Shown here one piece after another: positions 1 to 64,000 of a stretch of 64,000 nt of DNA (its first letter is position 1; each line of letters opens with the position of its first letter). The stretch is from Crossaster papposus (lineage: Eukaryota; Echinodermata; Asteroidea; Velatida; Solasteridae): positions 496,001-560,000 of the forward strand of contig JBAIAA010000665.1 in NCBI GenBank assembly GCA_037893245.1, given 5' to 3'. A program made the position numbers and the translations under genes. A model generated the notes under the pieces. That model saw only the letters and a list, made by a program, of their open reading frames with translations, did not search any database and was not told the origin of the DNA.

Positions 1-9
1 TGGTTTTAG

Positions 10-1165
10 AAGATCCCTTCGCGATTACAAGTTCCCTTCGTGGTGCACAATTCCCAGTCATGGTGATGAAAACATGTGCGTAACGCTCAATGTAGTAACG
101 CTGTACTGGTCCCTGCCGCGCCAAAGAAGGCATGATGTATGCGACAATCAGTCTATACATGTACATGTACATGCATGGCCGATTAACATCGTAACACTGC
201 AGTTCTAGGTCAATCTAAATGCCGAATAAACATCGATGGAGAACGAATATTTCTGCAAGTTAATTCACAAAACTTGATCTCTCAACTGTGTATGTGTTTT
301 CTGTGTTCATGAATTATGATGAGGTTGTATCGCTTGTACTTGAAATGATAGCGCAGCATGTTTCCCCGACATTTTCTGCCGCAACGCGAGGTTCGTCGCC
401 TGCCACACAGTGCTTCACACACTACAGACGGACAGTGTTGGCAAGTTTCCCTTTGTGGGTAGCGTTGTGCATAGTGGTGTGCACGACCTAAATTCTCCAT
501 TATTTTAAAGAATTATCGACAGTAAATAGTTGACATTAATTAAGGCAAGTTTTTATCACTTTTTGTGGCAATTGTTTTAATGGCTTTCGTACATGTAGCG
601 TAAATCAATGTCAACATTTGAAGCGCGACATATGCCGCGGCAACTCACACCGCGAGGCTCGCAGCATGCTACTTGCTACAAACGTTTTCACCGTACTTCC
701 TTTTGGATTGAGTTAATTCTGCCAACTACGTATGGTGGTGTACGTATCATTAGCGTGCTCAAGGCATTTTATCCTTTGTGTACAATTGACGACAGACTCA
801 TTGTTTCATCAAACCAACACTCTGCCCTTAAGAATGTCGAAATCGTACGGAATTCCATAGTTCGCAGCGTGATTTGTTCTTAACCAAAAAAAAAGCGTCT
901 GGAACCCCACAATGTCCATTCAATGATTCTGGCTTTATCATAGATTCAAACACGTGTTCTTTTTATCTGCCCGTTTCCTGTTGGTCGGCCGTGTATGCAT
1001 AGACTCCATCCTGCCTTCTTTGGCACTTTTAGTGGGCGGTGCGGGGGGGACCATTACAGCATTGCTGCATTGAGCATTATGCACGTGTTTTCATCACCGT
1101 GATACTGATAGGGAATCACGCAACGCGTTGTCATTGCGAAGAGAAAGTGATAGGGAATCTCAGAA
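10..1165. mobile_element. Probable non-autonomous DNA transposon with long imperfect TIRs
   Basis: Bases of about 57-140 and about 1010-1110 are inverted copies of each other. Both arms carry GGTGATGAAAACA-type sequence, a GCTCAATG block and CCAAAGAAGGCA. Weaker similarity (AGATCCC / AGATTCCC) extends outward to about 10 and 1165. The interior has no convincing coding frame. Exact ends and target duplication cannot be set, because the left end is almost at the window edge. Confidence 0.45.
485..650 (+). repeat. Dispersed repeat, copy 1 of 2
   Basis: This segment starts around GACCTAAATTCTCCATT and runs through a TTGACATTAATTAAGGCAAG block to a CCGCGGCAAC block. It reappears in the same orientation at 2645-2810 with scattered substitutions. 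It overlaps the interior of the TIR element above, so it is probably part of a larger repeat family. No coding function is seen. Confidence 0.6.
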
Positions 1166-1505
1166 AATAGCGAATGTAAGTAGGCAAAAAAAAGTACGAC
1201 CGTTTTTTGACGTAAATGGGTAGTTGAAAAGCATTTTGTAAAGACAGAAAAGACATTTTTGTTAATTTAAAAAAAAATGTTTTAATGGTTATTATTATTA
1301 TTTTTTAACTTGCCGATAAAAACTTTAGGGTCGCAGCCTTAAATTATGGTCGGTTGGGTAACCGGAAGCAGAACTATTTTTTGTTGGCCTAACGAACACT
1401 CAAGTTCCCATATCAACTCGCAAAACATGTCTAAATGATTTTAATTATTTATTTTATTTATTTATTTTAATAAAATTTATTAATGATAAAATGAAGAATT
1501 GATGA

Positions 1506-1768
1506 GGCCAAAAGAAAAATGGTGTGTTTACACTAACCCTGGATTTTTGGTGGCCCAATTGCCAACCTCAAACTTGTTATTGCTGTTTTGCTAGTTGATA
1601 ATTGTAGATAAATACTAGTTTCAATTATTTGTCACAAACAATCATTTTCCACACTTAAAACACAACTAAAATGGAAAAGAAAAGACAAAATTAAAATATT
1701 TCCCTGCGTACCTACCTGTATTTTTTTCAAGCCGTTACCGTAAACACACCATTTCTTTTGTTTAGCCT
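1506..1768. mobile_element. MITE of about 263 bp with imperfect TIRs
   Basis: The left end (GGCCAAAAGAAAAATGG, then TGTGTTTAC) and the right end (GTAAACACACCATTTC, then TTTAGCC) are reverse complements with one small indel. The interior is AT-rich and non-coding. I could not define a target duplication. Bases 1165-1505 to the left are AT-rich, with a short (TTTA)-like run at about 1440-1490 and nothing else recognisable. Confidence 0.5.
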
Positions 1769-2273
1769 AAGCATACATCTGGATATGGGAGCCCAAAGAG
1801 CTGTGCTAAATGGCTAAAAACGTAACGTAATCGTGGAATTGCCCATTAGTGAAAATTGAGAGGGTTACAGCATATTAAGCGCAGGTAACTTTGAGTTCAT
1901 TATGATCAGAAGCAACTTATCACAGTGAAACACCGCTAGTCTTGAACAAGAAGAAGAGAAACGATCCCTTTTCGTCTGGGTATGTGTCCTGCCACTGTTC
2001 CCCTTTTAGTATGAGTTATCAGTTCTCCCCGATATTCCAGCAAGAAATTGGCTTTTTTGAAATTCTTCTGAGCAAATGTTCCTCGATCGACCTAAGAAAA
2101 TCAAAACCAGCAAAAAGCATACATACCTGAGACAGTTTTTCATTTTCATCTATGAACACAAATCTTTATAAAGGTCAGTATCACTATACAAGTGATCCCC
2201 TGAGTCGCGAGTGTCGCCTTTTCCCCGCGGTCGATCCCTATGTTTAGTTTTCTTTAAAAAGTCAAATTTTGTG

Positions 2274-2595
2274 CATTTTTCAATGACCTCAAATGACCCC
2301 TTGATTACCTTTGACCTCCTATTTCAAAGGAGTTTTGATGAACCCCACCCAAGGATCACTCCATCCAAGTTACATTAAAATCCATCAAATTCTGTATACA
2401 TGTACAAAGAAACATTTGAAGTACCGGTATGTTTGAGCAATGACATCTAATGACCCCTTCATGACCTTTGACCTCTGTAACCCAATGAGGAAATGTGTCT
2501 TCCGACCCAAGGGTCACTGCATCCAAGTTTTATCAAAATCTGTGAAAGCATGTACATGTAGAAGTTATACACTATTATTTTCAAAAACTCATCAC
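2274..2595 (+). repeat. Two tandem diverged copies of a 'TGACCTTTGACC' repeat
   Basis: Two head-to-tail units of about 155 bp (about 2274-2430 and 2440-2595) share, in order: ATGACCTCAAATGACCCC-like sequence, CCTTTGACCTC, an AAGGRTCACT block and a CATCCAAGTT block. Repeats of this kind are widespread in marine invertebrate genomes (recollection, not checked here). The open frame inside it looks incidental. Confidence 0.6.
2462..2474 (-). promoter_or_regulatory. Perfect DR1 nuclear-receptor half-site pair carried by a repeat
   Basis: TGACCTTTGACCT, read on the minus strand, is AGGTCA-A-AGGTCA. This is the consensus direct repeat with 1-bp spacing that RXR, HNF4 and COUP-TF class receptors bind. 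The equivalent site in the neighbouring unit (about 2311-2324) has one half-site decayed. It lies within a repeat and far from any recognisable gene, so activity is only a possibility. Confidence 0.35.
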
Positions 2596-2644
2596 GCACG
2601 CTTACCGCCGCACCTCAAACTCGGGGCTAGGCGTTGTGCATAGC

Positions 2645-2810
2645 ACTGTTCACGACCTAAATTCTCCATTCTTGTTAAAAGAATGATTGACTGTAAACAT
2701 TTTTGACATTAATTAAGGCAAGTTTTTATCACTTTTTGAGGCAATATTTGATGGCTTTCGTAGCGTAAATGGAAACATTTAAAGCACGAGATGTGCCGCA
2801 GCAACCTTTT
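2645..2810 (+). repeat. Dispersed repeat, copy 2 of 2
   Basis: Same family and orientation as 485-650, with shared CACGACCTAAATTCTCCATT and ACATTAATTAAGGCAAGTTT blocks. It ends just before the start of the AGGGG-type transposon at 2839. Confidence 0.6.
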
Positions 2811-2838
2811 GAAAGGCATGTAATCGGAAGCATGACTA

Positions 2839-3812
2839 AGGGGTCGTCCAAAGTTGTGAACATTTTAATGGTCGTACAAAGCGTACGACACGGGGGAGGG
2901 GGGGGTCGGAGGCCGCGTACGACTTTAAATGCTGAATAAAATGTTGATTTTGTATCGTACAATCAGCAAAGGAAAATTATATCATTTGAGGTTTGGTTTT
3001 TTTAATCAGAAGCGATACAAAGTCCGCTGTTCTAAAAGGATTGCTTCAGCAGGTATACCTTGTTTACAGCTATTGTGCAACTCCGAGAAAAAAAACCTGA
3101 TGCGTCCCTAGCGTAGCTGGCGCGAGGATAGGATACTTTTGACGCCGCCCGCCCTACACGCCACAGCGGCCGAGTTGGCAATGATTTCGTATAGCGCAAC
3201 GTTAACCACAAGGTGTACACATACGTGCGCGCATGGACGAATCCCACAAGTGTGTTACTGTACATGTACATGTAAATGACGTACATGTACAGTATATCAA
3301 CACCCTGAATAGAGCGCGAAGGTGCCAAGTGTGAATGAATAAACCTTTGACACGACTGTACTGCGAATCGTTCCCACAGCTGTGCATGGACATGGTGCAC
3401 GCCATGCCCCACCGCGCTCTACCGGTGTTTGGAGTTTGTACACTTGGGACGAGGTTGTCACTGCCGATGATCATGGCGTCGCACTGTACCGGTACTTGTT
3501 GCAGTCCGATCGTTGCAGTCCAGAGACCAGCCATGCTTTTAGCATTGTACATGTATGTTTAAAATAAACTATACAGCAAGTACTATGAGTACATTGTTTT
3601 TGACAAAATTAAATGTTCATCTGCTTTTGTTTTTAACTTGCATTGATCATCAGCAACATGAAAAATGTAAAATGATGATAAAACATGTGCATCAACATTG
3701 AAAAAATACAATGTTGAAAAGTACTACCGTACTTTGGGGGGAGGGAAGGGGGTCTTGAAAAGTAGTACGCTCTGTACGACCTTAAAAATGTTGACAACTT
3801 TGGACGGCCCCT
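2839..3812. mobile_element. AGGGGYCGTCC-type DNA transposon, copy 1
   Basis: The left end AGGGGTCGTCCAAAGTTGT and the right end ACAACTTTGGACGGCCCCT are inverted repeats. Similarity continues inward for about 60 bp (AACATTTTAATGGTCGTAC, AGCGTAC). The interior is non-coding and shares a block (about 3005-3215 and 3300-3430) with the second copy at 7830-9488. It encodes no transposase, so it is non-autonomous. I could not settle the target-site duplication. Both copies are preceded by CATGACTA, so the true left end may lie a few bases further out. Confidence 0.75.
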
Positions 3813-3873
3813 AAACATTAGCAAAAATTAAACCAAGACTTTTTAATCATGCTGATAATTTAGTAAAAAGGTT

Positions 3874-4060
3874 CTTACCAATGTACTCATTGATGAACTG
3901 CACTTCAAAGAAGCCGCCACTGTCTGTGCCTCTGATGCATGGTTTTGAAGCCTGTTGTAGTGGTTCACATGATCTCCGAGAACGAAGCATGATTGTGGGT
4001 CTCAGGAGGTTACTGCAAATAATCAATATCTATGTAGTTACATTTGACCTGACAACACAA
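3874..4060 (+). repeat. Dispersed repeat R-TACC, copy 1 (partial)
   Basis: It begins with TTCTTACCAATGTACTCATT, followed by GATGAACTGCACTTCAAAGA and a GGTTCACATGATC block, and ends near GGAGGTTACTGCAAAT. The same order is found at 5717 and 9527. Beyond about 4060 similarity is patchy; an AAACAAAAAATACC block at about 4265 matches one at about 5930. From there to about 5390 I see no gene and no clear element. Confidence 0.6.
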
Positions 4061-5398
4061 AATAAGCGTAAAGTCGCACTATGGCTCTTCCGAGTTACAA
4101 GAATAACAATAATTTTAACTGAAAAGTCAATTTTGGGATTTTAACAACTTTCTATTTGAAAACTGTTCTGTCATATCCCAAAGTTTTTTAACTGAATTTG
4201 TTTTAACAGATCAACAACTTTTAACTTCATTTTTTAAAACAATGGTCAAAACTCTGATGAGGACAAACAAAAAATACCTTTGGTTCGGGTCACCGGACAG
4301 ACCCTATCTCCGAAAGCCATAAAATGCGACTTTATACAATTGTATTAGTTTGAGTTTAAAATACTTAATTGTACCATAGCGATTTTCGATCATAATCGGC
4401 GACTGCAAACAATGTTATCGACATTGACTAGTGGCCATAATATATTTCCCATGGAAAAAGTGGAATGCCAAAAGAGAATTAACGTAACGTTACGCATTCT
4501 CCCGTTCCTTCCCAGAACACGATTGCGTGCATGCCCTCTTGGCTGCACTTAATTGAGACAAGCTCATCAATTTTCTCAAAGCAAAGGTACCGTTTGTGAA
4601 TTCTTTGCTACTAAATGGAAGAATAACATTGAGAATAACACACAAAGTTAGTTGCTACATCTGCTTACTTGGCCACGTGTGTGATTTCCAGACGTATATA
4701 GCCAAGTTCGAACGCGGCCAACATCGCCTTAGCACAGCAACAATGGAGAATTTGTCGACATACTGTATTGCATGCATGCATATCCGCACTGATAGTCAGA
4801 AATGGTTGTTTTTGTGTGTGGTGCTCGTGATGTGTATATCACCGTACATTTATGTTTATATAACTGGCATACAGATCCTTGATTGGTGGAACTCACATCA
4901 CAGGACATTCATTTCTCCCATTAATGCCGGTGCTCAAAAAGTCCCATTCGCCCATAGGGAATGGGAAATACTATTCAACGGCTAGGATCATCCTTGATGC
5001 GCACAGCGCTACAGAGCTGGATTAAAACATTTTTGTGAAGGGGTAGTTCGGAAAAGTGCAAGGATCTGTTTAAGATCAAATGACGAGGATCTGTATCTCG
5101 GTTATATAAAACAAATATTGAGTGGCATTTAATCGTGAAATGGGATTAATATTCCACTCTGAGCCACTTAATATTTGTATATGTCGGGTGTGGCCAATCT
5201 ATACTGTCAAGTCTATCGGGCACGCGCGCCGGCATGCATATACCGCGGCACCACGTTTTCCTGCGTCAGTGACCGTCGTGTCGTACGTGTATATGCATTG
5301 TTTAAAAATGACAGCAGTTTTCGCCATAGACCTCGGCGAATGTAAACATTTTTCAAAAACAAAGAGCACATTTTTGCCTGTTAATCTCAAGAAGATGT

Positions 5399-5538
5399 TC
5401 AACAAGCAAGGTTTTGAACACGTTCAGTACGCGGACAGAACGTGGTATTTAAATGCCGAGTATAAACAGGCCTCACCGCTTCGATTCAACAAACAAGGTT
5501 TGAACGCGTTCAGTCCGCGAACAGAACGTGGTATTTAA
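5399..5538 (+). repeat. Imperfect tandem duplication, about 90-bp period
   Basis: AACAAGCAAGGTTTTGAACA at 5401 recurs as AACAAACAAGGTTTGAACG at about 5490. Each is followed by GTTCAGT-CGCG-ACAGAACG and GTGGTATTTAAATG. The 138-aa open frame across it is best read as a by-product. Confidence 0.6.
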
Positions 5539-5716
5539 ATGTTATCCGCGTCTTGTGTTTATTCATGAGTTGAAATTTCTCAGCAACATTAGCGCCCGAT
5601 TGGGCTAGCTTATTAACTTCGATGCGCTGGGGTGCGCACGTGCGTGCAGTTCGCAAACTTTCCTGCCCCCTTGACAACGGCGGACTTTCCGCAGAATCAA
5701 GGTAAGGACGAATTGG

Positions 5717-6400
5717 TAAGCTCCCTTACCAATGTACTCATTGATGAACTGCACTTCAAAGAAGCCTGTTTGTTGTGGTTCACATGATGATCTCTGCTGA
5801 ATGAAGTACACTACGAGTCTGGGTCTCGATCAGGAGGTTACTGCAAATATTCAAAATGTATGATTAGAAATACTGTATGCATGTTAACCCTATGCAAAGG
5901 GTTCAACATGTCACAAGTTAAAGGCTAAACAAAAAATACCAGACCAACCCTATTTTTAGAAAGGATAAAATGCGACCCCACAAAATGTTAAGTGTTATTG
6001 GTTATTGGAAAAAATATTATTACGATACAAACTTTCGATCATATTGGTGAAAATCGCCGAACACCAAAACAATTTCAGCCAGTGATTGTTTTCTTTCTGG
6101 TATTATCCGAAAGACAAACATCGTGGTTTAACGTACATGTACCATGGCATGGAGGAAAGAACACGGACAAACAGGTCAAGAATTCGAACGAACGAGGTTC
6201 GAACGGGGTCCTATTTTTTCTGTGAACCAAGAATGTCTGAAACGCTATTGTTACGTGTCAAAATATCTGAAACATGAACAATATACGTTTCAGACATAGC
6301 GATTACGTTTCAGACATTTCAAATGTCTAAAACGTAAGCTTCCTAATCACCGAATTATTTAGACATTTCCAAACCTCAAAATTTCTGAAACATATAATTA
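5717..6400 (+). repeat. Dispersed repeat R-TACC, copy 2 (contains the empty TTAA site)
   Basis: It runs parallel to 9527-11060, sharing the TTACCAATGTACTC start, the ATGTATGATTAGAAATACTG block, the CCGAACACCAAAACAATTTC block and the ACATGTACCATGGCATGGAG block. At 6128-6131 it has TTAA exactly where the third copy carries two inserted MITEs. Its distal part (6230-6390) is rich in forward and inverted ATGTCTGAAACGT words. Confidence 0.75.
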
Positions 6401-7677
6401 GGTTATAAAATGAGAAAAAGAAATCTTACGCTCCAGCTGCATGCACTATATCTGCAATGCAACCTTAACTCCCTGGGGTGTGTGGAAAATCATATTGAAA
6501 TTTTAGGCTGTTCGCTTTACGCGATCCTTGCCCGGCATTGTTGATTTTTCTGATTTTCTTCCTAACAAATTCAATGCCGTTCATTTAGCAGAGGGATAAC
6601 TTCATCAAAAACCTGTTGACAATATTGGAGCACCAGCCGCATGCAGGGTGATCGCAGCCTCGACTCCATATGAGCGTGTGCGCGTTATCGCGAAGGCATG
6701 GTGGGAAAAAATAGCGCAGCAAGATCATAGCCATGGTAACGAGGTTGGGGTGATTGTAACGACTATCGTTTGCCTCGTACACGTACACGTACACGAACAC
6801 AAACACGCATTCGTATTGTGCACTGCGCGTCACGTGTACAGTAGCACTGAGAAAAAGAAAGTCAGTTGACTTTGCAAGTACGATCTGCCGTACTTACTCC
6901 TGCTGGTACGTGTGTTGCGGCGGGGTGTCGCAGCTAGAAGTATCGGCATACTCCGAAATTAGCTGGACTTGGCTGTACATACAAACATGTACAGTACATA
7001 GCGTGCGCTATATTTATGGGGCCTGATTGCGAAGCTAGATTCAGTTTGTGTCGTTAACGTTGCTGCGTGCGCGATACGTAACGTATGCAGCGATATTTTT
7101 TTCTAGAACAATGATTCAGTGATTAGAATACTAACATTAGGCTGAAGGATGTTTTTGCAAAAAAGGGCACGACGGCCAAGGTAAAAATTGGGCAAGGCAA
7201 AACTGGCCGTGAAGACGGCAATTTTTAGTGGGGCACCTCGGCCATCAAAAAGGCAACAACGGCAATGGCCGTCGTGGCCGTCGTTTACTTCAAGCCCAGG
7301 TATGGTTCCTAAAATAATAATAATAATAATACTAATACTAACATATATTTAAACCTAAAAAAAAATTAAAAAAAAAAAAATGTCATGCTGACCGACCGAC
7401 CCAATTGTTTTCTCACCATGTGACCCAAACCAAAGTTTGTTGGTTGTATGATACACAACACACAATGTATCTATAATTAAAGCTTGCAACCTGTACTTTC
7501 AGGAAATACCATAGTCTTGATTTTGAAATTTTGCAACTTTACGCCCACTTCCGGGCAACAGGTCACATACGTCATTCTTGTGTTTATGACTTCTGACTAG
7601 CGCCCCCAAATAAAGATACTGACAATTTGGGAGACCGCCAACATACATGTAGGCTAGCCTCATTCATAGGGCATTGC
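6400..7677. other. No gene seen
   Basis: Non-coding. It contains a (CGTACA)-like run at about 6775-6800, a GACGGCCAAGG/GGCCGTCGT-rich stretch at about 7165-7285, short TAA and A runs at 7315-7380, and nothing else I can support. Confidence 0.4.
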
Positions 7678-7750
7678 GGCAAGATAGCTCAGTTGGTATA
7701 GCGCTGGTACGGTAACCTGGAGGTCGCAGGTTCGAATCCAGCTCCTGCCA
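7678..7750 (+). repeat. tRNA-like head of a SINE (or decayed tRNA gene)
   Basis: The 73-nt segment has a canonical A box (TAGCTCAGTTGGT), a perfect B box (GGTTCGAATCC) and a mostly paired acceptor stem (GGCAAGA / TCCTGCC, one mismatch). The T-arm has one mismatch. The anticodon arm cannot be folded with a T at position 33, and the D stem has a mismatch. A functional tRNA is therefore unlikely; a tRNA-derived SINE or pseudogene fits better. Pol III promoter boxes remain intact. Confidence 0.6.
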
Positions 7751-7829
7751 GCTTTGTTCACTTTAAAATATTCAATATTTATGTAGTTATAGGATGTGAC
7801 TTACAAATGTCTGTGTTACTTCATGACTA

Positions 7830-9488
7830 AGGGGCCGTCCAAAGTTTACAACATTTTAATGGTCGTACAAAGCGTACAACAGGGGGGAGGGGGGTCGGAG
7901 GCCGCGTACGACTTTAAATTGTAAATAAAATGTTGATTTTGTACCGTACAATCAGCAAAGGAAAATTATATGATTGGTTTTGTTTCCTTCTTTTTTTAGG
8001 CCATGAGAATGAAAGTATGAGTTTACCGTCCACCGCCCGCATGGTCGTGGCGCCACCGCATGAAAAATTTCATTATTTAAAAAAATTTCATTATTTCTCA
8101 AAAAAAGTTGCACAGTTTTATCCCAAAAGTCTGTTTCACTTATTCCCTCCAAAAACGACGAATTCTACACCTACGATCATGGCGTTGTTCAGGGAGACAT
8201 CTAGCGACTTGTAGTTACACTATTACTGGGCGCCAAACGTGTCAGCCAATCACCGTCGTCCTCTTTCATCGGCTTGGCAACGCTTGGCCGGGACCCGGAT
8301 GTTGCTTACCGATTTGCCGATTTCGTGTGGGATTTCCCGTGTTGCATGTGCGTTAGTATTTTCATCATATCGAGCATTAAAACGATGAAAAGTCATAAAT
8401 ACGCAAATGAAAACCTGAATAATGTTTTGATGAATCTCGTAGATGTAATTACATCAAACGATGGCACAAATCTAACACGATATCTTGCGATTTTTGAAGG
8501 ACCCAGCCGCAGCAGACGAATGCTCGCGTCATGATACAGGTCACGTGATTGCAGTATACGGGGCGGCCCTTGCCGGTTCTATGTACTTCACTATCCATAC
8601 TTCACACACTGATCAAACATGAACATGTGTTTCAAGTTGTGCTAGGCGAAAGGAATGAATAAAGTCAGCGTGTCAACATAAACAAATCTAATAAAATACA
8701 ATTTAAATCAACTATCTTCTGCCTTTTGTTCATTTATTGTGCATTTTTATTCAGTTAAAAATTAACAAAATAAGTGCATGTTCCTACCTCTCTACCTGAT
8801 TCCGTGATTGTCGGTTCTATGTATAAACTTAATTCGCTTGAAAAAAGGGTTAACAAAAATAATGAATAATGAAATAATGAAAAATATTGAATAATGAATA
8901 ATGAATAATGAAAAAAAGCCTCATCACTTTTCAAAAAGTCTCGGACGGTAAACTCATACCTAAGTTCTCATGGCCTTATCTCGAATTTCCAACGTTAAAA
9001 TCAGAAGCGATACAAATAGTCCGCTGTTCAAAAATGATTGCTTCGGCAGGTTATACCTTGTTAGCAGCTATGCAACTCCGTGAAAAAAATCCGATGCGTC
9101 CCTGGCTAGCTATACAGTACGTAGCTTGCGAGGATGAGATACTTTTGACGCCGCCCGCCCTACACGCCGCGGCGACCGAGTTGGCAATGATTTCGTATAG
9201 CGCAACGTTAACCATGCGGTGTACATACACACATGTATTGATGCCCTATATACTAGCCCTGAATAAGCGCACGAATGTGCCAAGCGTGAATGAATAACCT
9301 TTGACACAGCTTTACTGCGACTCGTTCCCACAGCTGTGCATGGACATCGTGCACGCAATGCCCCACCGCGCTCTACCGGTGTTTGGACTAAATGTTGAAA
9401 AGTACTACTTTGGGGGGAGGGAGGGGGGTCTTGAAAAGTAGTACGCTCTGTACGACCTTAAAAATGTTGACAACTTTGGACAGCCCCT
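7830..9488. mobile_element. AGGGGCCGTCC-type DNA transposon, copy 2, with nested insert
   Basis: The ends AGGGGCCGTCCAAAGTTT and CAACTTTGGACAGCCCCT match copy 1 (2839-3812). So do the AGAAGCGATACAAA block (about 9004) and the GATTTCGTATAGCGCAACG block (about 9188). It differs by a 977-bp nested element (7999-8975) and by lacking part of copy 1's right interior. The reading frames here (for example at 8908-9297) lie within the repeat and have no recognisable domain. Confidence 0.75.
7999..8975. mobile_element. Nested 977-bp TIR element with TTA target duplication
   Basis: The left end GGCCATGAGAATGAAAGTAT and the right end (reverse complement GGCCATGAGAACTTAGGTAT), each followed inward by GAGTTTACCGTCC, form TIRs of about 33 bp. 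TTA stands on both sides (7996-7998 and 8976-8978). A 3-bp TTA duplication is what PIF/Harbinger-type transposases leave, so this is probably a Harbinger-class non-autonomous element. The interior is non-coding, with an (AATAATG) run at about 8860-8915. Confidence 0.7.
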
Positions 9489-9927
9489 TATGAATCACCT
9501 ATCCAAAGTGTTTAGTACAAACGTTCTTACCAATGTACTCATTGATGAACTGCACTTCAAAGAAGCCTGTTTGTTGTGGTTCACATGATGATCTCTGCTG
9601 AATGAAGTACACTACGAGTCTGGGTTTCGATCAGGAGGTTACTGAAATATTCAAAATGTATGATTAGAAATACTGTATGCATGTTAACCCTATGCAAAGG
9701 GTTCAACATGTCACAAGTTAAAGGCTAAACAAAAAATAACCGACCAACCCTATTTTTAGAAAGGATAAAATGCAACCCCACAAAATGTTAATTGTTATTG
9801 GTTATTTGAAAAAATATTACGATACAAACTTTTGATCATATGGTGAAAATCGCCGAACACCAAAACAATTTCAGCCAGTGATTGTTTTCTTTCTGGTATT
9901 ATCCGAAAGACAAACATCGTGGTTTAA

Positions 9928-10358
9928 CCCTAACCCCCTAGGCCTTACTTTGGGCTAAAGAACTGCCTACTACAGAATACTACTTAGTATTTTGTAGCAT
10001 TGGGTTTCTCTGTGACTGATGCTTGGGTGTGTACTGACAGAGTACAGGTACTGCCAACTACAAAATACTAATAGTAGCAATACAGGTCAGTAATACTTAC
10101 CTGGCAAAAAATGCAGTAGTCCAACCTTGACCCATTGTGCCCCAAGTGACATTTTTTGCTGGAGAGTCTACACAGCATACATGGGCAATGCACACTCAGC
10201 AAGCAGAGGTACCCAATGCTAAAAAGTACTACGAGTGCAATAAGGGGTGAAGTACCCAATACTAAAAATTACTACAGGCATTGCACAAAAGTCAGTGAGA
10301 GTACTGCATACTACTTTTTACTACTAGTAGTAAAAAGTAGCATTAGGTAGGGTTAGGG
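9928..10358. mobile_element. TTAA-flanked MITE with CCCTAACCC ends, unit 1
   Basis: It is 431 bp long, begins CCCTAACCCCCTAGGCC and ends AGGTAGGGTTAGGG, and is flanked by TTAA at 9924-9927 and 10359-10362. Near its right end a perfect 30-bp palindrome (10311-10340, centred on CTACTAGTAG) can form a hairpin. TTAA specificity and CCCT termini are typical of piggyBac-type transposases. The element is non-coding. Confidence 0.85.
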
Positions 10359-10362
10359 TTAA

Positions 10363-10794
10363 CCCTAACCCCCTGAGGCCTTACTTTGGGCTAAAGAACT
10401 GCGTACTAGTACTACTTAGTGTAGCATTGGTCCCTCTGTGACTGATGATTGGGTGTGTACTGACAGAGTACAGATACTGCCAACTACAAAGTACTAATAC
10501 TATATAGTGGCAATACAGGTCAGTAATACTTACCTGGCAAAAAATGCAGTAGTCCAGCCTTGACCCAATGCATGTGTCCCAAGTGACAATTTTTGCTGTA
10601 GAGTTTAGAACACCTTACACAGCATACATGGGCCATGCACACTCAGCAAGCAGAGAGAGAGAGTGCAATAAGGGGTGAAGTACCAAATACTAAAAATTAC
10701 TACAGGCATATTGCACACAAGTCAGTGAGAGTACTGCATACTACTTTTTACTACTACATGTAGTAGTAAAAAGTAGCATTAGGTAGGGTTAGGG
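10363..10794. mobile_element. TTAA-flanked MITE with CCCTAACCC ends, unit 2
   Basis: It is 432 bp long, in the same orientation and closely similar to unit 1. It shares the central TTAA (10359-10362) with unit 1 and ends at TTAA 10795-10798. Its subterminal palindrome is enlarged to 36 bp (10741-10776) around CTACATGTAG. Small indels relative to unit 1 (GAGAGAGA, ATATAG) show the two have diverged since they became neighbours. Confidence 0.85.
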
Positions 10795-11179
10795 TTAATG
10801 TACATGTACCATGGCATGGAGGAAAGAACACAAACAAACAGGTCAGGAATTCAAACGAACGGGGTTCGAACGGGGTCCTATTTTTTCTGTGAACCAAGAA
10901 TGTCTGAAACGCTATTGTTACGTGTCAAAATGTCTGAAACAAGAACAATATACTAATTAAATATATATTAAATGTCTGAAACGTAAGTAGCGATTACGTT
11001 TCAGACATTTCAAATGTCTGAAACGTAAGCTTTCTAATCACCGAAACATAAATGTCTGAAACATAATTAGGTTATAACATTGGCCCATGCAGTCTTGGCC
11101 TGTAAATGTCTGAAACGTAATACAGCCATTGCAGGATAAGAGGCGTTAGATACATGTAGCTAGCCTCTTGCCATCACCA

Positions 11180-11420
11180 GGGCCCAATTTCATAGAGCTG
11201 CTAAGCAACAAAAATTGCTTAGCACAAAAAGTCTTGCTCATTAAAACAGATTTCCGGCCAAAATTAAACATGTTTTTCATGCTAAGCAAAAAAACAGCTG
11301 ATTATCAATCCAGAACAATAAAGATCAGGTAAAAATTTGGTCTGTAACCTTGTTTTTGTCAAGGACAAATTGTCATGCTAAGCAAATTTTTGTGCTTAGC
11401 AGCTCTATGAAATTGGCCCC
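11180..11420. mobile_element. MITE, 241 bp, GGGCCCAATTTCATAGAGC family
   Basis: The left GGCCCAATTTCATAGAGCTG and right CAGCTCTATGAAATTGGCCC ends are reverse complements, each followed inward by CTAAGCA/TGCTTAG. CCAG lies at both edges and may be the target duplication. The interior repeats GCTAAGCA motifs and is non-coding. MITEs of this look are frequent in echinoderm DNA (recollection). Confidence 0.8.
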
Positions 11421-11691
11421 AGTTGTCAACAACCACAACTACTTGCCTGGCCTTTTTATACTGTTATATGCAAATATCCAATACCACAGAGCTAACTGTT
11501 AATAACCACAAACTTCTTAAAAATTGCAAGGAGAGACTGCAGGCCTATAGTCATGTAATACACACATTTGAGGGAAATTGTAATGCTTCGTTGATCATAA
11601 ACTACCATTACAGCAATCAGACCAATTATAGAATGCAGGGCCCGCCCACTGACAACTTTCGACTTTCTCTCTCGGTATTTTCCCCTCTTAA

Positions 11692-11922
11692 CCAGTTCGC
11701 GCCGGGATTATTTTAACATCACTGAGCCGAGGGGCGGGATTATTTTTAACGAAACTCGATCCGAAGCGGGTTCAGGCCGACAGTGCCGGGAAGCACACCC
11801 ACGCATTTCCGGCCTTGCTCGCTGCTGACAGACATTTCCGAACTTGAACTTGGCGTGTTTATGCGTCATCCATTTTAAATTTGGGGAAAACTTTGCGTGA
11901 TACGTCATCCGGCGCGAACTGG
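11692..11922. mobile_element. MITE, 231 bp, TTAA-flanked, CCAGTTCGCGCCGG ends
   Basis: CCAGTTCGCGCCGG at the left and CCGGCGCGAACTGG at the right form a perfect 14-bp TIR, bounded by TTAA at 11688-11691 and 11923-11926. The interior is GC-rich and non-coding. TTAA targeting suggests mobilisation by a piggyBac- or Kolobok-type transposase. Confidence 0.8.
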
Positions 11923-11929
11923 TTAAAAT

Positions 11930-12570
11930 ACCACAAAATACTTTACGTGTACTGGACTGTTGAGGCATTCCTAGTCTATTAAAAGCATCTTGTAAAAATA
12001 TAGTTCCTGGCGTGCTGACATTTTCAAATAAAGTGCTATTTTCGTATCAATTTCCAACACTGGTTGGCTTAATTACCAGTGTTTGAAAAAACTGGCTTAA
12101 AACAAAATACTGCTCTTAAATTTTGAAATTTAGTTATTCCGCATTTTGGATTACACCAGCAAACAACTAGACTGATTCTATGACCTTATAATTCTCTAAC
12201 TCTATAATTGCTTCGCTTCATTTTAAGTGGGGCCAGGGAACCAGACTACAAGAACATGTTGGATTTTCTATCTTTTTCCAGCATCTACCGGTACGAACCG
12301 AAGTCAAACAATTAAATCAGTGAAACGAATCAGTGTAACAATATTTGCTACTTACCGTACTATCCCCTCAAATCCATCCATTGTTTTATGAAAATTACAG
12401 CAAAATGAATTAGCGAAATGTGCATCGGGAATGATGATCAAAATGCACATTGGGAATGGAGAAGAAATATTCGTCTAAAATATTCTAAAAAGAATCTAAC
12501 GTTAGGCCTATATATTTACCACTCGATCGGTGAGCGGTCCTCGTTTAATATGCTCGTGGTAGCCTAACCT
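11930..12570. other. No gene seen
   Basis: AT-rich intergenic sequence without recognisable gene, tandem repeat or bounded element. Confidence 0.35.
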
Positions 12571-13518
12571 GGGCCCAATTTCTTGGCTCTGCTAACCACA
12601 GAATTCCTCGCTTACGGTCATCATTTTCCGCTAACCGCGCTAGCAGAAAAATTATTTGCTCACCGGGTAAGCACAGAATCCTTAGTTTCGGGATGTACGC
12701 ATGCTCAGAGACCAAAATTCCGCGCTAACGCGTAAATACGTTTACCGTAAGCACCGAATTTTCTGCTCTAGGCTGTTTTCCAAACCCCCGGCTTTGGCTT
12801 CGTCTTCGGCTTCGTCTTCGGCTTCGTCTCCATTCCGCCATTTTGAAGCCCATATACCAAATGGAGGCTTTGGCTTCGGCTTCATCTAGAGGCTCCGTTT
12901 TTTGCTAAATTATGAAGCCTGCCGAGGAGGTGACTTCGTGGAGGCTTCGTGACGTATTGTCACGTGATACAAGCCACAAAATTATCACAAACAAAAAAGT
13001 TTGCGACGGCCGCCATTGTTTTTGCGGTGTGTCGGGGTGTTTGCAAGGAAGTTTTCACCGACAATTCACTGTAAGTTTAATGATTTTGTTAAAAGAAATT
13101 TACCAACTCAAGTGAAAATGTTACGTGTAACCATGAAGATAATCATACTATCTATAGGACCTAGGACAACATTTCTAATCCTAACGTTATGCTACCGTTT
13201 TTTCGACGAAAGTTGAATTCCAACTAGTCCAACCAACTTCCATGCAAACCCGCACTAGTCGAAGCCACTAGTACTACTAGTCAAGCTGCCTGGTTATTAA
13301 GTTATACATGTAAATAAAGGCAGTGGGACAGTGGCTATTGTTATGGCAGTCGGCCTTCTGGCTTCTTTTGACCCGAAACTATTGATCATAACAAGTTTCC
13401 ACAAGTCGGTATGATAAGGGCATGTTATACAGGGTGTAGCCTAACGTTAGGCATGGATTTATTCGCAATTTCTGTTCAATTTACTAGATCATCTAATTTA
13501 GATGGAGCAGTCGGCACC

Positions 13519-14318
13519 TACCCCTAGAACTCTGGGTCTCCCGACGCCCGTAGGGCGGAGCCCCATAGATAGAGAGGGTTTTTACAGGTTAACCGCCGTT
13601 AAACAATAGAAACCGTGCACAAATTCCGGGTAATAACTCCATACTGCCGCACGGTCTACCCCCCAAAAAAAATTGTATGAGTACTTTATCAACTCACCCA
13701 GCTGTGGCCAACCAAAAACCGGTCGAATCTCGGCCAATTTCTGTAAAAAAGTGAAAACTATGCCCGTTCCGCAAACGCGATTGTACAAGATGGCGGATAA
13801 ACTCGTGCGTAATTAATTTCAAGCTGCAGCCGCCGCGCATTAGCCGTTTTTGAAACACAAACTTCATCTTGCCAGGCCTTATCCATACAGTTAAGCAATG
13901 CACCGGAGGCACGGCCACAAAAGACCGAAGCCAGGGTTTGGAAAACAGCCCTGTCATCGTCGTTCAGAGAAGCCATGTGATTGGTCCGCACTGACCCCGG
14001 CCGGGGTCACGGTACCAACTGTTCATTGAACGTCCTTATCCGCCATCTTGTAACAGTCGCGTTTGCGGAACGGGCATAGTTTTCATCTTTTTTACAGAAA
14101 TTGGCCGAGATTCGACCGGTTTTTGGTTGGCCACAGCTGGGTGAGTTGATAAAGTACTCATACAAATTTTTGGGGGGGTAGACCGTGCGGCAGTATGAAG
14201 TTATTACCCGGAATTTGTGCACGGTTTCTATTGTTTAACGGCGGTTAACCTGTAAAAACCCTCTCTATCTATGGGGCTCCGCCCTACGGGCGTCGGGAGA
14301 CCCAGAGTTCTAGGGGTA
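13519..14318. mobile_element. 800-bp foldback element with 9-bp target duplication (Mutator-like)
   Basis: Arms of about 285 bp (13519-13805 and 14032-14318) are near-perfect inverted repeats starting TACCCCTAGAACTCTGGG. They enclose a spacer of about 225 bp. GTCGGCACC occurs directly outside both ends (13510-13518 and 14319-14327), a 9-bp duplication. Long TIRs plus a 9-bp duplication are the hallmark of Mutator/MuDR elements. The spacer has open frames on the minus strand (for example 13758-13991) of no recognised family. Confidence 0.8.
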
Positions 14319-16280
14319 GTCGGCACCCATTCTGAGAATCGCACGGCATGCCGTAACAATAGCCAGTTTAACTGAGCGCATTGTTACACCTCGTTGTCAC
14401 ATGCATGTTAATACAAAAAATAAGTGAAAATAGTTTTATATTCAATACCAGAATCTGAGTAATACTAGGCTAGGCCTACAAAAAAGAAAATATTGCTAGA
14501 GATTTAGAAAGAATGTAGCTCAAAAATTTCACCTCTAAAATCTCAACATGTCATAAGCTTTAGAGCTGGAAGCTGGAAGGAAAAGGGGTTAGTTTGGAAA
14601 TTAACAACTAATTTCTTTTTGAAATAGAAGTATACTTTTATTGTGTTTTGATTAAATTGATTAGTTTCTATTATAAGCAGAATCTGTACTAGATGACGTA
14701 AGATAAACCAAATATTTGCTGCTTAAACTGAACGAGCCATAAACCAATTTGGTGATCCCTGTGGAGCATTTCCTCAGGAAAAACACAATGTCTTGTTTGG
14801 GAGGCAAATTTGTTTGCACCAACACCACCACTTGAAGCATTCAATGTGTGTGTATACCTAACTTGTTATTTTGTCCTAGACCATCACCATTCTTAATTCT
14901 GCTTTTGTTTATTTTCTTGATGGTTCTTAGGTTCTGAGGATATTCAGAATTCAAGCACAGGTAAACTCCATCGTTGACTTTCTACACCACCATGGATTGT
15001 GTGCACTAGGAAAGATGAGCAACTCATTTTCTTCCCACTACTTATTTCTAGCAGTGGATGAAGGTTCATTCTCCAATACAAGCCTCTCCAAGTCCATCAG
15101 CCAAAAGAGGGAGAATCTCACTTTATGCTTGCCAGCCGTGTTGTTATAAAGGATCTTTGACAATATAGAGACTAATTGCACAGGTGTATTCTGAGAAAGC
15201 AAAGCTAAAGATCTGTGCTGAGTGTGCTCACATATTTGCTCACCTAAATCTCCCAACTTTGAAGAAAAACAATTCACTCCCTATTTATGTTGTTTACACT
15301 GGAACAGCATGGAATTATTGGAACAGGTCCTGGTCAACTTAACTCAACTCTCTTATTTATAATGCCTATGCCTGCACTACAAATGACTGTTGGTATTTGT
15401 TTATATGCTGGGGAAAATTCTATTTCAAATAATCAATTGTCAGCAGTAGAAAGTCTTGAAGTATAAAATGTAGGCCTGACAATAATAATGTTATTTATGA
15501 AGTGCAAACGTTATGTACATAAATTTAAATGCACTGTAAAATGATAAAACCAGATTCATTAAAATATTAAAAGGCAAAAATCCACGTACATCACAAACTA
15601 CTATTACATCAAGAAAAACAACATGTTTTTAAGGAATACAATTTTTACAACCTATCAATCAAAAGCGATTTGAAAAAGGTTGGTTTTGAGCAGCCTCTAT
15701 TTGAGGCCTCAATCTATTTTTAAAACAAACCTAATCCTGGCATGTCTTTAAATTTGTGAAAACTTACTTCGAAGGAGCTATTATTGTTTTAGAGTGGTAC
15801 TGGTGGTAGGGGGTTTCAATAATATATATTCCCAGAAGTCACAGCAAAGGATACATTACAATTTCAAAATTTAAATATTTTGTTGTTGTTGGATTTTCTT
15901 TTGCAGTTTTGTCTTTTGAATTATTTGTGTGAGCACTTATTTTTTAATTTTATATTCTCAATTTAATCTTTTGTTTAGTTTTATATTGAATGATTTGTAA
16001 TTATGATGACCTGTCTTAATCTAAATGTTTATTTTCCAATGTTATAACCTTTTTGCCAAATAAACCATCAGTAATAATACATGGTTGACAAGTACATATT
16101 TATTTCCTTGAAAGACGGACACAGAATATTAAAGGAGCATCTTACTTTTAGATCGAATCTGCAGATCAAATCGTAAAAAAAGAATTACAAGGTATCTTCC
16201 CGAAGTAAAAGTAGATTCCGTTTTTAGCAATAGCGATGCAAACAAATTATTTTGAATGAGGCATTGGCCCGGCACCTGCC

Positions 16281-16309
16281 ACCGCCCCCACCCCCCCCCC
16301 CCCCCCCCC
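16281..16309 (+). repeat. Poly-C tract
   Basis: An almost pure C run, continued by a short T/C and A-rich stretch. It is the source of glycine/proline runs in overlapping frames. Confidence 0.9.
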
Positions 16310-17287
16310 TCCCAAAAAATAAAAAATAAAAAAAGTGGATTGTTTGTTATTGAAATATTTAAATTGTGCCCAAAACAAAACCTTTTCCAGAGGTTTACAG
16401 ATGCGGTTGAGATTTTGGTTGAGTGAATAAATGGCATATATAATTGTATAAAAGTTTACATTTTTTCCTGGATACGTCTGTTGTCCCCGTAGTGAAAGCA
16501 GGCGCAAAATAATATCGCTTCAGCCGTTTATTAGCGATGTTTCCATCCATAGGCCGGTAACTCAACGAAATGTTACGAAGCATCACGAATGGCATAGAGT
16601 CGCTAGTCGAAGCCAGCCGAAGCCAGCCGAAGCCTCCCGAAGCCTCGGTGTTCCAAAGCTTTAAGGCTTGTCGCGGAGCCTCATGAAGACGAAGCCTAAT
16701 AAATTGAAGCCGGAGCCCAAGCCAAAGCCGAAGCCTGGAGGTTTGGAAAAGGGCCCTAGTAAGCAGGGATTCTTCGCTAACGGTAAGCAGAGCCAAGAAA
16801 TTGGGCCCTGCATGACCTCGTCAGCGTGGCCTCATCAAACCCTGGCATCAAACTTGACCATGAATGGCAGTAGAATTCCTAAGATGTCATGATTACTACC
16901 ACTACTAGTACGGACGATGGTAAAAGCCGCAAAAAGGCTATAATTTGATGTGACCGTCATCGCAAATCAGCAAGGCATATTGCGTATATTACTTCATGCG
17001 CTGTTTACATATTCGGCCGACTCGGGCGCGGGGTACCGACGCTAAAATTGATACAAAATTGAGGCCAGGCGCACGTACATGTACATGCACAACGGCGGCA
17101 CGTTATTCTGGACGTGGCCCAGTATGTTTTCCTATGAAAAGAGGCTACTGTCAACTTAACCAGCGCCAACCGTGCCCCGGGTACGTTAGTGCATGGAGCT
17201 CTATGGATATTGCAACCATTATGCGTTCGAGCGACGTTAGTCGAACTATAGCCCGAACTTGCTCCATTTATGGAGATCAATGGGTCT

Positions 17288-17398
17288 GGGCCCAATTTCT
17301 TGGCTCTGCTTATACCGTCTGCTATATCGCGGTTAGCGGAAAATGGTGACCGTAAGCGAGGAATTCTGTGGTTATAGCAGAGCCAAGAAATTGGGCCC
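17288..17398. mobile_element. Complete short MITE, 111 bp, GGGCCCAATTTCTTGG family
   Basis: GGGCCCAATTTCTTGGCTCT at the left and its reverse complement at the right enclose about 65 bp. Its terminal GGGCCC (17393-17398) is shared with the next element. The 131-aa and 117-aa frames crossing this area have no family features. Bases 16810-17287 hold no recognisable gene. Confidence 0.75.
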
Positions 17399-17565
17399 AA
17401 TTTCTTGGCTCTGCTTACCGTTAGCGAAAAATCCCTGCTTACTATAGCAGAAAATTCGGTGCTTACGGTAAACGTATTTCACACGTTAGCAAGGAATGTT
17501 GGTCTCTGAGCCTGCGTACATAGCGCTGCTAAGCACACGATTTTCTGCTAACCGAGCCTCCGTCT
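17393..17565 (+). mobile_element. GGGCCC-family MITE, truncated, head-to-head with the previous one
   Basis: It starts GGGCCCAATTTCTTGGCTCT and includes ACTATAGCAGAAAATTCGG, CTTACGGTAAACGTATTTC and TTGGTCTCTGAGC blocks. These match, in reverse orientation, the parts of the 12571-16808 MITE on either side of its insertion. No right terminus was found. Bases 17566-18150 hold nothing recognisable. Confidence 0.6.
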
Positions 17566-18873
17566 GCTGGGGTCTAGCTACTACGGTCAACTAGACTACG
17601 GTCACATCACCATCACGTCACATCACCATACTTAATCGCCAGATTCCTTCCACTGCATTGGTCTTGGATAAAGACTAGGTCCAATATCATGAAGCTGTTA
17701 AACACACAAATTAATTGCTTAGCTTGACAAATCGAAACGTTGAGTTCCCTCCGGTTCTTTTCAGAAATAAAATTTAAAAAGTAAGGATTTTTGTTTAAAT
17801 ATACCTAAGAAAGCACAACGATGATTAGACAGGGGTTGGATTTGTAGTAAAACTTACTTTGAAGATTAAATTAATGAATACATTTGCCGTCTATAATCAC
17901 TGCGGCTGGAAAACTGATAAACGCATCTTTACGTAACAAATCAAACAACCGAGAAATCATGCATAAAAACGATCTTCAACAAAATGTTTACCCTCTTTGC
18001 CGAGTTTTTGTTAAAATATCTTTGATATCACTTGAAAGAATAATAATTATTCTGAATAATACTGTTCAATTCCAGTAAAAGGGAAAACGTTAGTTTGAAA
18101 TAAAGTTGTTTTTCTTGCCTACCCTCTTCACACGACAGCTTGTGGGGAGGAGGGGGGGGTAGTTTTGTAGTAAATGAATGGAGCTAGGGTTGGGACGGGG
18201 AAATTAACTGAGCTAGGGGTTGGGCCGTGTAAATGAATGAAGCTAGGGTTGGGTAGTGTAAATAAACGGAGCTAGTGTTGGGTTGGGTAGTGTAAATTAA
18301 CCGAGCTAGAATTGGGCCTTGTAAATGAATGGAGCTATACTGGTTGGGCCTCTTCAATGAATTGAGCTAGAATTGGGTAGTGTATTATTAACTGAGCTAG
18401 GGTTGGGAAGTGTAAATGAATTTTGGAGCTAGGGTTGGGTAAGCCCAACCCTATAGCTCTATTCAGTCCAGCCCTTGCTCTGTTCATTTACACATCCAAA
18501 CCCTATAGCTCCATTCATTTACATGGCCCAACCCCTAGCTCCGTTTATTTACACTACCCAACACTAGCTCTATTCATTGACACGGCCCATGCAACCCTAG
18601 CTCCATTCATTTACAAGCCTCAACCCTAGCGCCATTCATACACGGCCCAATTCTAGCTCAATTCATTTACACGCCCAAGCGTAAAGCTCCGTTCGTTACG
18701 GCCCATATATCGCTCTATTTTACACAACCCAAACGTAAAGCTCCGTTCGCTAACACGGCCCAACCCTAGCTCCGTTAATTTTCTCGGCCCAACACTAGCT
18801 CTATTCATGTACAAGGCCCAACCATGAATGGAGCTAGGGTTGGGACGTGGAAATGAACAGAGCTAGGGTTGGG

Positions 18874-18933
18874 CCAAAGATCGTAGAGCGCTCGACCCTA
18901 GAGCGCCGCTGCGCGGCGCTCTAGGGTCTTTGG
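18874..18933. repeat. Short GC-rich palindrome inside the minisatellite
   Basis: CCCTAGAGCGCCGC (18896-18909) and its exact reverse complement (18913-18926) flank a TGC loop. An outer CCAAAGA/TCTTTGG pair lies at 18874-18880 and 18927-18933. The 60-bp cassette interrupts the 29-bp array, so it may be a very small foldback insertion. Confidence 0.6.
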
Positions 18934-19338
18934 GTTGGGCCTTGTAAATGAAGGGAGCTAGGGGTTGGGCCTTGTAAATGAATGGAGTTAGGGTTGGGAC
19001 GTGTAAATGAATGAAGCTGGGGTTGGGACGTGTTAATAAATGAAGCTAGGATTGCCGGGCTTTGTAAATGAATGGAGCTGTAAATTAATGGAGCTAGGGT
19101 TTGGGCTTGTAAATGAAGTTCATTTACAAGGCCCAACCCCTAGCTCCGTTCATTTAACGACCCAAGCGTAAAGCTCCGTTCGCTAACACTAGCTCACACG
19201 GCCCAACCCACTGGCGCAATTCATTTACAAGCCCCAACCCTAGCGCAATAAATACACAGCCCAATCCTAGCTCAATTCATTTACACGGCCCAAGCGTCAA
19301 GCTCCGTTCGTAAACACGGCCCAACCGTAGCTCTATAC

Positions 19339-20139
19339 TACGGAAGCCCGTTAGGGCCAGGTACCTCTTTCTCTTTCACAGAGGTTCGTTTCTCTTTCAC
19401 AGAGGTTCGTTTCTCTTTCGCGGTGGTGCGTTTCTCTTTCAGAACGTGTGTCTCTCTCTTTCAAGGGGCAAGTCCATTTTTCACAGGGGTGCATTTATCA
19501 TGTATTGCGATTAAGTCGCGGCCGCGAGTTAGTATGTCGCGGCCGCGACTTATTATGTCGCGGCCGCGACTTATTATGTCGCGGCCGCGACTTAATTATG
19601 TCGCGGCCGCGACTTACTAACTCGCGGCCGCGACTTAATTATGTCGCGGCCGCGACTTAATTATGTCGCGGCCGCGACTTACTAACTCGCGGCCGCGACT
19701 TAATTATGTCGCGGCCGCGACTTACTAACTCGCGGCCGCGACATAATTAAGTCGCGGCCGCGAGTTAGTAAGTCGCGGCCGCGACATAATTAAGTCGCGG
19801 CCGCGAGTTAGTAAGTCGCGGCCGCGACATAATTAAGTCGCGGCCGCGACATAATTAAGTCGCGGCCGCGAGTTAGTAAGTCGCGGCCGCGACATAATTA
19901 AGTCGCGGCCGCGACATAATAAGTCGCGGCCGCGACATACTAACTCGCGGCCGCGACTTAATCGCAATACATGTACATGATAAATGCACCCCTGTGAAAA
20001 ATGGACTTGCCCCTTGAAAGAGAGAGACACACGTTCTGAAAGAAAAACGCACTACCGCGAAAGAGAAACGAACCTCTGTGAAAGAGAAACGAACCTCTGT
20101 GAAAGAGAAAGAGGTACCTGGCCCTAACGGCCTTCCGTA
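19339..20139. mobile_element. 801-bp near-perfect palindrome rich in GCGGCCGC (foldback element)
   Basis: Two arms of about 400 bp meet at about 19740. Each runs from TACGGAAG-CCGTTAGGGCC and GGTACCTC, through three TTTCTCTTTC-containing units, to a tandem array of TCGCGGCCGCGACTTA-type units. I count about 21 GCGGCCGC (NotI) sites in about 440 bp. It interrupts a minisatellite unit; removing it restores GCTCTATTCATTTA, with CTAT possibly duplicated. The 65-70 aa frames in the arms are mirror images of each other and not genes. Confidence 0.85.
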
Positions 20140-23100
20140 CTATTCATTTACACGGCCCAAGCGTAAAGCTCCGTTCGGTAACACGGCCCAACCCTAGCTC
20201 CGTTAATTTTCTCGGCCCAACACTAGCTCTATTCATTTACACGGCCCAACCCTAGCTCCATTTATTTACAAGCCCCAACCCTAGCGCCATTCATACACGG
20301 CCCACTCCTAGCTTAATTCATTTACACAGCCCAAGCGTAAAGCTCCGTTCGTTAACACAGCCCAACCCTAGCTCTATTCATTTACACGACCCAAGCGTAA
20401 AGCTCCGTTCGCTAACACGGCCCAACCCTAGCTCTATTCATTTACATGGCCCAACATTCTAGCTCCGTTCATTTACACTACCCAACACTAGCTCACACGG
20501 CCCAACCCTAGCACAATTCATTTACAAGGCCCAACCCTAGCGCAATTCATACACGGCCCAATCCTATATAGCTCAATTCATTTACACAGCCCAAGCGTAA
20601 AGCTCCGTTCGTAAACACGGCCCAACCGTAGCTCTATTTATTTACACGGCCCAAGCGTAAAGCTCCGTTCGGTAACACGGCCCAACCCTAGCTCCGTTAA
20701 TTTTCTCGGCCCAACACTAGCTCTATTCATTTACAAGGCCCAACAATGAATGGAGCTAGGGTGGGCCGGGCCTTGTAAATGAATGGAGCTAGGGTTGGGT
20801 CCTGTAAATGAACCGAGCTAGGGTTCGGCCGTGTAAATGGATGGAGCTAGGGTTGGGTATAGTGTAAATGAACTAAGCTAGGGTTGGGTCTTGTAAATGA
20901 ACGGAGCTAGGGTTGGGCCTTGTAAATGAATGGAGCTAGGGTTGAGACGTGGAAATGAACAGAGCTAGGGTTGGGCCTTGTAAAAGAGGGGAGCTAGGGG
21001 TTGGGCCTTGTAAATGAACGGAGCTAGGGTTGGGACGTGGAAATGAACGAAACTAGGGTTGGCAAGTGTAAATGAATGAAGCTGGGGTTGGGACGTGTAA
21101 ATGAATGAAGCTAGGATTGCCGGGCTTTGTAAATGAATGGAGCTGTAAATGAATGGAGCTATAGGGTGGGCCGGGCTTTGTAAATGAATGGAGCTAGGGT
21201 TGGGTCGTGTAAATGAACCGAGCTAGGGTTCGGTCGTGTAAATGGATGGAGCTAGGGTTGGGTAGTGTGAATGAACTGAGCTAGGGTTGGGTCTTGTAAA
21301 TGGATGGAGCTAGGGTTGGGCCTTGTAAATGAATGGAGCTAGGGTTGGGACGTGGAAATGAACAGAGCTAGGGTTGGGTCGTGTAAATGAACTGAGCTAG
21401 GGTTGGGATGTGTAAATGAACAGAGCTAGGGTTGGGCCTTGTAAGTGAACATCTAGGGGTTGGGCCTTGTAAATGAACGGAGCTAGGGTTGGGCCTCTTA
21501 AATGAATTGAGCTAGAATTGGGTAGTGTATTATTAACTGAGCTAGGGTTGGGAAGTGTAAATGAATTATGGAGCTAGGGTTGGGTATAAGCCCAACCCTA
21601 TAGCTCTATTCAGTCCAGCCCTTGCTCTGTTCATTCACACATCCCAACCCTATATAGCTCCATTCATTTACATGGCCCAACTTAGCTCCGTTTATTTACA
21701 CCACCCAACACTAGCTCTATTCATTTACACGGCCCAACCCTAGCTCCATTCATTTACGAGCCCCAACCCTAGCGCCATTCATACACGGGCCAATCCTAGC
21801 TTAATTCATTTACACAGCCCAAGCGTAAAGCTCCGTTCGTTAACACGGCCCAACCCTAGCTCTATTCATTTACACGACCCAAGCGTAAAGCTCCGTTCGC
21901 TAACACTAGCTCACACGGCCCAACCCTAGCGCAATTCATTTACAAGCCCCAACCCTAGCGCCATTCATACACGGCCCAATCCTAGCTTAATTCATTTACA
22001 CAGCCCAAGCGTAAAGCTCCGTTCGTTAACACGGCCCAACCCTAGCTCTATTCATTTAGACGACCCAAGCGTAAAGCTCCGTTCGCTAACACGGCCCAAC
22101 CCTAGCTGTATCCATTTACATGGCCCAACCCCTAGCTCCGTTCATTTACACTACCCAACTCTAGCTCACACGGCCCAACCCTAGCGCAATTCATTTACAA
22201 GGCCCAACCCTAGCGCAATTCATACACGGCCCAATCATAGCTCAATTCATTTACACAGCCTAAGCGTAAAGCTCCCTTCGTAAACACGGCCCAACCCTAG
22301 CTCTATTCATTTACACGACCCAAGCGTAAAGCTCCGTTCGCTAACACGGCCCAACCCTAGCTCTATTCATTTACATGGCCCAACATTCTAGCTCCGTTCA
22401 TTTACACTACCCAACACTAGCTCACACGGCCCAACCCTAGCGCAATTCATTTACAAGCCCCAACCCTAGCGCAATTCATACACGGCCCAATCGTATATAG
22501 CTCAATTCATTTACACGGCCCAAGCGTAAAGCTCCGTTCGTAAACACGGCCCAACCCTAGCTCTATTCATTTACACGACCCAAGCGTAAAGCTCCGTTCG
22601 GTAACACGGCCCAACCCTAGCTCCGTTAATTGTCTCTGCCCAACACTAGCTCTATTCGTTTACAAGGCCCAACAATAAATGGGGCTAGGGTAGGCCGGGC
22701 CTTGTAAATGAATGGAGCTAGGGTTGGGTCCTGTAAATGAACCGAGCTAGGGTTCGGCCGTGTAAATGGATGGAGCTAGGGTTGGGTAGTGTAAATGAAC
22801 CGAGCTAGGGTTCGGCCGTGTAAATGGATGGAGCTAGGGTTGGGTAGTGTAAATGAACTAAGCTAGGGTTGGGTCTTGTAAATGAATGGAGCTAGGGTTG
22901 GGACGTGGAAATGAACAGAGCTAGGGTTGGGCCTTGCAAAAGAAGGGAGCTAGGGGTTGGGCCTTGTAAATGAACGGAGCTAGGGTTGGGACGTGGAAAT
23001 GAACAAAGCTAGGGTTGGGCCTTGCAAAAGAAGGGAGCTAGGGGTTGGGCCTTGTAAATGAATGGAGCTGGGGTGTTGGGACGTGGAAATGAACAGAGCT

Positions 23101-24144
23101 AGGGTTGGGCCTTGTAAATGAAGGGAGCTAGAAGTTGGGCCTTGTAAATGAATGGAGTTAGGGTTGGGACCTGTAAATGAACGAAACTAGGGTTGGCAAG
23201 TGAATGAAGCTGGGGTTGGGACGTGTAAATGAATGAAGCTAGGATTGCCGGGCTTTGTAAATGAATGGAGCTGTAAATGAATGGAGCTATAGGGTGGGCC
23301 GGGCTTTGTAAATGAATGGAGCTAGGGTTCGGCCGTGTAAATGGAAGGAGCTAGGGTTGGGTAGTGTAAATGAACTGAGCTAGGGTTGGGCCTTGTAAAT
23401 GAATGGAGCTAGGGTTGAGACGTCGAAATGAACAGAGCTAGGGTAGGGCCTTGTAAATGAACAGAGCTGTAGGGTTGGGCCTTGTAAATGAACGGAGCTA
23501 TGGTTGGGACGTGGAAATGAACAGAGCTAGGGTTGGGCCTTGTAAATGAAGGGCGATAGGGGTTGGGCCTTGTAAATGTACGGAGTTAGGGTTGATACGT
23601 GTAAATGAACAGAGCTAGGGTTGGGACGTGTACATGAATTATGGAGCTAGGGTTGGGTAGTGTAAATTAACTGAGCTAGGGGTTGGGCCGTGTAAATGAA
23701 TGAAGCTAGGGTTGGGTAGTGTAAATCAACGGAGCTAGGGTTGGGACTTGTAAATGAAGGGAGCTAGGGGTTGGGACTTGTAAATGAACGGAGCTAGGGT
23801 TGGGACGTGTAAATGCACAGAGCTAGGGTTGGGTCGTGTAAATGAACTGAGTTAGGGTTGGGATGTGTAAATGAACAGAGCTATAGGGTTGGGCCTTGTA
23901 AGTGAACATCTAGGGGTTGGGCCTTGTAAATGAACGGAGCTAGCCCAGCCAGCAAGACCAAGTGGGCCCCATGTGGGTTTTGATTGGGTTTGATGGGCTT
24001 AGGTGGGCTTGGGCTTGAAATGGGCTGCCCACATGGGTCCTGTGTGGGGTGACGGTAGGTTTTCAGTGGGCGTGGGCATTACATGGGCAAGAGGTATGGG
24101 TCCGGTGTGGGTATTTAGTGGGCTAAGTGGGCTGTTTATAAACC

Positions 24145-25165
24145 GTGTTTTAAGAGGGCTGGCCCAAGTGGGCCCTGTGTGGGATATAGGTGGGCCTGGT
24201 GGGCTGTATTGTAAGTGGGTTTTGAGAGGGCTGACCCACGTGGGCCCCGTGTGGGATATACGTGGGCCTGGTGGGCTGTATTGTAAGTGGGCTTTGAGAG
24301 GGCTGGCCCACGTGGGCCCCGTGTGGGATATAGGTGGGCCTGGTGGGCTGTATTGTAAGTGGGCTTTGAGAGGGCTGGCCCAAGTGGGCCCTGTGTGGGA
24401 TATAGGTGGGCCTGGTGGGCTGTATTGTAAGTGGGCTTTGAGAGGGCTGGCCCAAGTGGGCCCTGTGTGGGATATACGTGGGCCTGGTGGGCTGTATTGT
24501 AAGTGGGCTTTGAGAGGGCTGGCCCACGTGGGCCCCGTGTGGGATATAGGTGGGCCTGGTGGGCTGTATTGTAAGTGGGCTTTGAGAGGGCTGGCCCACG
24601 TGGGCCCCGTGTGGGATATAGGTGGGCCTGGTGGGCTGTATTGTAAGTGGGTTTTGAGAGGGCTGACCCACGTGGGCCCCGTGTGGGATATATGTGGGCC
24701 TGGTGGGCTGTATTGTAAGTGGGCTTTGAGAGGGCTGGCCCACGTGGGCCCCGTGTGGGATATAGGTGGGCCTGTGGGTTGTATTGTAAGTGGGCTTTGA
24801 GAGGGCTGGCCCACGTGGGCCCCGTGTGGGATATAGGTGGGCCTGGTGGGCTGTATTGTAAGTGGGTTTTGAGAGGGCTGACCCACGTGGGCCCCGTGTG
24901 GGATATAGGTGGGCCTGGTGGGCTGTATTGTAAGTGGGCTTTGAGAGGGCTGGCCCACGTGGGCCCCGTGTGGGATATAGGTGGGCCTGGTGGGCTGTAT
25001 TGTAAGTGGGTTTTGAGAGGGCTGACCCACGTGGGCCCCGTGTGGGATATAGGTGGGCCTGGTGGGCTGTATTGTAAGTGGGCTTTGAGAGGGCTGGCCC
25101 ACGTGGGCCCCGTGTGGAATATAGGTGGGCCTGGTGGGCTGTATTGTAAGTGGGCTTATGAGGGC
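24145..25165. repeat. 72-bp tandem satellite, about 14 copies
   Basis: The unit contains GGCCCACGTGGGCCC, GTGTGGGATATAGGTGGGCC, TGGTGGGCTGTATTGTAAG and TGGGCTTTGAGAGGGCT. The period is 72 bp (24 codons), so three long open frames stay open: GLAHVGPVWDIGGPGGLYCK on plus and GQPSQ- and ISHTGPTWA-type repeats on minus. I read these as by-products. Two variant units (GGCTTTGAG and GGTTTTGAG; GGCCC and GACCC) alternate, which suggests higher-order duplication. Bases 23945-24145 are a degenerate GTGGGCTT-rich lead-in. Confidence 0.9.
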
Positions 25166-25479
25166 TTGCCTTTTGGGCTGTTCTATTGTGATAAAGAGGG
25201 TACTAGCTGTATCATTTTATCATAGCTGTACCATTTCATCATACCTGATGCTAAACAACAATGCGCGTCATTTCCACGCGTAAATGCGTTCAAAAGACTG
25301 CACTCATAAGCCAGCGAGCACCGCGAGGCTGCCGTCCGCCTAAGTTCACACGCTGCTCAAGGCGCTACAACTCATTTGAGGGTCCACTCCCCGTTTTGTT
25401 TGAATATCAAGGCCCCTTTTGTTTGTTTAGGCCCATCCTAAAACACGAATGCTGCCAATTCATTATAGATCTGAACCGT

Positions 25480-26480
25480 CTTGGGTCCGGCCCTGTTCGT
25501 CGTCTACCTTAATGATCTGCCTAAGAAAGTTCATTCTACCGTGATGTTCATACTACATGACTGTATCATGTACAGGATGATCAGCATACCTGCAGATAAC
25601 AACATCCTGCAAGAAGACATTAACCCTCTGTGTTCCTGGCAAAATCAGTGGCTCATGAGGTTCAACCCCAAAAAGTGCTTCTCTATGGACATCACCCATA
25701 AACTTAAAGACTGCTGTCGTTCACAAATACAACATGGGAGGGTAACCATTACAGTCAACTGACAACCACGCCTACCTTAGCATTTATTTAAATAACAAAC
25801 TCAATTGGAACCAACATATCACGAGGACTGCAACCAAAGCCAATAAGACACTTTGCTTATAAAACACTGGTTCGCCCACAATTGGAATATTGCAGTACAA
25901 TCTGGGACTCACATCACCAAACACTCATTGATCGAATTGAAGCTGTGCAGAATCGAGTGACAACAAATGGGGAAGTAGTGTAACATCTATGAAAAAGAAC
26001 CTAGAATGGGATTTGTTGGAAGAAAGAAGGTTGAGAGCTCGGATAATACTTCTCTACAAAGCAGCTAACCATCTAGCAGCCATAGACATCCACAAATTTA
26101 CAATCGACAAGGAAGCTAGACAACGTTCCACAATCAGACAAACATCAGCCACTTCATTTAGAAAACTTCCCACTCAGAACGACTGCTACAAGTTTTCCTT
26201 CTTCCCACGAACGACAGCACAATGTAATTCTCTCCCGGTATTAAAAAGGCAATGACCCACATTCGAAAACCTGAAACATCAGCTAAGTTCCAGCAATTTG
26301 CTCAAACTGACCGGGGGAGCTCTTCACTAAAAATGCTTGCCGTATTGCTCCGCGTCAGCGCCCTGTGCTGGATATCCACCTAATGGAGATTGCACAGTAG
26401 CCAACAGATACAGATACTATGGACAATCATGATTAAATCTGATACGCCGTGCTAATAGGGCGCGATCAACCAACTGATAT
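25480..26480 (+). pseudogene. Decayed LINE: C-terminal half of a reverse transcriptase and 3' tail
   Basis: This is a broken non-LTR retrotransposon RT in at least three frames. 25481-25762 gives GPALFVVYLNDLPKKVHST, the motif before the catalytic site; the following FADD-type box reads FILHDCIMYR, so the catalytic acidic pair is lost. It continues LCSWQNQWLMRFNPKKC. About 25790-25960 gives LNNKLNWNQHI and, after a frame change, YKTLVRPQLEYCSTIWD and IEAVQNR. 25989-26255 gives LEWDLLEERRLRARIILLYK and YKFSFFPRTTAQCNSLP, the C-terminal motif of CR1/Jockey-like elements. No 5' part is found. Stops and frameshifts exclude activity. Confidence 0.85.
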
Positions 26481-28820
26481 TTTGAAAACCAATAACGCTA
26501 CCAACATCTACAAGCCGTAACTGACTCTACAGCCGCCAAACCGAAAAGGAGAATTCCAGATGGTACCGAGAACAAAACACTCCGCGCTTAGCATAGTGCG
26601 AGGTTGAAAAACCTTTTCCCAGAGAAGGATCTTAAGGGTGCAAAACAATTACAGTTGTTTGAACCCGTGCTAGTTAGAGTGTAGTTGGACTTGTTGCCGT
26701 ACTCGGACTATATGCTTGGAGTCTGGAGGTCTGACCAGAAATATGGAGCACTTGTAGTCCAGTCAATCTAACCAAATTAGTGGCTCAACCCACCACTAAT
26801 TGCAACAGAATTGTTTTTTTTGTTTTTTTTTACTGCTATGCATTTGAGAAATGTTCCCTTAAAACCATACTAAAAGTATACCGAAATATATTTGGTGGAA
26901 AAATGTTAAATTTGCATAAATCGTTAATCCCTGCTGTGTAATATGTTTATTCCCATATTTGGGTAGGCCTATATATTTTATTTTAATTTTTTTTTTTTTT
27001 TGAAGTTCATTTTGGTGATTCTACCCAAACATCCCCACCTCAACAACATTTGCTAAAGCATATAACTTATAAGTGACTGAATAATTATGAGAACACAGTA
27101 ATTATCCCAAAATGACAACTTCGTGACCCTATAAATGTGCGCACATTACACTGTCTCCAGATATCATCAATTGGGCTAAAAAGTAGTTAAAGGGTTTCCA
27201 AACATGGAAGACTTGAACAAGTTCGAGGAAATCCCCAAAATACATTTTAACGTAGATATGATTATTGTAAGCAACAAAAATCTTAAATTTGGGGGGGTTT
27301 CCTTGAACATGGATGACCTGAAACAAACCTGCCCCTTGGTTGTATTCTCCCATGTTAAACCCCTATAAGCAAGGCTTGAAATAAGTTTCTGCTTAAATAG
27401 CATTATTATATACAAACATATTTTACACATGGGTTCAATTTTACATTTATGATTGAAACGCATCTGCCACCGACGAAGGAGGCACTTATAGCCAGTGAAG
27501 ACATGCTGACATAACCGGCAGTGTTCTTGGACTCTAATAATACCAAAAGCTTCAATTTCAATACGGTTGTTGTTGTTGTTGTTTTTTTATTTTTTTGTTT
27601 TTTAACGACGATTGCTTGCAACAAAAGGGCTAAAAAATACTAGTATCGTCTTATTGTTTAGAGAGACTTTTCAAGTTTTAATCAACAGAGTTGTGCAGAA
27701 TACTGTGCCGGCTTGGCGACAAGATATCTATGTGATTTAGTTACCTATCTTCAAAATGTGTGGTTCTTTTTTAGTTACCTAAAACAATTAGGAACACTCA
27801 AAATGTCGTCTAATCCGAAAGCAGGCTCACAAAAATAATGCCGCGCAAAAAGCACATAAATGCCTCATTAAAAGTGTACTGACCTCGAAGGTTAAAACGA
27901 TGTAACACCCCGACCAAACCTGCGTTGCTATACTAAACTCAAAAGCAAATGACATGTCAGAACCCCTGCCCCATACCAGAGCAGAGCAAAGGCGCCCAAC
28001 CAGAACATGTGGCGCTCGGACTATCGAAAACAAACATCACATGCAAAACAGGAGCATAAAGCAAAGTAATATAACAACAGGTACGAGTATGCATTATAAT
28101 TCACTTGAATTATCTCATTTTAAAATAGACACTATGAATCTATTTTTTTTTTTTTTTTTTTTTATATCCCGAAACAGTCAGAGTCACTATGTTGGCCCAA
28201 CACTACTGCCAAAAGGAATATTACTATACTGCGGGGCACTCCTTCGTGCGCACAAAACCTCGCATTTTTGCGGCTGTGAGCCGTCAAACCGCTCAAGACG
28301 TCGCTGCGTACATCATGATAAAGACTACGCTGCATTCTGACTGGCCATATACGATGCGAGAGCACCCACCAGGCTCTGCGATATTTCATTCCCATGGTAT
28401 GAATTAGCATCGAAGTCCCAACATTTAGATTATACAGGCTTTCCTACAGATATGCAGCGGAAATATATTTTTCATGCTCCTTCGCTGCGCTCATCCGCAT
28501 GAAAAACAGTTTTATTCTATTGAGACAACCTCAATGAATACAACAAACACAATTCAGTTTTGTATCAGAATTTATTAAAGCATGGGAGTGTGGCCATGTT
28601 TCAGACGAGTATCGAACTGTGACTTTATAATTACAAATGTATAATGAATGCAGAAATATTTAAGTGATTACGTTCGGTATACACAATTACTTGATTCACA
28701 AAAATATATAAAATTAAAGGAGTACTCAATTCATCAAATTATAATTGAAGCTATAAAATATCAATCAAAAGGTAAAACATGAAATCAGACAACTCACATT
28801 AAACAACTAATTGATATACA
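26480..28820. other. No gene seen
   Basis: AT-rich sequence with T runs at about 26813-26831, 26985-27001 and 28142-28164. Two related segments of about 40 bp (about 27190 and 27293, containing AACATGGAAGACTTGAACA / AACATGGATGACCTGAAAC) hint at an old repeat. Frames here are short and have no recognisable features. Confidence 0.35.
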
Positions 28821-28829
28821 CATGCATTA

Positions 28830-29225
28830 TCTCAGCAAATCCTTACTCGGGATTGTAGCCCTCTTAGCTCTTCGGATTATCTGTCCGGGTATAAATTTGT
28901 ATAGTAAAATTCTTACTAAAAAACAAAATTGCACAACAGGAAAAATGCCAATATATTTAGTCACCATTCCACTAATCCCACCTTGGGATATTAGCTCCAA
29001 ACACTCTTCGGATTATCTGTCCGGAACCACGAAAGTTAGGAAGAAAACAAATCTACCAATCTTTAATTTCAGCAAATCCCATCAATACATCAGGGCTCCT
29101 ATCATATTAAAAGCATTATTCGTCAATTAAATCATTTTCAAATACTCAATCACATCTTCAGCAATTCCGCCCGTTTTGACATACCATGTCATATATTGTT
29201 TCGATAAAATATGCGACACCGTAAA
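28830..29225 (+). repeat. Interspersed repeat of 0.45-0.5 kb, copy 1
   Basis: It contains, in order, GCCCTCTTAGCTCTTCGGAT, AGTCACCATTCCACTAATCC, CACCTTGGGATATTAGCTCC, CATCAGGGCTCCTATCATAT, AATACTCAATCACATCTTCA and AATATGCGACACCGTAAACT. The same order is seen at 29290 and 35660. Confidence 0.75.
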
Positions 29226-29289
29226 CTTAGAATCAGATTGTTTTACATTAAACAACTAAATGAAATACACCTGTATTACCTCATCAAAT

Positions 29290-29800
29290 CCCAAATCAAA
29301 ATTGTAACCCTCTTGGCTCTTCGGATGTAATGTGATAAGTTAAGATGGCCTAAAATTTCGATCTTAAATATAAATCTGTCTGGTATAAATCTATCTATGA
29401 CATTTTTTACTAAAATACACAATTGAAAACAGTTTATTATGAACAAGAAAAAGGCCAATATATTTAGTCACCATTCCACTAATCCCCACCTTGGGATTAT
29501 AGCTTCAAACGCTCTTTGGATCATCTGTTCGGAACCACGACAGTTATAAAAACAAAACAAATCTACCAATGATCAATTTCAGCAAATCCCATCTTGGGAT
29601 TCAATACATCAGGGCTCCTATCATATCTATAGCATTATTCGTCAATTAAATCATTTTCAATATACTCAATCACATCTTCAACAATTCCGCCTGTTTTGAC
29701 ATCCCATGTCACATATTTTTTCGATAAAATATGCGACACCGCAAAACTTAGAATCAGATTTTTACATTAAACAACTAATGGATATACACCTGTATTACCT
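29290..29800 (+). repeat. Interspersed repeat of 0.45-0.5 kb, copy 2 (tandem to copy 1)
   Basis: Head-to-tail with copy 1 and more complete, including GATCTTAAATATAAATCTGT and a TGGTATAAATCTAT block. Divergence from copy 1 is modest, with small indels. Confidence 0.75.
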
Positions 29801-30299
29801 CATCAAATCCCTGTCACAACTTCCGGGGTCTCGCAATAACTCCATGATACAACTTATATCGTTTAAAATATTTATGAATTATACATGTATTAACTTGATT
29901 ATGGTTACATCATTTTTGGTCTTTTTACAGTCCGGAATTATCTCAAGTTATTTTAAAAACCTGAAAGCGTATCAACAATATATTTCGAGGCAATTCAATT
30001 ATAACGCAATTTCATAATTCCAAATATACTACACTGATGGCCATTTCAGTTCACTGTGAACGCAGGCTAAATAATGCTTTGGTTTGCACAGCATCGCCAT
30101 GCATCAAGAACAAACTGTAAATTCAGTACATCTAAATTACAAGTGCAGAGACTAAAAACACATCTACAATACAATAACATTTAATACAATATGGAATTTC
30201 GCTAGTTGTGCTGGTTAGCTGGGATGCGACGCCCGTCGCACAAGCCGAGGATGAAAAAACATTCGGTGATATTAGGCACGGCGTCCGAGATACTGGTTA

Positions 30300-30525
30300 C
30301 GGTAGGTGAAGTCTACTCGGTATGCAGGCATCCGATATACGGCATCCAACCCCCAATCCCGTAAGTACTCGGTGGGCAGGCATCCGCTATATGGCATCCA
30401 ACCCTCTAAGGTCCAGTAACTACTCGGTGGGCAGGCATCCGCTATATACGGCATCCAAGCCTCCAAGGTCCAGTAACTAGCCGGTGGGCAGGCATCCGCT
30501 ATACGGCATCCAACCTTCAAGGTCC
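30300..30525 (+). repeat. Short tandem array, about 65-bp unit, 3-4 copies
   Basis: The units read TACTCGGTGGGCAGGCATCC, GCTATA(TA)CGGCATCCAA and a CCTCCAAGGTCCAGTAAC block. The first unit is degenerate (CGGTATGCAGGCATCC). It lies about 260 bp upstream of the LINE ORF1, in the position where some LINEs carry 5' promoter monomers. Confidence 0.75.
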
Positions 30526-30786
30526 AATCACTCGACTAGGGTCCGATTACTGCCCCACATATCAGCTCAAGTAGCTTCATAACGTGACATAGGGACCATC
30601 TATATAAATAAACTAATCAATTCGATACTACAAAAACAATCACACTGAAATATTTTAAGTGGGCAAAGTTAAATCAAACAATCTTCCTTCAATCATCTAC
30701 ATAAATAACAATGATGAATTAACAAGAAAACATCACTTACGATTGTAATTGCCACGCTGACCTGCTTGTCCGAGCCACACCCGTGA

Positions 30787-31545
30787 AACCTATCAGTCAT
30801 TGAAGACAAGCTCGACAAAATCTTGAAGTCCATTCACAACATTGAATCGCGACTGACCTCCTTAGAAGTCCGATTTAAAAAAGTCCATCAGCAGGTGTCT
30901 TCAAATACCAAAGACATTGTCGACTTGAAGGAATCTGTAACTTTCGTACAAGACAAGTCCGACGCCATTAAGACACAGCTCAATGAGAAAACACAATACA
31001 ACCTCAGGATAATTAGGAACATTGAAGACCAAATTGATGACATGCACAATCGCAGCCGTCGCAACAATATCGTGCTTCAAGGTGTTCCGGAACGAAGTGA
31101 GGTTGGGTCTCAATCTTGTGAGGATTTTATCCATGAGTTCCTCACTAACCATATGAAGCTCCAGAACGGCGAGGACATTGAGATCGACCGGGCACACCGC
31201 ACGGGTTCACCACCTGGGGTTGGCCCAGCTGCCGCACTCACTTCCCCGAGACCAAGACCAATCCACTGTCGTCTTCTTCGCTACAGCGATCGGCAGTACA
31301 TCTTGAAAAATGCAGCAAAGCACCTCAAGAACAACAAATTCAAGGACCACAACATATTCATCACAGATGATGTAACACCCAAAGTCAGAGGACAGCGCAA
31401 GGAACTGCGCGAATCACATCTACGGCGCATTCAGAACCAGGAGAGGGTCCATTTCGCATATATCCCGTGGTCTGTTCCAGCAATGATCCGGTACAAGATA
31501 CGCGATGGCCCTTTCAAATCCTACCGTACTGGGGGAGATGCCTGA
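30787..31545 (+). pseudogene. LINE ORF1 protein (coiled coil plus L1-ORF1-like RNA-binding domain), 5' incomplete
   Basis: The frame opens after a TGA at 30784 and runs to TGA at 31543. No ATG precedes the conserved part, so the N-terminus is truncated or frameshifted. The first 80 or so residues (IEDKLDKILKSIHNIESRL onward) have heptad-like spacing of a coiled coil. NNIVLQGVPER begins the RRM/C-terminal fold typical of L1-type ORF1 proteins, followed by IEIDRAHRTG, RPIHCRLLRYSDRQYILKNA, KNNKFKDHNIFITDDVTPKV and RYKIRDGPFKSYRTG. Such proteins coat LINE RNA and chaperone nucleic acids in the RNP. ORF2 begins 217 bp downstream. Confidence 0.8.
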
Positions 31546-31761
31546 GATGTCTTAACCCACGCTCCACTTAATTTGTAGTTATTTATAAAATGCAATTTTG
31601 TCAATTGCCCTGTCTATGTATGTATGTGTTTGTATGTATGCACTGGTGTGAGACAAACCACTTTGGATGTATTCTGGTCTATACTCAACTAGTTGTGAAG
31701 GATCTTCTAAACATCGGTGAGTTAATATTTATTATTACTTAACATATTACTTACAGTTAGT

Positions 31762-33576
31762 ATGAACTCTAATATCGACCCAGACTTAAATTTTCATATT
31801 CCTGACAATAACTGTAATTACTATGATCAGGATGAATTTTTGGATAATTTTAAAAGTTACATTGGTACGAAGCTGCTGCACTTAAATGCTCGTAGTCTAC
31901 CTAGAAATATATCAAGCATTATTCAATACCTGAATCTTTTACAAAATAGTTTTACAGTTATTGGAATATCGGAAACCTGGTTAACGGATATACAAGACCC
32001 TTTGATACAAATACCAAACTATGTTATTGAAGGTACTTGTAGACAAAACAAAAGAGGTGGTGGTGTTGCACTTTATATAAAACAGGATTTAGTTTATATA
32101 AACCGTACTGACCTATGTTTTGATAACCCTGATATTGAATCATGCTTTATTGAACTTGTTAATACCGGTATTGTTTATAAGCCACCCTGCATATCATGTA
32201 CTGACTTTATTGAATGTACTGATACAGTTCTGTCACATATAGACAGCGAGAACAAAAAGTGTTACATTTTGGGCGATTTTAATATAAACTTACTGGAGTA
32301 TGATACTGATAATAGCGTACAAACATTCATGAATACCCTTTTATCTCATTCATTTTTTCCCACCATAGACAAACCAACCAGGATTACTGATGATAGTGCA
32401 ACACTTATTGATAATATTTTTACCAATGTTTATCAAGACCAACCTGCTGGTATTTTGTCCACTGATATTAGTGACCATCTTCCCATATTTGTAATTATTG
32501 AAAACCTTACTGAAAAAGTCCGACCGGATAGTAAATGTAAAAAGCGTGACTTTAACCACAGTAATGTTGATAATTTTATTCATGACTTGAATGATACTGA
32601 GTGGGATTGTATAACTTCTATAAACGATATCCACAGTATGTATGACACGTTTTTATTACATATCAAACAACTTTATAATAAAAACTTTCCTCTGCACGAG
32701 GTAAAATGTCGCTATGATAAACTCAAATCCCCATGGTTAACTAATGGTATTTATAACTCGATAAGGCGTAAGAATCACTTGTACAAAAAGTATTTGAAAA
32801 ACCCTACTCCGCGAAATAAATCTACTTATACTAGCTTTAAAAATAAACTTAACTCTCTGATTAAATTATCAAAAAAGAATTATCTATATAAAAAATTCAA
32901 TGAAGTAAAAAATAATATAAAAGGTACGTGGAATGTAATTAATTCTCTTTTAAATAAGCGTAAACAAAATAGTAGCTCCTATTTTAACCATGATGGCATC
33001 AACATTACGAACGACACCGAAATTGCTGATTCATTTAACAACTATTTTGTTAATATTGGCAGCAGTCTTTCTAGTGGACTACCATTATGTAACACCTCTT
33101 TTCATTCATTTTTAAATACTCGATGTTCGGATTCATTCTTCTTGTCACCTATTACCCAAGAGGAGATTGTGGACAATATTAACAAAATTCCTTCTGGCAA
33201 GGCTCCTGGTTTCGACGGTTTGAATTCTTTTGTAATAAAACAGGCAAGGTATTCGTTAGCAAAACCTTTAGCTATTATCTTTAATAAATGTCTAACAGCA
33301 GGAGTATTTCCCGATGGCTTAAAAATAGCCCAAGTTATACCAATCTACAAAAAAGGTTGTAAACATGATATTACTAATTATAGACCAATTTCAGTTCTGT
33401 CGACATTCTCCAAGTTATTTGAAAGGCTCATATACATTAGGTTAATATCTTTTATTAATAAGAATGATATTCTTTCGGAGGCACAATTTGGCTTCAGACA
33501 AAACCGGTCAACTGAATTATCAACATCATATGTTCTCAGTAAAATATGTAATGCGATCGATCATAATGGCTCTTAG
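31762..33576 (+). pseudogene. LINE ORF2: APE-type endonuclease and N-terminal part of reverse transcriptase
   Basis: ATG at 31762, 604 codons. Residues of about 35-255 are an exonuclease-endonuclease-phosphatase (APE) domain that nicks target DNA: LHLNARSLPRN, VIGISETWLTD (catalytic Glu), RGGGVALYIK, CYILGDFNINLLEYDTD (Asp/Asn pair), DNIFTN and STDISDHLPIFV (SDH motif). Residues of about 470-600 are the start of the RT: INKIPSGKAPGFDGLNSFVI, VIPIYKKGCKHDITNYRPIS and SEAQFGFRQNRST. The frame then runs into a stop at 33574. The RT palm with the FADD box is missing; the next recognisable sequence is the RT C-terminal region 25 bp further on. An internal deletion has therefore removed the polymerase active site. 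Confidence 0.9.
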
Positions 33577-33577
33577 C

Positions 33578-34316
33578 AAACAAATTATGTCTTAACTTAT
33601 TGAAATCTAACTATATGATTTTCTGTGCCCATCAGTATAAATATTCTCAATCTGTTCCTCTAATTTTAAATGAATCAAGGCTAAACCAAGTAACAACTAC
33701 TAAATTCCTAGGAATAACTATGGATGAGCATCTCACCTGGAGAAACCATATTGATGACATAGCGACAAAAATATCTAAAAATGTTGGCATAATGAACCGT
33801 CTAAAATATTACCTGCCCAGTAGAATCTTGTTAACTCTGTATAATTCTTTTGTTTTGCCATATTTAAATTATTCAATCTTGACTTGGGGGGGTTCTTCAT
33901 CTAAATACAACAAACTGTTTACTTTACAGAAACGAGCAGTCCGAATAGTATCAAAAGCTGGCTGTCGTGATCATTCCCTTCCTTTATTTACAAACCTGAG
34001 TCTTTTACAGTTTAATGACCTGTACTATTTTAATTTAGGCAAATTGATGTATAAATTTAAAACCAATGTATTACCCCGTTGTTTTAATTCATTCTTCATG
34101 TTAACCTCTGACATTCATTTGTATAATACCCGAAGTACTGCCAAGAACAATTTTTATGTCCAGTTTAGCCGAACAGAGTTGTGTAAAAATAGTGTTTTTC
34201 AGCGTGGCACTTTATATTGGAATAGCTTAGACGAGTCCCTAAAATCATCAAACTCCCTCTCTATATTTGTTAAAAAGCTGAAATTCTATCTTCTTGATTC
34301 ACATCCATATAATTAG
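33578..34316 (+). pseudogene. LINE RT C-terminal (thumb and tail) region
   Basis: After the deletion junction the frame reads KLCLNLLKSNYMIFCAHQ, TTKFLGITMDEHLTWRNHID, ILLTLYNSFVLPYLNYSILT, WGGSSSKYNKLFTLQKRAVR, SLPLFTNLSLLQFNDLYYFN, LYNTRSTAKNNF and FQRGTLYWNSLDESLKSSNS. This is the standard end of CR1/L2/Jockey-type RTs. It ends in TAG at 34314. The first listed residue position (33600) is a TTG, not a true start. The same protein region, more diverged, is found on the minus strand at 62379-62987. Confidence 0.9.
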
Positions 34317-34401
34317 TTATAATTTATGAACTTAATTGTTGTGGTTTTGTCTCTCACCAGCTTGTGTTTTCCAGTGTGTGTTTCGTTATATTGTTTGTTT
34401 A

Positions 34402-35086
34402 TGGCCCAGTCACAATGTCGGCGATCTGTCGGGGATTAGTTTTGGCCGGGGGTCGTCGTAGAAAATAAAGAATCCTTGAACAATCCTAGCAATAATCCTA
34501 ATAAAAGTGGAGCAGTCACATTGTCTGAGATTTTTTCAAGGATTTTGACCCGGTTTTGTCGAAAAATCGTGGGATTAGCCTCCGATCGCCTCCGATTGCA
34601 TCGGAGACGATATCTGCGAGCATCTTTTCTACGATTTACTACGATTCCACCGTACGATTCGTCGGAGACGATCACAGAAAGCGTACGAATCGTCGCAGGG
34701 CGCCTCCGATTCAGTCGGAGGGCGCCGGAGACCACTCGCAGACATTGAATCTCAACCTGAATTTCCAATCCCACACAGAATCTTGCGACTAGTCTCAGAT
34801 TATTCGGAGGACGCCTCCGATTAATCGGAGGGCATCGTAGGTCATCGGAGATTGTGTCTGGGATGCCCAAAATGGGTGAAAAATCTTGCGAGCAATCTTA
34901 AAATTTTAAGTTCAAAGTTGGGGACCGCGACGGGTGTGGCGATGCCAAAAAAATCTGCGACAAGCCGCAGGCGTCCGGAGAGCGCCTCCGACGGGTGCAA
35001 AATCGTGAGATCTGTCTCAAGATTTTGTTCAAATTTCCCGGTTTTACCCATCGCCGACGCATCGCAACTGATTTGTGACTGGCCCA
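34402..35086. mobile_element. Harbinger-type MITE, 685 bp, with TTA duplication
   Basis: The ends TGGCCCAGTCACAA and TTGTGACTGGCCCA are inverted repeats with one internal mismatch; TTA flanks both (34399-34401 and 35087-35089). The interior is packed with short CTCCGAT / ATCGGAG inverted words (CCTCCGATTCAGTCGGAGG at about 34704). It has no transposase. It sits in the LINE 3' region, so it inserted after the LINE. Confidence 0.8.
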
Positions 35087-35659
35087 TTACGTATAATGTC
35101 CTTTGTCCTGTGTGTTGACCATATAGATTGTCTGTCAATAGGTTAGGGTACAAAAGCAATTCGCTTCACCTTATACCTAAATGTTGTCATTAATTTGGTT
35201 ATAATTATAATACTTCTGTATATAATTATAATTAGATCATTTAATTGTTTATTCTTTGTTAAAGTGAATTCTGTTTTCTTCTATTCTGTGTTAATGGCAG
35301 CGTTGAAATAAATGTACTACCACTACCTCACAGGACTGCAATTTTACTGTGCCGATGGGCCAAGTGACAGCACAAGCTGCCAAGAAATGGCTCCGCCAGC
35401 AGACACTCAAAACCACTGTTCACTTCATACCAACTTATAGCAAAAACTGTTCTCGCTCTAATGTTACTCTCACCTTGTATACAACCCCAACCAATTTCAC
35501 AGCATACCCGAAGTCCCTCGAGCACGCCAACTGCATTCCAGCCAGCTAAACCACAAATACCTACTTAACAAAAGAAGATTACATATACATTGAACATATA
35601 ACAATCGTGGTCCCACCCATAAATCCCTGAAATATTTATAGAAAAATGCACCTGCCTAA

Positions 35660-36280
35660 ATTCAGCTGTGACAATCCCAACTCAAGATTGTAACCCTCTT
35701 GGCTCTTCGGATTATCTGTCAGGATATCATCTAATAAGTTAAGAGGGCTTGAAAATTTCGATCTCAAATATAAATCTGTCTGGTATAAATCTACCCAGTA
35801 ACATCTTTTACTAAAAGACAATTGTAAACAGTTTATTATCAACAGGACAAAGGCCAATATGTTTAATCACCATTCCACTAATCCCACCTTGGGATATTAG
35901 CTCCAAACGCTCTTCGGATTATTTGCCCGGAACCAAAGTTGTAAAGAAACAAACTTATCAATCATCAATTTCAGTAAATTCCATTTTGCGTTACAATTCA
36001 CCAAGGCTTTTTCGATATCCAGGGCATTATTTAACCAAACTGTTATATATATATATATATATATTTTTTTTTTAATGTATATTCTACCAAACATTTTGAT
36101 CACAGAGCCTATACACTTTGGCAAATTTCAGCAATTTCCATCTTGAGATTCAAAACATCAGGGATCCTGCCATATCCAGAGCATTATTTATAAAAATCTT
36201 TTCGACCAGAATATATTTAATTAAATCATTTTTAATATACTCCATCACATTTTCAGCAATCCAATCTTGGGAAATTAACG
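35660..36280 (+). repeat. Interspersed repeat of 0.45-0.5 kb, copy 3
   Basis: Same order of blocks as at 28830 and 29290: TGTAACCCTCTTGGCTCTTC, TATAAATCTGTCTGGTATAA, CACCATTCCACTAATCCCAC and ATTATTTATAAAA near the end. It includes a (TA)n run at 36043-36062 and a partial second unit. It continues the family beyond the LINE, as expected if the LINE inserted between copies. Confidence 0.7.
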
Positions 36281-36835
36281 ACATGCATCACTAAACCGAT
36301 GTGTCCAAAAAATTAGGTAAACCATTAACGTCTGCCTGAACCTTTTGGTAGATATATTTATTCGTCTTTGTCTTTACCTTTGCTTCTGCCTTAATACAGT
36401 ACCATCAGCCTTTGCAGACAAAACACTCGGATACATGTGATACACACTGTTAACAGTTGTGGTGCGAAAAACGGTACCCTCTGGAGACGTGAACACAACG
36501 GGGACAATGGTAGTGAAAAAGGTCTCCAAAGAGTAATTTCTATAGATGAATAGGTCTCCATTGGGAATTTCACGAATTAGATTTTTGAATTTTACTTGAA
36601 TTACTCAAGAACTAGAGTTAGGATGTGGATTAGGGCTAGTGATATGGTATATTGGGTCAACATTTCAACCCAGGAAAATATTTGTGGTTAAAATGGGAGC
36701 ATTTTGAAAAACGTGCTCTACTTTCTAACCATTTTGAACACGAGAACAAAGCCATGTCTCCACAGTGATACAAAAATGCGAATACATGTACCTCCACATT
36801 TGTTTTCCTGTTGAAAATGTCAAAGTATAACTATT

Positions 36836-36853
36836 ATTTTATTTTATTTTTAA

Positions 36854-36897
<44 letters not shown>

Positions 36898-36899
36898 TG
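36836..36899 (+). repeat. (TTTA)n / (TTAT)n microsatellite
   Basis: Simple AT-only tetranucleotide run. A (TA)n run follows at about 37396-37413. Confidence 0.85.
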
Positions 36900-39800
36900 T
36901 ATAAAAACAAAACTAGTACTGTCCAAGTAGATTTTTCTGAATTTGTTTGTTAAATTACAGAATCTCCGCTGTTAAATCAAGTTAAGTTTTGTACTGAAAC
37001 AAGAAAACATCATGTTTTAAACAAGCATTTCGACCCGTCTCTGTTAAGACACAGCAACATCAACGTTTCATAACGCCACATTTTGCTGTAAAGATACAGA
37101 CAATCTACTGTTCACCTACACGAATCTCATTAAGCAGCAACTGACCAATCAGAACTAAGACAAGTTAAACTGTGTTGTTTTACCCCAAAACACATTTTGT
37201 TTGACGATTTGTGTGTAATAAATAAATTCCCTGATAAAATTTAGATTTTTAGCAAATAAAGCTGAAGAATCGCATCACATCTCCCTCCGCATTAAAATAT
37301 TAAAATTATTCATTTAAAAGCGTGACTTAATCGTGGCGGGAAAAGCTGAATATAAAAGTAACTCACGACAAATTAGTAGATTATCGAAGCACTTATATAT
37401 ATATATATATATATCTCTGTATACGTGTATTATTGGTAATGTGTAATCACTAATCACTAGTTACTTATATAGGCCTAATAAGTCTGGTTCCCGTTCCCAT
37501 TCCCACTTCATTCATCGATGTAAATTGCCGCAATACGCATAACAACTGTACTTCAAACAGGAGCGTTTGTTTCTTGGACAAAAACTTCGACATAAAACTT
37601 GCTGTTATAACAAAACAACAACATTGTTAACTGTTGCAAAACAGGGGAATCTATGTAGGTGTACAGTACCCAATACAGTAGAATCTGTTAACAGAGATAA
37701 CATCAACAGTATAATGTACTGTTAAAAAATAGTAACTTCTGTAATGCCAATTGACAATATAATGTACTGTTAAGTGATACAATGTTCCATGCTGGCAGTG
37801 AATTTTAACCAAATGTCTTGATCGAGAAGGATCTTTAAGACGTCGCTGAACTTGCCTTATAAATGAGACGCTTTAGGGCAGGTCGGATCAAGCAGACCTG
37901 AGAAATAAAGATACAAGGAACAAAGAACGAGCAATACAGGAACTTGATGTGTGCACAGGAGAACAAGAACAAATGGGATGATACTCGACGTGAAGCGTTG
38001 GCCTGAAAATGAAAGGCCTGGTAATGTGCACGCCTTATAAAGTATAGTATACGCTTGGATTAACAAGAATGGAATTAGTTTCATTGAATAAACACACAAA
38101 GGAATGGAATGATCCAACATCCAAACATTCCACCCAAGGTGGTTAACATCTGTCGGCATTTCGGTAGCTCAAACCAACAAAACTAAATATTTCAACACAG
38201 ACTTCCAATAAAACTCAACCTATAATTAGCTGGGTAGAGGTTTATAAAGGTCTCAATTAAACCAGAAAAACACCCCCGAAATAGAGCAATCAACGAAGAC
38301 CACTGATTACACTAAGAGCACTATACGACATTTGAATGCGGAGAACATGCGAGCGTGCTATAGGGCTGCCCCTACACCAGCATATACTGCAATATACTAT
38401 ACACCTGATTTAATCGCACGGCGAATTCTACGTAAAATGCATTATATGAATTCAATACAAAAGTGAATTTTTAAATGCGATAAGAGATATACCTCTACTG
38501 GTGATCAATGTCTTCATCTGTTTTTTGGTTTTTTTCTTTTGAAAATTCATTGCTGAAAACGTATGCAAACATTAAGTAGCCTGAATAACATAACTTCATT
38601 TGTACACGATATTAAAACCTGCATTCCTGGCTCTCATTGTTAAACAAATAGGCCAGCCTTTTGCATAGACCATTGTGGCGCTCTCACATTCCATTGTCAC
38701 GCATCAGTGCAGCCACTCCCAACCGTGCAAATGTTGTCTTCAGTACGAAGACTCTATACCGCTAAGCATGGCAAGCATTCAAACCTATATGCTGGCGCAC
38801 CCTGGAGACATTTTCTAAACTCTGCCGAAGCAAACGCAAAACGTGAGGTAAAACAAGAATACCTGCACTTCTATAAGAATACAATTGTCTCAGAGCACGG
38901 CTCCATAAACCAAATCGACACGCCCCTTTTCAAGGGGGGCTCCTTCAGTTTTGAGCTGCACCAACAAAATAAATTAAAAAACATTAGAAAAAAAATGATC
39001 CGTGGATTTTGAGCCAATCACAATGAAGTTTACATGGATGAAAGAGGGGTTCTCTCTCTTTCCAAAACCGTTCACCCCAAAGTTCGATGACCTTTGGTTC
39101 TCTTGCTGCGTCAAGTCAAAGACGACGGGTCAGTGTAAACACGGGCCGTTTGGCCAGTTTTCAATGCTTCTCCATAGACAACTGCATCGGAGTGCAAACA
39201 TTTGAAGACAAAATGATCCCTGGTTTTTTCAAAAAGGTTTACGAAACATACATGATGAAAAAGCCTGAAACGTATTCTTTCATATTCCGTTCACCCCAAG
39301 TTAATACGATGCTCCGTTCAAAAGATACAGCAATGTTAGAACAAAAGTGCCTCCATTTTGAGAGGTTTGACCGTGTTTAATTAGCTCAGTGTAGTAAACC
39401 CGGGGAAGCGGATGCGCGCTAGTTTTCATTATGAAAAAGTCCAATAAACACCATGTCTCGAGCTACATAACGACGAAAGATACCCTATTGTATTACCTTT
39501 ATTCCTGTACTATAACCTAACCCCATTAACCTAACGTTACACGAACAATCAAGGACAAATTTTAACAAAGAGGATTCTAAAGAGACCTTTGTTTACTTTT
39601 GTGCTTCAATCCTCAGTCGTAATAGTAAAAGCACCCAGCTATACCATCAGACACACATTACAATATGTCCACTCTGAACTGTTCCTACATTCCTGTACCG
39701 AGCTAGCCATGGCAACTGCCATCAAGCATCATAGTCTTGCGCAGTCAACTTATCAAGCTTGATAAGTGACACTTACAGCCTTGTGTTTAAGATAAACAAA

Positions 39801-41007
39801 TTGTTTTTGTACCTGTGACAGAATTTGTTAGAGTTGCCCCACGATTCCGTGGAAAGTCGGATAAAACAATTTATAAAATTGCGGGCGGAGGTGATTCCAC
39901 AACGATTTTGTAAAAGAACACAAATATACACAAAAAACACGAAAAAGCTAAATTCAGGCTATACCTGAAAACTTGTATCCAAGCCTGAATGAAACAAGAA
40001 ATTAAACATGTTTTTTTTGTTTTAACAAACCAAACAAAGGTTTGCCTTCTGTCTGCATTATTATTTGAGAATTGCCTTACTTCTTGCTGCCTGTGTGTCC
40101 CTGTAGGTCCCTGGTGGGCAGGAGAGCTCTGGTGTGGCCGTGGGGCAGTAGTGACCCAACACACAGGGACTGGTGGTGAAGTCTGTCATGACTGGGAACA
40201 ATTAAATAAAAAAATACAGAAAAATAGTCAAGTCAAGTTGAAGACATCACAAAAACCAAACCACACAGTTGTAACTTCCATACCTTTGTATCCGTGTATG
40301 GCTATAATTACTCATTTTTAATTATTCCAGAAAAATAAAATTAAACCTCAAATTTGGATTCTGGGTGTTCCTCAGGTGTTCCCTTTATTTTTCTACAAAT
40401 AACCATAACCCTATTTTCCCTCTAAAGCTCTTTTCCGGAGAGGGGGAAACCGACTGTGCATGTGTGCTAGTCCAACAATTCGTAATCTCTTCCTGCATCC
40501 TGTGGACATCTTTTGTTCGCAGGCCAGTCAAATCAATGAACACAACTTAGACACACGGTACAAGATACGTTATTAACTGGCAAAAACCTGTCTATTCTGG
40601 TTTAGTGTCCAATTTCCTTATTTTTCCCCGACTGGATAAAACGGAAACACATTTCCAAGGTTTTTCTTGATTGGCTGGAAAAACCCTGACAGTTCTACCA
40701 TTAGGACGCCCTGTTTGGATGTCAAAACTGTCACGCATACAAATAAACAAAAACAAACGATTATGGTGCTAAACAAACACAACAATAAACTAATTTGGTA
40801 TAAAGCACATTGATATGGACCACAGGTCATTTGGAATACAGTCAGGTAGAATAACAAACAATGTTCAAAATTGCTGCAATTGCATGTTATTCTACCTATA
40901 TTTTTTTTAAACGACAAAAACATATAGCAAAACATATTTCCCATGACATACTCTGACTGTGTGCCAAAATTCATACTTTTATCATCAAGTGAACAATTCT
41001 ATCATAT
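36900..41007. other. No gene seen; one perfect 20-bp palindrome
   Basis: AT-rich intergenic DNA. 37640-37790 repeats AATGTACTGTTAA words. 39748-39767 is the perfect palindrome ACTTATCAAGCTTGATAAGT. Frames around 38707-39380 and 40618-40974 lack domain features and are compatible with chance. Confidence 0.35.
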
Positions 41008-41129
41008 CCACTTTTAAGACATCAAGCTTAAAAGAATTTATCATCCCGAAGACAGATGGGTATGCGGGATCTCCTCCAATGCCTCTTTCCCACGCTACAT
41101 AGAGGTCACTGGGGTATGGGGACGCTGTT
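41008..41129 (+). repeat. 122-bp exact direct repeat, left copy
   Basis: It starts CCACTTTTAAGACATCAAGC and ends GGGGTATGGGGACGCTGTT. It is identical by eye, without indels, to 58187-58308. Sequence on either side differs between the two places. In the right copy it lies within a 155-codon minus-strand frame; here that frame is interrupted a few codons beyond the repeat. Confidence 0.9.
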
Positions 41130-41791
41130 TTATGGCCCTGCGGTTAAAACAGACAAGGCCAGGTATACAGCCATAATCTTGACGACTGGTCAGAATATCA
41201 CTTTGTCGCAGCGGTTTAAGCCAGGAGGACGTTTGTTTGCTATTGCTATTCAGCAGAGTAATTATCTGTTCTTGTAATTAATTTCGAAGTTTTTTCGGAG
41301 TTTTAAAGACATTTTCATAGTAGGAACAGTCATGCTTCCCATTTTGTCGACCGTACCCAATTCTCAGTTTCCAAAGTTGGAAATTTGCTAGCCCGTGTCG
41401 AACTGGTTCAATTTCGGGAGTTGCCGACCGTCATATTCTCGCCGACAACATGCCTAAATCCGAGCATCTGGATCTGGAAACGCTTCAGAGGGAAGGAAGC
41501 CACGCGGCGGACCCCGTTCTTCTCGGTCTAGTCGAAGCTATATAGAGGCTGCGGAGGCGACACCGACTGTGTCACTGTTGCTGCCGATGGTCCTGCGGAG
41601 AGCCCTGCCGATGTCGTTCCCTCGGATGGACTGCCTGATGTCCCCGTGCCTGAAGGGATCTGAAGTACTCCGACACTGCTCATAACTTCGGGGCTTGGTA
41701 AGTCCGATGTTAATAATATTGTTCGGATGCCTGTAATTTTACCGCCCGCTCCCCACGTAATTTCTGTAGTGTTAGCTGTCTCACTACGACC

Positions 41792-41848
41792 ACTATTTGC
41801 ATCGCGGCGACGTTGCGGGCGGAGGATCCACACTCACTTGGTAAATCT
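41792..41848 (+). repeat. 57-bp exact repeat with splice-donor-like end, left copy
   Basis: It starts ACTATTTGCATCGCGGCGAC and ends CACTCACTTGGTAAATCT. It is identical to 50385-50441, and CACTACGAG follows in both after a 3-base difference. ACTTG|GTAAAT resembles a 5' splice site, so the repeat may be a duplicated exon end. Upstream, 41450-41790 reads MPKSEHLDLETLQREGSHAA, then frame-broken proline- and valine-rich sequence of no recognised family. Confidence 0.75.
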
Positions 41849-41859
41849 TTGCACTACGA

Positions 41860-44800
41860 GCATGACGTATTATTGCTTGCGCTGGAGTTTTGGGTGCCCA
41901 CCCATAAATCGGCTGGTTGACCAGTCAATTATTAAGTCGGATTGCCATAACGGGTGCCGGAAAGGAAGAGCTCGATTCTAAATGGTTGGAAATTGGGCCA
42001 GGTTTGCGATTCTGATGGAGGTATAGAGCCTGGATTGGTGTTCGTTTTAGGAAACGAGGTAGGAGATATCTAAATTCTTGCCGGTGGTCCAATATGGCAC
42101 TGGTAAGGAGGTACAATTTTATAGGGCAGCCAGGTCATTTTGTCAATGTGAAATTTTATAATGGTTATTAGGCTGCGAAAGTGTCGTAATAAGAATTTTA
42201 GCAAGTTCGAAATTCGTTCTTTTAATACCATTTTGTGTGTTTTCACATATACCATGTTATGTAGGAATTCCTCTATGCGTGTACGTACGTTGGTGCAGTG
42301 ACAGGGTCATCAGTGCAACGGGCGTGGCACATTGAGTAGGGTACGCAGTCTTTGTATTATACAAAGCTATTGTACAAAGCTATTGTGCTTTAGCACGCGC
42401 TCAAGCATGCACGGCGCGGCACGAAGGTGGCATCGCATTCCTGCGGGATTTTCATGAAGGCGTGGGTATTGTCAAAAGGTATGTGGATATGGATAATTTA
42501 TTTATTTATTATCAGTAGGCCTGTATCGGACCGGGTTTTATCATGGTTCATAATAGTAGCACTCATTAGTAATGCAAAATACCGGTCCAGTTATCAGAGT
42601 ATGATAATATGCCTAATGTAAGGATGGTCTAAAACGAAGAGGATGTAAGGTGGCTTTCAAAATGCAAAGCACATGTACATTTTATTTGTATTCCCTTAGC
42701 GTCGCCGTGATTGAATTTGTTGTAGCTTTCGCGCAGTATGGTACGGCTAGGCTGCGCATGTTCGGCGTTCCTAAAAAATCTGAGATTTAAGGAAGTAGGG
42801 CCTATGGCAGTTTAAGCCAGCAGTCTCAGTAAACCCTTCCGGGTTATGAGTATAGGGTCAAATGGTTGTTATCCTTAGTTTGTTTCACAGTTATTAATTT
42901 GTTCTTTACAAAATATGATTTACGTTCATCTTCGTGACAATTGTGCATAAACAAAAAGAAAATTTAATCCCCAATCGGGCTGATCGAAATAATTAATTTG
43001 GTAAACTTTTAGGTAGATTTTCAGAGAATAGCTGTGGAAAGGCCTATATCAAATAAATTTTATAGCTCTTAGACCACTGTAGCGCCAGCTTATGCAATTA
43101 GGTTAGTGAATCACCATGGGCACTAGGGGATGTTTCATATCAGATGCGACAGGTGAGTCCGTAGGTATAGCCAAGTGAGTACCAGATGTGGGGTTGTTTT
43201 TCCAGACTTTGTCTAAATTCAGCTCGAGTTGTGAGAGAAACTTGTAGTCCTATAAAAGGACATGTCAGACCTTTTCGGAGTTAAAATATTATCACTGGTG
43301 ACTGCAGTGGCAATACGCCATAAACATACGTGTAACTGTAAGTGCTGGTAGTAAGCGGTAGGCCTAACAAGGTTATATAGATGGATTTATCCCTCTGTGA
43401 TTTGACGGATGCAGCACCGTTTATGTATCTCACGTTTCCTTTTGATTTAATCCCATATGCACAGGACATGTGACGGCTATGGTGTGGCAGGGGTCATAGT
43501 GAAACAGAAGCTTCATCACCAGAGGCACTAACAAGATGGAGGAGGTCCTTGGAGCGATAGAGGGGTCAAGCTTTGCCCTGGGTCCCCCAAGGTTTCAGAG
43601 TGAATATAGGCCTAAAAAGGAGCATTTATAGTTAGCCCCTGAAATTGTTTTATGTTTGGCACAGCCCAGGCGATCAGACCTTGATTGATATGGGAAAGTG
43701 TATTTGGAACATTTGGACGGTGGTCTGTGCGTTGGGTTTGGCCAAGAGGTGGATGTTGGTCGGGGATTGGACGCAAGGGTGGAGTGTCCTAGGTAGTGTT
43801 GGTGGAAAGGGCAGTGGGCATGTACATTTATACGATGGGAAAATGTACAGTAAACGCAACTGTATAGGCCTAAACAGATTATATCAATTTATTTTCAGTT
43901 GTGGTTCCACTTGCAGGATTTGGTTGCTCTAGATGACTATAGTCTTGGCAGAGTGTAACAATGAGCAACAGAAGGTACAGGTCAGGCTCAAGCATAGTTT
44001 CTTGGCGGGGTCGGGCCCCGAGGTTTGCAAATACTACCTGTAAAACGGTGTCTGGGAAAGGCCTATAGTTGGCAAATGCCTTAAAATTATAATAAGGAAT
44101 GTAACGCTTGGTTCACAAATAAATCTGTAAACGTGATGCCTGTGAAAATTATGCTCGGCTGGGAGAATGTCTGATCGGCAAAATGATTAACCAAGTATCC
44201 GCGAAATCTATGGGGGTGTAGCCCGGCGGGTGAACCTATGTTGTGGGAACGATTTCCTATTCACAAAGTGTGTGTGCATGTCAGCCAATTTTCGGTGTCG
44301 GGCGATTTATATCACATTGTGGTAAAATCCTTAGAAGAGTATGACTGAAAGTAGACAATTTATGCTGTCTAATAAACGCGAGCATCGCAGCAATTGACAA
44401 CTGAGCGTCACAATCGAAAAGGATTTTAGATCATTCGTTCGAGTACGTGCTGCGCCTATGGAAAATAGTTTTGTAATGCTTGGAGAAAACAAAGGCAGGC
44501 CCCGCATACAGATGTTTTTTGCTAAAAGGAAGTCTTCGGGAAAACTATTCATCTTCTATAACAAATATTTATTTCGATTACCTATTTTCTGGCTGTTGAA
44601 CCTTTGCTAGGCAAAATGTAGCGTGAGTTACCTTTACGAAAGTTGCCACCGCGGTATGTTTGGGTCCAAAACAGAAAATGGATTTTCAAATCATCTTAAT
44701 AAAAGGATTATATTGCGGCATAACACTTTTATAAATTAAATTTTGTAAAGTACTAAATTGAGTTGGTTTTAGCTAAACAAAATTGAAAACGAAGGTTACC

Positions 44801-45765
44801 GGTGATAAGCATTTACATAAATAATGGGGTCCAGTGTGAACGAAGTAGTTCATTTTTTATTATTAAAGGTTTAAGGTCAAGTGTTGATCATAAAACCACT
44901 TTACATCAGGAACCCACGAGTGCCAAGAATATAATGTATACATGTAAACTGTCGATAGAAAGCGCTCAGAATGTAACATGCGCGCGATGGCGCAGGGCCG
45001 TTGCAGAGGGGCGCGCCCTCTGAATTTGATCTATTCTCTCTATAACTCAGGATTTATGTACTTTCAGTCGATCTGGTCAGCTGGAATGTCAATTGGTGGG
45101 CTAGGTTTAGACTGAGCTCTAACTTTACTATGAAGGCGGCAATACAAGGTACTTTATAGTGACGAGTCTGAGCCGCTATGGAGTGGTAGGGAAATCCCTG
45201 GCTACAGGGCGCTACATGTGCTAGGGGAAAACCCCGTTTACACGGCGGGAGGCGTTTATGCATTATGGGGTGTGTAGTCATGCGTGAGTTCGTTTTTGAT
45301 TGAAATAGGGGACGTATAACATTAGAGGGCTATAGGGTCCCCTATTTCGAAAAGGGGCCTTCCGAATCATTTAAAGCACGAACAAAAGAGGGATAATAGG
45401 AGGTCCATCAATTTGTTTCGTATATTACGTTATGAAGACACTCCATGGGAGGTTCGTGGGCTGAGGAAAATCTCTCTGAACTAAAACTTAGAAAGGTCTG
45501 TCGACCTAAATGGTCCATGTATACACGCGTTTGTTTAGGGTGTAAGTGGACGACACGAAGGTGATTTGGGGTTATGGTTAGAATCGAGGACGTCCTCGAT
45601 TGAGTTTCGTGTACAAAACCAACGAGAGCCGTTCGAAAAAGTTATAGTGCAAACAAAGGAAATCATCGAGAGGAACAAACTAAACTCCTCGACGGATTTA
45701 ATAGACAGACGTGTTGGTATGTGTACATGTATAGTGTATGTATATATTTGCATATGTGTGTGTAT
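41860..45765. other. No gene seen
   Basis: Intergenic DNA with no bounded element or coding frame that stands above chance. 42355-42400 holds a short duplication (ACAAAGCTATTGTACAAAGC). Confidence 0.3.
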
Positions 45766-45769
45766 ATGT

Positions 45770-45900
45770 ATGGGTATGGGTATGGATATGGATATGGATA
45801 TATAGATGCATAGAAATATGGATAGATGTATATGGATGTGTATGGATATATTATATGGATATAGGGATATATAGGAATATGTATGGGTATAGATGGATGG
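45770..45900 (+). repeat. Degenerate TATGGA microsatellite
   Basis: Runs of GGATATGGATATGGATAT and related words lead directly into the 12-bp array. Confidence 0.7.
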
Positions 45901-46475
45901 AAAGGCAAGGAAAAAGGCAAGGAAAAAGGCAAGGAAAAAGGCAAGGAAAAAGGCAAGGAAAAAGGCAAGGAAAAAGGCAAGGAAAAAGGCAAGGAAAAAG
46001 GCAAGGAAAAAGGCAAGGAAAAAGGCAAGGAAAAAGGCAAGGAAAAAGGCAAGGAAAAAGGCAAGGAAAAAGGCAAGGAAAAAGGCAAGGAAAAAGGCAA
46101 GGAAAAAGGCAAGGAAAAAGGCAAGGAAAAAGGCAAGGAAAAAGGCAAGGAAAAAGGCAAGGAAAAAGGCAAGGAAAAAGGCAAGGAAAAAGGCAAGGAA
46201 AAAGGCAAGGAAAAAGGCAAGGAAAAAGGCAAGGAAAAAGGCAAGGAAAAAGGCAAGGAAAAAGGCAAGGAAAAAGGCAAGGAAAAAGGCAAGGAAAAAG
46301 GCAAGGAAAAAGGCAAGGAAAAAGGCAAGGAAAAAGGCAAGGAAAAAGGCAAGGAAAAAGGCAAGGAAAAAGGCAAGGAAAAAGGCAAGGAAAAAGGCAA
46401 GGAAAAAGGCAAGGAAAAAGGCAAGGAAAAAGGCAAGGAAAAAGGCAAGGAAAAAGGCAAGGAAAAAGGCAAGGA
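45901..46475 (+). repeat. Perfect 12-bp tandem array, about 48 copies
   Basis: The unit is AAGGCAAGGAAA, purine-only apart from one C per unit. I see no substitution across about 570 bp. Because 12 is a multiple of three, all six frames stay open (KGKE, RQGK and KARK on plus; LPFS, FLAF and PCLF on minus). None has gene context, so the 218-453 aa frames should not be annotated. Confidence 0.95.
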
Positions 46476-46524
46476 AGGGAAAAGTGGAAAGGAAGGGGAA
46501 AAGGCAAAAGGAAAAGGGGAAAGG

Positions 46525-46600
46525 AAAGGAAACTGAGAAAGGAAACTGAGAAAGGAAACTGAGAAAGGAAACTGAGAAAGGAAACTGAGAAAGGAAACGG
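46525..46600 (+). repeat. 13-bp tandem repeat, 5-6 copies
   Basis: GGAAACTGAGAAA repeated, following a short degenerate purine tract. Together with the flanking arrays it makes a purine-biased strand of about 750 bp. Confidence 0.85.
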
Positions 46601-46619
46601 GAAAAGGAAAAGGAAAAGG

Positions 46620-49600
46620 AAGGTGGAAAACCCGATTGGTAGACATAATGGGGGGAAACCCCCGAGATGATGTGGGGAGAGCCCCAGGTATTGATGTGGG
46701 GAAAGGCCCAGATTGGGATATGCATTTGTAAAGAGGAAAATAGCCCCAGTGAATTAAGGAGGGAGGTAAAGGGATATATTTTTGTCTTTATATTTGTATT
46801 AGTTATTCGGCCACGAATGGCAACATTCGAATGAATATGCCGGTACAGAGAGTAGGATAATGTAATAAAGTGATGTAGCAGCACAAACAGGGGCAAAGCA
46901 AAGGGTTATGAATATTAGACGGCAATGGGAAGTCAAGGTGTTGCAATAGAAGACAAAACGGAAACGAGACAATACCGACATAATAGTCAGGAAAGGTGAA
47001 AGGAATAATGAAACGGGGATTTACGGTATTTATGGTAAATTGAATCTAAAACTTTTAAGATTTGATGCTTGTAGAGATTGCTCAATAAAACAGATGCATG
47101 ACAATGGGGGGAAACAGCCCCAGTTATAATGGCACGGGATTTGTTTGTGTGTTCTATATTCCCCTTAAATTTGAGCTAAATAGGCCGATTCTGTAGACCA
47201 CGCTCCCCGGAAGGTCGACAACTCGCAGGGTATTATTTTGACGTCTGATCAATTGGTTGCTAAGCTGTCCGGTTAGATATTCGCCTTCCGCTTGTGGGAA
47301 AAATACGATATGCCCATTTGGTTTTAGTAATGGTCGAGTGTTAAATGAAACATTTGAGCACTTTAAGGTTTTAGTTACCTGCTTCTATACAATCACGCTA
47401 AGGTTAAATTGCACTGTGCTAGTAATTGAACATGTACATGTACATGTACACGTCACGCTACAAGTACTTGACGGGCGCGGTCCACTCTATACATTTTGAT
47501 GTCCACGGTGTTTTGTACATTTTGAGAAATAAAACAAACAAATGGGGAGATGAACCCCGGTTATAAGAATGAGATAATAAAACATCTCGGGAAATTGAGA
47601 CAAATAATAATAATCTGGAATGAGTACCGTAAATAAAGGGAGCAAGCCGCAAAATTAGGCAGAGCGGATTATCAGGAGATAAATATCTCTATACAAATAT
47701 GGCAGCAAATAGCATCGGGAAGAAACGCATGCGTGAAAATGTATTTATACAAAATTAGAGAATGGAGTCCCTATGTATCGACAATTTTGTTTTCTCCGTT
47801 GTTTTTACGATTTGACCATGATGTTGTGTCCAGTTTTGCCCTGCTTTTGTAGAAAAGGGCCACTGTCGGCCAATCATCAAGAATGATTTAAATCGTGAAT
47901 TACATACTTTGGTGCCGATATGCATTAGTAGATAAAATATTTTCAATTGTTAGCTGAGCTAACCGTTTCGCATAAGAATGTTTTGCAGGAAGGACTCTGG
48001 TACATCGAAGTGAGGGAATGCAGTAGCAAGCACTGACCTTGTTCGGCACGCAAGACGACGGGCGTGTAGTTTGATGATAACGCGCTTACGAGGGACGAGG
48101 GAAGGATGCAAGTCAGGATTAGAACTTCGGCAGCTCAATTGGGTATTCTTCAAGACAATGGCCTCGTCTGGCGCACTAATTGAAGAGGTAGCGATGGAGA
48201 AGGGACATCCAGAAAGATACTGGAGATTGTGAGTATTGTTTGAAATGAAGCAACACGGAGATGCTGCCTGTGTCCCGTGAGGGCTGGTAAGTAATAGCTC
48301 ACTCTTTTTCGATTGCTCTTTTTTGCCGTCGAGACTTGGTGTTCCCCAAGTTCATGTATGCTGCATTTTATGTTTCTCTTACAGGCTGTGCAACAAGATA
48401 GGGAATGCGAAAATAACATATTTTATTCACGATTGAGAACGCGAATAATTGGAGAACTACATTTCGGAGAAGGATGCATACGGGGATCTTCTGGCGTGAT
48501 TTGGTCGGCGTATGGCACTATTTTTGCCGCTTCTTTCGGACATCCGTATCGGTGAAGAATATAAAGAGGTTTAATCGGCTTAGGGCAGTTCGTGCCCCCC
48601 AAAAATAAAAATAAAAAAAAAATAAAAAAAAAAAAAAAATAAAAAAAAAAAAATATAAAACAAATAAAATTAAATACAAATACAAATAAAATATAACGAA
48701 ATAATTAAATAAATCGCAGGCGGAAATAAAAGGAATACCACGCCACAACTGGTGATTTACAGATTAGTTGAATACAAACAACCGTTTGAGGTCTTGGCAG
48801 CGGAGCGTCTACCACAAAATATAGCCAGGAAGGATTGTGATACACGTAGTCCCATGTGGCCGGCGTATTTCGAAGTTTGAGCGACAATGCACATTCTTTT
48901 AAGTCATATCTCTTCTGCTGCAGTAAGTTCAATGGAAGCCAGGTGTGGAAGTCCAAGTTTCGTGGAGATCATGTCACGTCAACATCAGGGAAATAAAATG
49001 TCGACACGTTTATTCAAGCTCCCTGGCTTGGTCTACACAATGGTTCAACCGCTTCAGACGGAGAGTCCAGGAGTATGAATTTCGAAATGATAAAATATTT
49101 ATAAAAGATAGCAGAAGAGCCTCGACGGACGACTGGGCAGGAAAGGCAAATGGTTTCCTTAGGTTTATGCGACGGAGGATATACGTTCTCATTTTAGGGG
49201 GTTGTGTTGTGTTGTTTGTTTTGTTGTTGTTTGTTTGTTTTTTGACAGGTTCACATACACGAGGCCACGCCAGCATGAGGAGTTATGTTCAGCGGCAGGC
49301 AAATAAACGGGGTATACAGTAAGACGTTTCTTGGTTAAACAGACGATCGGAGATAGGGGAGGTAGTCGGCGCAGCCGGAAGTGAAATTGATACACTCGTA
49401 TTCGGTTGAGGTTGGATTATAGGATGCTTTAGGCAAATCCACACAAGTCCAGTTTATATGTACAAGGTATCATTTCACATTTGAGGGAATTCGGATGGCG
49501 CGGGTCGACTCGGATGAGGATGTCCTTCGATTTAAAGCAACCAGGAGGTACAGTGGACAGCTGCCAAATTTTGCCGATGGATGGGCTCGGTGAGAGAACA

Positions 49601-50085
49601 GTTTTCCTCGAATAAATTGCTGACGGGCAGGGCGAGAGGTCGTTATAGGCAGCTCAGGATTCAGCATGCATTGTAAGAATAGTCAAGATGCTATAATCCA
49701 TCTAAGCAACTTGTTGGGATAGTGCCTTCACTAACAGGCCAAGTGCAGAAGCGACATCGGGTGGCAAAGCAAAATTAAGAATTGTTTGGCTACAGCAGAT
49801 ATGAGTACAATAGCAAAAGGTACAATGCAAAAAAGGTAAGGCAGCTGGAAACGGCTCTCTGAGGAATAATGTAAGGTGCTGAGCTTCTTGCGGTAGTGTG
49901 CAAACAAGGATGGTACCTACAAAGCATGGGCTTGGCCTCATTTGAGGGTCTGCGGCAAGCGGCTAGAGGAGCCTGTCGGCAGGGAACAACACCTCAAGAT
50001 CCTTAACTGGTAGACAATTAATAGATGCAGAAATTATTGGCGGCATATGCTGTGTATCCCGAGGAGAATCACGGGTAAGATTAGG
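46620..50085. other. No confident gene; simple A-rich and GT-rich tracts
   Basis: A-rich run at about 48600-48690 and GTT-rich run at about 49205-49240 (which produces a false membrane-like helix in an overlapping frame). Two exon-like pieces were noticed: ATG at 48159 to GTGAGT at 48231, and MARVDSDEDVLRFKATRRYS from 49496 to a GTGAGA at about 49591. They could not be joined into a reading frame. Confidence 0.3.
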
Positions 50086-50097
50086 GGTGAGGCGTAG

Positions 50098-50250
50098 GAT
50101 GAGATGTGGGATGAGATGTGGGATGAGATGTGGGATGAGATGTGGGATGAGATATGGGATGAGCTATGGGATGAGCTATGGGATGAGATATGGGATGAGA
50201 TATGGGATGAGATATGGGATGAGATATGGGATGAGATATGGGATGAGATA
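50098..50250 (+). repeat. 12-bp tandem repeat, about 13 copies
   Basis: GGGATGAGATAT with variants GGGATGAGATGT and GGGATGAGCTAT. Variants are clustered rather than mixed, as expected from replication slippage. Confidence 0.9.
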
Positions 50251-50312
50251 AGGGTTGGGTGTAGATGAAGAGAGCATAGGGGAATGGATTGGGAGTCTAA
50301 GTTCGGAGCGAA

Positions 50313-50387
50313 GAATCCTTCCCCCCATTTCTAAGATCAAATGTGGACTCTGGAGTCCGAACAAAGCAGCGATGCAAATACTTTACT
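50313..50387 (+). repeat. 75-bp exact repeat, first copy
   Basis: From GAATCCTTCCCCCCATTTC to GATGCAAATACTTTACT, repeated without change at 50585-50659. In this copy it runs directly into the 57-bp repeat, and GCGATGCAAATA / TATTTGCATCGC across the junction is a 12-bp inverted repeat. Confidence 0.9.
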
Positions 50388-50441
50388 ATTTGCATCGCGG
50401 CGACGTTGCGGGCGGAGGATCCACACTCACTTGGTAAATCT
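50385..50441 (+). repeat. 57-bp exact repeat with splice-donor-like end, right copy
   Basis: Identical to 41792-41848. In one frame it reads CIAATLRAEDPHSLGK; the frame continues into HYERGRYKAKKPLVCLLQGQ, which matches nothing I know. Confidence 0.75.
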
Positions 50442-50584
50442 GGTCACTACGAGAGAGGACGGTATAAGGCGAAGAAGCCTTTGGTTTGTTTGCTCCAAGG
50501 ACAGGTAAGGTCTCAAACATCTTTCCCACCCACCCGCCCTATACTGTAGAAGGTACTGCTGTTCGGATTCTAGTCTCTACGCTC

Positions 50585-50659
50585 GAATCCTTCCCCCCAT
50601 TTCTAAGATCAAATGTGGACTCTGGAGTCCGAACAAAGCAGCGATGCAAATACTTTACT
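50585..50659 (+). repeat. 75-bp exact repeat, second copy
   Basis: Offset 272 bp from the first copy and identical by eye. What follows (GCTAGCACTCG) is unrelated to what follows the first copy. Confidence 0.9.
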
Positions 50660-50669
50660 GCTAGCACTC

Positions 50670-51839
50670 GTTCCGCATTGCCTGTATTTCCCCTTTATTT
50701 ACTTCCAAGTTCTTGTCTTAATTGTGCCCCTACAACTACAAGACTGCCCAGCGATAACTAGCGTTTGTGACGATCTGGGGATAGGGGTTCTTAAACAAAT
50801 TCAGGACAACAATGGAATGGGGAGTTTATCGAATTTCGTTCTCTAGTATTGCGGCCGGCCCGTGTTTATATATAGTCCGCTCGTATGATTGACCCGCTTG
50901 GCAATTTCGCCCCGACGCATGCGGATACTATACAGGTTTGGAAATCTTTAAAAATGTTTTCATACTGTTGTTGCTCTACTTTCAAGTCAGAATTCGACGA
51001 ATTTTGTATATTTAACTTGGGAAGGGTTTTGAGCCTTTGTTTTATTACTTTGGAACCAAATCCCAGGGTATAGCCCATTTTTGGAATAGCGTTCATGCAT
51101 GTTTTTCGTGGATTTTTCCCTTTAACCGAAGGCTATTTTGTATAATGAAGTAGATTTCCTGTGAGTTCAAATTCAGAGTAGGTTTTGTATTTGATGTTGT
51201 TTGTTTGACTTTTCTAACGCAGCGAATTTTCAGAATATCTTTTGCATTTGTGTTGAGTTTTATCCACGAGGTTTACTGTATATAAATACAATGTGTAATT
51301 AGCGCGTCCAGACCAGGACCTTGCTTTGTGGTCTGAGCCACACGTGGACATTCCTGAACCATATGGTTAGGTCATTAACTGCCAACCTTGGGGCTCTGGT
51401 AGTCGCTAGTAGCTAGGCTAGCCTGGGATAGTACGTCTCTGACAGAGGTCAACTCGTTCTTTTTTGTTTGTTTGATCTAGAGGCAAGTGCCAGGCTAGGC
51501 AGAGTCGGCATTGTTTATTGGGAAAGTTTAAGTCACTTTTCCACTGTTTTCTATTTAAGTCTTTGTTTGGATTTGTGGACCCAGTTGGGGCCAGAAACAG
51601 GCCTTGTTTTTATTTTTCGTGTTGGAGAGACCCCATCTTAAATTAGACTTGCCCAGTCCTGGCTGGAGTCTTGGGATATATTGGGCCATGTTTTAATTTA
51701 TTTTATATTTCGCAGGTTTAGTTTTTCATTTCTTATTTTAGGACTGTTAAAAGGAAGCTTAGGTAATTTTTGCTGATTGAGATTTTGTTGTTTTAATTTT
51801 CCTTTTTGAAGTAACCTTTAGAGGTTAATTTTTGTTTTT

Positions 51840-51878
<39 letters not shown>

Positions 51879-52020
51879 TTAATTTTATTTCATGGTTTCG
51901 CTTTAGGTAATGTATAATTAGCTGTAGAAGTTAATGGCTAGTGGTTTCTTGTAATTTTCGAAGAAGGGTTTGATTTGTTCATTTGCTTCGATCATGGCAA
52001 ACCTAGATAATGCGTTGCGT
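50670..52020. other. No gene seen; long poly-T tract
   Basis: AT-rich, with a pure T run at about 51843-51876 and a TATATAAATA box at about 51278. Nothing coding above chance until the DIRS fragment. Confidence 0.35.
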
Positions 52021-52029
52021 AGAAAGATC

Positions 52030-52425
52030 TAGAAACTGACTCTGCGGGAGCTTCAGTCATTGTTGGGGAGTTCGAATTTTATATGTAAGGCCGTTCGCGC
52101 CCAGGCCGCGCCTTTTTGCGTCGTTTGTTGACTTAACTGATGGCGTTCGAAAACCACGTCATCGTGTCCGTATTTCATCGGGGGCACGAGCAGACATGTT
52201 GACCTGGAAGCAGTTTTTGACACATTTTAACGGTTCAGTCATATTCCCCGACCAAGATTGGCACGTACTCGAGCGATACTCTGCGTTCGTACATGGACGC
52301 TTTATCAGAGATAGGTTTTGGTGCATTCTTTAGTGGTAGTTGGACACACGGACGATGGCCCTTGTCAGTGCGTCCACGAAGTTGTCCATTGCTTTCCTCG
52401 AGCTTTTCCCCATTGTGGAAAGGCC
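52030..52425 (+). pseudogene. Relic of a DIRS-type (tyrosine recombinase) retrotransposon: RT end and RNase H
   Basis: Conserved DIRS/Ngaro-group blocks appear in order but in three frames. KLTLRELQSLLGSSNF lies at the RT/RNase H junction. KPRHRVRISSGARADM, then LTWKQFLTHFNGSVIFPDQDW, continues it. After a frameshift comes EIGFGAFFSGSWTHGRWP (RNase H core strand) and then, in another frame, KLSIAFLELFPIV. Similarity stops abruptly near 52422. These proteins copy circular intermediates and integrate by a tyrosine recombinase instead of an integrase. No recombinase or terminal repeats were found nearby, so this is a truncated fragment. Confidence 0.75.
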
Positions 52426-52789
52426 GGTGTTAATAAATAGATTCTGTCGCCCCTCGTATGCATTCGGTTTATCAGCGCGCTTAGCAATTCTTCCCCTACA
52501 CCATACCCCCTGTTTTTGCCCGCTTTTGATGTATATATAGTTTGCACACTTCATTGTTCTTTCTAGTGCTTAGTAATTTGATTATTTCATATATATATTA
52601 TGTGCGCATACTATTTAGTGTTTTTGTGTATTTATCTTCCTTTAACGAGCCATGATGCAACGGGCGTACAAGACTTCAATGAAGATTGTGGGCGACGTTG
52701 TCGTCAATTGGACCTGCCGAATTGCAGTTATTACACCGGAGTGAGTATGGAGCAGAATCAGTGTCAAAAAGATCGGACGTGTTTTTACA

Positions 52790-53175
52790 ACTCGGATGCT
52801 TTTCTAATTCGGATGCTTTTCTAATTCGGATGCTTTTTTCAAACTCGGATGCTTTTTTAATTCGGATGAATTCGTAATTCGGATGCTTTTTGTAAACTCG
52901 GATGCTTTTTTAATTCGGATGAATTCGTAATTCGGATGAATTCGTAATTCGGATGCTTTTTGTAAACTCGGATGCTTTTTTAATTCGGATGTTTTTTAAA
53001 TTCGGATGCTTTTCTAGTTCGGATGCTTTTTTAATTCGAATGCTTTTCTAGCTCGGATGCTTTTTATAAACTCGGATGCTTTTTTAATTCGGATGCTTTT
53101 CTAGTTTGAATGCTTTTTGTAAACTCGGATGCTTTTTGCAAACCGAACATATTCGCAAATCGGATGCTTTCCCAA
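52790..53175 (+). repeat. Subterminal array of TTCGGATGCTTTT words, left arm
   Basis: More than twenty irregular copies of (A/C)TCGGATGCTTTT with spacers TTAA, GTAAA and CTAG, in irregular order. The mirror array lies at about 56520-57000 in the right arm. Such subterminal arrays commonly serve as transposase-binding sites; that role is inferred here. Confidence 0.85.
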
Positions 53176-53568
53176 TCCGGCACTAGGGTGGCCCTGAAAG
53201 GACATCACACATCGCAGATAGTTCTGCGATTTCGCGCATTCTGCGCGAATTTGAACGATGACAAACATGTTATCATATATATCTAAGCATATATCTGAGA
53301 TGTGGAAGATTTTATTGTAGATTTCTGCACAGATTTATGTGATAATGAATATTTTCTGGGCAGATTTTTGAAAAGTCGCATATTTTTATTTTAGATTTCA
53401 AGTTCTGCGCAGATTTCTTAGTACGCAAATTTGTGCGATGTCGCACGGATGGGCACTACATGTACATTTTCATTGCACATTTAATTATGCGCAGCTATAT
53501 GTCGCACTCACGTACAGCAGATTTATATACAGATTTATGTGCACATTTCTGCCGCGATGTCAGCACAT

Positions 53569-53660
53569 ACGACGTTTTGAAAGTTGAACCACGACGTTTT
53601 GAATGTTATGATGTTCTAAAACGGACAGGCAACGTCGTGGTTCAACTTTCAAAACGTCGT
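53569..53660. repeat. Perfect 30-bp hairpin inside the left TIR
   Basis: 53569-53598 and 53631-53660 are exact reverse complements (ACGACGTTTTG ... CAAAACGTCGT) with a 32-bp loop. A third half-copy follows at about 53661-53690. The right arm has the equivalent structure at about 56000-56120. Confidence 0.85.
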
Positions 53661-53716
53661 GGTTCAACTTTTAAAACGTCGTACTTCAACTTCCAATTAA
53701 CGTCCAACTTTCGCGC

Positions 53717-54950
53717 GCTTTTAACTGGTTCAAGGTAGCCGCGTATTCGGCCGGTTCTCTCCGCGCGGATTCAGTCCGCATTCACCAAAAGGCGACAAAT
53801 ATTTAATACATGCTGCAAAAGGTGATGCATATTCTAAAAAGTTTTTTGTCAATTTATTTAAAGAATTTTTCGAAATAAACCGTAAATATAACAATACTTT
53901 TTCAAACCCTTGTAGATCATACAGCATATTAGCCACACTTGTTTAACCTTTCCTGTAATTTTGATGAAAAATTACAGTTAAACTAGCTGCCTAATGAACT
54001 AAGTAATCCTACTTCGAGTTATTTTTATAGATTTGGAAATGAGAATGAAACATTTAAAACAAAATATACCTCACATGTTATCAAAAACTCATACTTTTAT
54101 TTCATAATCTACAAGATAATGTTACTGGGCATGTGGGTATAGGCTTCAGCGCTTTTAACTGGTTCAAGGTAGCCGCGTATTCGGCCGGTTCTCTCCGCGC
54201 GGATTCAGTCCGCATTCACCAAAAGGCGACAAATATTTAATACATGCTGCAAAAGGTGATGCATTTTCTAAAAAGTTTTTGGTCAATTTATTTAAAGAAT
54301 TTTTCGAAATAAACCGTAAATATAACAATACTTTTTCAAACCCTTGTAGATCATACAGCATATTAGCCACACTTGTTTAACCTTTCCTGTAATTTTGATG
54401 AAAAATTACAGTTAAACTAGCTGCCTAATGAACTAAGTAATCCTACTTCGAGTTATTTTTATAGATTTGGAAATGAGAATGAAACATTTAAAACAAAATA
54501 TACCTCACATGTTATCAAAAACTCATACTTTTATTTCATAATCTACAAGATAATGTTACTGGGCATGTGGGTATAGGCTTCAGCGCTTTTAACTGGTTCA
54601 AGGTAGCCGCGTATTCGGCCGGTTCTCTCCGCGCGGATTCAGTCCGCATTCACCAAAAGGCGACAAATATTTAATACATGCTGCAAAAGGTGATGCATTT
54701 TCTAAAAAGTTTTTTGTCAATTTATTTAAAGAATTTTTCGATATAAACCGTAAATATAACAATACTTTTTCAAACCCTTGTAGATCATACAGCATATTAG
54801 CCACACTTGTTCCTGTAATTGTAAAACCTTTCCTGTAATTTTGATGAAAAATTACAGTTAAATTAGCTGCTTAATGGAAGTAATTCTACTTCGAGTTATT
54901 TGTCAAACCTTTTATAGAAATTTCAAACAATACGGCAACAGTGTGGTTTT
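53717..54950 (-). repeat. 434-bp unit in three tandem copies
   Basis: Copies start at 53717, 54151 and 54585 with GCTTTTAACTGGTTCAAGG. The first two are nearly identical; the third diverges after about 54810. A fourth, inverted copy is in the right arm (about 55537-55966). Each holds the same 68-codon frame on the outward strand (MANMLYDLQGFEKVLLYLRF at its start; 53730-53936, 54164-54370, 54598-54804; 55750-55956 on plus). The copies are too similar to say whether the frame is selected, and no family is recognised. Confidence 0.9.
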
Positions 54951-54956
54951 ACAAAT

Positions 54957-55145
54957 TCAAGACCTGCTTTTATCATTGCTGTACTTTTTTTCTTTTGCCA
55001 CATGAATTGCAATTGTACATTTCTCTAAAGCACACCTGCAAGGACTATCTTTCCGTGCCCCACTCTTTCTATCTGGCAAGTGTTCTTTCAAGCACGAGTG
55101 GCAGTACGTAGTTTCCAAGATTCTTTTATATGCTAATTTTGACAT
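54957..55145 (-). CDS. Small Cys-rich open frame in the transposon core
   Basis: 62 codons from ATG at 55145. It reads MSKLAYKRILETTYCHSCLK at the start and later SPCRCALEKCTIAIHVAKEK. The cysteines C15, C18, C37, C39, C44 and H49 could form a zinc ribbon, like the Cys-rich tails of several transposases. It is in the only single-copy part of the 4.3-kb element, so it may be the last fragment of the lost transposase gene. The length is within chance expectation; no family could be named. Confidence 0.25.
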   Translation of the reverse strand: MSKLAYKRILETTYCHSCLKEHLPDRKSGARKDSPCRCALEKCTIAIHVAKEKKYSNDKSRS

Positions 55146-57429
55146 ATAACCGTTGTTCTTTGTTTACATTTTATGTAGTTTTGATAATATCTGCTTATTT
55201 GCACTCGACCTTAGAAACTTACATTTGACCCAAGTGTGCTATATATCGCAAAGAAATTATTATGGGGCGATATTAGGTGGAAATAAAAAAGAAATTATGG
55301 ACACGGTCTGAAACTGTATTTTACCTAACGTTCTAAGCTGACAAACTACTAGGATCCATCTAATGATGCAGAACTTTATAGTTGAAGGGCTGTTGTGTTA
55401 TTAAATAAAGTAACAGTTATCATTCTCATAAAATCTGGCGTGGTGAAATTAATTGTTGAAATTGTTGATTGACGAAACTGATTCACCGAGAACATTGCAA
55501 ATAAGTCCGAGTGCGAGTGCACTAATTACTGTTCGGCTGAAGCCTATACCCACATGCCCAGTAACATTATCTTGTAGATTATGAAATAAAAGTATGAGTT
55601 TTTGATAACATGTGAGGTATATTTTGTTTTAAATGTTTCATTCTCATTTCCAAATCTATAAAAATAACTCGAAGTAGGATTACTTAGTTCATTAGGCAGC
55701 TAGTTTAACTGTAATTTTTCATCAAAATTACAGGAAAGGTTAAACAAGTGTGGTTAATATGCTGTATGATCTACAAGGGTTTGAAAAAGTTTTGTTATAT
55801 TTACGGTTTATTTCGAAAAATTCTTTAAATAAATTGACAAAAAACTTTTTAGAATATGCATCACCTTTTGCAGCATGTTATAAATATTTGTCGCCTTTTG
55901 GTGAATGCGGACTGAATCCGCGCGGAGAGAACCGGCCGAATACGCGGCTACCTTGAACCAGTTAAAAGCGCGCGAAAGTTGGACGTTAATTGGAAGTTGA
56001 AGTACGACGTTTTGAAAGTTGAACCACGACGTTTTGAAAGTTGAACCACGACGTTGCCTGTCCGTTTTAGAACATCATAACATTCAAAACGTCGTGGTTC
56101 AACTTTCAAAACGTCGTATGTGCTGACATCGCGGCAGAAATGTGCACATAAATCTGTATATAAATCTGCTGTACGTGAGTGCGACATATAGCTGCGCATA
56201 ATTAAATGTGCAATGAAAATGTACATGTAGTGCCCATCCGTGCGACATCGCACAAATTTGCGTACTAAGAAATCTGCGCAGAACTTGAAATCTAAAATAA
56301 AAATATGCGACTTTTCAAAAATCTGCCCAGAAAATATTCATTATCACATAAATCTGTGCAGAAATCTACAATAAAATCTTCCACATCTCAGATATATGCT
56401 TAGATATATATGATAACATGTTTGTCATCGTTCAAATTCGCGCAGAATGCGCGAAATCGCAGAATCTGCGATGTGTGATGTCCTTTCAGGGCCACCCTAG
56501 TGCCGGATTGGGAAAGCATCCGATTTGCGAATATGTTCGGTTTGCAAAAAGCATCCGAGTTTACAAAAAGCATTCAAACTAGAAAAGCATCCGAATTAAA
56601 AAAGCATCCGAGTTTATAAAAAGCATCCGAGCTAGAAAAGCATTCGAATTAAAAAAGCATCCGAGCTAGAAAAGCATTCGAATTAAAAAAGCATCCGAAC
56701 TAGAAAAGCATCCGAATTTAAAAAACATCCGAATTAAAAAAGCATCCGAGTTTACAAAAAGCATCCGAATTACGAATTCATCCGAATTACGAATTCATCC
56801 GAATTAAAAAAGCATCCGAGTTTACAAAAAGCATCCGAATTACGAATTCATCCGAATTACGAATTCATCCGAATTAAAAAAGCATCCGAGTTTACAAAAA
56901 GCATCCGAATTACGAATTCATCCGAATTAAAAAAGCATCCGAGTTTGAAAAAAGCATCCAAATTAGAAAAGCATCCGAATTAGAAAAGCATCCGAGTTGT
57001 AAAAACACGTCCGATCTTTTTGACACTGATTCTGCTCCATAAGTGAGCAGATCTGCACGCGTTAGCGACGCTGCACCCGGGAGACACAGCCATCGAACCC
57101 AGACTAAATAACATTTAATGTCGATTGTACCGACCTGGGAGGTTTTGCCGCACACATACCGAACTGATGAATGCTATCACTATTATTAATTTGTGCCACT
57201 TCTCTCATGCTTTTATTATTTAACAAAAAATTGGGCCTCTTTGGCGGCGGTCATGAATGACCGTTTGGCGGAATTGCATTCGGGACGCCGTCATAGGCCC
57301 CAATAACTTAACTTGACACGAACGTATTCCATGCCCAGTATACGAATTTTAAGTTCAAATGTAATGATAATTGTTGCGGCTTCCTGTTTAACCTTAATAG
57401 TAATTTACGGCTATGTTAAGGCGGCAATG

Positions 57430-58010
57430 TTAACGGTACGTTTTTAGTTTCGCTATAGCGTTATCCCGGTTATTGGGTTTTATGTTATTATGGTAAATAA
57501 CTAAAACATAATTGATACGTTTTAATTTGCGATTGGTACAATGGCGCTATCATTGGGTTTTCGTAAAGTACGGAGACATGATAGTATTGCAACTATTATT
57601 GGGTTTTGTGTTATTTTGGTAAATGGCCAAAACATGATAGTGATACGTTTTAATTTTGCGATCGGTGCACTGGCAATCCGGCATTATTATTGGGTTTTCG
57701 TAAAGTACGGAGACATGATAATGTTGGCATCGCTATTATCGGGTTTTGTGTTATTTTGGTAAATAACTAAAACATGATGGCGATCATGTGCACTGGCAGG
57801 CAGTCTGGCATTATTATTGGGTTTTCGTAAAATACGGAGACATGATAATGTTGGCATCGCTAATTTCGCGATCGGTGCGCTGGCAGTCTGGCATTATTAT
57901 TGGGTTTTCGTAAAGTGCGGAGACATGATAATGTTGGCATCGTTATTATTGGGTTTTATGTTATTTGGGTAAATAACTGAAACATGATAGCGATACTCGC
58001 GCGCCGATCG
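57430..58010 (+). repeat. Diverged tandem repeat, about 120-160-bp unit
   Basis: Recurring blocks: GGGTTTTCGTAAAGTACGGA, GACATGATAATGTTGGCATC, GGGTTTTGTGTTATTTTGGT, AACTAAAACATGAT and GCGATCGGTGCACTGGCA. Four to five incomplete units with indels. The 73-aa frame at 57541 is a by-product. Bases 57050-57430 are intergenic without features. Confidence 0.75.
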
Positions 58011-58019
58011 GAAGCAAAC

Positions 58020-58487
58020 TTATATACCATGTAATATACTATTGTAATATACTGATAGTTGGAAATAATAATATGTTTTGAGATCAACCTGGCAATAAAC
58101 TGCTTCGGCCTTACGATACAAAAAGAAATTAAACTCTTTAGCCAATACATGAATATTTTGTGAGGTCCTGTCGCATGGGATGATAACCACTTTTAAGACA
58201 TCAAGCTTAAAAGAATTTATCATCCCGAAGACAGATGGGTATGCGGGATCTCCTCCAATGCCTCTTTCCCACGCTACATAGAGGTCACTGGGGTATGGGG
58301 ACGCTGTTAAATCTGCCCGACTAATAATCGAACACTCATCAAAATCACATGAATGCGCAGGCGAGAAACACAGCGAGTTTGTTATGAGCTGAATGTAGCC
58401 CCATGAATCGCCGCCATCACCACGCAGTAACACAAATGTCGTGGCTGTATCGGGACCCACTTCTGGCATTTTCACGAAGAAACGCAA
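58020..58487 (-). CDS. Unrecognised 155-codon open frame; possible exon
   Basis: It reads MRFFVKMPEVGPDTATTFVL, later SWGYIQLITNSLCFSPAHSC, PYPSDLYVAWERGIGGDPAY and FGMINSFKLDVLKV. I do not recognise the family. The first residues lie in a 61-bp MITE, so that ATG is not a credible start; if coding, this is an internal exon. The 122-bp segment copied at 41008 is its middle part and remains in frame here. A frame this long is near what chance gives in a window this size. Confidence 0.25.
   Translation of the reverse strand: MRFFVKMPEVGPDTATTFVLLRGDGGDSWGYIQLITNSLCFSPAHSCDFDECSIISRADLTASPYPSDLYVAWERGIGGDPAYPSVFGMINSFKLDVLKVVIIPCDRTSQNIHVLAKEFNFFLYRKAEAVYCQVDLKTYYYFQLSVYYNSILHGI
58187..58308 (+). 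repeat. 122-bp exact direct repeat, right copy
   Basis: Constant offset of 17,179 bp from 41008-41129 and no mismatch seen. The flanks differ immediately at both edges (ATATCCAC versus GATAACCAC on the left, GCTGTTTTATGG versus GCTGTTAAATCT on the right). Confidence 0.9.
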
Positions 58488-58529
58488 AGCCTATAGCTAA
58501 TACACACGGATAGCGTCACTTCGTGAAAA
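58469..58529 (+). mobile_element. 61-bp miniature inverted-repeat unit, copy a
   Basis: It starts TTTTCACGAAGAAACG and ends CGTCACTTCGTGAAAA, with an internal AAAGCCTATAGCTAATACAC. Terminal inverted repeats make up about half its length. Confidence 0.7.
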
Positions 58530-58556
58530 CTTGATACGCGGGGCCAATTTCTGTCA

Positions 58557-58617
58557 TTTTCACGAAGTAACATAAAGCCTATAGCTAATACACACGGATA
58601 GCGTCACTTCGTGAAAA
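58557..58617 (+). mobile_element. 61-bp miniature inverted-repeat unit, copy b
   Basis: Same length and orientation as copy a. The preceding bases (GGGGCCAATTTCTGTCA) also resemble those before copy a (GGGACCCACTTCTGGCA), so a and b arose by an 88-bp tandem duplication rather than separate insertions. Confidence 0.7.
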
Positions 58618-58645
58618 CTCGAACACTGCGTATCTGATTTGTTTG

Positions 58646-58706
58646 TTTTCACGAAGTGACGCTCTCCGGGTATATTATATATAGGCTTTGCGTTACTTCG
58701 TGAAAA
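58646..58706 (-). mobile_element. 61-bp miniature inverted-repeat unit, copy c (inverted)
   Basis: Same 61-bp length in the opposite orientation: TTTTCACGAAGTGACGCTC to GGCTTTGCGTTACTTCGTG. It is followed by AAGTGGGTC, the reverse complement of the GACCCACTT found before copy a, so copies a and c with flanks form a larger inverted repeat. Confidence 0.7.
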
Positions 58707-58962
58707 CGTGAGAAGTGGGTCGCCCGTATCACGTGACATTAGTGTTACTTTGTGGTACGAAATATGACTGAAATACTGGACTTCCTCCGTATCGAGAGCC
58801 ACACAGCGATCACGTGTAAAAAACATTCTGTTGCTATATGGACATAGATATGATGACAGGGTACAAAAACAGCGGTTTGGGCTTTTGTTTTCATGCAGTT
58901 ACTGACTTGGGGATTCTGTATCTTCAGACCGTCTAGCTAATCCTGTACCAATAACTAGCAAG

Positions 58963-59136
58963 ATGGATCGTTGTGCACAAGATCGCAAATTGCCACCAAT
59001 TGCAGCTTTGGTTTCCAAAAAACATGACGCATGCTCGATGTGTACGGGCAAAGCTGCCCTTGGTGTAGCCTTTAAACAAGGCCACATGTCTGATAGACGC
59101 CGAGCGACTAAAAAGAGACTAATCGCGAAAACCTGA
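58963..59136 (+). CDS. Possible small open frame, 57 codons
   Basis: ATG at 58963 (context AAGATGG) to TGA at 59134. It reads MDRCAQDRKLPPIAALVSKK, then HDACSMCTGKAALG and ends RRATKKRLIAKT. A CxxC pair and a basic tail are present, but no family is recognised and there is no evidence of expression. It may be an exon or chance. Confidence 0.15.
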   Translation: MDRCAQDRKLPPIAALVSKKHDACSMCTGKAALGVAFKQGHMSDRRRATKKRLIAKT

Positions 59137-59139
59137 GTG

Positions 59140-60560
59140 ACGTCAGTGCGAATTGCCCAGACAAGTGGCCTTTATCAATCTGGTTTGGATTTCTTATGTT
59201 AACCTTTGTTTCCAACTTGAATCGCTACCTATATGGTAGCGTCCAATCAGCGAACGTATCTCCGCGTGACGTCAGCTTATATTTGAGTTGGATTAGTTCA
59301 TTTTACAAACAGGGAATGTCCAATCATGTCACTTACAATATTTAGCTCAAATCATTAGTTGCTTCCTAATTTATTGCAATTTTGCATGTAAAATAGATTT
59401 AAATGTGATATCTTGTATTTATCATTCATATATTCAACTCAGAAGCAACATTTATTTACGTTTTTTTACCTTTTCTTACATGCTTTGATATTGAACGAAT
59501 CACGAACGAAACCAACTGGGAGATCGCCGTTCTGATTGGGCGTATTGGCATGCTAATATGTATCTATGAATAATTCATGCCGAGCAGTGAAACCTACATT
59601 GCAAAAGGCCTCGTGACATTCGTCACTCGGTCGCGCGTTCACCCCGGGTATCTAGACTCATCTCAGCCGCTTAGCCAGAGTCACGAGGCCTTGTCAAAAG
59701 GCTACCCTTGGTGGCGCTATGCCTTCATTGTCAATAGCAACCGAATGTTTTCTGGACCTTCCGCCATTTTTACATATGTGACCTGTTCCCACGAAACCCG
59801 GACGAAGTCGCACCGATCCATTTTGCGTAAACAGCGTGCAAAGTCATTTCGTGGTGGAATCGTCAAATTTTTTTAGAGGATGATCATATACTATACATAT
59901 TCGTCTATCATTTTAATCTAAAAATTAGTAAAATCAGTTAACGTAAAATACTTATTTTCCCCATTATCGGAGCGATGTCGGTGAACAAAAGAAGCGTGGA
60001 CTTATACAAAAGTTCGCAAATCACCGCAAAGTTACCGAAAATAAGTAGCTTTCATACAAAGCGGAACACTCCCCCCTTTGACAAATTTGGTATCACCGTA
60101 AAGCTGGCGTCTTGCAGAATTTATTTTCATTGATAAAATTGGGAAATGACGTCATAATAAGCCAGTAGGAGCGCACTTTACTGAGCTAAAACTTGTAAAC
60201 AACCACTTTCTTGTTGCTTAGGTCGTCTATAACGAGAAGCATGATTCGTCAATTTGCATCACATGATCTACTCTATCGTTGAGTTCCCTAACGTTCATGT
60301 ACATTATCAGTACAGTTTTGTTGCGCTAGCATTGAGAACCAGACCATCTCGTTTGTACGAGAATTCGCCAACGTGTAACGCGCCGCACTGCATGCCGAGA
60401 GCGGTAAGCTAATGTAGCTACTAGAGAGATATTTCCGTGTTTAGAAGTGGGTGTTTGACATAGATTTTACGCCTATTGAAGTGAGTTATTATCCAGTATT
60501 AGTTACCAAACATATTTGTGATATTTCACAACGGAAAGGTCACGAAAGCAGCCCGATTCC
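59140..60560. other. No gene seen
   Basis: Intergenic DNA upstream of the DUF7869-like gene. An imperfect inverted pair, AAAGGCCTCGTGAC (about 59597) and GTCACGAGGCCTT (about 59681), is the only structure seen. Confidence 0.35.
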
Positions 60561-60945
60561 ATGGCGGACAAGGCTGCAACCTCGTCGGGGAAATCTGACT
60601 CGTCGACGCTGAAGACAGCGTTAAATGAAGCACTCGTTCTTGGCTTGTCGGGGAGGGACAGCGCAAATTTGTCTGATCTTCGATCTGAACGAATATTTCG
60701 TGGACAGTATTTCTTCAGATGATGATGATGATGTGAATGATGACATGTACTCAGATTTGTCTGAGCCATCACATTCATCGTGAACTATGCAGAGAGGGAG
60801 GGCATGGTCATTCCAGGTCGCATACCAGGGGTCAAGTGTTCTGACCCCCGAGTGAGACTCCTTCCGTCGCGGGACAATAAATCAATAATATGGCGGCAGT
60901 ACAAATCGCAGCTCGAGTCAACGAACGAAGACCGTCTTGTAGCAG
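60561..60945 (+). pseudogene. DUF7869-like gene: 5' exon(s), reading frame disrupted
   Basis: ATG at 60561 opens MADKAATSSGKSDSSTLKTA and continues to a TGA at 60720. A second frame gives FDLNEYFVDSISSDDDDDVN, an acidic stretch normal for the N-terminal half of such proteins. The original frame resumes after a TGA at 60762 with AITFIVNYAEREGMVIPGRI, then RLLPSRDNKSIIWRQYKSQL, which matches the usual 'NYAE..GL..PGR.P......LLPS..TK..IW..Y' region of this family. So either two small indels or an unrecognised intron lie in 60680-60764. The exon ends GTAGCAG|GTAGAA at 60945; the split Gly codon joins perfectly to the next exon. Confidence 0.6.
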
Positions 60946-61248
60946 GTAGAATGTTGTTTATTTCTGTTTGGGGTTTATAGACCTCTTGCATACACGAGTA
61001 AACAATGTTGTTGTTGTTATTTGCATTGATATTCGTTTTATTTAATTTTTTTTAACCCTACAGTCCTCAATCCTCCGAAATCAATATGATTTTGCACACA
61101 CCCTAGGGAGTTAGGGTTAATTAAAAAAAAAATTGAGAAACATACCCTGTACATGTAATTGATGTTATTCACGCCGCGATTTTAAAGGTCTGATGTTAAT
61201 AATTCATTAAATTGTTTAATGAAAAAAAAAATTGCTTTATTTTCACAG

Positions 61249-62129
61249 GAGATCCAGAATACAGGGTTGCGAGGCGATCAACCTTCACAAAGATGTGGAG
61301 AAGATACACACCCTTCATCTTAACAACAAAACCAATGAGTGACTTGTGTTGGCAATGTCAACAAAATAACAACGGGGTGTACCGCAGCGCCAATTTGCCA
61401 GAGGACCAGAAACTCCAACGCCTTCAATGCCAAGAGGAGCATCTGCGTCTGGTATACATGGAGAGGGAGTTGTACCGCAACATGGTAGAGGAGGCTAAGA
61501 GAGCAGTCAACGAAGGGGAGAAGCTCGGCCGCAATGATGCCTGCAGCAGACCTGGTCAAATGCATTATGCATTTGACTTTGCCCAGCAAGTCCACTATCC
61601 AAGTGACCCCCTTCAGCCTGGGCCCATGTACTTTCTGTGTCCTAGAAAGTGTGGGATCTTTGGAGTGTGCTGTGAAGCAATCCCTCAACAGGCCAACTAC
61701 CTAATAGACGAAGGTGTTTCGGTTGGCAAGGGGTCAAATGCCGTCATCAGCTATTTGCACGACTTCTTTGAGAACTTTGGTCTCGGGGAAGAACAGGTAC
61801 ACTTACACTGTGACAACTGTGGAGGGCAAAATAAAAACAAATACGTAATGTGGTATTTTGCCTGGAGAGCAATGACAAGGTTACATAAGTCCATCACCGT
61901 GAACTTTATGATTGCCGGACACACCAAATTTGCCCCTGATTGGTGTTTTGGCTTAGTAAAGCAGAGGTACCGCAGAACCATGGTCAGCTGCTTGGCTGAC
62001 TTAGAAGAAGTGGTACGGTCAAGCTCGGTGAAGGGGGTAAATGTGCCACGAGTTGTTGGCACAGAGAAGGGCCATGGCATCGTCTAAACGTACAACTGGC
62101 AGGAGTTCCTGTCCCCATATTTTCATCAT
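61249..62129 (+). pseudogene. DUF7869-like gene: main exon with in-frame stop
   Basis: The acceptor TTTTCACAG precedes 61249. After the split Gly it reads DPEYRVARRSTFTKMWRRYT, KPMSDLCWQCQQNN (Cys pair), a helical KLQRLQCQEEHLRLVYMERE region, PGPMYFLCPRKCGIFGVCCE, then the core motifs VHLHCDNCGGQNKNKYVMWY and IAGHTKFAPDWCFGLVKQRY. Conserved D, N, H and C residues suggest a metal-dependent, DDE-like fold, but function is not established. TAA at 62085-62087 falls inside the conserved tail GIV-stop-TYNWQEFLSPYF; the frame continues unchanged after it, so this is a recent nonsense change. The end at 62129 is a guess. Confidence 0.75.
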
Positions 62130-62378
62130 GTTACTTTATTTCCACACAACAATATTATATTATATTATGAAATATTTAAACCACTGCAGAATAAGTGTGG
62201 GTGGGGGCCCCCACTAACAAATAAGAGCTAATTACATATACATGTAGGACAAATAACAAACAAAAACACGATATACAATTATTGTAGTAGCATTATTAGA
62301 GAGAAACAAAAAATACTTATAACCTGTACTTATAACCTGTTGCCTGTAACCCCGTGAAATAGAGACATATTTTTATCA

Positions 62379-62987
62379 TCAGTTTGAATATTTATTTAAT
62401 AATTTAATTTTGTACTTGCGTTTAAAAGTACGCAGGCTGGATATAGCTTTGAGAGAGGGGTCAATAGAACCCCACAGCTTGGGACCTTCATGTTTCACTG
62501 TAGCTTTAGCAAGCTTAGTACGAGCATAAGAACGATGAAATTCCTTGCATTGTCTTGTGGAGTAAGAATGAACTTGTTGATTTTTTGTGAATAGCGAGCA
62601 AATGGATTTTGGTAATTTAGTGTTACTAAGTTGGTGCATAAAGGAGCCAAGCTGGAGACCGTAAATATCAAAGACTTTCAATGTATTACAATTATAAAAA
62701 AGGAGATTACTATGGTCATTGAAATTAACATTGTTAATTATACGTAAAGCCTTCTTCTGTAATTTAAGTATTCTATTAATTTGACCTATACCACTATTTC
62801 CCCATGCTAGAATGCCATATGAAATGTAAGGCAAGACAAGGGTATTATAAAGAACCATTAAAATATCACGGGGAAAAAATTGTTTTAATTTACAAAGAAT
62901 ACCTACATTTCTTGAAATAACTGTACATATGTAATTGACATGCCATTTCCATGTGAGACTGTCGTCGATCATTATGCCCCACCACAT
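62379..62987 (-). pseudogene. 5'-truncated LINE, RT C-terminal region, inside the gene's last intron
   Basis: The minus-strand frame reads WGIMIDDSLTWKWHVNYICT, FPRDILMVLYNTLVLPYISY, GILAWGNSGIGQINRILKLQ, KKALRIINNVNFNDHSNLLF, SYSTRQCKEFHRSY and GPKLWGSIDPSLKAISSL. It is the same region as 33600-34316 but a different, diverged lineage of the CR1/L2/Jockey-like group. The start is abrupt (about 62975), as expected from incomplete reverse transcription. The frame is intact over about 200 codons, so the insertion is fairly young. No target duplication was identified. Confidence 0.85.
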
Positions 62988-63162
62988 GAGGTAAGATTTA
63001 TTGTTTACTTATTATTGTAGTCTTGTGATATACCATCACATGTATAAAAACTTGTTTGTTTCAATATTTTGAAGGATAAGATAATTATTATGAAGGTCAA
63101 TCTCCAAAAATGACAACACAATTTTTGATCCTATGATTTTTCCCTCATTTTATTCACTTCAG

Positions 63163-63529
63163 GTTTAGTCATGATCACCCTGGAAAGGTGTTCTCCAAGC
63201 TGCATGCAGAGAGTGTTGAACAGGAGTTCCAACTTCTCTTGGATGCATCTAACCTGCCACCGAGGGTCTTGCCTGAGTCTCTGCTAATCCAAGGTTTGTC
63301 CTTTGCCCGCATGGAGTATTTGCACAAGCACATCCGAGAGTTTTGCAGTGCCTCGACGCGGGACATCACTTGCCCACTTCCCAAGTCGCCTGAACCAGCA
63401 GAGACCGATTCGGAAGATTCTGAGGATGCAGATTCGTCTGGAGATTCATCTTCAACTGTAGACTCTACAGATGACGATGAACCACTCATCAAACTGGCTC
63501 GTCGTGCTCGTCTTCCCTGTCTTCCCTAA
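63163..63529 (+). pseudogene. DUF7869-like gene: last exon
   Basis: The acceptor ATTCACTTCAG precedes 63163. It then reads FSHDHPGKVFSKLHAESVEQ, EFQLLLDASNLPPRVLPESL, MEYLHKHIREFCSASTRDIT and CPLPKSPEPAETDSEDSEDA, a serine/aspartate-rich tail, ending LARRARLPCLP and TAA at 63527. This is the family's usual C-terminal end. It needs a preceding exon that ends with two bases of a codon, which the 62129 guess does not supply, so a short exon piece before it is missing or was lost with the LINE insertion. The coding bases themselves are undamaged. Confidence 0.7.
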
Positions 63530-63760
63530 ATACATGACCATGAACTTAAAACTTATAGGGATCACGCAATGTCTTCGGCTGTCAGCTCGCTAACGAGAAA
63601 GAAAAACAACAGTTTTTAATTTATACATAATGACAAATTATGCATGTATGTGTTGTCTGAATCTGCTACACACGTGTGAATTTAAGTTTTCCCACAAGAA
63701 ATCAACACCCAACCCCTTTATTCATGACACTCTTTAATGTACACAAACATGTACCCCAAC

Positions 63761-63931
63761 AAGTGTTGAAAAATCAACATTAAAAGCGTGCGGTCAGTGA
63801 CTACACTTTAAAATGTTGGATTACATGCATAATACAGCTCAACACGCGAGTGTTAAATTTATCAGTTTGAATATATCCAAATTTTAAAGAGTAGTCACTG
63901 ACCACACACTTTTAATGTTGATTCAACACTT
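63761..63931. mobile_element. MITE, 171 bp, AAGTGTTGA ends
   Basis: AAGTGTTGAAAAATCAACAT with AAAAGCGTG(C)GGTCAGTGAC at the left is mirrored at the right by GTCACTGACCACACACTTTT and AATGTTGATTCAACACTT. TIRs of about 50 bp enclose about 70 bp. No clear target duplication. Bases 63530-63760 hold nothing recognisable; CATGTA palindromes follow to the window end. Confidence 0.7.
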
Positions 63932-64000
63932 CAGTTTCAAGCATGTAAGTATGTACAGTACATGTAACATGTAACATGTACATGTACATTTTACATACAT

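Follow-up and report, generated by a model that had tools for sequence, protein, structure and literature searches.

The window, i.e., the 64,000 bp of the Crossaster papposus genome analysed here (GCA_037893245.1, 1.02 Gb; contig JBAIAA010000665.1, C665:496001-560000), contains at positions 52746..57041 (forward strand) a DNA transposon that is complete, non-autonomous and firmly bounded. It has long terminal inverted repeats (TIRs) and belongs to a young family of an ordinary kind with several hundred copies, and its ends and target duplication mark it as IS3EU-like. The finding, first made from the letters of the window, is real and correctly bounded: the 4,296-bp insertion, TATGGAGCAGAATCAGTGTC...GACACTGATTCTGCTCCATA, could be read directly with its TATGG...CCATA ends, and ends, TIRs and the exact 6-bp duplication AGTGAG (52740..52745 on the left, 57042..57047 on the right) all lay where they had been placed. 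A 31-nt tip pattern, allowing up to three mismatches, matched nothing in the window except the two ends of the element, with a mean of 0.00 matches in 100 shuffles.

The TIRs, predicted to be 1.4-1.5 kb, measured 1,405 bp in the left arm (52746..54150, forward strand) and 1,506 bp in the right arm (55536..57041, reverse strand) by inverted-repeat comparison. The inner parts of the arms were 99% complementary over 929 nt and the outer stretches 96-97%, while the differences in arm length fell in an array of 17-19-bp units, which on the left side occupies 52793..53166 (forward strand) with 19 exact CGGATG cores in that stretch, according to repeat analysis. Further inwards on the same strand follow 22-bp AACGTCGTGGTTCAACTTTCAA-type repeats forming an internal inverted repeat (53568..53696), two full copies of a 434-bp unit (53715..54148 and 54149..54582) and a partial unit matching its first 310 positions (54583..54901), which adjoins the core (54902..55537). 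The right arm carries one 434-bp unit (55538..55971, reverse strand). Most of the copies that measure about 3.4 kb have a full unit at one end of the core and the partial one (310 positions) at the other end; the left arm of the window copy carries two full units more, on the side of the partial unit. The predicted size of 4.3 kb is thus right for the window copy but not as a norm of the family, in which 44 tip pairs spanned 1,683-7,708 bp with a median of 3,474 bp. Seven copies, the window copy among them, share one flank; three were 4.3 kb long and four about 3.86 kb, and given this difference in length, the number of 434-bp units changed after insertion.

The original prediction stated that removal of the element would rejoin TTACACCGG-AGTGAG-CAGATCTGC, and this site exists in the genome. 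The two flanks joined through a single AGTGAG (301 bases, query checked against the window) matched C153:1154841-1155141 at 301/301 positions (100%), with the rejoined site inside the match. Twenty-one further places aligned over positions 1-301 at 96-99% identity, some with small gaps, and of all matches scored (the best 40 of 183 candidates) the other 18 reached 87-99%, some of them partial. Given so many matches, the host sequence is itself a multi-copy repeat which exists without the element. The repeat loaded with the element was found on seven contigs; where flanks were fetched, the left ones were 99.1-100% identical over 0.96-1.05 kb and the right ones 99.6-100% over at least 1.2 kb, interrupted by a gap of some 50 bases. 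The simplest history would be that the element landed once, in one copy of this other repeat, and that the loaded repeat later spread to at least seven contigs.

Searching the terminus in the same genome had been proposed as a check, and copies ending at other positions, or relatives encoding a transposase with another duplication length, had been named as observations that would refute the prediction; neither was encountered among the copies analysed. The first 475 bp were compared with the genome, and the best 40 of 1,383 candidates, including the window copy and the six other copies with its flank, were 99-100% identical; all 40 began at query base 1, hence the scored copies end at the same base. 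Duplications in the sites read were mainly of 6 bp, with a minority of 5 bp. Allowing up to two mismatches, the 20-nt tip gave 537 + 507 = 1,044 matches in the genome, compared to 1 + 1 = 2 for a control pattern. Among the first 100 tip places listed, all exact, 88 formed the 44 forward-then-reverse pairs and 12 stood solo, from which we extrapolate a family of roughly 500-600 copies. A variant tip, TATGAAGC... (TATGA), had 313 + 278 = 591 exact matches (control 0 + 0); in its list, two forward-reverse combinations with spacings of 12 and 18 kb, and another spanning 77 bases, were not counted as elements. A second tip was missing at five of the 39 loci fetched (L019, L028, L032, L037, and L045). 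Most of a 617-bp core was kept in 33 of the 37 elements read, at 99.0-100% identity to the majority sequence, in a biased sample, drawn mostly from the loci most similar to the window and including six elements with its flank. Even with this bias, the near-identical cores show that the spread was recent. The exact 20-nt tip had no match among the IMG/VR viral contigs.

Both flanks were read at 75 distinct sites, composed of 30 from the loci of the DNA search together with the window, 28 exact-tip pairs and 17 variant-tip pairs. Loci L009-L014, which have the flank of the window, L034, which repeats the element and right flank of L035, and L124, whose left flank is that of L114, were left out of the count. 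Exact 6-bp duplications were seen at 46 sites, imperfect 6-bp duplications at 12 (ten with one mismatch, the others with two) and exact 5-bp duplications at eight; the rest comprised one imperfect 5-bp duplication, three sites ambiguous due to simple repeats and five sites with no visible duplication. As a control, left and right flanks of different sites were combined into 5,550 cross-pairs, of which one had an exact 6-bp and five an exact 5-bp duplication, while 27 matched over 6 bp with a single mismatch, and 214 when either one or two mismatches were counted. At these rates chance alone would yield about three imperfect duplications, among them fewer than one with just one mismatch. A smaller, earlier set had given exact duplications at 18 of 31 sites, and 1 of 930 in the control.

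A preference was also noted outside the duplication. Read outward, the base four positions beyond it was C at 39 of the 70 ends of 35 exact sites (p 4e-8 against 25%); 15 of the 35 sites had it at both ends, while the site in the window was without it. This resembles the palindromic target motifs extending past the duplication of Drosophila TIR and LTR elements, reported as general in the part of the source available (PMC3276498).

According to the available sections of the published descriptions, TA..TA ends occur in every complete IS3EU family, with 6 bp as the usual length of the duplication, and 17 of 45 Repbase IS3EU families are autonomous, so that non-autonomous ones exist (PMC10045372); families from rust fungi have TAYGG..CCRTA ends, 6-bp duplications and TIRs above 30 bp (PMC12730594). 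The window element has the same marks. All 74 ends of 37 elements, chosen by their tips with up to three mismatches, started with TATG, and TAYGG..CCRTA was present in the window copy and at 72 of the 74 ends, while the 591 TATGA tips have A in place of the final G of TAYGG. Since these termini and the predominance of 6-bp duplications are the published marks of IS3EU, this is the best filing for the element. The guess of IS3EU in the original prediction thus agrees with the published termini and usual duplication, but a transposase was found in no copy read. GingerRoot elements, which the published tree places together with IS3EU, likewise have 6-bp duplications and mostly TA..TA ends as described in the same source (PMC10045372), and are separable from IS3EU by the transposase only. 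Set against these descriptions, we consider the elements a new family, non-autonomous and of a known kind, with putative membership in IS3EU/GingerRoot by termini and duplication.

There are differences from IS3EU as well, i.e., arms of about 1.2-1.5 kb in full-length copies, the 17-19-bp arrays, the minority of 5-bp duplications and the sub-family with TATGA tips. The accessible parts of the IS3EU descriptions (PMC10045372, PMC12730594) make no mention of arms this long carrying arrays. These features, the arrayed arms and the 5-bp minority lying outside what those parts describe and the TATGA sub-family being large, together with a transposase that was not seen, would be accounted for if the elements belonged to another or new superfamily, e.g., an undescribed integrase-like group near GingerRoot or IS481EU, with a 6-bp duplication and tips that matched TAYGG..CCRTA by chance. 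We hold this to be rather unlikely, as the window copy agrees with IS3EU both in its five terminal bases and in the length of its duplication. For IS481EU, a eukaryotic DDD/E transposon, the available text gives TNT..AYA ends, a pattern shared by the ends found here, together with duplications of about 4, 15 or 25 bp and TIRs that in most cases stay below 50 bp (PMC10045372); both lengths differ from those found here, and such duplications did not predominate among the 75 sites.

The long arms with their internal tandem units could instead recall a Foldback-like element or a Polinton-derived remnant. Polintons have 6-bp duplications, as here, but their ends are AG..CT, against TATGG..CCATA in the window copy, and Foldback elements have duplications of about 9 bp; with no credible Pfam match in the four element frames scanned, such an origin is very improbable. 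To our knowledge, the tips do not fit other groups with duplications of about 6 bp either (Polinton, some hAT, Dada). A segmental palindrome or an assembly artefact might be suspected from the seven contigs with the same flank and insertion, a sharing because of which the window site taken alone could reflect duplication, but it is refuted by 75 distinct sites, 46 of them with an exact 6-bp duplication of their own, and by the empty site, and can practically be dismissed.

The preferred reading is thus that of a young non-autonomous family which probably depends for its movement on a DDD/E integrase-like transposase of the IS3EU/GingerRoot type supplied in trans. Shared tips, the mostly 6-bp duplication, a family of several hundred copies, near-identical cores and the empty site are the observed parts of this reading. 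The transposase would bind the TATGG tips, perhaps aided by the 17-19-bp subterminal arrays, mobilise the element and insert it between target strands cut 6 bp apart, and the gaps would then be filled by host repair.

As predicted, no full transposase was found in the window element, its longest stop-to-stop frame being 129 aa, with frames up to 75 aa in the core. No frame of whole-transposase length was seen in the 37 copies read (maximum 168 aa in 35 elements and 171 aa in the two longest copies), in a frame search which a gene split by introns would escape. The Pfam scan covered selected frames; the four from the window element gave no credible match, the best (E 0.082, below the cut-off) being that of a 68-aa Cys-rich frame in the core. 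The integrase-core domain rva_4 (PF24764), which we take to be the domain of IS3EU-type transposases, was abundant in the genome: 150 of 434 candidates were scored, all above the curated cut-off with a best E of 2.7e-79, while none of 14 control genomes had it. None of the 150 listed places fell inside the 62 listed tip pairs, a comparison covering about a tenth of the family, and the nearest among those listed was 9,456 bases off. Similarly, for rve_3 (PF13683), none of 150 scored of 2,341 candidates was inside an element so far as a comparison by eye went; the matches listed were mostly on C8, C1027 and in long frames, and were read as of the retroelement kind.

Several longer copies were considered as autonomous and rejected. 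The copy L048 (7,375 bp, duplication TGACCA) contains a nested piece read as a Harbinger-type insert, with HTH_Tnp_4 at E 4e-5 (below the Pfam cut-off) and weak similarity to DDE_Tnp_4, and L049 (7,708 bp, GAGGGC) has an unrelated repeat in the right arm. The inserts in L035 (5,206 bp), L018, and L026 were without long frames. No long frame was present in 751 bases sampled from C91:135615-144900 (9.3 kb, duplication TATTCC), and of the 5.1-6.0-kb copies on C35, C278, C279:3902549, and C64:990996 the flanks only were read.

The family is clean, recently spread and of high copy number, with an empty site, and its genome is rich in genes for integrase-like transposases. This would allow an IS3EU-type element to be paired with its mobiliser and the pairing to be tested. 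It also gives an example of a transposon carried inside another repeat; otherwise this is ordinary transposable-element biology.

A separate pattern, spotted post hoc, concerns the 12 imperfect 6-bp duplications. Thirteen of their 14 mismatches were at positions 1, 2, 5 or 6, i.e., at most two bases from an end, as were all ten in the duplications with a single mismatch. It is conceivable, if doubtful, that insertions leave a fingerprint in the two bases adjoining the element, in that repair retains a short 5' overhang or fills in with errors, as is the case for retroviral integration; if true, the chemistry of IS3EU-like transposition would be readable from genomes. The first base out mostly agrees between the two flank copies, and a random two-base overhang predicts otherwise. 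Ten of the 12 sites differed at the right-hand end in contig orientation, for which we offer no explanation, and the mismatching end had T two bases out in 11 of the 12 sites, compared to 24 of 70 ends of exact sites.

The target duplications of the family were not all perfect. At 12 of the 75 insertion sites (L027, L031, L041, L042, L046, L047, L050, L052, L060, L062, L092, and L108) the 6-bp duplication in the flanks was imperfect, carrying one or two mismatches. Nearly all of these mismatches lay within the two bases adjoining an element end, and a T occupied the second base outward in 11 of the 12 duplications. The sequence hosting the insertion in the window (52595-52745 and 57048-57197) is itself a multi-copy repeat, with 40 scored matches of 183 candidates in the genome search. 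A short frame on its left side, at 52582-52821, extends into the element, and the Pfam scan of this frame gave no match.

Two other copies, L034 and L035, were both found on contig C356, separated by 25 kb. They are equal in element length (5,206 bp) and have a common right flank, while their left flanks differ, as if a duplication or an exchange had occurred with its break at the element. The longer family copy at locus L048 contains a nested piece, at about 2260-6570, that was read as a remnant of a Harbinger-type transposon.

In the Crossaster papposus assembly, contigs C8 (at least 5.2 Mb long) and C1027 carried dozens of rve_3 (PF13683) frames with equal scores among the 150 scored of 2,341 candidates, and many of these frames were stop-free and 313 aa long. 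A bacterial chromosome in which an insertion sequence is present in many copies would look alike, and DNA of a bacterial symbiont or contaminant may therefore be part of the assembly.

Several other features were recorded in the window. The 153-nt inverted repeat at 13518-14319, with arms 99% complementary and 496 nt apart, is perhaps another small TIR element. A dense field of approximately 29-bp units together with a 72-bp tandem array occupies 18170-25272, and an inverted repeat at 19533-19960 is 98% complementary and has no spacer. A long 12-bp tandem array, perfect across much of its length, runs from 45733 to about 46600. Near the window end, a 294-aa open frame (61203-62087) matched DUF7869 in the Pfam scan (E 1.1e-13).
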